Part shown: positions 1 to 31,770 of the stretch, one piece after another
How the letters are laid out: every line of letters begins with the position of its first letter
How positions within the stretch are numbered: the first letter of the stretch is position 1
IMG/VR virus record: IMGVR_UViG_3300046007_009988
Span: 1-31,770 of that record
Direction: 5' to 3' (one strand)
Length of the DNA stretch: 31,770 bases
Origin: a virus
Made by a program: the position numbers and the translations under genes
The notes under the pieces: generated by a model
The model's input: the letters and a program-made list of their open reading frames with translations, nothing else
Databases searched by the model: none
Told to the model about the DNA's origin: nothing

Positions 1-553
1 AGAACGAGACGCCGAGGAAGCCGGCAGCGGGTGCAACCAACGCCGTGAACGCTGCGGAGGAACGATTGCGCGCGAAAAACACGCCCGCAGCAGTCAGTCC
101 GAACGAGTTGGCCCCCGTCTCGTTGAACGGGTCGGCCGCGCCGATGAGGTTGAAGTTATTCCCGCCGAACGCCTGCACATACACCGCATTGTGATTGTTG
201 TTTTGCCCGTCGGCGTTGTTATTGCGACCCGTGTCCAGGTATTTCGTCGTTCCGTTGCCGACGAGTCCTGTCTCGCGGTTGTAGTCACCGGATACGAACG
301 GGCCGTTGTTCGTCGGTGCGCTGCCGACGAGCGGCGTGAGCGCGCCACTGAGCGTCCGCGCCCCCATGAGGATGCAGGACGCCTGGATGGCACTCCAGAT
401 GCCGTCGGCCCGCAGGCCGAGCACGAATTGATTGATCGCCTGCGCTACGGCCGGCTCCAGTTGTTGAGCGTCGGCCTGCTCGACGGCCTGGAGGTACGCC
501 CCAGCGTCGGCGTCCCACGATCGCCGCACGGTCGCCAGGATCGCGAGCGTCAC
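1..553 (-). CDS. Tail-tip / receptor-binding protein, partial at left edge
   Basis: The frame is open from a GTG at 553 to the window edge, so the C-terminus is missing and 184 codons are visible. The GTG overlaps the TGA of the collagen-like fibre gene (GTGA), as at many junctions here. The first 50 residues ([19 protein letters not shown] onward) form an amphipathic helix region. After it come a small hydrophobic stretch ([14 protein letters not shown]), a [19 protein letters not shown] segment and an Asn-rich stretch. This order (helical lead, 'G.GTKYL.T.RNNNAD', then a beta-rich lectin-like part) is familiar from memory in phage tail fibre or receptor-binding proteins placed after collagen-like fibres. 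The exact role and ligand are inference. Confidence 0.7.
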
Positions 554-1494
554 ACGATCCTCCAGCGATCCGTAGTGTCGTCGTAGATCGCAACGGCGGC
601 AGCGTTTGCCGCGAGCAGGTAGTCCGCGCCGAACGAGACGAGGAACCGATTGGCTGCCGTGCTGCTCGCGCTCTGGTGGGCAAGCGTGATCGTGAACGAC
701 CCGACGTTGACGAGGACTCTGACCGTGCCGTCGCTCGCGGCCGCCAAGCCAGTGATCGATCGGGCCGCGTCAGACGACAGGCGGTTGATGTCGGCGCTGG
801 CGCCGGCGTAGTCGTTCTGGTTGGACGTGATCTGCGACGGCGACGTGATCGTCGGAGCGACGGCGTCTGCACCGCCGGTCCGATGCGTGGAGGCGTGCGA
901 GGTTGGCGTCCTGGCGTCCGACAGCCGCGCGTCGTTTCCCTGGCAGGCCGTGCCGCTCGAGGTTCCGTAGCTGACGCCGAGCGATCCGCCCGAGGTCGTG
1001 AGTCCCGTGCCGACGGAGATGCCGACCGTTTGCGATGCGTAAGTGATGGGGGCCGTGGCCGAGACGACGCCAGGTTCTCCCTGTGGCCCGGCGGGACCGG
1101 TCGCGCCGGCTGGTCCGGTGGCCCCCGTTGGTCCAGCTGGGCCTGTCGGCCCGGCCGGCCCCTGTTCGCCCTGCTGTCCGGCCGCGCCGGCTGGTCCAGT
1201 AGCGCCGGCCGGCCCGGTTTCGCCGGCCGGTCCTGCTGGGCCTGCTGGGCCTGCTGGGCCCGTGGCGCCCGCTGGTCCAGCCGGGCCAGCTGCTCCAGTG
1301 GCGCCCTGCGGGCCCGCGGGGCCTGCGGCACCTGCTGCCCCCGCGGGGCCGGTTGCACCAGCCGGACCGGTTGGCCCCGTAGGCCCGGCCGGGCCTTGCG
1401 GCCCGACGCCGCCGCTGACCGTGGCGTCGATCTTCGTCCCGCTGGCCGAGACGTCGATCGGGGAGTCGGTCGCCGTGACCTCGATCGGGCTCAT
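550..1494 (-). CDS. Collagen-like tail fibre protein
   Basis: A 314-residue structural protein. Residues 1-30 form a short head. Residues 31-141 are 37 uninterrupted Gly-X-Y triplets dominated by GPA, GAT, GPT and GPQ, the signature of a bacteriophage collagen-like trimeric stalk. The C-terminal 170 residues are Ser/Thr/Ala-rich with phage fibre motifs ([19 protein letters not shown], then HRTGGADAV) and a beta-rich tail ending [10 protein letters not shown]. The ATG overlaps the TGA of the upstream gene (ATGA), so translation is probably coupled. It is expected to trimerise and extend from the tail tip, displaying or supporting the next gene product. The GC-rich repeat tract is prone to length change. 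Confidence 0.88.
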
Positions 1495-1811
1495 CGGTGG
1501 ACCTCGCAGATCCCCTCGAACGCCCGCCGCCTGTACTCGCCCGGGGCCGTCCACGAGATCCGCAGACCGAGCGTCCCGGGAGGCAGGGCGGCGGCCTGCG
1601 AATCGGTGATCGACAGGTTGATCTGGCCGTTCGCCGCGCTGACCACCGTGACGGTGGGCTCCTCGAGGACCGCCAGCGTCACGAGCGAATAGATCTCGGC
1701 CTCCCAGGAGTAGCCCGTCGTGTTGATCGACAGGTCCAGGAGGGTCGCATAGGAGTCGCCCCGGTTGAAGGCGATGTTCAGGTTCCCGGGCAGCTGGTCT
1801 GCTGTTGCCAT
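1491..1811 (-). CDS. Small tail-tip / fibre-attachment protein
   Basis: A 106-residue beta-rich protein beginning [21 protein letters not shown], with a compact immunoglobulin-like or baseplate-like pattern ([52 protein letters not shown]). It lies directly upstream of the collagen-like fibre with an ATGA overlap. The position and the 'G.Y.W.AEI' plus 'L...ISWT' pattern resemble small phage proteins that precede fibre genes and may join fibre to tail (BppU-like N-terminal domain). The family assignment is tentative. No catalytic motif or membrane segment is visible. Confidence 0.65.
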
Positions 1812-1849
1812 GGTCGCAGGGTAGGCCCTTCATTCCGGCCCGGTGAACC

Positions 1850-2209
1850 TCACTCGGGCCTGCCGTGCCACTTGCTGTCCCGTTCCTCGTCGGTCCACCT
1901 GGCCTGGATCTCGGCCGTCAGGGCCCCGTAGATCTCCTCCGGGGTCGGATCGGACGGCTGGATCCTGGGGCGGCCCGGGCGACCTCGGCCCGGCCTGGGC
2001 AGGTCCGCGAGCTGGTCGGCGAGCCGCTGGCGGATCAGGCCGACGCTGACGCCGGCGGCGCGGGCCGCCTGGTCGCGGGTCGCCCCCGACCTCCAGGCCG
2101 CCCGCACGGCCCGCTCCTGCTCGCGCGTCAGGAGCGTCTTCGTGCAGCCACGGAGGCGGCCATTCCTCGATCGTGCGACCTGGAGCCTGGCCAGCCTGGA
2201 ACGGCTCAC
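1850..2209 (-). CDS. Helix-turn-helix DNA-binding protein (phage, rusA-linked)
   Basis: A 119-residue basic protein. A GTG start overlaps the rusA stop (GTGA). Residues about 35-70 ([14 protein letters not shown], then [19 protein letters not shown]) read as a resolvase/sigma-type helix-turn-helix. A Pro/Arg-rich linker ([15 protein letters not shown]) leads to a C-terminal segment ([21 protein letters not shown]) of a kind I recall as recurring in planctomycete phage proteins. Its place after rusA and before the fibre genes suggests a late-gene regulator or small DNA-packaging partner, but function is not established. Confidence 0.7.
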
Positions 2210-2658
2210 GAGTCCGGCCTCCGGATCGTGACGACGAGCCGCGCGTTCTCCCCAGGCTCGGCGAACCGCTTCCGGCCGCCATGAGCGACGACCTGGGCGT
2301 CGTCGAGCCACACGCCGGCCCCGGCCGTCACCGCGTCCCAGACCGCCTTCTCCAGGTTGTCGAGGTCGCCGCAGTTCCTGCCCGGGAACGCCGGAGCGGT
2401 CTTCCGCAGACTGCCATCGGCGGCCCGGTGCGATGCGGCGCGGCCGAACACGGCCTCGAACGAGACCTCGTGCGGGCCGGCCGAGATCTCCCAGCCGGCC
2501 CGGCGAGCTCGAGCAGCTGCTGCCAGGGCGATCGCCTGCTTGTAGGCCTTCAGACCGCGCCCGTCCGGCGTGTACATCCGCCCGCCGCGCGTGGCCCGGG
2601 CCCGCGGCTGCGGCAGCGGGTCGCCAGGAATCTCGAACGTGATCGAGGTCGCATCCAT
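2206..2658 (-). CDS. rusA: RusA-family Holliday junction resolvase
   Basis: A 150-residue endodeoxyribonuclease of the RusA family. It would cleave Holliday junctions and branched DNA during replication or recombination before packaging. The N-terminus has the family pattern FEIPGDPLPQPRARATRGG with MYTPDGRGLKAYK. The core has the diagnostic acidic cluster: Asp98 and Asp100 in GDLDNL, and Asp119/Asp120 in WLDDAQVV, followed by KRFAEPGENARLVVTI. These match the catalytic aspartates of RusA. An ATG at 2658 is chosen because the family's first strand (ITFEIPG) follows directly. A GTG four codons upstream is possible. The cassette array lies just upstream. Confidence 0.92.
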   Translation of the reverse strand: MDATSITFEIPGDPLPQPRARATRGGRMYTPDGRGLKAYKQAIALAAAARARRAGWEISAGPHEVSFEAVFGRAASHRAADGSLRKTAPAFPGRNCGDLDNLEKAVWDAVTAGAGVWLDDAQVVAHGGRKRFAEPGENARLVVTIRRPDS

Positions 2659-2810
2659 GCGACCCGTCACGGTATCGGGACCAGCGGGTGAATCCAGCGA
2701 GCATGGTTGGCCGTTTATCCATGCCTGGTAACAGCGGCAGTCTGCGCCTCACGGCCGCGCCGCGCGAATCGCCGGGACGTTATCCGACTTGGCGGCATTT
2801 ACGCTGGTCT

Positions 2811-2838
2811 GTTGAATCACTGGTTATGCCAGTTCAAC
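2811..2838. other. Inverted repeat at the left end of the cassette array
   Basis: The arms GTTGAA (2811-2816) and TTCAAC (2833-2838) enclose a second pairing pair (CTGG / CCAG), forming a bulged hairpin over the last codon and stop of the neighbouring small gene. It marks where the cassette-like region stops and phage sequence resumes. It could be a weak terminator, though it has no T-run, or a degenerate recombination site. From here to the rusA start (2659-2810) I see no convincing gene. Confidence 0.4.
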
Positions 2839-3055
2839 GAATCGCCGTGTAGCCAGTTCCGCCCGTGTAGCCCGATCCGCGAGTCCGCCTGCGCTTAGTC
2901 ACGGTTTCCTGCGACTTATCGCGTACAGCCAGTCGAACGGATCGCTCGTAGCAATCGCGGCACAGACCATGATTTACAGCCAGCCCAGTAGTCGAAATGC
3001 TGTATTCAATCGGTGACATTTGGCAGTCGCGGCAGAATCGCCTGTCCTTGGCCAT
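2834..3055 (-). CDS. Small zinc-ribbon-like protein, cassette ORF 4
   Basis: A 73-residue protein with two CxxC pairs, CRDC at residues 8-11 and CRDC at 32-35, spaced as in a four-Cys zinc ribbon. A basic, Gly-rich tail follows (KRRRTRGSGYTGGTGYTAIR). No family is recognised. The ATG follows the GTTATGC box of repeat A by a few bases, and the TGA is part of TGAAC, as in the other genes of this array. Base composition is visibly less GC-rich than the flanking phage genes. There is no Shine-Dalgarno sequence. It may be a DNA- or RNA-binding or host-interaction protein, but this is unknown. Confidence 0.6.
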   Translation of the reverse strand: MAKDRRFCRDCQMSPIEYSISTTGLAVNHGLCRDCYERSVRLAVRDKSQETVTKRRRTRGSGYTGGTGYTAIR

Positions 3056-3061
3056 AGCGGC

Positions 3062-3148
3062 ATAACCACGCGATGCAGCGGACCCGCGATGCCGTCTGCC
3101 GGAATGGTAAGTCAGCGGTCGCGGGCCGCTGATCGCTAGCGTTCTGCC
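3062..3148. repeat. attC-like element A
   Basis: This imperfect palindrome separates cassette ORFs 3 and 4. The plus strand shows AAC (3064-3066), 7 nt, then TGCAGCGGAC, an inner stem (CCCGCGA / TCGCGGG), a loop containing ATGGTAAGT, then GGCCGCTGATCGC, and GTT at 3141-3143. The outer arms GCGAT-CAGCGG and CCGCTG-ATCGC pair fully apart from one unpaired G in the left arm. The 6 + 10 nt spacing before GTT is identical in all four elements. The TAG stop of the adjacent gene (3148-3150) lies at the edge of the GTT/AAC box. Confidence 0.72.
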
Positions 3149-3555
3149 TACTCGTCAGTCTTCATTCGCCGCCGCCTGTGCTGGATGGCGCTGATGCTGC
3201 GCCCAAGCAACGCCGACAACTCCCTGTCAGTCCCGGTATGAGTCACAAGCAACTCGGTTTCTTTTGCCGTCCATCTCGTTTGCCGTTGGCTTGCGTTTTC
3301 CCAGCCAGCGTAGTACCGGCCCTTGTCTTTGTGCCGACGCTCTGACCGATAATTGGAAACAACGTCGCGCGGTATTTTCCGCTTCTTCTCTGGATGCCGT
3401 TCCATGTATCGCCGCCATGCCGCTCGCGTGCGATCGCGGTTCAGTCTGTTCCATTCCTTTCGGTACTCCAGCCCAGTCAGCCCGACCGGCTTGCGAGTCT
3501 CCCGCATGGCAGAACCAACGGATGCAGCGGACAGCGTGGCATCGTCTTTAGGCAT
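3148..3555 (-). CDS. Myb/SANT-like HTH protein, cassette ORF 3
   Basis: A 135-residue highly basic protein. Its C-terminal part (RWTAKETELLVTHTGTDREL, then SALLGRSISAIQHRRRRM) is a Myb/SANT-like three-helix DNA-binding motif. Upstream is an Arg/Lys-rich region (EYRKEWNRLNRDRTRAAWRR, then ERHPEKKRKIP) reminiscent of HNH- or homing-nuclease-associated proteins, though no nuclease residues are visible. The ATG at 3555 has a fair ribosome site (AAAGGA, 6 nt spacing) but lies inside the loop of repeat B, so the first 16 residues are encoded by the repeat arm. A second ATG at 3507 follows the GTTCTGCC box directly and may be the cassette's own start. Confidence 0.68.
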   Translation of the reverse strand: MPKDDATLSAASVGSAMRETRKPVGLTGLEYRKEWNRLNRDRTRAAWRRYMERHPEKKRKIPRDVVSNYRSERRHKDKGRYYAGWENASQRQTRWTAKETELLVTHTGTDRELSALLGRSISAIQHRRRRMKTDE

Positions 3556-3598
3556 GGTGAGTCCTTTCATCGCTGCCGCTGATCCTGCGTGTTCTACG
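3511..3598. repeat. attC-like element B
   Basis: Same architecture as element A. AAC (3513-3515), 7 nt, TGCAGCGGAC, an inner stem ACAGCG / CGCTG, a loop with ATGGTGAGT, then GCCGCTGATCC, and GTT at 3591-3593. The outer stem here is CGGAT / ATCCTG rather than GCGAT / ATCGC, so both arms changed together. One unpaired G sits at the same place in the left arm. The TAG of the upstream gene is within TAGAAC on the minus strand. Confidence 0.72.
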
Positions 3599-3599
3599 A

Positions 3600-3841
3600 G
3601 TTGTCCCAGTCCAACATCTTCGCCCCGCTTGAAAGCCTCTCCGCGAAAGTCTGTCGCCGCTCGATGCCGGTCGCCGTCCGCTCTGGCCGCGGCGTGCAAG
3701 TGTGCTTCTCGCCGCAGTAAAAGACCCGCCCGCAGGCGATGCAGGAATGGCCGCCGCACGGCTCGTTTTCTTTGTATCCACGGATGCACGTAGAACCACG
3801 CGATGCAGACGGACCCGCGAGAGCGTCGGTAGGTTTGTTCA
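3600..3841 (-). CDS. Cys-rich zinc-finger-like protein, cassette ORF 2
   Basis: An 80-residue ORF whose central part (CGGHSCIACGRVFYCGEKHT) has closely spaced Cys/His residues (C..C.....C.....C) typical of a small metal-binding knuckle. The only in-frame ATG (3841) lies in the loop of repeat C, without a Shine-Dalgarno sequence. Residues 1-22 are therefore translated from the repeat arm, and no ATG, GTG or TTG follows the recombination box in frame. The stop is the TAG of TAGAAC in repeat B. Function is unknown. The frame is supported by the Cys pattern and by its fit between two repeats. Confidence 0.5.
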
Positions 3842-3880
3842 TGGTCGTAGGTCGCGGGCCGCTGATCGCTGGCGTTATCC
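3791..3880. repeat. attC-like element C
   Basis: AAC (3794-3796), 7 nt, TGCAGACGGAC with one extra A compared with A and B, an inner stem CCCGCGA / TCGCGGG, a long loop containing ATGGTCGT, then GCCGCTGATCGC, and GTT at 3874-3876. Besides the conserved unpaired G, the inserted A gives a second bulge. The TAA of the GIY-YIG-like gene is part of GATAAC at the right box, on the minus strand. Confidence 0.7.
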
Positions 3881-4258
3881 AGTCCGAATCCATTCCCCGT
3901 CGATGTGCAGGTGGCGACACGCCACGAGCATGTCGGCCTCGCATCTTTCGGCCACCGGACGCCTCGCCATTCGGCACCTCCGCAGAATCCGCCACGATGC
4001 AATCGGGAACGTCTTGGCGAAGTCCTCCATCCGCTTCTCGGCGTCTTGCGAAATGCCGATCTTCCAGTACGTCCGCTCGCCGCAGGTCGCCTCGATCCAA
4101 TACACGTCGCACCCGAGCCGATCGCGAGTGGCCGTCGCCCGGCTCGCAACGTATGCGTCCCAGCAAGCCTCCGGCGTTCCCAGCCATTCGGCTTGGTTCT
4201 CCTCGACGCGGATGCCAGCGTCGAGAGCCGCAAACGCAAACTGTGATCGTGTGCTCAT
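3875..4258 (-). CDS. GIY-YIG / T5orf172-like nuclease domain protein, cassette ORF 1
   Basis: A 127-residue protein. Residues 50-110 (DVYWIEAT, RTYWKIGISQDAEKRMEDF, then FPIASWRILRRCRM) match the shape of the T5orf172 branch of GIY-YIG nucleases. An aromatic strand, a YWKIGIS strand, a conserved Arg in KR and a following Pro-Trp strand are all visible. A Cys/His-rich end (RCEADMLVACRHLHIDGEWI) supplies a Glu that could bind metal. If active it would nick or cut DNA, and proteins of this type occur in mobile DNA. Catalytic competence is not certain. The ATG follows the GTTATCCA box of repeat D directly, and the stop falls in TAAC of repeat C, so the gene fills the cassette exactly. Confidence 0.65.
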   Translation of the reverse strand: MSTRSQFAFAALDAGIRVEENQAEWLGTPEACWDAYVASRATATRDRLGCDVYWIEATCGERTYWKIGISQDAEKRMEDFAKTFPIASWRILRRCRMARRPVAERCEADMLVACRHLHIDGEWIRTG

Positions 4259-4260
4259 TG

Positions 4261-4316
4261 GATAACCAGCGGATGAAGCGGACGGCGGGGCCGCCGCTTA
4301 TCCTGCGTGTTCTCAG
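4261..4316. repeat. attC-like element D (shortest)
   Basis: A compact element of about 55 bp. AAC (4264-4266), 7 nt, TGAAGCGGAC, a short inner stem GGC / GCC, then GCCGCTTATCC, and GTT at 4309-4311. Relative to A-C, the arm CAGCGG/CCGCTG has become AAGCGG/CCGCTT, a compensatory change that keeps the stem. The unpaired G is retained. Its length and layout resemble the classic 59-base element. The minus-strand box TGAGAAC contains the stop of the phage-side membrane protein gene, so this is the junction between phage operon and array. Confidence 0.72.
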
Positions 4317-4480
4317 GCCTCGTCCTCCGGCGGCTTGGCCTTGCCCTGGGCGACGAGCTCGACGTAGGCCCGCAGGATCCGCACGTTCTTCCAGGCCGTG
4401 TACTCGGCCAGCACCGCCCGCACCGTCAGGAACACCAGCATCCCGACGCAGGCGACGAGTAGCTTCGCTTCGATGGTCAT
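4313..4480 (-). CDS. Small single-pass membrane protein
   Basis: A 55-residue protein whose ATG overlaps the replication gene stop (ATGA). Residues 5-25 (AKLLVACVGMLVFLTVRAVL) form one transmembrane helix, followed by an amphipathic, charged tail (WKNVRILRAYVELVAQGKAK, ending PPEDEA). It is the last phage-coupled gene before the cassette-like array, and its TGA is embedded in the box of repeat D. Function is unknown. Possible roles are membrane anchoring of replication or superinfection interference. Confidence 0.65.
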   Translation of the reverse strand: MTIEAKLLVACVGMLVFLTVRAVLAEYTAWKNVRILRAYVELVAQGKAKPPEDEA

Positions 4481-5349
4481 GCGACCTCCTCCCGGAACTT
4501 CGCCGCGAGCGCGGCCTTCGTGGCCTCGAACCTGGCAGCGTCCTCGCCGCTCCAAGCCTGCGGCGGCGGTCGGTCGTCCAGGCCGCGCGGGCCAGACGAT
4601 GGCGACAGCCTCCGCGGGTCGTCGAACTCCTGCTCGAGCACCTTCGCCGTGAACCGCCGCCCGGCCTTCGCGCCACAGAACTGGCCGAGCGGCACCGGGC
4701 TCGTGAAGAACCGGCAGCCCGGCAGCCGGTCGATCGCCTTCAGGGCCTCCTGGAGCCAGCCAGGCTCGGCGAGCCGCTCCAGGGCTGCCGCCGGCAGGCC
4801 ATCGGCCCCGTAGGGCTTCACGCGGGCAGGGTGGGCCCGTGCGGCGGCGTTCCAGGCCGCCCGCAGGGTCTCCCCGTCCGCGGACACGTCTGGAGGTGTA
4901 GGAGGAGAAACTGTCCTCTCCTCTCCTCTAGTGCGCTTTTGCTGCGCTTGAGCGCACTCGTCGGGTGCGCTTTTGCTGCGCCTCGGCGCACCATTTGCGC
5001 ACGCCTGCCGTGCCCGGCCTGCCCTCTCGAGGTGCAGGGCGCGGGACTTGGCAGACTGGGAAAACCTGCGACCCCACCCGGGGATCTCGGCCGTCCCGTC
5101 CTGGGCGAACCGGATCCAGCCGACGGTCTCGACCGCCTGCCAGAAGTCCGGGTCGCCACCGCACGTCCGAGCCAGCCGTCCAGGCGTGGTCCTGATCGTG
5201 CCGTCGTCGCTGTTCAAGCTCGCCCACCCCCACAGCTTCCAGAGGCGGTAGCAGACGACCTCGACCCGCTCGCCGGTGATGTCGATCAGCTCCTGGACCT
5301 CGGGCTTCTGGTCGAGGGCGATGTCGATGGGGAGCCATTCACCGGCCAT
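4477..5349 (-). CDS. Phage replication initiator / replisome organiser-like protein
   Basis: A 290-residue protein. The N-terminal ~100 residues (EWLPIDIALDQKPEVQELID, EVVCYRLWKLWGWAS, TPGRLARTCGG) match the winged-helix start of phage replication proteins of the DnaD/O-like type, which bind the origin and load the helicase. A charged Arg/Lys/Gln linker (about 105-150) carries repeated DNA motifs. The C-terminal part (ETLRAAWNAAARAHPARVK, LQEALKAIDRLPGCRFF, then GRRFTAKVLEQEF) is the usual DnaD-like tail. GGAGG lies 7 nt upstream of the ATG. The gene overlaps the preceding winged-helix gene by 11 nt. Partner helicase and helicase loader genes are not seen in the window. Confidence 0.75.
   Translation of the reverse strand: MAGEWLPIDIALDQKPEVQELIDITGERVEVVCYRLWKLWGWASLNSDDGTIRTTPGRLARTCGGDPDFWQAVETVGWIRFAQDGTAEIPGWGRRFSQSAKSRALHLERAGRARQACANGAPRRSKSAPDECAQAQQKRTRGEERTVSPPTPPDVSADGETLRAAWNAAARAHPARVKPYGADGLPAAALERLAEPGWLQEALKAIDRLPGCRFFTSPVPLGQFCGAKAGRRFTAKVLEQEFDDPRRLSPSSGPRGLDDRPPPQAWSGEDAARFEATKAALAAKFREEVA
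4931..5002. repeat. Iteron-like direct and inverted repeats, candidate replication origin
   Basis: A 17-bp direct repeat GTGCGCTTTTGCTGCGC occurs exactly at 4931-4947 and 4965-4981, 34 bp apart. Each copy is followed by its inverse hexamer GCGCAC (4952-4957 and 4986-4991), with a further GCGCAC at 4997-5002. The cluster lies in the linker-coding part of the replication gene, as the lambda origin lies inside gene O. The 34-bp period is not a multiple of three, so the two copies encode different residues and the repetition is a DNA-level feature. Origin function is inferred. Confidence 0.55.
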
Positions 5350-5689
5350 GGGTTGCCCTCCAGACCCTCGCCCCTGCCGTCCCGTGCCCCTTCCTCCTGG
5401 CCGCGTGCCCCACGGCCTCTATCAGCCCGCGCCGCGCGAGCGTCCCGATCACCGCCCCGAACGCCCGCGCGTCGTGCGGCACCAGGCCGAGCCGCTGGCA
5501 GTGGTCGACGATCTCCTCGCCCGAGCGGGCCCGGCCGTCCGCCAGCAGCTCGAGCACCGCGGCCCTGGCACGGTCGGCGTCGAACGCCGTCACCCGCTCA
5601 GCCTTCTCCAGGCAGGCCTGGGCGGCCGCCTGGCCGCGGCAGAGGGCCACGAGCGGCAGATCCGCGTCGGCTTCGATGAACGTCCCCAT
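5339..5689 (-). CDS. Winged-helix domain protein
   Basis: A 116-residue protein. GGAGG lies 7 nt before the ATG, which shares one base with the previous stop (TGATG). Residues about 45-110 (RARAAVLELLADGRARSGEE, QRLGLVPHDARAFGAVIGTL, ARRGLIEAVG) read as a winged helix with the wing at GHAARRKGHGTAGARVW. It lies immediately before the replication initiator and overlaps it. Such small winged-helix proteins occur next to phage replication initiators and may assist origin binding or regulation. No enzymatic motif is visible. Confidence 0.65.
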   Translation of the reverse strand: MGTFIEADADLPLVALCRGQAAAQACLEKAERVTAFDADRARAAVLELLADGRARSGEEIVDHCQRLGLVPHDARAFGAVIGTLARRGLIEAVGHAARRKGHGTAGARVWRATHGR

Positions 5690-5877
5690 CACCCGGCCTC
5701 CCGCTTCGTCAGCCAATCGCGGCGGAACTGCTGCCAGCCGGCGGTGCCTCCGCAGACCCTGTAGGCGTGGTAGGCGATCACCGCGGACTCGAGGTCCGGG
5801 TCGGCCGCCGCGGCGTCCTTCGCCTTGCGGGCGGCGAGCTCTTCGCGCTCGCGCTCCTGCAACCAGGCCGGCTTCAC
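5689..5877 (-). CDS. Small helical protein of unknown function
   Basis: A 62-residue protein started by a GTG that overlaps the preceding TGA (GTGA), with GGGAGG upstream. The N-terminal half is a strongly charged helix (KPAWLQEREREELAARKAKD). The C-terminal half contains VIAYHAYRVCGGTAGWQQFR, then a Lys/Arg-rich end. No family is recognised. It is kept because of coupled translation, length and codon usage like the flanking genes. Confidence 0.6.
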   Translation of the reverse strand: MKPAWLQEREREELAARKAKDAAAADPDLESAVIAYHAYRVCGGTAGWQQFRRDWLTKREAG

Positions 5878-6074
5878 TGGTTCCTCCCTGCGATCACCGC
5901 CTCGCACTGCTCGATCCGCATGGCCTGGGTCTCGACGCGCCGCATGTAGTCCCGCAGGATCTGCGAGATCAGGCCGCAGTTCACGCCGAATTGGCCGTCG
6001 CCGTATCGGGCCATGAAGTCGAGGTACAGCAGGGCGTCGGCTGCGGAACTGATGGGCGGCGCGTCCTTCGGCAT
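5874..6074 (-). CDS. Small hypothetical early protein
   Basis: A 66-residue protein (MPKDAPPISSAADALLYLDF...). GGAGG with 7 nt spacing decides for the ATG at 6074 over the adjacent GTG at 6077. Predicted mostly helical, with a coiled-coil-like end (ILRDYMRRVETQAMRIEQCE). Family unknown. The 160-nt spacer upstream (6075-6234) is GC-rich with a short palindrome CCCCGTCACGGGG just ahead of the ribosome site, and I see no convincing gene in it. Confidence 0.58.
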   Translation of the reverse strand: MPKDAPPISSAADALLYLDFMARYGDGQFGVNCGLISQILRDYMRRVETQAMRIEQCEAVIAGRNQ

Positions 6075-6234
6075 CACTGAACCTCCGTGTGTGTGCCCCG
6101 TGACGGGGGGCGGCCGGTCGACGCCCGCGCGGGAGGCCCGCGTCGTCGACTGCCGGCGATTCGTCGCGTCCTCCGGCTGCGCTCTCCCCGGGGCCGGAAA
6201 GTGCAGCCCCTGCGGCCGGGAGCGGCCGGAAGTC

Positions 6235-6492
6235 TCATTTCTCCTTGTCAGCCGCCGCGAGCAGCTCGTAGCCCTGCTCGAGCAGCTTGGCCGCCATGGC
6301 CGAGATCTCGCCCGCCTTCGACGCCTTCGCCTCGACCTCGCTGTCGAACCAGTCCGCCGACCGCCGCCAGCGCGTGTCGCCGCCCTCGACCCACTCGCCG
6401 CACTCCGAGACGTGCCCGTAGTGGCAGAACACGGTCGCGCCGCGATGGTCGAAGTGAATGTGGGCCCGGTAGACCTTCTGTCGCTCGCTCAT
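6235..6492 (-). CDS. Hypothetical early protein
   Basis: An 85-residue protein (SERQKVYRAHIHFDHRGATV ... CHYGHVSECGEWVEGGD) with His/Cys-rich strands in the first half that could bind a metal, and an Ala/Lys-rich helix at the end (AKASKAGEISAMAAKLLEQG). A GAGGTGA ribosome site overlaps the end of the SSB-like gene upstream. I recognise no family. Its location between SSB-like and replication genes suggests a DNA-metabolism accessory role, which is weak inference. Confidence 0.6.
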   Translation of the reverse strand: MSERQKVYRAHIHFDHRGATVFCHYGHVSECGEWVEGGDTRWRRSADWFDSEVEAKASKAGEISAMAAKLLEQGYELLAAADKEK

Positions 6493-6500
6493 GCGTCACC

Positions 6501-6959
6501 TCAGAACGGGATGTCGTCGTTCGCAGCGGCCGGCTGGGCGGACCGCGAGCGCTTGGCCGGCTGCCGCGCCTCGGGCTCGGGCTGCGGGACGGCCGAGAAC
6601 TTCCGGACGTTCACGAAGACCCGACCGTTGTCCGCCGCCTTGTGGTAGAGGTCGGCGACCACCTCGCGGCCGACGAGATCGGCCGGGCTAATGTCGTTCC
6701 ACTCGGCCAGCGACATCCCCAGGGCCCTGGCGAGGCCGGACGCCAGGGCGAGTCCGTACTTGTTGTCGCGCCGCAGCTTCGCCCATACCCACCGGTAGCG
6801 CTTGTCCTGGTGGGCCAGCACGACCTGGAGCACGGCACCGGACTCGCTGGCCCGCACGATCTCGAGCCTGTGCTCGCCCTCCGGCACGTCCTCGCGCTCG
6901 ACAGCCGACGCCTCCGCCGGCTCGGCCGGCTCCGCAAACTCATCGAATTTCCAGTCCAT
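6501..6959 (-). CDS. Single-stranded DNA-binding-like protein
   Basis: A 152-residue protein. After an acidic, Glu-rich lead (FAEPAEPAEASAVERED) comes a compact beta-rich domain (EGEHRLEIVRASESGAVLQV, HQDKRYRWVWAKLRR, LVGREVVADLYHKAADNGRV) suggesting an OB-like fold. The last five residues, DDIPF, are the acidic hydrophobic tip by which SSB proteins recruit partners. It lies two genes after the Sak4-like ATPase, and that pairing is known in phage single-strand-annealing systems. The start shares one base with the upstream stop. The fold call rests on pattern only, but the tail is diagnostic. Confidence 0.72.
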   Translation of the reverse strand: MDWKFDEFAEPAEPAEASAVEREDVPEGEHRLEIVRASESGAVLQVVLAHQDKRYRWVWAKLRRDNKYGLALASGLARALGMSLAEWNDISPADLVGREVVADLYHKAADNGRVFVNVRKFSAVPQPEPEARQPAKRSRSAQPAAANDDIPF

Positions 6960-7216
6960 CACCCGACTCCTTTCGCGATCAGCCCCTCGCGGTCCGCGTA
7001 CGCTCGGACCGCCATCCAGTGCCGCTGCTGGAACCGGTAGTGGCCGTAGACCTTCGGCGGCATGCCGACGGACCGGACGGCCTTGCGGACGTCCCACGCC
7101 GATAGCACCAGGCCCGCGGCCCGGCACCGCTCGAGCAGCTCGGACCACCGCATCCAGTTCCGCTGGTCGGCCGGTGGCTCGTGCCGCAGGTCGGTCCAGG
7201 TGCGATGCCAGAACAT
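6959..7216 (-). CDS. Hypothetical protein between ATPase and SSB-like genes
   Basis: An 85-residue basic protein (MFWHRTWTDLRHEPPADQRN ... WSELLERCRAAGLVLSAWDV). A helix-turn-helix-like middle (LERCRAAGLVLSAWDVRKAV) is followed by an aromatic/basic strand region (VYGHYRFQQRHWMAVRAYAD). It joins both neighbours by 1-nt TGATG overlaps, so it is probably made in step with them. It may be a DNA-binding adaptor. The family is not recognised. Confidence 0.6.
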   Translation of the reverse strand: MFWHRTWTDLRHEPPADQRNWMRWSELLERCRAAGLVLSAWDVRKAVRSVGMPPKVYGHYRFQQRHWMAVRAYADREGLIAKGVG

Positions 7217-8142
7217 CAGGCGACCTCCTGGACCGCGTCCTCGATCTCGGCCGTCCGCTTCTCGATCGCCGCGTCGAGCTTGGCCCGCTGCGGCTTCGAC
7301 AGCTCGCCGGCGCTCTCGGCCTGGTCGGCGTCATCGCCGATCTTCCCGAGCTCCTCGACCGTCACGGCGTCGGCCACCCGCTGGAGCCAGCCGGCCTTCG
7401 TCGTCGTCGCCGGCTCCACCGGCGCCCGGCCGGAGAACAGCGGCGCGAGCGCCTCGATCGACATGGGCAGCTCGGCCGACAGGCCGTAGCGGTTCTTCGC
7501 GTCCCAGGCCGCCGTCCGCTCGGCGTACATGACCCGCTCCTTGCCCCCTTTGGCCCGCGTCCGGCCGTCCGGACCCTCGACCAGCCGCGTCCGGTAGTTC
7601 GCGAACAGCAGAACGTCCGCCCACTCCTTGAAGAGCGGGGCCACCTGCCGCGAAAGCTTCAGCTCGTAGCGGTCCCAGCCCTCGTCCTGGTCGGGCGGCG
7701 TGGTTCGCTTCACCGTCGAGTGGCCGACGAAGACGACGTGCAGGCCGCGCCGGATCAGGTCGTCGGCCTGGCGGATGAGCGCGGCGATCTGCTCGGCGAG
7801 CATCGTGTAGCCCTTGCCGAACCCGAAGTCCTCGATCGACTTCTTGCCGGCCTTCCGCAGCAGCTGCTCCAGGCACATCCGCTCGGCCCAGTCGACGGAG
7901 TCGACCACCACCGTCTCGAACCCCTGCGGCTCGCGAGCGAGCTCGACCAGCGCGGCCTGGAGCGACATCCAGTCCGCACACCGGACGCGGGCACAGTCGA
8001 TCTGCCGCGTCCCGTCCTCCGTGTCCAGGATCACCGGCGCCGGCCAGGCCGCCGCGAGCGTGGTCTTCCCGATGCCCTCGGTCCCGTACAGCACACACCG
8101 CACCGCGCCGCGCCGGACGCCGCGCTCGATCGTCAGAGCCAT
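7216..8142 (-). CDS. Sak4-like RecA-fold ATPase (AAA_24 type)
   Basis: A 308-residue nucleotide-binding protein. The Walker A motif YGTEGIGKTT is at about residues 19-28 and Walker B ETVVVDSVD at about 76-84. A VVFVGHSTVKR strand (sensor region) follows. Proteins of this phage family (AAA_24, Sak4) are RecA-like core ATPases that promote single-strand annealing with a cognate SSB, matching the SSB-like gene two positions downstream. The C-terminal 60 residues are a charged helical tail. GAGGAGG lies 6 nt before the ATG. Involvement in replication-coupled recombination is inferred. Confidence 0.82.
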   Translation of the reverse strand: MALTIERGVRRGAVRCVLYGTEGIGKTTLAAAWPAPVILDTEDGTRQIDCARVRCADWMSLQAALVELAREPQGFETVVVDSVDWAERMCLEQLLRKAGKKSIEDFGFGKGYTMLAEQIAALIRQADDLIRRGLHVVFVGHSTVKRTTPPDQDEGWDRYELKLSRQVAPLFKEWADVLLFANYRTRLVEGPDGRTRAKGGKERVMYAERTAAWDAKNRYGLSAELPMSIEALAPLFSGRAPVEPATTTKAGWLQRVADAVTVEELGKIGDDADQAESAGELSKPQRAKLDAAIEKRTAEIEDAVQEVA

Positions 8143-8143
8143 T

Positions 8144-8365
8144 TCAGCCCTCCTCGTTGAATTCGCCGCGGACGCGCTCCGCCGTCCGCGGCTCGGTGTC
8201 GAATCCATTCCCAGCCCGGCTCCGCCGGCATCCTCCGTCGCGGCATCCGCCACGCCGGCCCTCCTCCATGTCCATCAGCACGAGCACGAGCCCGCCGAGC
8301 GCGATGAAGAAACACGTCGCCGCACAGCAGGCCGCCGCGATCACGACTGCGTGGAAGATGCTCAC
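8144..8365 (-). CDS. Small membrane protein with Cys-rich segment
   Basis: A 73-residue protein with a GTG start overlapping the upstream TGA (GTGA). Residues 2-31 (FHAVVIAAACCAATCFFIAL, then GGLVLVLM) form one long hydrophobic, Cys-containing transmembrane helix. A polar tail with CRDGGCRRSRAG follows. Its stop overlaps the ribosome site of the ATPase gene. Function is unknown. It is an early-region membrane protein, so superinfection exclusion is one possibility, without direct evidence. Confidence 0.55.
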   Translation of the reverse strand: MSIFHAVVIAAACCAATCFFIALGGLVLVLMDMEEGRRGGCRDGGCRRSRAGNGFDTEPRTAERVRGEFNEEG

Positions 8366-8619
8366 TCGAAGACCTCCCCGTCGCTGTCGTTCGCGAGCGG
8401 CCGCCACTCGTCGAGGGCGACACGACCTCGAAGAATCAGGACGGATCCGTCTGGCCGTGACGCTTTGATCGCGAGCACGCACCGCGCGTCCGCAAAAATC
8501 AGTTCCAGCACCCTGCCGGGGGCCGAGAGCTTGTGCAGGAGCGTGGCCTTTCGCCGGCAGAAAGACTGCCAGGGCCCGTCCCGCAGATCGGCCCGGTGAT
8601 GTCCGCCGGCTGCCGGCAT
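8362..8619 (-). CDS. Hypothetical early protein
   Basis: An 85-residue protein with alternating strands (RVLELIFADARCVLAIKASR, then GSVLILRGRVALDEWRPL) suggesting a small beta-barrel. No motif or family is recognised. It starts two bases after the previous stop and overlaps the next gene by 4 nt. Composition matches neighbouring genes. Confidence 0.55.
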   Translation of the reverse strand: MPAAGGHHRADLRDGPWQSFCRRKATLLHKLSAPGRVLELIFADARCVLAIKASRPDGSVLILRGRVALDEWRPLANDSDGEVFE

Positions 8620-8621
8620 GG

Positions 8622-8861
8622 TCAGGCCCTCACCAGGTCGGATGTCGGAGCGACGAGCTGCCCGTAGGCCCCGTCGAGGTCGACGACGACCGTGGACCCG
8701 TCCGGCGAGACGTCGATCACGCGCCCGGCCCAGGCCTTGCCGTGGCTCGTCCCGTTCACCCAGTCGCCCACGCTCGGCAGCGGCCGGCCGTAGGTCTCCT
8801 GCATCCCTGCGGCGGCCGCGTCGGCCTCCGCGTCTCCGGGCATCCGTTCCGTGGCATCCAT
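8622..8861 (-). CDS. Small SH3-like beta-barrel protein
   Basis: A 79-residue protein. AGGAG lies 9 nt before the ATG. After a helical lead, residues about 30-79 (VGDWVNGTSHGKAWAGRVID, STVVVDLDGAYGQLVAP) follow an SH3-like pattern: a strand, GK.W.G.V, a strand with DG, and a final strand. This suggests a small nucleic-acid or protein binding module. Family unknown. Confidence 0.58.
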   Translation of the reverse strand: MDATERMPGDAEADAAAAGMQETYGRPLPSVGDWVNGTSHGKAWAGRVIDVSPDGSTVVVDLDGAYGQLVAPTSDLVRA

Positions 8862-8880
8862 GCCGTGGGTCTCCTGGGGG

Positions 8881-9087
8881 TCAGACGATCGAACCGATCA
8901 GGGCGGCGGCCTCCGCGGCCGTCAGCCAGTTCCCGTGCTCGAGGCCCGCCTCCGGGCAGACCACGCAGAACCGGGCCTCGCTGCCGGCCGGAGCGTGGCA
9001 GTAGGCCTGGACGTCGTGCCGACCGATCCAGCGGCACTCGCCGGACGACATCGAGAGCAGGGCGATCAGGATCGAGGCGGCGGGCAT
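8881..9087 (-). CDS. Small Cys-containing hypothetical protein
   Basis: A 68-residue protein. GGAG with 8 nt spacing precedes the ATG. A short hydrophobic start (AASILIALLSM) could be a signal or anchor. The middle has C18, C30 and CVVC, which may form a metal site or disulfides. The end (WLTAAEAAALIGSIV) is helical. No family is recognised. Confidence 0.5.
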   Translation of the reverse strand: MPAASILIALLSMSSGECRWIGRHDVQAYCHAPAGSEARFCVVCPEAGLEHGNWLTAAEAAALIGSIV

Positions 9088-9105
9088 GCGTTGTTCTCCG
9101 ATGTG

Positions 9106-9177
9106 CTATTCGCAGCAGCCAGCCGCGACAACCTTCAGCACCAGAACCAGAACCTGAATCCAAAACTCGACGTTCAT
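9106..9177 (-). CDS. 23-residue hydrophobic microprotein
   Basis: A very short ORF (MNVEFWIQVLVLVLKVVAAG, then CCE, stop TAG) with an ideal GGAGG 7 nt upstream. The whole peptide is one transmembrane helix with a Cys pair at the end. It sits in a 183-nt spacer between the excisionase-like gene and the next gene. The strong ribosome site and gapless spacing argue for translation. Its function is unknown, and it may be a regulator of a membrane protein or a leader peptide. Confidence 0.48.
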   Translation of the reverse strand: MNVEFWIQVLVLVLKVVAAGCCE

Positions 9178-9270
9178 GCTTGGTCCTCCATGACCATCGC
9201 GGGAAAAACATAGAACCCCGATGTGAGATTCGTCAACCCCAGGTTTTTCGGCCCGTTATGCGGGGGTTCT

Positions 9271-9516
9271 TTAGGCCGATTTCCGGCCGGCTGGTCGGCG
9301 GCCGCAGAGCTTTCCGGCCTTGCGCAAGGCGTCCTTGTCCCTGGCCAGCCGCCGGATCTGGTCGGCGTCGTAGACGAAGATGCGGTCTGAGATCTGCTCG
9401 TGCCAGATCTCCCCGCGCTCGGCCATCGTCCGGATGTGCCGCCTCGAGCATCCGTAGATGCCGGCGGCCTCGATCGTGCCGCAGAGGTTCCGCTTCGGCG
9501 GAAGTTGGACTGCCAT
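9271..9516 (-). CDS. Excisionase-like HTH protein (MerR-type winged helix)
   Basis: An 81-residue basic protein. Residues 11-45 (CGTIEAAGIYGCSRRHIRTM, AERGEIWHEQISDRIFVYD) are a MerR/excisionase-type HTH: helix, turn at GCSRRH, recognition helix, then the 'wing' with a Tyr/Asp. The basic tail (DKDALRKAGKLCGRRP) would contact DNA. An AGGAGG site with 8 nt spacing chooses the ATG at 9516 over the one at 9522. It lies divergent to the integrase across a 249-nt control region, as expected for Xis or an immunity regulator. It may direct excision and control early transcription. Confidence 0.72.
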   Translation of the reverse strand: MAVQLPPKRNLCGTIEAAGIYGCSRRHIRTMAERGEIWHEQISDRIFVYDADQIRRLARDKDALRKAGKLCGRRPAGRKSA

Positions 9517-9765
9517 CCTCATGGCCTCCTGTTGTAGGGCGGTCCGTCGCCGAATCAACAAGGGCCACAGGAGTGTCCCGTGGCCCCGATCCCGCCGGTT
9601 TCCCGGACAGGATCGAAACGTTTGACAGTGGCGGGGGCAGGAGCGAACGGTTCACTGACCAGCCGTGGGGCGCGTAATCCGCACGACTGGAAAAGGTTGT
9701 CCCCCACACGGAAGTAGCCATACCGCACGGAAGCGTGACCTATCCCTCTAGCGGAGGTTCACGCC
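9517..9765. promoter_or_regulatory. Divergent control region between excisionase-like and integrase genes
   Basis: A 249-nt non-coding stretch that must contain the promoters for the leftward early operon and the rightward integrase. The integrase ribosome site GGAGG lies 8 nt before its ATG. A perfect inverted repeat GGGCCAC / GTGGCCC (9562-9568 and 9580-9586) may be an operator. A TTGACA hexamer lies at 9624-9629 on the plus strand, but no good -10 is seen 17 nt after it. AACGGTT-type short palindromes lie near 9648. No repressor gene of the cI type is seen in the window. Confidence 0.45.
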
Positions 9766-10665
9766 ATGACGCTCGACGCTTTCCTCGAAACGGTCTATGT
9801 CCCCTTGCGGCTCCGCGGCCGGTCGCCCGAATCGGTGCGGCTCCTGCGGCATGCGATCACCCAGTTCTCCCGCTTCCTCGGCCGACCAGCCCTGCTCGAC
9901 GACCTCGACGACCTGGTCGTCTCGCAGTGGCTCACGAAGATGGCGGAGAAGAAGTCGCCGAACAGCGTGGCCCGCGAGCGAAGCGGGATCCTCGCGCTCT
10001 GGAACCTCGCCCAGGGCCGAGGGCTCGTGAAGCTGCGGCCGACCGTGGCCCCCGAGCTCGTGCCGCAGTCGACGCCGCGGGCGTTCACCGCCGACGAGCT
10101 GGCACGGCTCGCCCAGGCGGCGAAGTGGTCGAGCGGTTGGGTCGGGCCGATCCCAGCGGCGACGTTCTTCCAGGCCTTGATCGCCGTGGGCCTCGAGACG
10201 GGCGAGCGGATCAACGCGATCCTGTCGACGCCGCGGCACTGCTGGCAGCGTCCGACGCTCGTCGTGCCGGCGTCGGTTCGCAAGGGTCGCCGGCAGGAGC
10301 GGGTCTACGAGCTGTCGCCCGAGGCCTGCGACCTGGTCGACGCCGTGAGCCGCCACGAGGGGCCGACGGTGTTCTGGTGGGTCGCGTCCGACACGGCCCT
10401 CCGAAAGCGTTGGAAGACGATCACGCGCCGGGCCGGCCTCGGCGAAGGCCGGGACGTCCAGTTCCATGCCCTGCGGCGGTCGACGGCTTCCCACCTAGCG
10501 GCGGCCGGGCTGGACGCGACGAGCTACCTCGGCCACTCGACCGACCGGATCACGAGGCGGAGCTACCTCGACCCCCGGGTCGTCGACAGCCGGCGGCCGA
10601 AGGCCTGGCAGTCGCTGCCGCGCGTCTTCCGTCCGGACCCGGAACCGCCGGCACGATCGGCATGA
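9766..10665 (+). CDS. int: Tyrosine recombinase / phage integrase
   Basis: A 299-residue integrase carrying out site-specific integration of phage DNA through a covalent 3'-phosphotyrosine. The N-terminal SAM-like core-binding domain (about 1-95) is followed by a catalytic domain. All signature residues are visible: Arg148 in TGER, Lys173 in VRKG, His234 and Arg237 in FHALRRS, His257 in LGHS, and nucleophile Tyr267 in RRSYLDP. GGAGG lies 8 nt before the ATG. It is one of only two plus-strand genes, divergent from the excisionase-like gene and convergent with the glycosyltransferase operon. Composition and start agree with an intact, active enzyme. Confidence 0.95.
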   Translation: MTLDAFLETVYVPLRLRGRSPESVRLLRHAITQFSRFLGRPALLDDLDDLVVSQWLTKMAEKKSPNSVARERSGILALWNLAQGRGLVKLRPTVAPELVPQSTPRAFTADELARLAQAAKWSSGWVGPIPAATFFQALIAVGLETGERINAILSTPRHCWQRPTLVVPASVRKGRRQERVYELSPEACDLVDAVSRHEGPTVFWWVASDTALRKRWKTITRRAGLGEGRDVQFHALRRSTASHLAAAGLDATSYLGHSTDRITRRSYLDPRVVDSRRPKAWQSLPRVFRPDPEPPARSA

Positions 10666-10681
10666 CATACGTCAATGGGTG

Positions 10682-10740
10682 ATCCTGCCCCCGGACGCGG
10701 CAGGAGTCCGAATCCTGCCCCGACAAATCCGCACGTCCGG
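10682..10740. terminator. Hairpin between convergent genes, terminator or attP candidate
   Basis: The 77-nt gap between int (plus) and a glycosyltransferase gene (minus) holds a perfect 7-bp stem with a 7-nt loop, GGCAGGA (10699-10705) and TCCTGCC (10713-10719). A direct repeat ATCCTGCCCC (10682-10691, 10712-10721) and an outer pair CCGGAC / GTCCGG are also present. A hairpin between convergent genes suits a bidirectional terminator, although no T-run follows. The site next to int is also where attP is usually found. I cannot decide between the two. Confidence 0.4.
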
Positions 10741-10742
10741 CA

Positions 10743-11435
10743 TTACCGGGGCGGATGGACATCCAGCCGCAGCGGCCGCCAGCGGCTCCTGAAGGCCGCC
10801 CAGGCCGCCAGCCGCTCGGCCTCGACGCGGCCGTTCGTCCCGCTCCACTCGTGCCGGAGGCCGTACTGGCCGACCCAGCCCCCGAGCCCCCGGGCCAAGC
10901 ACTGGAGCGAGAACTCGCTGTCGTCCAGCCAGTAGGGGCCGTACTCGGGCCGCTGGGCCCAGGTGTCGACCTCGCGGCGCCTGAACAGCTGGGCGAACCC
11001 GCAGACGATCGGCACCGGGCCGACGTGGGCCATGGGGGCCTCGACCGTCCACGACCAATCCGGCCGGACCCAGCCGCCGTGCTCGCCGACGACGCCGATG
11101 CCGGGCCGCGCGAGGTCTTCGAGCATCCGGTCGAGGGCCGACGGGTCCAGCACCTCGACATCGGAGTCGAGCGAGAGGACGAGCTCGCCCCGGGCCCGCC
11201 TCCAGATCACGTTCCGCCCCCCGCCGCAGCCCAGGTTCTCGGCGGCGCGGATGACCTCGAGCTTCGGCGACCGGCCGGCCAGGCCGTCGAGCTCCTGGAG
11301 CGTGCCGTCGGTGGACGCATTGTCGAGGACGATCCACTCGCCCACGTCGGCCCGCTCGGCCAGCCGCGCCACCGTCGGCAGGCAGCGGGCGACCTGGGCG
11401 CGGTTGTTGTGGCTGAGTTGGACGATCGAGATCAC
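10743..11435 (-). CDS. Family-2 glycosyltransferase
   Basis: A 230-residue GT-A fold glycosyltransferase without membrane segments. The N-terminus (ISIVQLSHNN) is the first strand. DNASTDGT (residues 38-45) is the nucleotide-binding motif, and LSLDSDVEVL holds the DXD-like metal/sugar-nucleotide site at 90-92. WLDDSEFSLQ and the adjacent acidic residues mark the acceptor side. GTG starts in the TGA of the upstream glycosyltransferase (GTGA), so they are translationally coupled. It would transfer a sugar to a virion or host surface glycan, and the acceptor is unknown. It is last in the leftward structural operon, next to int, a typical lysogenic-conversion position. Confidence 0.85.
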   Translation of the reverse strand: MISIVQLSHNNRAQVARCLPTVARLAERADVGEWIVLDNASTDGTLQELDGLAGRSPKLEVIRAAENLGCGGGRNVIWRRARGELVLSLDSDVEVLDPSALDRMLEDLARPGIGVVGEHGGWVRPDWSWTVEAPMAHVGPVPIVCGFAQLFRRREVDTWAQRPEYGPYWLDDSEFSLQCLARGLGGWVGQYGLRHEWSGTNGRVEAERLAAWAAFRSRWRPLRLDVHPPR

Positions 11436-12163
11436 AGGACACCCAGCTCGCGGAGGCGGCTGCCGATCTCGCTCTGCCGCGAGATGTTCCCGGGCCGCAT
11501 CTTCGACAGCCATGGCCAGCAGATCGACTCCCACAGGTGGACGGAGTAGCTGTCCGCGAGCAGCGGCTTTGTCCGGCGGTGATTCGGCACCTTGAACACG
11601 GTCCGCAGTTTCCCCCACAGCGGCGCGAAAAAGACCGTGGGCGGGTAGATCGTGACGAGGTCGGGACGACCGGCTGCGAGCCGGAGCGGCAGCCGGACGG
11701 AATGTTCGTCCCAGTGCTCGTCGCGGCCCGCGGACCGGAACGAGCGGTATTCGGCCAGCCACAGTTCCGCGAACCGCGCACCGCGGTCGCCGCCCATGGT
11801 CGCGTTGCAAAGCCCGTAGTCGTCGCCCTGCCGGCCCATCCACCAGCCGCCGTGTTCGAGATTCGCGAACGGCCGCAGGCACCACACGTCGGAGTCGACA
11901 TACGCCCCGCCGTGCTCGAGCAGCACCTGGAGGCGGACGACGTCGGCCCGGTGGGCCGGGTGGACGAGTGGGCGGCCGAAGATCTCGCGCGGGGCCTCGA
12001 TTGGGCAGAGGGTAAGATGCGGCCGGCTCGCGCGCCACCACTGGCCATCAGGCTCGTGCTCGTACCAGAACAGGAGCTCGGCCCCCGGGTTCGCCGCGAC
12101 CGCCGAGAGGACGCTCAGATGGTGAAACCAGCTCCAGGGCTTGCCTCCGAAGTCGGGGGCCAT
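11432..12163 (-). CDS. Glycosyltransferase with DXD motif (Gly_transf_sug / GT32-like)
   Basis: A protein of about 243 residues. From the chosen ATG it shows FGGKPWSWFHHLSVLSA, then FWYEHEPDGQWW, then ADVVRLQVLLEHGGAYVDSD with the DSD (90-92) of the sugar-nucleotide site. The family usually begins a few residues earlier with IHYVFG, which is encoded just upstream in the same frame without a standard start codon, so the true start is uncertain. Its 5' end overlaps the oppositely oriented methyltransferase. The probable activity is addition of a hexose or similar sugar to a surface glycan. Confidence 0.8.
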   Translation of the reverse strand: MAPDFGGKPWSWFHHLSVLSAVAANPGAELLFWYEHEPDGQWWRASRPHLTLCPIEAPREIFGRPLVHPAHRADVVRLQVLLEHGGAYVDSDVWCLRPFANLEHGGWWMGRQGDDYGLCNATMGGDRGARFAELWLAEYRSFRSAGRDEHWDEHSVRLPLRLAAGRPDLVTIYPPTVFFAPLWGKLRTVFKVPNHRRTKPLLADSYSVHLWESICWPWLSKMRPGNISRQSEIGSRLRELGVL

Positions 12164-12781
12164 GCCGAAGACGTAGTGGATGCGGCCGCGGTCTTCTCGG
12201 CGATCTACGCTGGCGACCGCTGGGCCGGCGGCTCCGGGCCCGGCAGCCGGCCGGGGTTTTGCCGGCCGCTCGTCCGCTGGCTGACGAGGTACATCCGCGA
12301 GGCCGGCGTCCGCTCGATGACCGACCTCGGGTGCGGGGACTTTCAGTGGATGCCGGCCGTGCTCGCGGCGACCGGCGTCTGCTACACGGGACTCGACGTG
12401 TACGAGCCGCTCCTCGCGCGGCATCGCGCGCAGTTCCCCCAGCACCGCTTCCAGGAGCTCGACGTGTCGGTCGCAGATCCGGGCCAGATCCCGGAGGCCG
12501 ACCTGTATCTCGCGAAAGACGTCCTCCAGCACTGGCCCGACCGCACGATCACGGCGTTCCTCTCGAGGTTCTTCGCGGCCCGGCCGGCGGCCCACTTGCT
12601 CGTCGCCAACTGCACCGGGCAGACTGCCGACGTTCGCGTCCTGGATGATCAGTGGCGATTCGCCCCGCTCGATGGAGCCCGGCCGCCGCTGGCCGCCTTC
12701 GGGCCCGAGCTCGTCTTTTCGTGGGGCGGGAAGCATGTTTACCGGCTCACCACGAGCGGGCTTTGTGGGTCTTCTGCGTGA
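12119..12781 (+). CDS. Class I SAM-dependent methyltransferase, antisense within the glycan cluster
   Basis: A 220-residue Rossmann methyltransferase. FSAIYAGDRWAGGSGPGSRP precedes motif I, MTDLGCGDFQW (Asp69-Asp74). The GLDVYEPLL strand then gives the acidic ribose-binding Asp, and ADLYLAKDVLQHWPD is motif IV. The lead pattern 'IY..D.W.GGSGPGS' is a known signature of methyltransferases in sugar gene clusters. An SD-like GAGAGG lies 8 nt before the ATG. It is on the plus strand while both flanking glycosyltransferase genes are on the minus strand. It overlaps the 5' end of one (by about 45 nt) and the 3' end of the other (35 nt). It probably methylates a sugar or acyl acceptor. Confidence 0.85.
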   Translation: MVKPAPGLASEVGGHAEDVVDAAAVFSAIYAGDRWAGGSGPGSRPGFCRPLVRWLTRYIREAGVRSMTDLGCGDFQWMPAVLAATGVCYTGLDVYEPLLARHRAQFPQHRFQELDVSVADPGQIPEADLYLAKDVLQHWPDRTITAFLSRFFAARPAAHLLVANCTGQTADVRVLDDQWRFAPLDGARPPLAAFGPELVFSWGGKHVYRLTTSGLCGSSA

Positions 12782-13367
12782 TGTCGCTCAGGGCCTCGGC
12801 CTGGCCGCAGAGCCACGGCCGGACGGCGTAGACGCGGATTCCGCCGGCCCTGTGCAGGGCCCCGAACCGGTGGTCGACGTGGTGCCGGCCGGGCCACGGC
12901 CGCGGGGCGATCCAGTCCCGGAGCTTCTCGATCGCCGGCCGGCCTATCACGCCGTAGGCGTGGGTCCGGTTCACGTTCCGCCCGCGGACCAGGTCGTCGC
13001 GGCCCGGGATCGGCTCGGGCTTGGCCAGGTGCTGGCCGCCGAGGTAGAGCTGCTCGCAGTCGGCCGGCACCTCGAGGCCCGACAGGCGAGCCGCGAAGTC
13101 CGGGACAAACGAGACGTCGTCCTCGAGCACCAGGATCCGCTCGAAGCCGGCCGCCGCGGCCGCCGCCAGGATCGAGTGATGCGACCGGGCGCAGCCCCAC
13201 GCGCCGGGGACGCTCTTCCACCAGGCCGGGGCGCGGTCCTGGAGGCCGTCCACGGCCGCGAAGACGTGCGGGTGGGGCAGGGGCCAGTCCGCCGGCAGGC
13301 GGCTCCAGAAGCCCTGGAGACGCTCCGGACGCCGCTCGAGCGAGATCACGACGACAGCGTCGAACAT
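12747..13367 (-). CDS. LPS-type glycosyltransferase family 25
   Basis: A 206-residue protein with the family-25 pattern. The strand FDAVVVISLERRPERLQGF leads, HVFAAVDG follows, then the conserved WGCARSHHSIL helix, and ILVLEDDVSFVPDF with the acidic EDD (82-84) for metal and UDP-sugar binding. AVRPWLCGQ lies near the end. GT25 enzymes usually add galactose or similar to lipo-oligosaccharide. Its start overlaps the end of the dNMP kinase gene by 22 nt. Together with the next two transferases it suggests surface-glycan modification of virion or lysogen. The donor is not predictable. Confidence 0.83.
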   Translation of the reverse strand: MFDAVVVISLERRPERLQGFWSRLPADWPLPHPHVFAAVDGLQDRAPAWWKSVPGAWGCARSHHSILAAAAAAGFERILVLEDDVSFVPDFAARLSGLEVPADCEQLYLGGQHLAKPEPIPGRDDLVRGRNVNRTHAYGVIGRPAIEKLRDWIAPRPWPGRHHVDHRFGALHRAGGIRVYAVRPWLCGQAEALSDITQKTHKARSW

Positions 13368-14068
13368 CGGCGGCACTCCGGCGGAGCGGCCCTGGCAGTG
13401 GCCACGGCGAGCCGGAGGTCGTCGAGGCTGCCGTCGTTGTCGATCCGGCGGTCGACGAGCTCGGCCGGTAGGCCGGCTTCGCTCGAGTGGCCTGCCACCG
13501 CCGGCAGCCCGGGCCGGCGAACCTCCCAGACCTCGCCGCCCAGCCGCTCCCGGATCCATTCGGCCTCGTTCGGGAACCGGACGTCGGCGACGACGACGAC
13601 CTCGGCGCCGGCCCGGGCGAGCTTGAGGATCCGCTCGTGGGCGAGCTTCAGCCACAGGTGACGGTCGACCAGGTCGCGGCCCCATTCCGTCCCCAGCGTC
13701 TGGAGCAGCTGCCGCGGGCTCTTGCCGAGCGCCGGGATCGCCAGCTCCTTGAGCCGCCGGTCCCGCAGCTGGGCCTCGGGCACGCCGAGCATCGCGGCGA
13801 TCGCGGCGTAGATCGGGTCGGCGAGCTGCACGACCACGGCCCCGGGGATCAGGTCGGCGACCGTGTTCTTCCCGGCGCCGGCCCGGCCCGTGATGCCGAT
13901 CACCGCTGGCGTTTCGCCGGCTTCCATGCCTCTGGTCTCCCTGAGCTCGCGAATCATCCACAGAGCGAACGAGGCTAGCCGGCCGCTCGCACCAGTCCAG
14001 CAGTTGGCCGGGCCCAGTCTGCGGACCAGCTGCTCCGCGTCGTCGAGCAGCGCGGGCGACATCCTCAC
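13346..14068 (-). CDS. Deoxynucleoside monophosphate kinase-like protein
   Basis: A 240-residue P-loop protein. GITGRAGAGKNT (P-loop, residues 58-69) is followed by QLADPIYAAIAAMLGVPEAQ, then LLQTLGTEWGRDLVDRHLW and VVVADVRFPNEAEWIR. The order matches phage dNMP kinases of the T4 gp1 type, which phosphorylate dNMPs to dNDPs for phage DNA synthesis. The first 47 residues (about 1-47, helical) are an N-terminal extension not usual for the family. A GTG start overlaps the stop of the phosphoesterase gene (GTGA). It is placed at the tail-module end rather than in the replication region, which is a little odd. Confidence 0.82.
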   Translation of the reverse strand: MRMSPALLDDAEQLVRRLGPANCWTGASGRLASFALWMIRELRETRGMEAGETPAVIGITGRAGAGKNTVADLIPGAVVVQLADPIYAAIAAMLGVPEAQLRDRRLKELAIPALGKSPRQLLQTLGTEWGRDLVDRHLWLKLAHERILKLARAGAEVVVVADVRFPNEAEWIRERLGGEVWEVRRPGLPAVAGHSSEAGLPAELVDRRIDNDGSLDDLRLAVATARAAPPECRRCSTLSS

Positions 14069-15081
14069 GACGACCTCACGCGGCCGGCGACGATCCGGAA
14101 GTTGTGGACGTCGAACTGGCCGTCGCCGTGGACGCGGACGCTCGCGAAGCCGTGGTTAAATTTATTCAAGCGCGCGTATTCCGGATGAAGGTCGCACAGG
14201 CAGCCCGTCGACCAGCACGTCGTCTCGCTGCCGAACATGTCCGGCTCGCAGTGGACGCTCGTCCGGTGGCCGTGGCCCTCGAGGACGGTGTGGTGGAGCC
14301 GGAGGAACGCGCCTCGCGCCTGGTTCACCGGCGCGGAAATCCCCTTGCCCTTCTCGTGTCCGTGCATGACGGGCAGCGACCCGACCATGATCGGCCGCTG
14401 ATTGTCGACGAGCTCGATCCCGCTGGCCGGCATGTCCAGCCACTGGTCGAGGCCCATCCGCGGCTCGTCGGTGATCTCGGGGGCGTGGGCAAACAGCCAC
14501 GCCGCGAACCGTTCCTCGTGGTTGCCGCTCTTGAACACGATCGGTATGGACTTGAACTGCGACCGGATCCAGACCAGCATCGCCCGGACGGCGTCGACCT
14601 CGCGCTTGAAGTTGCGCTTCCGCGGGTCTTTCTGGTAGCGGCTGATCGAATAAAAGTCCGCCGTGTCGCCGTTCAAGATCAGCGCGTCGATCTTGTCGCC
14701 CCGCAGCTGATCGACGGCGGCCTTGAGCGCCACGTCGTCGTGATAGGGGACGTGGATGTCGCTGAGCACGCCGATCAGGCCGGTCGCCTCGAGCGTGTAC
14801 GGCCCCCACGGCTCGGCCGCGCTCGGCGGCATCGGCGGCAGCTGGCCGGCCTGCCGCGGAGGCCGCGGGGCCGTCGGGATCATGGTCTTCCGGTCCTTCG
14901 CGCCGTGGACGCCGAACTGGCGGGCGATGCGGTGCATCGCGGCCGACAGCGTGATCGCGTTGTTGCACTCGGCGAGGAGCCGCTTGGCGAGCGTCCGGCA
15001 CGGCGCGTCCGGGTGGGCCGCCACTAGCCGGCGGGCGACCTCGGTGATGGCATCGCCCCCGAGCTGTCCTTTGGCTGGCAT
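14065..15081 (-). CDS. Calcineurin-like metallophosphoesterase with N-terminal helical domain
   Basis: A 338-residue protein. Residues 1-60 are basic and helical (HTH-like, AITEVARRLVAAHP). Residues 100-330 show all metal-binding motifs of metallophosphoesterases: SDIHVPYHD (Asp108, His110), NGDTAD (Asp139), SGNHEE (Asn187, His188), VMHGHEKG and GHGHRT. It could hydrolyse phosphodiesters or phosphoproteins, and the N-terminal helices may bind DNA or a virion component. GGAGG with 5 nt spacing precedes the ATG. It sits after the minor tail genes, so it may act at DNA entry or in nucleotide recycling. The substrate is unknown. Confidence 0.85.
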   Translation of the reverse strand: MPAKGQLGGDAITEVARRLVAAHPDAPCRTLAKRLLAECNNAITLSAAMHRIARQFGVHGAKDRKTMIPTAPRPPRQAGQLPPMPPSAAEPWGPYTLEATGLIGVLSDIHVPYHDDVALKAAVDQLRGDKIDALILNGDTADFYSISRYQKDPRKRNFKREVDAVRAMLVWIRSQFKSIPIVFKSGNHEERFAAWLFAHAPEITDEPRMGLDQWLDMPASGIELVDNQRPIMVGSLPVMHGHEKGKGISAPVNQARGAFLRLHHTVLEGHGHRTSVHCEPDMFGSETTCWSTGCLCDLHPEYARLNKFNHGFASVRVHGDGQFDVHNFRIVAGRVRSS

Positions 15082-15130
15082 CCTTGCCTCCGTGGGTGGG
15101 ACTGGCAGTGTGGCCCGTGGCCGGGATGAG

Positions 15131-15445
15131 TCAATCGGACAGCCCGTAGAACTCGGCGGCCTTGTTCAGCAACCGCTCGATCCGCTCCTGCTGGCGGTAG
15201 CCCCAGCGGGTCATCCGTCCCTTTCGGGCCCGGCATCCGCACGGCCGGCCCGCAATCCTCTCAACGAGGTGCTCGGTGACGCCGACGGCCTTAAGGGCCC
15301 GCTCTACGGCCATCCCTAGGTCCACTCTCGGCAACTTGATTGTCCGATGCCTTGCAACACGGCACGTCGCCCGCACGGCCGCCGACGAGACGCGGCGCCC
15401 GCAAGCCATGCACCGAAGATCAGGGCCGATAGTGCAAAGCATCAC
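15131..15445 (-). CDS. Small CxxC zinc-binding protein
   Basis: A 104-residue basic protein whose GTG overlaps the upstream TGA (GTGA). RCMACGRR near the start and RPCGCRARK at about residue 68 give four Cys residues for a split zinc site. The rest is helical and basic (MAVERALKAVGVTEHLVERI, then QERIERLLNKAAEF). It lies after the Cys-rich minor tail protein. It may be a DNA-binding or virion-assembly protein. Not assigned. Confidence 0.6.
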   Translation of the reverse strand: MMLCTIGPDLRCMACGRRVSSAAVRATCRVARHRTIKLPRVDLGMAVERALKAVGVTEHLVERIAGRPCGCRARKGRMTRWGYRQQERIERLLNKAAEFYGLSD

Positions 15446-16230
15446 ATGAACGCCCTGACCGCGGTGATCGTTACATCAAGGCTGCCGGACTCGCTCTCCG
15501 AGATGAGTGACGCCGCCACGAACGGATCGACGTCTGTGGCCGGAGGCTGGTACGAGCCAACCGTCGCAGTTGCTTCGATCGGGAACTGAGTGATACCGAC
15601 GCTGGGCTCGTCGTCCGGATCGTGGTCTGCGCAGTCGATCCACGTCTCGGAGAGCAAGCCGACAAAACGACAGCCATTCAGAATCCCGGGCAAGCCGGCG
15701 GACCCGTACGGGTAGTACAGGCTCGGACAGTCCAGGTCGGACTCCGTGACGGTAGTGCTGTCGCAGACGAACCGATACCGGCTGGCCAGCGTGAGCTCGA
15801 TCTTAAGCTGCCGACAGTCGGGGTTCTCGCCGTACGCGATGACGCGGAGCTTGCTTTGCCTGTCCTCGAACTCGTCGCCGAACGTGGTCTCAAACGTCGT
15901 GCTGTTCGCGGTCGACGACACCTCGTCGAGCTCCCACGTCCCGTCCAGGTCATCGCCGGGAAAAAGAGTGGCGAACGCGAACTGCGTGCCGGAGGCGTAG
16001 TCCGAGCCGCCGCAGTTGAAAGAATCGTTACGCTCCCAGACCTGGGACTTGAAATAGGTCTCGGCGGTGATGTCGACCTCGAGCGTATAGGCTTCGTTCA
16101 GCGGCGAGCATGGGCATAGATCGGGAGCGCAGCAGTCCGAGCACACCCCGAACAGGAAGCCGAGCGGGTACATTCCTGCCGCGATCGTGGCGATCAGTTG
16201 CACGGCGAGCCCCAGCGGGTCGTCGGTCAT
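15442..16230 (-). CDS. Cys-rich minor tail / tail-tip protein
   Basis: A 262-residue protein. The hydrophobic N-terminus (LGLAVQLIATIAAGMYPLGF) is followed by an unusual Cys cluster (CSDCCAPDLCPCSP), then a beta-rich domain with further paired Cys (NCGGSDYASG, DCRQLKIEL, VCDSTTVTESDLDC, GCRFVG, DCADHDPDDE). The Cys pairing pattern suggests disulfide or metal stabilised strands. ATG overlaps the preceding TGA (ATGA). From its position after the tape measure and two other tail proteins it is probably a distal tail component. No homologue is recognised. Confidence 0.62.
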   Translation of the reverse strand: MTDDPLGLAVQLIATIAAGMYPLGFLFGVCSDCCAPDLCPCSPLNEAYTLEVDITAETYFKSQVWERNDSFNCGGSDYASGTQFAFATLFPGDDLDGTWELDEVSSTANSTTFETTFGDEFEDRQSKLRVIAYGENPDCRQLKIELTLASRYRFVCDSTTVTESDLDCPSLYYPYGSAGLPGILNGCRFVGLLSETWIDCADHDPDDEPSVGITQFPIEATATVGSYQPPATDVDPFVAASLISESESGSLDVTITAVRAFM

Positions 16231-16571
16231 GATGCCTCCGCGCACTCCGCGGCGATCAAATGCCATTTGGCCCCGATGAGTATGCAGCAGACCCAGGCCT
16301 CCTGGCCGCTGCCGACGACGACGTCCGCAAACCGGTTGACCGCTAAAAACGTGGACGCCGAAATAATGGTCCCGTTGCCGTCGTACTCCTGCACGGTCAG
16401 CTCGGACCCCTTGGTCCAGGTCTCGTCGATCTTGCCGAGACGCGCGCCGCCATCGTCGTCGCCAACCTGTCTGAACTTGATCGGCGGCATATCGCGATTG
16501 CCGCGTTCGTAGGCCCGCGTGGCCGCGGCGATGCGCCGGGCGTCCGACTCGTTGAAAACCACCCGGGCCAT
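16227..16571 (-). CDS. Small minor tail protein
   Basis: A 114-residue protein. A basic helix (NESDARRIAAATRAYERGNR) is followed by a beta domain (GKIDETWTKGSELTVQEYDG, IISASTFLAVNRFADVVVG, AWVCCILIGAKWHLIAAEC). The beta part resembles small tail-tip proteins that form a ring or barrel. It lies between two tail genes, spaced 4 nt from one and overlapping the other by 4 nt. No catalytic motif. Assignment is by position. Confidence 0.6.
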   Translation of the reverse strand: MARVVFNESDARRIAAATRAYERGNRDMPPIKFRQVGDDDGGARLGKIDETWTKGSELTVQEYDGNGTIISASTFLAVNRFADVVVGSGQEAWVCCILIGAKWHLIAAECAEAS

Positions 16572-16575
16572 GCTG

Positions 16576-17508
16576 TCACTCCGGCGGAGGCTCTTCCGGC
16601 GGAGGCTCTTCCGGCGGAGGCTCTTCGACCGGAAGCATCGCAGGCTCTCCGAACACAGCAGCAAAGTCAGCGGTCGGGTAGAGCAAAACAGTCAACGCGC
16701 TCGGCGCTTGCCCGGCGGCTTTTGCTGTCCCGTTGGAGTTGAGCGCTACCGGCTGTTTGACTGGCTTACCGTCGGACCCAAGGATCGCCTTGCGTTGGCC
16801 GCTGACGAGTTCCATAAAGCCGACGTTCCACGGCTTCGCGATCCATTGGTCGTCGTCCAGGCGAAACTCCCAGCGACTTTCAATGAACGACAGCTTGCCG
16901 GCGTCGTCCTCGCCGTCGAGCCGCGAAACAGAGCTCTTTTTCGCGCCCTTGAAATAACACTTCCATTGCGACGCGGTGTACCCTGCCCATTCCGCGCTGT
17001 TGACGTGCCCGGCACATGCGTCTATGTCGGCGTTCAGCGATTCCTCGTCGTCGTAGTACTTGGTCAGAGACCAGCTCGTCTCCTCGCGCTCCTTCTCCAG
17101 GCCTTCAAGCGGATCACCCGCGCTGTTGGTGATCATCAGGCCGGAGATCGGGCTTTTGTAGACCGGGATCGTCGTCGTCCCGCCGCTCCGCTCCCACACG
17201 TCTTCGGGAATTCCGTTCTCGTTGTAGGTCTTGCCCGGCGGCGGAACGTAGAACTGAACCGTCAGCGTCCACAGCATGCCGTCGGAGGTCTCGGGTTCAA
17301 GGGCGAACTCCTGGGCCTGGAGGTCGGGGAAGTCCCAGTGGGGCGAGCCGTAGGTGATGCCGATCGTGGCCGTGACACCGGCCAGGATGTCCGGCTTCGG
17401 CGTCAGCGGCGAATCGACGCGGATCTGCCACTTCTCCGGGCAGCGCATCGACTCGCCGACCTTGCCGGATAGCCCCGTGACTTGCCGGTGATAGCTCACC
17501 CAGGCCAT
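16576..17508 (-). CDS. Minor tail protein with Pro/Glu repeat tail
   Basis: A 310-residue beta-rich protein downstream of the tape measure gene, beginning 3 nt after its stop. Strands such as ILAGVTATIGITYGSPHWD and GMLWTLTVQFYVPP are typical of distal tail and tail-associated proteins. A central acidic helix-loop region (EKEREETSWSLTKYYDDEES) and VFGEPAML precede a C-terminal run of EEPPP repeats. It probably forms part of the tail tip. The repeat tail could be a flexible linker. No enzymatic motif seen. Confidence 0.65.
   Translation of the reverse strand: MAWVSYHRQVTGLSGKVGESMRCPEKWQIRVDSPLTPKPDILAGVTATIGITYGSPHWDFPDLQAQEFALEPETSDGMLWTLTVQFYVPPPGKTYNENGIPEDVWERSGGTTTIPVYKSPISGLMITNSAGDPLEGLEKEREETSWSLTKYYDDEESLNADIDACAGHVNSAEWAGYTASQWKCYFKGAKKSSVSRLDGEDDAGKLSFIESRWEFRLDDDQWIAKPWNVGFMELVSGQRKAILGSDGKPVKQPVALNSNGTAKAAGQAPSALTVLLYPTADFAAVFGEPAMLPVEEPPPEEPPPEEPPPE
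16581..16625. repeat. Three tandem 15-bp units encoding PPPEE
   Basis: The unit CCGGCGGAGGCTCTT occurs three times in perfect tandem at the 3' end of the minor tail gene. It is read on the minus strand as repeats of Glu-Glu-Pro-Pro-Pro. Each unit is 15 bp, so copy number can change without breaking the frame. The repeat is probably a hydrophilic, extended polyproline-like tail. Confidence 0.9.
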
Positions 17509-17511
17509 GCT

Positions 17512-19062
17512 CTAGCCCCCCTCGATCGCGAACGGGGACAGATCCTCGCCCATGTCGGCGGTGTTCTCGGCGATCGTCTCGAGGGCCGCGAGCTGCCGCT
17601 CCTGGACGCCGCCGCCCTCGCCGCGCATGAGCCGGAACATCTCGGCGATGCCCTCGCTCGAGCGGCTGTCCACGGCCTTGAGAGCCACGGGCTCGGCCAC
17701 GGCTGCGGAGATCTGGTCGCCCACGGCTGAGGCCGCGCCGCGGCCGGCCTCCTCGACCTGGGCCGCGGAGGCCTCGGCCTGGGCGATCGCACCGTCGAGG
17801 GCGGTCGTGAGCGGGCCGGCCACGGCCTGTCCAAGCGGCGCGGCGCTTTCGGCGAAGGCTTGGCCAAAGGCCTCGCCCGACGCCGCGATGCTCGACTCTG
17901 CGTTCGCGAGGTAGTTGTCGGCCTGGCCGGCCAGGTAGTCGGCGGACTCGCGCAGCCCTTCGGCTGCGCCGCCCGCGCCCGGGATCCAGTCGGCCGCGTC
18001 GGCGAGCCCGCCGAGGGCCATCGACAGCACGTCAGACAGGAATCCGCCGATCGTGTTCCCGACAAACTCGAAGAACTTGAACGCCCCGTAGAAGCCCTGG
18101 GCGACCCGGTTGCCGAAATCCATGACCGAGCCCCACTGCTCGCCCACGCTGGACAGGTACTCGAAGACGCTGCCGAAGTTGGCGATGAGGTAGTCCCCGA
18201 TCCCGGCCAGGAACCGCGCTCCCTGGAGGATGCCGTCCCCGATTCGCTGGCCGATGGTCGCGCCGCCGATGTCGCCGACCATGTTCGTAAACGTGTCCGC
18301 GATCGCCTTGATCGCCGGCGCGAGGTAGGCCGTGACCTGCTGGATCACCCCCTGGACAGCCTTCGACGCGAGGGTGAAGGCGTCGTTCATCGCCTCCACG
18401 TCCTGGCCCTGGGCGGTCGTGAGGGCCAGCCCGAGCCGCTCGGCCTGCCGCGCCGCCTCGGCGATCCCCTCGGCGCCGCCGGCGAACATCGGGAGCAGCT
18501 CGGCCCCGGCTTTGCCGAAGAGCGCGGTCGCGGCGGCGGCCCGCTGGGCCTCGGTCGGCAGTGCCGCGATCGCGGCCGTGATCGCCTGGAACCGCTCGGC
18601 GGCCGACATGCCGGCGAGCTCGTCCATCGACAGACCGAGCGTGGCGAAAGCCGCCTGGGCCGTCTTGGAGCCTTTCTGGGCCCGCACGAAGGCGATGTCG
18701 GCCCGAGTAGCCGCCTTCGCGATCGTGTCCATGCCGACGCCTGCCAGGTCTCCGGCGAGGGCCAGGCCGGCGAACTCGCCGTAGGTCATCCCGACGCGGG
18801 CCGCGAGCTTGGACTGCTGGTCGATCACCTCCGCCTGGGCCTGGCCCATCTGGACCAGCGAGCGGACGTAGTGGCCAGCCGTGCTCGCGATCGAGCCGAA
18901 GAGCTGGGCCCCCTGGATCGCGACGAGAGCGTTCATGCCGCTCCGCAGCGACGAGGTCGCCCCCTCCATCCGCCGCATCGCGGCGGCGGCCTGGTTCACT
19001 CCGACGACGAGCCCCGACGAGTTGGCCGTGAAGACCGCCGAGACTTTGCCGATGACCGACAT
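17512..19062 (-). CDS. Tail tape measure protein
   Basis: A 516-residue protein, Ala/Gly-rich and helical. The start (VSAVFTANSSGLVVGVNQAA) and middle region (ELAGMSAAERFQAITAAIAA, ALFGKAGAELLPMFAGGAEG) match the family's conserved N-terminal part, followed by hydrophobic helices around 235-345 (FFEFVGNTIGGFLSDVLSMA). Its length sets siphovirus tail length. At roughly 0.15 nm per residue this gives about 77 nm, a short tail. AAGGA lies 6 nt before the ATG. The 5' end overlaps the frameshifted chaperone by 67 nt. The C-terminal part is Ala-rich coil (SSIAASGEAFGQAFAESAAP). No lytic domain is seen. Confidence 0.88.
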   Translation of the reverse strand: MSVIGKVSAVFTANSSGLVVGVNQAAAAMRRMEGATSSLRSGMNALVAIQGAQLFGSIASTAGHYVRSLVQMGQAQAEVIDQQSKLAARVGMTYGEFAGLALAGDLAGVGMDTIAKAATRADIAFVRAQKGSKTAQAAFATLGLSMDELAGMSAAERFQAITAAIAALPTEAQRAAAATALFGKAGAELLPMFAGGAEGIAEAARQAERLGLALTTAQGQDVEAMNDAFTLASKAVQGVIQQVTAYLAPAIKAIADTFTNMVGDIGGATIGQRIGDGILQGARFLAGIGDYLIANFGSVFEYLSSVGEQWGSVMDFGNRVAQGFYGAFKFFEFVGNTIGGFLSDVLSMALGGLADAADWIPGAGGAAEGLRESADYLAGQADNYLANAESSIAASGEAFGQAFAESAAPLGQAVAGPLTTALDGAIAQAEASAAQVEEAGRGAASAVGDQISAAVAEPVALKAVDSRSSEGIAEMFRLMRGEGGGVQERQLAALETIAENTADMGEDLSPFAIEGG

Positions 19063-19753
19063 TTTTTGTCCTTCCGTGTGAGCCCTGGCAGGCTCGCCAG
19101 CCTTTCGGCCAGCTGCTCGTCCGTGAGCGGTATCTTCGAGCGGTACTCGTCACCCGGGCGGTAGGTGAGCAGGAACCGCTCCTCGTCGTGCTTGTCGAAA
19201 CGGCCAACCAATGCCGACCGGATGATGCTGGTCATCCTGCCGGCCACGAGCCAGGGCTGTCCCCATGGCTCGAGCAGGTAGAAGGCCATCCACGTCCGAA
19301 GTTGTCTCCTAGTGATTTTTCGCTTCAGCTTTTGGACGTCCCATTCCCCAACCTCGAGGGCGAGCCGCATGGTGAAGAGTTCCCACGGGTTCGCCCTTAG
19401 CCTTTTTTTTCCTCCTCCAGATCGTCCTCGCTGGGCTCGTTCACGAGCGGCAGGCAAAACTTGGCGATCTCGTCGATCGCCTTCGGGTTCGAGTCCGCGA
19501 GCTGCTGGAGGCCCTCGTCCGTCTGCGGGACGGTGCGCTCGCCCGCCTCGTCGCAGAGCAGGAGCTGCACGAGCTTCGCCGCCATCGGCTTCCCGCCGCC
19601 CTGGTGGTTGCGGCACCACATCCGCCACTCGTCCACGTCGGCGCTCGACGGATCGCGGACGAGAACCTTCTTCCCGCCGAGGGCCTTGACCTCGTATTCG
19701 AGCGGCCCCTTCCGGGCCGCCAGGTCGATTAGCTCGTCGAAGGAGAGCGTCAC
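18996..19753 (-). CDS. Tail assembly chaperone, -1 frameshift product (gpGT-like)
   Basis: This is the long form made when ribosomes slip -1 at the A-run at 19403-19409 and leave the frame of the short form. The joint product is 252 residues. Residues 1-117 are shared with the short form. The remainder (RLRANPWELFTMRLALEVGE, RRQLRTWMAFYLLEPWGQPW, RSALVGRFDKHDEERFLLTY) comes from the overlapping frame, which ends 67 nt inside the tape measure gene. That second half has a 'WMAFYLLEPWG' motif typical of phage T-domain proteins. Such a pair, located between major tail protein and tape measure, is a hallmark of siphophages. The slip itself is inferred. Confidence 0.78.
19397..19753 (-). CDS. Tail assembly chaperone, short form (gpG-like)
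   Basis: A 118-residue protein with a GTG start overlapping the upstream TGA (GTGA). It begins TLSFDELIDLAARKG, continues VKALGGKKVLVRDPSSADVD, and ends in acidic residues and lysines (DDLEEEKKG). The family is the phage G-type tail chaperone, which keeps the tape measure protein in an assembly-competent state. The stop TAA is 3 nt past the slippery run. A longer ORF with an ATG upstream is possible, but it would overlap the previous gene more extensively. Confidence 0.8.
   Translation of the reverse strand: MTLSFDELIDLAARKGPLEYEVKALGGKKVLVRDPSSADVDEWRMWCRNHQGGGKPMAAKLVQLLLCDEAGERTVPQTDEGLQQLADSNPKAIDEIAKFCLPLVNEPSEDDLEEEKKG
19403..19409 (-). other. Slippery A-heptamer for -1 frameshift
   Basis: On the minus strand the zero-frame codons read GAA AAA AAA GGC TAA, so A-AAA-AAA is a perfect slippery heptamer. 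Slipping by -1 continues with AGG CTA AGG. The run of eight A's is preceded by GGAGGAGG, which could act as an internal Shine-Dalgarno stimulator. A small GGG-CGAA-CCC hairpin follows. Confidence 0.85.
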
Positions 19754-20139
19754 TCCAGGGCTCCTGTCATTTGGAAGGTGGCCGAACCGGTCGACCACTG
19801 GTTCGGGCGGCCGGAGTGACTGAACGAGACCAGGATGGCCTCGCCGGTCAGCACGGCCCCAGGAGTATCAAACAGGATCTCGGCCTTGAGTCCAGCGTCC
19901 TCGGCCGCGTAAGACGGCGGCCCCCAGAAGGTGATCGTCAGGGTCGGCGGCTCGATCGCCGTGACGTCGTATTGCTTGATGATGCGAGAGTTTTCGCCGG
20001 AGCCGACCACCTGGCTGTCGATGGCCGTCCGCTCGACGACCTGGGCCGCCTTGCTCTCCCAATCGTAGCCGGTCAGGTAGCCGATCTGGACGCCGCCGAA
20101 GGAGACGAACGTCCCCTGAGAAGTGAACAGGCCCGGCAT
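19750..20139 (-). CDS. Tail tube-like protein 2
   Basis: A 129-residue beta-rich protein. The pattern (SFGGVQIGYLTGYDWESKAA, ERTAIDSQVVGSGENSR, KQYDVTAIEPPTLTITFWGP) and the closing strand (PNQWSTGSATFQMTG) are those of phage tail tube or major tail proteins. It has similar length and layout to the next gene upstream, suggesting a gene duplication. GGAGG lies 5 nt before the ATG. It may form the tube, a tube decoration, or one of two alternating tube subunits. Confidence 0.72.
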   Translation of the reverse strand: MPGLFTSQGTFVSFGGVQIGYLTGYDWESKAAQVVERTAIDSQVVGSGENSRIIKQYDVTAIEPPTLTITFWGPPSYAAEDAGLKAEILFDTPGAVLTGEAILVSFSHSGRPNQWSTGSATFQMTGALE

Positions 20140-20152
20140 GACGACCTCCGGG

Positions 20153-20533
20153 TCAGGAGCCGGACTGTTCGTCCGCGATCAGCTCCTCGAACGTCGCGGT
20201 CCCCTCGACGTACTGGTTGGTGCGACGGCTGATGCCGGCCTGCGTCACGCGGTAGGTGCCGGTGCCGTCGGCCGTGTCGAGCTCGCCCTCGTCGCCCTCC
20301 TCGATCTCGGCCCCGCCGGACTCGACCCGGTAGGTGATCGTGAACTTCCGGGGGTCGCGCTTGGGCTTGAGCGGTGCAAGCAGCATGACCATATCGTCGC
20401 CGTGGGCAAGGTCGAGCGTGGACATGTCGACACGCTCACGGCTGGGGGCGGAAGCCTCCTTGGAGATGTCGACGCACTTGTACGTCCCGCCGTTGAACTC
20501 GAACGTGGTGCCGTGGGAAGTCTCGAACGACAT
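20153..20533 (-). CDS. Major tail / tail tube-like protein 1
   Basis: A 126-residue protein. MSFETSHGTTFEFNGGTYKC, then SRERVDMSTLDLAHGDDMVM, and PRKFTITYRVESGG are the strands and loops of a phage major tail protein, ending TNQYVEGTATFEE as in the neighbouring paralogue. A GAGGAG site 7 nt before the ATG overlaps the end of the tail terminator gene. It lies just after the tail terminator, at the usual major tail protein position. The tail shaft would be polymerised from it. Confidence 0.75.
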   Translation of the reverse strand: MSFETSHGTTFEFNGGTYKCVDISKEASAPSRERVDMSTLDLAHGDDMVMLLAPLKPKRDPRKFTITYRVESGGAEIEEGDEGELDTADGTGTYRVTQAGISRRTNQYVEGTATFEELIADEQSGS

Positions 20534-20536
20534 CGG

Positions 20537-20953
20537 TCACTCCTCGTAGCGGATTTCGACGGTCATCTCGACCGTGTAGGTGGGCTGCTCGCGCCCTTCC
20601 AGGTAGCCGGCCTCGCCGTCGCGCTCGTCCAGAACCTGGCACTCGTGGATTGTCTCGCCGTGCTCCGACCCGCTGAACCTGTGGATGGCGGCCTGGATCT
20701 GCCCCGCGATCTCCCAGGCTGCGACGTAGCTGTCGGCGTAGACCATGAGCTCGAACCGGGCCACCGGGGGCAGGGCGTTCGACCCGGGCGAATAGTCGAG
20801 GGTGTCCTCGAGCAGGGCCTCGCGGACGGTCTGCTCCCGCTGGTAGATCACATAGGGCGGGTCGCCCTGGCCTGTCATCTCGACGGGCCAGGCGTAGACC
20901 GTTCCGGTGGCCGCCTCGATCGCGGCCTTCAGCCAGTTGTGAGGGGCACCCAT
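20537..20953 (-). CDS. Tail completion / terminator protein (gp11 or DUF3168-like)
   Basis: A 138-residue protein. The N-terminal helix and strand (WLKAAIEAATGTVYAWPVEM, PPYVIYQREQTVREALLEDT) and the middle (RFELMVYADSYVAAWEIAGQ) match DUF3168-type tail completion proteins, which cap the tail tube. The ATG shares one base with the previous TGA. The place between the gp10-like gene and the tail tube gene is the usual one. No other assignment fits better. Confidence 0.8.
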   Translation of the reverse strand: MGAPHNWLKAAIEAATGTVYAWPVEMTGQGDPPYVIYQREQTVREALLEDTLDYSPGSNALPPVARFELMVYADSYVAAWEIAGQIQAAIHRFSGSEHGETIHECQVLDERDGEAGYLEGREQPTYTVEMTVEIRYEE

Positions 20954-21510
20954 CAGCCGGGCCTCCAGCCGCCACCCTTTTCGTACACCCGGGTCGGGTT
21001 CATCCCCTTCTCCAATTCCCGGGCCGCCTTCTCGAGGGCCTTCCGCATTTCCTGGGCGAGCTTCTTGGCGGCCGGGCCGCCGTACTGCCGCTTAAACTTC
21101 TCGATGATGTTCCGCGGCTTGATGTTGGTCGTGCCGAACTCCAGCCAGAGGGCCTTCCGGCTCTCGAACCCGGCCCTGTAGCCGACGACGCCGAAGACCA
21201 CGCCGTCCTTGTTGCGGCCGAGATACTTCGATTTGGTCGTGACGGCACGACGAAGGGCGCCGCCGCGGACCTTCATCTTTTTCCCGCTGCCGGCCACGAA
21301 CCGGCCGCGCTCGTTGCGCTTGAGGGCCGCCCGGGTGTTCCGCGTTTTGCCCTTGGGCGTGAGCTTGCGAAGGATCGGCACTCCCTCCTTGAGGGCCCGC
21401 TTCATGGCGGCCTGTAGGTGCTTCTTCGCGATGTGCCGCGGCAGCTCGGCGTAGCGCCGCATGAGCGCCCCGATCTGACCGCCCATTCCGCCCCAGCCCA
21501 GCGAGATCAT
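20953..21510 (-). CDS. HK97 gp10-like tail/neck protein
   Basis: A 185-residue basic protein. MRRYAELPRHIAKKHLQAAM, ALKEGVPILRKLTPKGKTRN and the motif YRAGFESRKALWLEFGTTNI are the HK97 gp10 pattern, where the helical N-terminus and 'W.EFGT....P' are diagnostic. Basic Lys/Arg stretches suit DNA-proximal neck location. The ATG overlaps the preceding stop (ATGA). It is needed for tail completion and joining to the head. The C-terminal end (GMNPTRVYEKGGGWRPG) is short and polar. Confidence 0.84.
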   Translation of the reverse strand: MISLGWGGMGGQIGALMRRYAELPRHIAKKHLQAAMKRALKEGVPILRKLTPKGKTRNTRAALKRNERGRFVAGSGKKMKVRGGALRRAVTTKSKYLGRNKDGVVFGVVGYRAGFESRKALWLEFGTTNIKPRNIIEKFKRQYGGPAAKKLAQEMRKALEKAARELEKGMNPTRVYEKGGGWRPG

Positions 21511-21836
21511 GCGGCCTGCTCCTCGACGGTGAGCTCGAGCTCCTCGCGGCGGCCGCGCTCGATCACGCCGGCGATCATCAGGATCCGGTCGTCCCGCGAC
21601 ACCCAGCGGAGCCTCATGTTGCTCGCCACGCCGGCGACGTACCGGATGCGGACGGTGGCCTGGAGGCTCGCGCCGATCTGGCCGCGGCGGGCCTGCTCCG
21701 AGAACGAGACCGGCTCGTAGGAGCCGTAGACCTTCCGGATCGGATCCCAGGTCGTGACGTTCTCGCCCGCGGCGTTCCGGGTCGAGACCGGCTGCTGGAT
21801 CTCGTAGACCTCGGTCAGGATGCCGGACGGGATCAT
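21507..21836 (-). CDS. Head closure / head-tail joining protein (SPP1 gp16-like)
   Basis: A 109-residue beta-barrel protein: TEVYEIQQPVSTRNAAGENV, WDPIRKVYGSYEPVS, RIRYVAGVASNMRLRW, DRILMIAGVIERGRREELEL. This order is that of the phage head-tail joining (Phage_H_T_join) family. GGAGG 6 nt away selects the ATG at 21836. It shares one base with the previous stop. It closes the portal after packaging and gives the platform for the tail. Confidence 0.82.
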   Translation of the reverse strand: MIPSGILTEVYEIQQPVSTRNAAGENVTTWDPIRKVYGSYEPVSFSEQARRGQIGASLQATVRIRYVAGVASNMRLRWVSRDDRILMIAGVIERGRREELELTVEEQAA

Positions 21837-22399
21837 CACCAGCCTCCGTTCCACGAGCTCGCCGCGAGCAGCGTCTCGAAGGCCTGCGGCAGCTCGGCGG
21901 CCGAATCCGTGGCCAGGACGCCGCGGTTGTTGAACTGGTGGTCCACGAACGCGAGGATCGCCGAGCGGAGCATCGGGCAGACCTGGCCGTCCGGCTCGAC
22001 ACCGCCCCAGTACTCGACGACGACCTTCTTGCCGATGCCCTTCGACAGCGTCACCTCGCCGGGCACCGCATCGAGGTCGAGCTCGTAGTCCGCCTCCTCG
22101 AGCTCCACGTCGTCGGCCGTGATCGTGAGCTCGTACCCGCTGGCCACGAGCAGGGGCGGCGCCGGCAGCCGCAGCACCTCCGGAGCGTCCTTCCAGGTCG
22201 CCCGGTACTGGGTGGCGACGAACGTCATGCCCAGCCGCTTTTCGATCAGCCGCCGGGCGGCCGCGACCTTGTCCATCAGGAACCGGTCGTGCTCCGTCTG
22301 GTCGGCCATCAGGCCGATCTGATGCTTGACGTCCGAGAGGCTCACGGGCTCGACCACGGGCCACTCGAGCACCCGAAAGGTGTCCGGCTGATGCTTCAC
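21836..22399 (-). CDS. Head-tail connector protein (HK97 gp6-like)
   Basis: A 187-residue protein. The N-terminal LSDVKHQIGLMADQTEHDRF, then AARRLIEKRLGMTFVATQYR is the gp6-type helical start. GEVTLSKGIGKKVVVEYWGG is the beta hairpin, and PMLRSAILAFVDHQFNNRGV the last helix. The head-tail connector forms a ring beneath the portal. A GTG start overlaps the TGA of the upstream gene (GTGA). Matches family length well. Confidence 0.85.
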   Translation of the reverse strand: MKHQPDTFRVLEWPVVEPVSLSDVKHQIGLMADQTEHDRFLMDKVAAARRLIEKRLGMTFVATQYRATWKDAPEVLRLPAPPLLVASGYELTITADDVELEEADYELDLDAVPGEVTLSKGIGKKVVVEYWGGVEPDGQVCPMLRSAILAFVDHQFNNRGVLATDSAAELPQAFETLLAASSWNGGW

Positions 22400-22797
22400 G
22401 ACCCGGCCTCCTGAACCACGGTGGACGCGATCTGCGGCGACAGGACGACCCGGTAGCCGACCGACCCCGTCAGGATCACGCTCACGATGTCGTCTTCTTC
22501 GCCGCTCCCGGACCCTGAGTCCAGGACGCCGGCCTCGATCGACCACTGCCTCGTCCCATACTCGGCGAGCTCGTCCGGGTCGACCGTCACGACGACCTCC
22601 ACCGGATCGCCGCTGCCGCCCGTCTCCTGGATGTCCAGGTCGAGCACGGTCCCGCGGGAGGTGGCCGTCGCGTAGAGCTCGCCGTCCGGCAGCGGCTCGT
22701 CCTCGGCGAAGGTGATCGTGATCTCGCGCGGCTGCGAGCCGGTCTGGAGCGCCAGATAGACGGCCGAGGCGCCGCGGAGGACCACCCTACCGGGCAT
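22396..22797 (-). CDS. Hypothetical head protein (possible decoration or spike)
   Basis: A 133-residue beta-rich, acidic protein: YLALQTGSQPREITITFAED, YATATSRGTVLDLDIQETGG, DPVEVVVTVDPDELAEYGTR, then a SGSGSGEEDD loop and final strands (VILTGSVGYRVVLSPQI). Its position between a small protein and gp6 suggests a virion head component, perhaps a decoration protein. The family is not recognised. It overlaps the upstream gene by 11 nt. Confidence 0.62.
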   Translation of the reverse strand: MPGRVVLRGASAVYLALQTGSQPREITITFAEDEPLPDGELYATATSRGTVLDLDIQETGGSGDPVEVVVTVDPDELAEYGTRQWSIEAGVLDSGSGSGEEDDIVSVILTGSVGYRVVLSPQIASTVVQEAGS

Positions 22798-23002
22798 GCC
22801 GCACCTCGCAGGCCGGGCCGGCCACGGCCCTCTCGGCGGCCTGGAAAGCCGGCATATCGCCCTGGGCGGCCTCGACCGCCACGCCGGACGCCAGGAGCTG
22901 CAAGGCCATCCTGGGCGTCAGGTGCTGGATCGTGCCGACGGCCAGGCCGCGGTATTCCCGGACGAGGCGGACCGCCTGGAGCGGGACGGGCTGGCTCTCC
23001 AC
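22787..23002 (-). CDS. Small protein after the capsid gene
   Basis: A 71-residue basic protein. GTG start with GGAGG 6 nt upstream. VRLVREYRGLAVGTIQHLTP, then RMALQLLASGVAVEAAQGDM gives a strand then a helix. Small proteins like this follow major capsid genes in HK97-like phages and may bind the capsid or regulate assembly. The homology is not clear. Confidence 0.6.
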   Translation of the reverse strand: MESQPVPLQAVRLVREYRGLAVGTIQHLTPRMALQLLASGVAVEAAQGDMPAFQAAERAVAGPACEVRHAR

Positions 23003-23020
23003 TGGCGGCCTCCGGATATG

Positions 23021-23060
23021 GGGCGGCCGGGTGGCGGCGTCCCTGCCACCACCCGGCCCC
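23021..23060. terminator. Strong hairpin after the capsid gene
   Basis: The arms GGCCGGGTGG (23025-23034) and CCACCCGGCC (23049-23058) form a 10-bp GC stem with a 14-nt loop between the major capsid gene and the next gene. There is no T-run on the minus strand, so full termination is unlikely. It may be a partial terminator or an mRNA stabiliser that keeps capsid mRNA in excess. Confidence 0.55.
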
Positions 23061-23086
23061 GTTGCGTCACGCTGTCGTCGTCAGGC

Positions 23087-24304
23087 TTAGCTGCCGGCGG
23101 CGACCAGCTTGGCCACGAACTGCGGGTCGTGGTTGGCCAGCCCGAACCGCTGCAAGCCGCGGTAGACGATGCCGTTCTTCTTGAACGCGGCATGCTCGGA
23201 GGCCGCGACCTCGAGGCCGTTCTGCTTCAGGACCACGGCGGTCGCCATCGCGAAGTCACCGTAGAGGGCGAGCGTCCCGGCCGGCAGGCCGAGCACCCGG
23301 TAGACCGGGACTCCCATGATCGTCGGCAGCACCCGGTCGCCGACCATGGTCGACTGGCTGATGACCGACGACTTGAGCATGTGGGTCCAGCCGGCACCGC
23401 TCACGACCCAGGCCGTGTTCGCGGCCCGGTTGTCGATCTTGCCGACCACCTCGGCCAGGTCGCCGCCGTCGAAGTCCTCGCCGGCCTCGACGGTATTGCC
23501 CTCGGAGACCTCGTCCACGAGGCCGTCGATCTCCTTGCCAGCGTCACCGTTGAGCCACACGTCGTCGATCTTGGTCGCGACCGCGATCGAGATTTGCCGG
23601 TTGAACACGGTGGCGAGGTTGGCCACGCCGGCCGCGTCGTCGAGCAGCCGCCGCGAGATCGTGACGAGCCGCCCGACCTCGTGGAGCGGGATGTCCACCC
23701 GGCTCGTCGGCATGGCCTCGTCGTCGACGTCCGTCAGCTCCTCGACCCAGTCGGCCTCGATGTCGCCGATCTTGGGCACCTGGAACTCGTTCGAGGTCGT
23801 CTCGAACAGGGTGGCGAGCTGCACGCCGACCGACTGGTAGGCGAGCGTCTCGACGAACCCGCGGTAGAGCTCGGGCGAGACGAGCTCGACGCCGGCCTCG
23901 TCGTAGGTCGGCGAGGTCTCGCCCATGTTCCGGAGCTCGGCGGGCTTCGCGCCCATGCCGATCGCCCGCAGGAACTGGCCGCCGGCGATCAGGTCGTTCG
24001 CCGCGACCGGGCCGCGCTTGGCGATGTGGATCGCCGGGCCGCGCCGCTTCTCGATCTCCGCTGCCGGGGCCGACGCCGGGGCCGACGCCGTCACCTTGCG
24101 GAGCCCCTCGATCCGGGCGTCGAGGTCGTGCTCGCGCTGGGCCAGGGACTCGACCTCGACGGACCGCTTCTCGGCGGCGGCGAGCCGCTCGGCGATCTGC
24201 TTGTCTTCGGCCTCGTCCTTGCCCTCGAGGGCGCGGAGGTCGACGATCGTCTTCGAGAGCGTGGCGGCTTCGTCCTGAAGCTGGCGGAGCTTGGGGCTGG
24301 GCAT
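23087..24304 (-). CDS. HK97-fold major capsid protein with delta domain
   Basis: A 405-residue protein. Residues about 1-95 are a charged coiled-coil scaffold (delta) domain (LRQLQDEAATLSKTIVDLRA). The shell domain then shows GVELVSPELYRGFVETLAYQ, NEFQVPKIGDIEADWVEE, DIPLHEVGRLVTISRRLLDD, PTIMGVPVYRV, and ALYGDFAMATAVVLKQNGLE, as in phage capsids of the HK97 type. The delta domain is expected to be removed by the prohead protease. AGGAGG 5 nt before the ATG at 24304. A 10-bp hairpin follows the stop. It is separated from the protease by the lysis-like block, which is unusual. Confidence 0.9.
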   Translation of the reverse strand: MPSPKLRQLQDEAATLSKTIVDLRALEGKDEAEDKQIAERLAAAEKRSVEVESLAQREHDLDARIEGLRKVTASAPASAPAAEIEKRRGPAIHIAKRGPVAANDLIAGGQFLRAIGMGAKPAELRNMGETSPTYDEAGVELVSPELYRGFVETLAYQSVGVQLATLFETTSNEFQVPKIGDIEADWVEELTDVDDEAMPTSRVDIPLHEVGRLVTISRRLLDDAAGVANLATVFNRQISIAVATKIDDVWLNGDAGKEIDGLVDEVSEGNTVEAGEDFDGGDLAEVVGKIDNRAANTAWVVSGAGWTHMLKSSVISQSTMVGDRVLPTIMGVPVYRVLGLPAGTLALYGDFAMATAVVLKQNGLEVAASEHAAFKKNGIVYRGLQRFGLANHDPQFVAKLVAAGS

Positions 24305-24358
24305 CATGCCCTCCTGTGATCTGTGGTGTCTGAAAACCTCTCGCACGATAGGACCGTG

Positions 24359-24697
24359 CTACCGGCCCGCTGAACTTGACACGGAACAATTTCCGGATTT
24401 GCAGTCGGCCGGCAGGCCGGCCTTCGCGCGCTCGGCCGCGCACCGCTTGCATGGGCAGCGGCAGGTCTGCTGGACGCGGCCGTCCGGCTTCCAAATCCCC
24501 CGGACGCACGTCTCGCCGCAGTCGCAGGCGACCGGCGCCGGGCCGGGCGGCGCCGGGCCGGGGCGATCCGCGAGGAGCGTGGCCCGCGCGACCTGGACAG
24601 CGGCGAACGCGCGCGGCCGCTCGAGGTCGATCGCGGCCGGGTCCGTCGAGAGCCAAACCAGGAACGCGACGATCGCCTGCCAGACTGACGCCAGCAT
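24359..24697 (-). CDS. Cys-rich membrane-associated protein
   Basis: A 112-residue protein. MLASVWQAIVAFLVWLSTDP is a short N-terminal transmembrane helix, a Pro/Ala-rich linker follows (GPAPPGPAPVA), and a C-terminal cluster of ten Cys (CDCGETC, CRCPCKRC, CKSGNC) could bind zinc or form disulfides. The start shares one base with the upstream stop (TGATG). The last of the leftward membrane/lysis-like block. No family assignment. May be an envelope-anchored structure protein or spanin-like component. Confidence 0.6.
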   Translation of the reverse strand: MLASVWQAIVAFLVWLSTDPAAIDLERPRAFAAVQVARATLLADRPGPAPPGPAPVACDCGETCVRGIWKPDGRVQQTCRCPCKRCAAERAKAGLPADCKSGNCSVSSSAGR

Positions 24698-24957
24698 CAG
24701 AGCCCCTTTCCGTGATCGACCACCGGGTAGCCGTCCTCGCCGATCACAGGCGCCTGGACGAGCCTCTGGTCCCGCCGGGCCGGCTCGGGCGGCGGATCCG
24801 CGAACGCGGCCAGCCACAGGAAGCTCTTGGCCGCGCGCACGATCCAGCGAACCGCGGGCCGGTCCGGCTTGGGCGGCGAGTTGTCTGTCCGCGTGGCCAG
24901 GAAGTAGCCGGCCGCGAACGCGACGGCCAGGACGAGCACCGTTTTTCGATCAAGCAT
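24697..24957 (-). CDS. Small single-pass membrane protein
   Basis: An 86-residue protein. Residues 2-21 (LDRKTVLVLAVAFAAGYFLA) form one transmembrane helix, followed by a Pro-rich linker and a polar tail (RDQRLVQAPVIGEDGYPVVD). GAGG with 8 nt spacing favours the ATG at 24957. It follows the papain-like gene. Topology fits a small lysis or spanin-type protein or a virion-associated anchor, but there is no sequence match. Confidence 0.6.
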   Translation of the reverse strand: MLDRKTVLVLAVAFAAGYFLATRTDNSPPKPDRPAVRWIVRAAKSFLWLAAFADPPPEPARRDQRLVQAPVIGEDGYPVVDHGKGL

Positions 24958-24967
24958 CACGGGAACC

Positions 24968-26050
24968 TCAGAAAGCGATCGGGGCAGGGGCCATGAATCC
25001 GCCGTTGTCGAGGTCGCGCCAGCCGAAGCCGGAGACCGAGCCGACGGCGTAGCTGTCGGGCTGGCTCGACAGCATCCGCTCGACCACGGGCCGTCGGACC
25101 CAGAACGATCCCTCGGGCATGTCGTCCGGCCAGCGCGGCCCGGAGATCCAGCGCGGACCCCAGGAGTTCAGACACAGCAGCCCGTCCTCCGGGCTCCCGT
25201 TCTTGGCGTAGCGGACCGCCACGAAGCACATGCAATGGGCCCACTGCCCAGAGGCGCGGGCGTAGGCGTGCTGGTCGCGAACAGACTCAAAGCCGACCAG
25301 CGAACAGACGGGGACCGGGAACCCGGCCTCGATCGCGGCGGCCGCCTCCGCCCACGTCTTGACCATCGCGACGTGCTGGGCCGGATGCTTCTTCGCGATC
25401 GCGTCGAGCTTGCCGCCGTCGCCCTGGCCGCCGTTGCCGTACGCGCCCCAGGCCTTGGCCCGATCGGCCGAATAGACGCGGAGGTCGTGCCCGCCAACCT
25501 GGTCGCGGTAGACGACGCCCCAGTCGCGGGCCCACCGGGCGGCGGCCGCGCCAAACGATCCGTCCGACCAGCCGCCGACCGGGCTCTTGCCGTCGCCGCT
25601 CTTGCCACGGGCCTCGACCCGGGAGCCGCCGTAGATCGCCTCGGTCGCCGGGAACGGCGGCGGCATCGCCAGCCGGCCGGTCTCCCAGTCCACACACTGG
25701 GCGAGCCACACGCCGTGGGCCCAGCCCCAGGAGACACAGTCCCCGATGCCCTGCCGCTCGACGACCCAGGGCCGGCCGTAGAGCTGCTGGTGAGCCTTGT
25801 AGCCGGCCCGGTAGAGGAACGTGTCCTTGCCCTTGGCCTCGCGGATCGTCTCCGCCCCGGCCTGGCGGAACATCGGCTCCGGCAGCTCGGCCAGAAAGTC
25901 GGCGACCCCTTCCGGGTCCGGCGTGTAGCCGAACCGGGTGTCGTCGCCGACCGTGCCAGGCCGGCCACCGCTGAGCTCGGCCAGGATCACAACCGCGGCC
26001 GCCACCAGCAGCCCGGCCAGCAGCAGCCAGCGGATCGCCTTCGAGCTCAT
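24968..26050 (-). CDS. Papain-like (C1) cysteine peptidase with N-terminal membrane anchor
   Basis: A 360-residue protein. Residues 5-25 (AIRWLLLAGLLVAAAVVILA) are an N-terminal transmembrane or signal segment. The peptidase shows the C1 order: Gln100 and Cys105 (RQGIGDCVSWGWAHG, oxyanion Gln and nucleophile), His272 (GQWAHCMCFVAVR), and Asn295 (LLCLNSWGPRW). The end is Ser/Tyr/Pro-rich. Papain family proteases are rare in phages. Situated between two membrane genes in the head module, it may cut host surface proteins for lysis or infection, or process virion proteins. The ATG overlaps the upstream stop by 4 nt. Confidence 0.82.
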   Translation of the reverse strand: MSSKAIRWLLLAGLLVAAAVVILAELSGGRPGTVGDDTRFGYTPDPEGVADFLAELPEPMFRQAGAETIREAKGKDTFLYRAGYKAHQQLYGRPWVVERQGIGDCVSWGWAHGVWLAQCVDWETGRLAMPPPFPATEAIYGGSRVEARGKSGDGKSPVGGWSDGSFGAAAARWARDWGVVYRDQVGGHDLRVYSADRAKAWGAYGNGGQGDGGKLDAIAKKHPAQHVAMVKTWAEAAAAIEAGFPVPVCSLVGFESVRDQHAYARASGQWAHCMCFVAVRYAKNGSPEDGLLCLNSWGPRWISGPRWPDDMPEGSFWVRRPVVERMLSSQPDSYAVGSVSGFGWRDLDNGGFMAPAPIAF

Positions 26051-26616
26051 CGGAAGGCCTCGTCGGCCGCGTCACGAATCTGCCGGTAGGCGGAGATCCA
26101 CTCGGCCTTCTTGGCCGGCGTCAGCGGCGCGCCGCTCGTGCCGACCTTCGTGTCGAGGTACGTCTTCACGGCCTCGCGGATGCGGGGGTGGAGGTCGCCG
26201 ATCGACTGCCCGCGGAGCCGGAGGTCGAACGCCCGGACCCGCAGGTCGTCCATGGCCTGGCCCGAGGTCCACGCCGGGGCCGGCTCCATGGAGTCGAACT
26301 CGAGCTCGTCGGCGACCTCGCCGAACAGGGCCGCGAGCTGGGCCGCGTGGACCGCCGCCTCCGGGTGCGGACTGAACTTGCCCTTGAGGACGATCTCGGC
26401 GTCCGGGGCCGGGCCGGGGGCCGGGGTCGGTTCCGTCTTGCGGCCGGAGGCCCAGACCAAGGCGAGCGCGACGATGAGACCGGCCCCGACCAGGTGGCGG
26501 ACCTCGAGGTGCGGGAGCCTGCCGTGGGCCAGCGCCACGAGCTGCTCCAGGCGGTCGCGTCCCAGGAAGGCGTAGGCGGCGGCCAGGGCGAGCGCGACCA
26601 AGAGAACGGTTTGCAT
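26047..26616 (-). CDS. Two-helix membrane protein with charged C-terminal domain
   Basis: A 189-residue protein. Two transmembrane helices (MQTVLLVALALAAAYAFLGR and VGAGLIVALALVWASG) are separated by a short polar loop (EQLVALAHGRLPHLEV). A Pro-rich linker leads to a helical domain (EAAVHAAQLAALFGEVADEL, then IREAVKTYLDTKVGTSGAPL). It lies between another membrane protein and the papain-like peptidase. The topology fits a holin or a scaffold for the peptidase, but it is an inference. The start shares one base with the previous stop. Confidence 0.6.
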   Translation of the reverse strand: MQTVLLVALALAAAYAFLGRDRLEQLVALAHGRLPHLEVRHLVGAGLIVALALVWASGRKTEPTPAPGPAPDAEIVLKGKFSPHPEAAVHAAQLAALFGEVADELEFDSMEPAPAWTSGQAMDDLRVRAFDLRLRGQSIGDLHPRIREAVKTYLDTKVGTSGAPLTPAKKAEWISAYRQIRDAADEAFR

Positions 26617-26984
26617 CACTTCCTCACGAGGGGCAGCAGCTGCTCGATCGCCCCGCTGGCGATCGCCAGGACAAGCGACCTGACCGGCGAGCGGACGATG
26701 AGCCAGAGCGGGTACACCGCGAGCGGGACCGCCTTGTCGGCCACCGCGTCGAAGAGCCGGGCCACGGCGTCGAGCGCGAGCGCCTTCTTCTCGGCCCCCG
26801 ACAGCATCGTGACGGTGTCGAGCACCGTCACGACCAGCCGCAGCAGGGCCAGCATCAAATCGCCGAACTCGGCCCACGAGATGCCGTCGGCCGCCGCGCT
26901 CTTCGCCGTGGCGATGAACGCCGAGATCTTGTCGAGCAGGCCGAGCCTGTTGTCGGCCGCGGCGACGGGGGCGTCAGAGATCAT
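26616..26984 (-). CDS. Membrane protein, holin candidate
   Basis: A 122-residue protein. Two hydrophobic stretches, FGDLMLALLRLVVTVLDTVT (about 45-64) and AVYPLWLIVRSPVRSLVLAI (about 88-107), with an amphipathic N-terminus and a charged end. AAGGA lies 9 nt before the ATG. This size and topology is that of a small phage holin. No family assignment. It opens the membrane/peptidase block after the protease gene. Confidence 0.55.
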   Translation of the reverse strand: MISDAPVAAADNRLGLLDKISAFIATAKSAAADGISWAEFGDLMLALLRLVVTVLDTVTMLSGAEKKALALDAVARLFDAVADKAVPLAVYPLWLIVRSPVRSLVLAIASGAIEQLLPLVRK

Positions 26985-26998
26985 GGGCACTTTTCCTT

Positions 26999-27991
26999 TC
27001 AGCCGGTGACGATTCGCATGCGGGCGGCCGCGGCGGCGGCGGCCGCCTTCTGGCCGGCCAGGGTGGAGACCTTCACCTTCGGCGGCGCGGCGGCCTCGCG
27101 GGCCTCGCTGGCCAGGGCGGCCGGGATGCCCTCCGGGTAGTCGTCGATCCAGACGTCCACCTCCAGGCCGGCCTCGGCGGCGGCGACTCGCTTCTGGGTT
27201 CCGGAGCCGCAGAGCAGCGTCCGCACGACCTCGAGGTCGCCGAAGGCCAGCCGCAGTTCTTCGCGGTTGGCCTCCGTGTCCTCGCGGCGCGAGATGCACA
27301 CGACTGAATTGCCGCGCCCCGTGGCGTCCACGATGAAGGACCGCCACAGGCCGGGCGCGGCGGTGAACGTCCGGTCATAGTCGATGGAGATCGTGAGGGG
27401 TCGCTCGCGGGCCGCTTCGACGCTGCGGGCCTGCTTCCAGAGCGGCAGCGAGCGGGCCCCGATCGAGCTCTGCGTGTAGGCCGGCCGGCTGACTGCGGAG
27501 ATGTCATACAGGCCGGAGGCCCGCAGCACGGTCCGGATGACGTTGCCCTTTTCGTCCTCCGTCCACGTCTCGCCGTCGGCGGCGGTCGTGAACGCGAAGC
27601 TCGCCGCCGTGATCGTCCGGTCCTCGACGAGGAGGATCAGATCGCGGCCGGCCTGGGTCTGGATCGGACGGTGGGTGTAGCCCAGGCCGCGCGGCTCCTT
27701 GCGGAGCTCGAGCCGCCCGTTGGTGGTCCGGCCGGTGATGAGGGCAGGGTCGTGCTCGCGGTAGAACGGGACGTCGAGCTTCCCGCGCGGGTCGTTGGGC
27801 TTCCGGTCGATCAGCCCGTCGAACGCCGTCGCCGAGAATTTCTCGCGAAAGCCGCCGAGATCGACGGACAGCGATTCCCAGGGTGGCGAGACTCCGACGA
27901 GCTCCGGCGGCTGGCCGTCGCGGGCTTGCACGGTCATCGCGTCCGGGTAGTCGGCGAGCGGAAGGTAGCGGCGCTCGATGTCGGTCGTCAT
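26999..27991 (-). CDS. Prohead protease fused to a HAD-like domain
   Basis: A 330-residue protein. Residues 1-185 are an HK97-type prohead protease: REHDPALITGR with His80, ITAASFAFTT with Ser131, then LYDISAVSRPAYTQSS. It would cleave the capsid delta domain. Residues about 198-300 are a second domain with HAD hydrolase motifs: IDYDRTFT (DxDxT at 204-208), VCISRRED (motif II), TQKR (Lys267) and WIDDYPE (Asp283/284). The fusion is unusual. HAD enzymes remove phosphate from proteins, nucleotides or sugars. The C-terminal 30 residues are Ala-rich. ATG overlaps the portal stop (ATGA). Both domains seem to hold their catalytic residues. Confidence 0.83.
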   Translation of the reverse strand: MTTDIERRYLPLADYPDAMTVQARDGQPPELVGVSPPWESLSVDLGGFREKFSATAFDGLIDRKPNDPRGKLDVPFYREHDPALITGRTTNGRLELRKEPRGLGYTHRPIQTQAGRDLILLVEDRTITAASFAFTTAADGETWTEDEKGNVIRTVLRASGLYDISAVSRPAYTQSSIGARSLPLWKQARSVEAARERPLTISIDYDRTFTAAPGLWRSFIVDATGRGNSVVCISRREDTEANREELRLAFGDLEVVRTLLCGSGTQKRVAAAEAGLEVDVWIDDYPEGIPAALASEAREAAAPPKVKVSTLAGQKAAAAAAAARMRIVTG

Positions 27992-29565
27992 GGCTGGGGC
28001 TCCTGGTCCAGTGGCTCGGCGGATAGCTCGCTGACGCGCTTTCCGACGGTGAACTCCGTCGGCTCGCCGTTGAAATACAGGCGGATACTCGCGGCCGGCT
28101 CGGCCTCGCTGGCGGTGATCGCGAACGGCGAGCCCTCGACCCCCAGGATGCCGTCGATCATCAGGTGCTCGATCGTCCCCTCGCCGCCCTCCCAGTAGAC
28201 GTACTGGCCTTCGCGGAAGCCGCCGGCCTCCGGCACGCCGGCCCCGGGGCCGCGGCCGGCATCGGCCGGCGACTGGTCCGCCGGCGGCTGCTCGAGCGGC
28301 TGCCCTTCCGGCGGCGCGGCCGCGACCGCCGCGGCGTTCGAGAGCGTGGAGAACCCGAGCTGCATGAACGTCTGGTCCGCGGCCGGGTCGTCGAGCAGGT
28401 CGAAGTCTTCCAGGTCGCGAACGGTGTTCGGGCTGATCGCGCCCATGTTGAACATGGACTGGTAGAGCGCGGCCCTCGCCGCGTTGTCGCCGCGGAGCAG
28501 GCCGCGGCTGTCGAGCTTGACGTACACGTCCTCGCCGTAGACCGGCTGGAGGGCCATGTCGAACGGCCCCTCCATCCGCTTTTGCCAGGGCAGCATGCAC
28601 CACACCTGGGCGGAGAGATGCTCCTGCTCCGGGTTCGAGTAGCGGGCCATCTTGGCATCGCCGAGCAGCGTGGACGGCACGCCCCAGTGCCGGCAGATGT
28701 CGGGGAGGATCGCGTCCCGCAGCTGCTGGTACTGGGACTGCTCCATGCTGTTCCCCTGCATGGGCACGATATCGAGCTTGTCCGTCGTCACGGCCGGGGC
28801 GCCGCGGTTCGACCCGCCGTACATTTCGCGGAACATGGTCCGCAGCTCGTCGATCGCCCGCTCGTCGAGCTTCTCGCGGGTCTTGATCAGGAAGTCGGGC
28901 CGGGCGCCGTTCCGCCAGTAGGCGGTCGCGGCGACGTCGAGCTGGCGGGCCAGGCCAATCGAGGTGGAGCAGACCTCGCTCGGAGCCATGCCCCACAGGC
29001 CGTTCTCGCTCATCCACTTCCAGTGGAGAACCTCCTCCTGTCGCAGCGGGATCCAGCCGCCCTTCTCGGAGAGGAACTGGTAGCGGATCGAGTAGTCGGG
29101 AAGCTGCTCGACCTTGACGCGGGTCGGGTGCATGGGGACGAGCGTGGTCATCCAGCCGCGCTCGCCCGACAGCACCCGAGCGAAGCCGTTGCCGTGCAGC
29201 GCCGTCCAGTAGCCCTGGAGCGACATGAAGTCGAACGAGGTCTGCCAGGGGTTCGGCCGCTTGCGAATCGTGTAGCCGCAGGGCGGCGAGAAGTCGACCT
29301 TCCGCCCGTTGGGCAGGGTCTGCTTTATGTGGATCGGCATCACGCCGATGCCCTGGCCGATGAACCGGCACACCGCGAAGATCGACGAGACGCGGATCGC
29401 GATCTCGGGCGTGATGTGGCCGCCGGCGAGGCTGCCGATCCCGCCGCCGCTCGTCCACAGCGAAGACCCGCGAACCGAGACCATCGCAGGCTCGGGCGCC
29501 GCCTTGCCGCGCCGCCGAGAACTGGGCCGCTTCGTGGTGGTGGCGGAGGCCTTCTGGCGGGGCAT
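27988..29565 (-). CDS. HK97-type portal protein
   Basis: A 525-residue protein. The core (SSIFAVCRFIGQGIGVMPIH, PNPWQTSFDFMSLQGYWTAL, HGNGFARVLSGERGWMTTLV, and ILPDICRHWGVPSTLLGDAK) has the PF04860-type portal pattern. It forms the dodecameric ring for DNA entry. The N-terminus is basic and the C-terminal region (PEGQPLEQPPADQSPADAGR) is Pro-rich, then a beta domain (YVYWEGGEGTIEHLMIDGIL) not typical of the family, perhaps an added head-interaction domain. The stop overlaps the protease start by 4 nt. Confidence 0.9.
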   Translation of the reverse strand: MPRQKASATTTKRPSSRRRGKAAPEPAMVSVRGSSLWTSGGGIGSLAGGHITPEIAIRVSSIFAVCRFIGQGIGVMPIHIKQTLPNGRKVDFSPPCGYTIRKRPNPWQTSFDFMSLQGYWTALHGNGFARVLSGERGWMTTLVPMHPTRVKVEQLPDYSIRYQFLSEKGGWIPLRQEEVLHWKWMSENGLWGMAPSEVCSTSIGLARQLDVAATAYWRNGARPDFLIKTREKLDERAIDELRTMFREMYGGSNRGAPAVTTDKLDIVPMQGNSMEQSQYQQLRDAILPDICRHWGVPSTLLGDAKMARYSNPEQEHLSAQVWCMLPWQKRMEGPFDMALQPVYGEDVYVKLDSRGLLRGDNAARAALYQSMFNMGAISPNTVRDLEDFDLLDDPAADQTFMQLGFSTLSNAAAVAAAPPEGQPLEQPPADQSPADAGRGPGAGVPEAGGFREGQYVYWEGGEGTIEHLMIDGILGVEGSPFAITASEAEPAASIRLYFNGEPTEFTVGKRVSELSAEPLDQEPQP

Positions 29566-29572
29566 TGGCTGT

Positions 29573-29609
29573 CCATCCGTGGGGCCGGCGCGCAGCGCGG
29601 CCGGGATGG
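29573..29609. other. Hairpin between terminase and portal genes
   Basis: The arms CCATCC (29573-29578) and GGATGG (29604-29609) enclose a second GC palindrome (GGCCGGCGCGCAGCGCGGCC). The hairpin is in the 88-nt gap between the terminase stop and the portal start. It may be an mRNA processing or attenuation element, or just part of the portal leader. No T-run. Confidence 0.4.
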
Positions 29610-29653
29610 TGGATCAGTCTCGCCCCGCCCTTCCGACCCGCTGAACCTGGGGC

Positions 29654-31291
29654 CTACCAGAGCCGGACGAACTTGTAGTCGTCCGGGCTCGGCGGCTCGA
29701 GCGATTCGTCGGAGTCGATCGCCATCGCGAAAGCGTTGGCCGTGGCCGACAGCCCGTCGATCTTCTCCGTGCTCTTGCCCTTGTCCGGCTTGATCATGCC
29801 GGTAGTGTCCGTGTAGACGAGGCAGTGGTTCGCGTTCCACAGCAGGATCGGGTTCTCGTAGCGGAACCGCTTTTCCACCACCAGGCCCTCGAGCATCTTG
29901 CAGGGCGAGTTGAGCCGGCTCGTCGTCTGGGCGACCCCTTTGACCTCGAGGCCCTCCCGCTGGAGGAACGTCGCGAGCGGCCCGACCTGCCACGGGTCGC
30001 AGCCCACCCGGACGATGCGATGCTCCTGGCCGAACGCGAGGATGTCGCGGGCGACGTGCTCGTGGTCGAGCCGCGCCCCCGGCGTCACGGTCAGCCAGCC
30101 CTCGCGGACCCAGGTCGAGTAGGGGACGCGGTCCTTCTTTTCGCGCTCGGCCACGGTCTCCTCGGGCACCCAGTAGCGCATGACCGCGTCCCAGGATCCG
30201 TCGGCCGCCTTGAACAGGAAACATGCCGCCGTCATGTCGAGGTTCGACGCCAGGTCCACGCCGACGACGCAGGGCCGGCCGGCCAGGGCCTCGGGCGGCG
30301 GCTGCCGGCAGGCGGCGAACGAGTCGCCCTTGAACCATTGCTCGTCCCGGCCGTCGGCCCACACGTTCAGCGAGTAGCGGAGCCAGCGGCTGAACTTCCG
30401 CGAATCCGTACAGGCGTCCTGGTAGTCGGCCGCGAACTCCTCCTCGGAGAACGTGATCCCCATCGACGGGTTGGCCTCGCGCCACACGGCCGGGTCGCCG
30501 TAGCCGCGCGGGTCGTCCGGCTTGGCGGCGTAGATCAGCCCGTAGAACGACGGGTTCGCCGCCGGGTCGCCGCCGTGCTCGCGGCTCACGAGCTGGGCGT
30601 CCTTCCACCACTGGTAGCCGACGCCGTTCTTGTTGTCGCCGGCCGTCGAGATCGCCAGGACCAGGCCGTTCGCCGTGGCCCGGGTCGCGTAGGTGAGGGC
30701 CGAGACCAGCTCGTCCGACCGGTGGGCGTGGATCTCGTCGATGATCACGGAGCCGTTCAGCCCCTCGTTCCGCCAGGCGTCCGCCGACAGGCACCGCAGG
30801 ACGTTCCCGTGTTCGCGGTTCCGGATGATCGACTTCGAGTCCACCACCTCGAGCCGCTTCGACAGGATCGGCGAGGCCTCGACCGACCGCTTCAGCATGC
30901 GGTAGATGATCCTGGCCTGCTCGCGGTCCACCGCCGCCGGGTACACGTCGGCCAGGGGGAAATGGGCCGTGAGCAGGTACTCGGCCAGGGCGGCCATGAG
31001 GAAACTCTTCCCCTGCTTCTTCGGGCAGAAGATCCCGGCCCGCCGGTAGCGGAGCCGGCCGTCCGGCCGCTTCCACCCGAAGAGCGGCATCACGACCCGA
31101 TCACGCTGCCAGTCGATGAGCCGCATCGGCTGGGCGGGCCCGCCGTCCGGCGACGGCACCCGGCAGAACCGCTCGATGAACTGGACCGGGCGGAGCGCGG
31201 CCTCGAGGTCGAACGTGTAGCCCGGGCAGGCCTCGGGCCGGTCGTCAGCCGGTGAAGGTCTCGAACGCGAGCTCGTCCGGGTCTGTTTCAT
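29654..31291 (-). CDS. terL: Terminase large subunit
   Basis: A 545-residue packaging ATPase and nuclease. Walker A-like CPKKQGKS (89-96) and Walker B VIIDEIH (Asp185, Glu186) power DNA translocation. ISTAGDNKNG is the coupling motif region. The RNase H-like nuclease has VVGVDLASNLD (Asp346), GCDPWQ and the later acidic ATANAFAMAIDSD. Length is normal for this HK97-like class. The start overlaps the small terminase by 47 nt. The ATG was chosen as the first after the upstream frame. The gene cuts concatemers and fills the capsid through the portal. Confidence 0.93.
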   Translation of the reverse strand: MKQTRTSSRSRPSPADDRPEACPGYTFDLEAALRPVQFIERFCRVPSPDGGPAQPMRLIDWQRDRVVMPLFGWKRPDGRLRYRRAGIFCPKKQGKSFLMAALAEYLLTAHFPLADVYPAAVDREQARIIYRMLKRSVEASPILSKRLEVVDSKSIIRNREHGNVLRCLSADAWRNEGLNGSVIIDEIHAHRSDELVSALTYATRATANGLVLAISTAGDNKNGVGYQWWKDAQLVSREHGGDPAANPSFYGLIYAAKPDDPRGYGDPAVWREANPSMGITFSEEEFAADYQDACTDSRKFSRWLRYSLNVWADGRDEQWFKGDSFAACRQPPPEALAGRPCVVGVDLASNLDMTAACFLFKAADGSWDAVMRYWVPEETVAEREKKDRVPYSTWVREGWLTVTPGARLDHEHVARDILAFGQEHRIVRVGCDPWQVGPLATFLQREGLEVKGVAQTTSRLNSPCKMLEGLVVEKRFRYENPILLWNANHCLVYTDTTGMIKPDKGKSTEKIDGLSATANAFAMAIDSDESLEPPSPDDYKFVRLW

Positions 31292-31706
31292 CGCCCGATC
31301 CCGCGGCCGGCAGCCGCGCCTCGTCCGCCGCCGTGAGGCCGAACTTCGCCGCCAGTGTGACGAAGTCCCGGCGCGAGTCACGCAGCAGGCGGGCCACGGG
31401 CGACACGGCCTGGCCTTTCTCGGTCGCGGTGATCCAGCCCTCGCGGTCGATCTGCTCGGCGAGCCCGCGGATGTCGGCGTGGAGGTGGCAGAGCTGGGCG
31501 AAGACCTCGGCGTGGACCTGACGGAGCCGGCCCTCGGCCGCGAGCGTGGGCGCGTGCATCTCCCAGAACGACGAGGCCAGTGGTCGGGCCGTGACGTGGG
31601 CCGGCGGCGTCACCGATTCAGGATCGGTGGTCGCGCGGGCGAGGGTGTTCCGGCCGGTCGCGGAACGCTCGGAGGTTGGGTCGGGAAGGGGGCCGCGTCT
31701 ACCCAT
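31245..31706 (-). CDS. terS: Terminase small subunit (P27 family)
   Basis: A 153-residue protein. It begins MGRRGPLPDPTS, the typical P27 small terminase start, followed by FWEMHAPTLAAEGRLRQVHA, then VFAQLCHLHADIRGLAEQID, and the closing ARLLRDSRRDFVTLAAKFGL. It binds the packaging site and recruits the large subunit, encoded next with a 47-nt overlap. It is the first gene of the leftward structural operon. Upstream, 31707-31770, is a less GC-rich leader in which I see no clear promoter. Confidence 0.86.
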   Translation of the reverse strand: MGRRGPLPDPTSERSATGRNTLARATTDPESVTPPAHVTARPLASSFWEMHAPTLAAEGRLRQVHAEVFAQLCHLHADIRGLAEQIDREGWITATEKGQAVSPVARLLRDSRRDFVTLAAKFGLTAADEARLPAAGSGDETDPDELAFETFTG

Positions 31707-31770
31707 TTTGTGGCCTGCCTAGTTTTTGGTTACTCGACAGAAACTCGCGTTGAGGTCGCGTGGGCTCTCT

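Follow-up and report, generated by a model that had tools for sequence, protein, structure and literature searches.

The window, as we call the whole 31,770-nt stretch of viral DNA analyzed here (IMG/VR record IMGVR_UViG_3300046007_009988), very probably carries a phage integron that lacks an integrase, in which a host integron integrase (IntI) acting in trans would serve an array of four cassettes drawn from a reversed cassette pool and read by a phage operon. An earlier note, made from the letters of this DNA alone, had pointed to an attC-like array at this locus. Its observation is real overall and its interpretation is partly supported, as set out below.

Four attC-type hairpins lie on the plus strand of the window, and their coordinates are given with the boxes included: E1 at 3059–3148 (R'' GGCATAAC, L'' CAGCGG, L' CCGCTG, R' GTTCTGCC), E2 at 3508–3598 (R'' GGCAGAAC, R' GTTCTACG), E3 at 3789–3881 (R'' CGTAGAAC, R' GTTATCCA), and E4, which has a short loop, at 4259–4316 (R'' TGGATAAC, R' GTTCTCAG). 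These are the four near-palindromes that the earlier note had assigned to the attC type, and all were recovered. On the plus strand each runs in the order AAC, spacer, arm ending in GAT, unpaired G, L'', loop, L', and GTT, with L'' arms such as CAGCGG or AAGCGG and L' arms complementary to them. The single unpaired G at a common place and the covariation of the stems, both described earlier, are seen in all four elements: the G sits on the AAC side between the outer arm and the L'' arm, and the stems differ from one hairpin to the next with compensating changes. A scanner for attC-shaped elements matched them on the plus strand alone, and the hairpins are not explained by chance, as 100 dinucleotide shuffles of the window averaged 0.19 matches with a maximum of 2. 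Run on 130 viral loci, the same scanner returned 255 matches vs 16 in the reversed sequence.

When E1–E4 are aligned with attC sites from class-1 integrons on plasmids, the order of parts and the bulge positions are the same (compare TC-AAGCGG-A-CCCGC of a class-1 site with TG-CAGCGG-A-CCCGC of E1), and the plus strand of the window can therefore be taken as the ordinary attC top strand. The L''/L' stem with its extrahelical base or bases on the L'' side is likewise present in the window sites. The R' box keeps the GTT core, which is followed in the window by the bases of GTTCTNN or GTTATNN and not those of GTTRRRY; the bases after GTT are mostly CT or AT in the viral contigs, and the bacterial arrays found here are similarly relaxed. 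A covariance model that we built from class-1 attC sites, with six sequences too small for significance, placed E1 at the top of the window with 11.9 bits (E = 0.53), while an Rfam scan and a tRNA search returned no match.

The two boxes that bound an integron cassette, one at its opening and one at its closing end, are reverse complements of each other. The window obeys this rule without exception, the left box GTTNNNNN being the exact reverse complement of the right box NNNNNAAC at 8/8 bases in 4/4 cassettes. This is the strongest signal in the locus and was absent from the earlier account. Over 136 viral intervals the mean box match is 4.11 of 5; in 1000 shuffles it never exceeds 2.71, and boxes of one and the same hairpin match at 2.53. 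As the boxes are read by complementarity, the left edge of the first cassette is set at 2823, and the elements are found to enclose single-gene cassettes, as had been proposed. Cassette 1 (2824–3141, 318 bp), whose boxes GTTATGCC (2823) and GGCATAAC (3059) are reverse complements at every base, holds a minus-strand gene (2834–3055) for a Cys-rich protein of 73 aa that has no family match. Cassette 2 (3142–3591, 450 bp; GTTCTGCC and GGCAGAAC, exact) holds a minus-strand gene for 135 aa (3148–3555) that starts in the E2 loop (MPKDDATLSAASVGS...), has an additional in-frame ATG at 3570, and gives a weak PHROG match to a D5-like transcriptional regulator. Cassette 3 (3592–3874, 283 bp; GTTCTACG and CGTAGAAC, exact) encodes on the minus strand an 82-aa protein with CxxC motifs and no family match (3594–3842), which starts in the E3 loop (MNKPTDALAGPSASRGS...). 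Cassette 4 (3875–4309, 435 bp; GTTATCCA and TGGATAAC, exact) encodes a T5orf172-like protein of 127 aa, below the Pfam cut-off, again on the minus strand (3875–4258). The genes of cassettes 1 and 4 start just past the box and not in the loop.

At the far end of the genes, box and stop codon often overlap, as they do in cassette 3 (TAG), in cassette 4 (TAA), and in a 55-aa minus-strand open reading frame (ORF) beyond E4 at the distal edge of the array (4313–4480, TGA), which is either a backbone gene or a decayed cassette. The run of minus-strand stops at the boxes that had been reported is thus real, except that its first member, the TGA of cassette 1 at 2834, is set 11 nt into the cassette. 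The flanks also bear out the description of a phage array between a replication gene and rusA: a gene for the Holliday junction resolvase RusA lies on the attI side (2206–2670, minus strand; Pfam RusA, 8.8e-18), and a gene for a replication initiation protein lies on the distal side (4477–5349, minus strand; phrog_2509, 1.4e-16). Elsewhere in the window, a minus-strand ORF at 550–1833 with long collagen-like GPA/GPT repeats is likely a tail or fibre protein, and several ORFs that look glycosyltransferase-like by eye, together with a methyltransferase-like ORF, occupy 10743–13961 on the plus strand.

The cassette genes of the window are all on the minus strand, antisense to their attC sites, and this arrangement recurs in the viral contigs, where the longest ORF is antisense to attC in 182/226 cassettes. 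Because sense and antisense ORF calls are noisy on GC-rich DNA, we give most weight to a test of polarity by Pfam families. In the viral contigs 20 families fall in antisense ORFs and 1 in sense ORFs, vs 0 and 48, respectively, in bacterial arrays with the same attC motif. The reversal is not an artefact of attC orientation, since the search for the bacterial loci used the same attC pattern. The one Pfam match among the viral sense ORFs is to a DegT/DnrJ aminotransferase; the 'sense' ORF near this match (L015:4731–5444) possibly belongs to no true cassette. In a typical cassette the attC comes after the gene and points the same way; this layout is found neither in the window nor in most viral cassettes. 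The attC sites are canonical, and the reversal lies in the genes and is systematic in the viral contigs. The suggestion of a divergent, mirror-image class of attC in the earlier note is accordingly set aside.

Many of the reversed genes share a further property, in that their attC appears to supply the start of translation. In 131 of the 182 antisense viral cassettes the ORF starts within the hairpin, and 112 of these 131 starts are in one common frame, in which the R box is read as Gly-Ser (GGT TCT). The loop contains a ribosome site with a start codon, and that frame stays open through the R box, in 124/206 unique viral attC sites vs 0/74 bacterial ones. The predicted proteins begin alike: 141 cassette proteins with unrelated bodies yield the consensus M...D....S.AS.GS.

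The rusA-side edge of the array is formed by a conserved sequence ending in CCGNANAAACACTG|GTT. This attI-like site spans 2773–2825 on the plus strand, with the crossover G|TT at 2823/2824 and the R box GTTATGCC at 2823–2830, and it is conserved at the array edge in dozens of contigs. A matrix made from 46 non-redundant phage sites, with the window excluded, scores 23.5 bits at 2823 and −3.6 at the next best place in the window; the best of 60 shuffled 4-kb sequences reached −0.8. Applied to IntI-linked bacterial loci, it picks out sites close to intI with scores of 29.4, 21.9, 17.5, 11.7, and 3.5, and the IntIs of loci L199, L200, L201, L203, and L204 form one clade (L202 was not placed). Most IntI loci drawn regardless of attC lack such a site, in Planctomycetota and Pseudomonadota alike, and the resemblance is therefore specific to one IntI clade and not to planctomycetes generally. 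A stricter attI pattern occurs in only 9 viral loci. Judged by its resemblance to these sites, the array edge appears to hold an attI.

Records with the attC pattern are common, amounting to at least 120 viral DNA stretches with up to eight matches per contig, and the array-edge pattern occurs in 49 viral stretches, some of them by chance. The viral loci were selected by the attC or attI pattern, and the records are mostly fragments. In many of these contigs rusA and a replication gene of the window type are near the array. In two contigs, L122 and L123, the flanking genes are the same and enclose no array; L127, the flanks of which are close to those of L123, has several different cassettes in that interval. 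At L127:1180–1260 the distal end of the array is apparently a partial attC joined straight to a backbone gene. A DNA similarity search against named phage genomes gave no match to the locus or to the tyrosine recombinase of the window, and a search for the host by way of the replication protein matched 3/392 Planctomycetota and 3/398 Pseudomonadota genomes.

Cassettes shared between contigs show where the exchange takes place. Among 39 cassette pairs common to different contigs, the left edge of homology falls exactly at G|TT in 16/39 and most right edges fall inside the first bases of the next box, while in 14/39 the homology runs on past at least one side, several of these pairs coming from near-identical contigs. 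Cassette 4 of the window, with its own attC and gene, has a counterpart in L055 at 94% identity (455 nt); the neighboring attC is different, and the identity breaks at G|TT. Precise gain or loss of cassettes at G|TT is found both in the 39 pairs and in this comparison. Relatives with different cassettes, for which the earlier note had proposed a search, do occur. The breakpoints fit recombination of the site-specific kind better than blocks being exchanged by homology, which they do not fit.

No integron integrase was found, in agreement with the earlier note: the window has no match to TIGR02249 at E 0.1, and none over the cut-off was seen in 50 related viral records, most of them fragments, so that an integrase could lie outside the records. 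A planctomycete IntI used as a query against the viral collection retrieved one distant relative. An intI adjoining attI, as in a complete integron, is absent from the window and from the 50 viral records. The window does encode a tyrosine recombinase of phage type (9766–10665, plus strand; PF00589, 4e-9), which is matched by Xer-type models and not by TIGR02249 at E 0.1, and which could be the phage's own lysogeny integrase. A host IntI acting in trans would be the simplest account of the missing enzyme.

Reversed cassettes also occur in bacterial contigs. Among the chromosomal genes of L144, a Planctomycetaceae MAG contig, lie intI and an attI-like site; the matrix score of the site is weak (−0.3), yet it is the best on the contig and stands beside intI. 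In the minus-strand array of this contig, the two attI-proximal cassettes (L144:113–491 and 487–821) are reversed, in the manner of the phage type. The first of these encodes DUF551 and has attC arms that match phage attC at ~96–98%, and the attC of a reversed L144 cassette shares ~96% identity with E4 of the window over 48 nt. On a Cyanobium sp. FGCU52 contig that may be cyanobacterial or a culture contaminant, which also has an intI fragment, a reversed cassette follows a canonical attC (L145:891–1213); it is 93% identical to a cassette of viral contig L056, with homology from G|TT onward. DUF551 is the commonest family of the phage cassettes (19 of 141 distinct proteins), and other cargo among these 141 includes several DNA methyltransferases (C5, N6/N4, Dam, and MT-A70), Mom, and HNH nucleases. 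Bacterial cassettes carry toxin-antitoxin genes and acetyltransferases; toxin-antitoxin families, frequent in the bacterial cassettes scanned, are absent from the Pfam matches of phage cassettes. The phage cargo suggests a role in shielding phage DNA from host restriction, and protection from restriction is also proposed by Qi et al. 2023 (PMC9892861) for the phages studied there.

We propose that the attI-like site, which sits between rusA and the array and is oriented against phage transcription, acts as the platform where strand-specific recombination at G|TT would add, remove, and swap cassettes, each of one gene and one attC. The catalyst is most likely a host IntI in trans, from the planctomycete clade with a phage-like attI, which would recombine the bottom strand of attC with the phage attI. 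The phage operon would be read toward attI, through the replication gene, then the array, and then rusA. Recombination leaves attC in a set direction with respect to attI, and with the operon read toward attI only cassettes with antisense genes would be expressed, presumably from the phage operon; selection for expression would favor reversed genes, and viral contigs would therefore come to hold a reversed cassette pool. A gene that starts beside its own attC would have to draw its start signal from inside or just past that attC. In these reversed cassettes the attC is at the 5' end of the gene, and its loop often holds the start codon with its ribosome site. The L''/R'' arm would be translated as an N-terminal leader ending in ...S-A-S-x-G-S. 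At the opposite end of the gene, part of the stop codon often comes from the R box.

With at least two attC sites (four here) and no integron integrase found, the locus does fall under the label of an orphan cluster (CALIN) used in the earlier note, and Qi et al. 2023 (PMC9892861) describe phage CALINs in which some attC sites were shown to work with IntI1. The label is incomplete, because the attI-like site at the rusA end makes the array more than a CALIN. An ordinary phage CALIN, in which bacterial cassettes had been caught by chance with no special polarity or platform, is thus unlikely: the edge site is conserved across contigs, the antisense polarity and the loop start signal are systematic and do not occur in bacterial arrays with the same motif, and the viral cargo of DUF551, DNA methyltransferases, and HNH nucleases differs from the toxin-antitoxin genes and acetyltransferases of bacteria.

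It is also quite improbable that the phage tyrosine recombinase moves the cassettes in a system that is merely integron-like. Its relatives do occur in 31/50 related viral records, where no IntI is found, but it resembles an ordinary phage integrase of the Xer type and has no match to the IntI model, and one relative is in the record of L123, whose interval between the replication gene and rusA has no array. Moreover, the attI-like site resembles sites beside bacterial intI, and the same reversed type of cassette is found in bacterial integrons. Intergenic RNA or terminator elements, with repeats spread by homologous recombination, might seem to suit hairpins that are intergenic, fold well, and overlap start and stop codons; such an origin is extremely improbable given the exact box complementarity of each cassette, the canonical asymmetry of attC, and an attI-like site that is not a hairpin repeat, and the G|TT breakpoints on both sides rule it out as a full account.

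Our preferred reading, an integrase-less phage integron served by a host enzyme, can be set against known systems. The phage CALINs of Qi et al. 2023 (PMC9892861) are alike in being integrase-less attC arrays with methyltransferase cargo; in the accessible part of that paper, cassettes are oriented in the bacterial manner or mixed and no start signal in the loop is described, whereas the arrays of the window and related contigs keep an attI-like site, have antisense genes and a loop start, and recur beside rusA. The sedentary chromosomal integrons of Planctomycetota have the same attC motif, a similar attI in one IntI clade, and, in L144, reversed cassettes of the phage type, but unlike the phage arrays they encode IntI and their genes are mostly sense to attC. 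The class 1 integron shares its attC layout and bulge positions with the phage sites, and the short ORF-11 of its attI1 provides a case in which a recombination site supplies the translation signals of the first cassette (PMC8876359); in the phage contigs, unlike this case, the attC of each cassette starts its own gene, in frame. A search of the open-access literature found no report of integrase-less phage arrays that bear attI and reversed cassettes.

Integrons are swappable gene arrays by which bacteria trade resistance genes. We give slightly better than even chances to an exchange economy spanning phages, in which attI-like sites are retained by many phages and their private pool of reversed cassettes, DNA-modification genes included, is traded through the integrase of host integrons, these integrons being the hub and the recombination site doubling as translation start and N-terminal tag. 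Integrons would then extend from occasional phage cargo to a standing exchange platform of phages that uses a host enzyme, and a recombination site that would also act as a start codon is described. Cassette polarity gains a testable cause, namely that whatever transcribes the array decides the strand of the genes, and backward cassettes in bacterial integrons, two cases of which are reported here, could be recognized as phage visitors.
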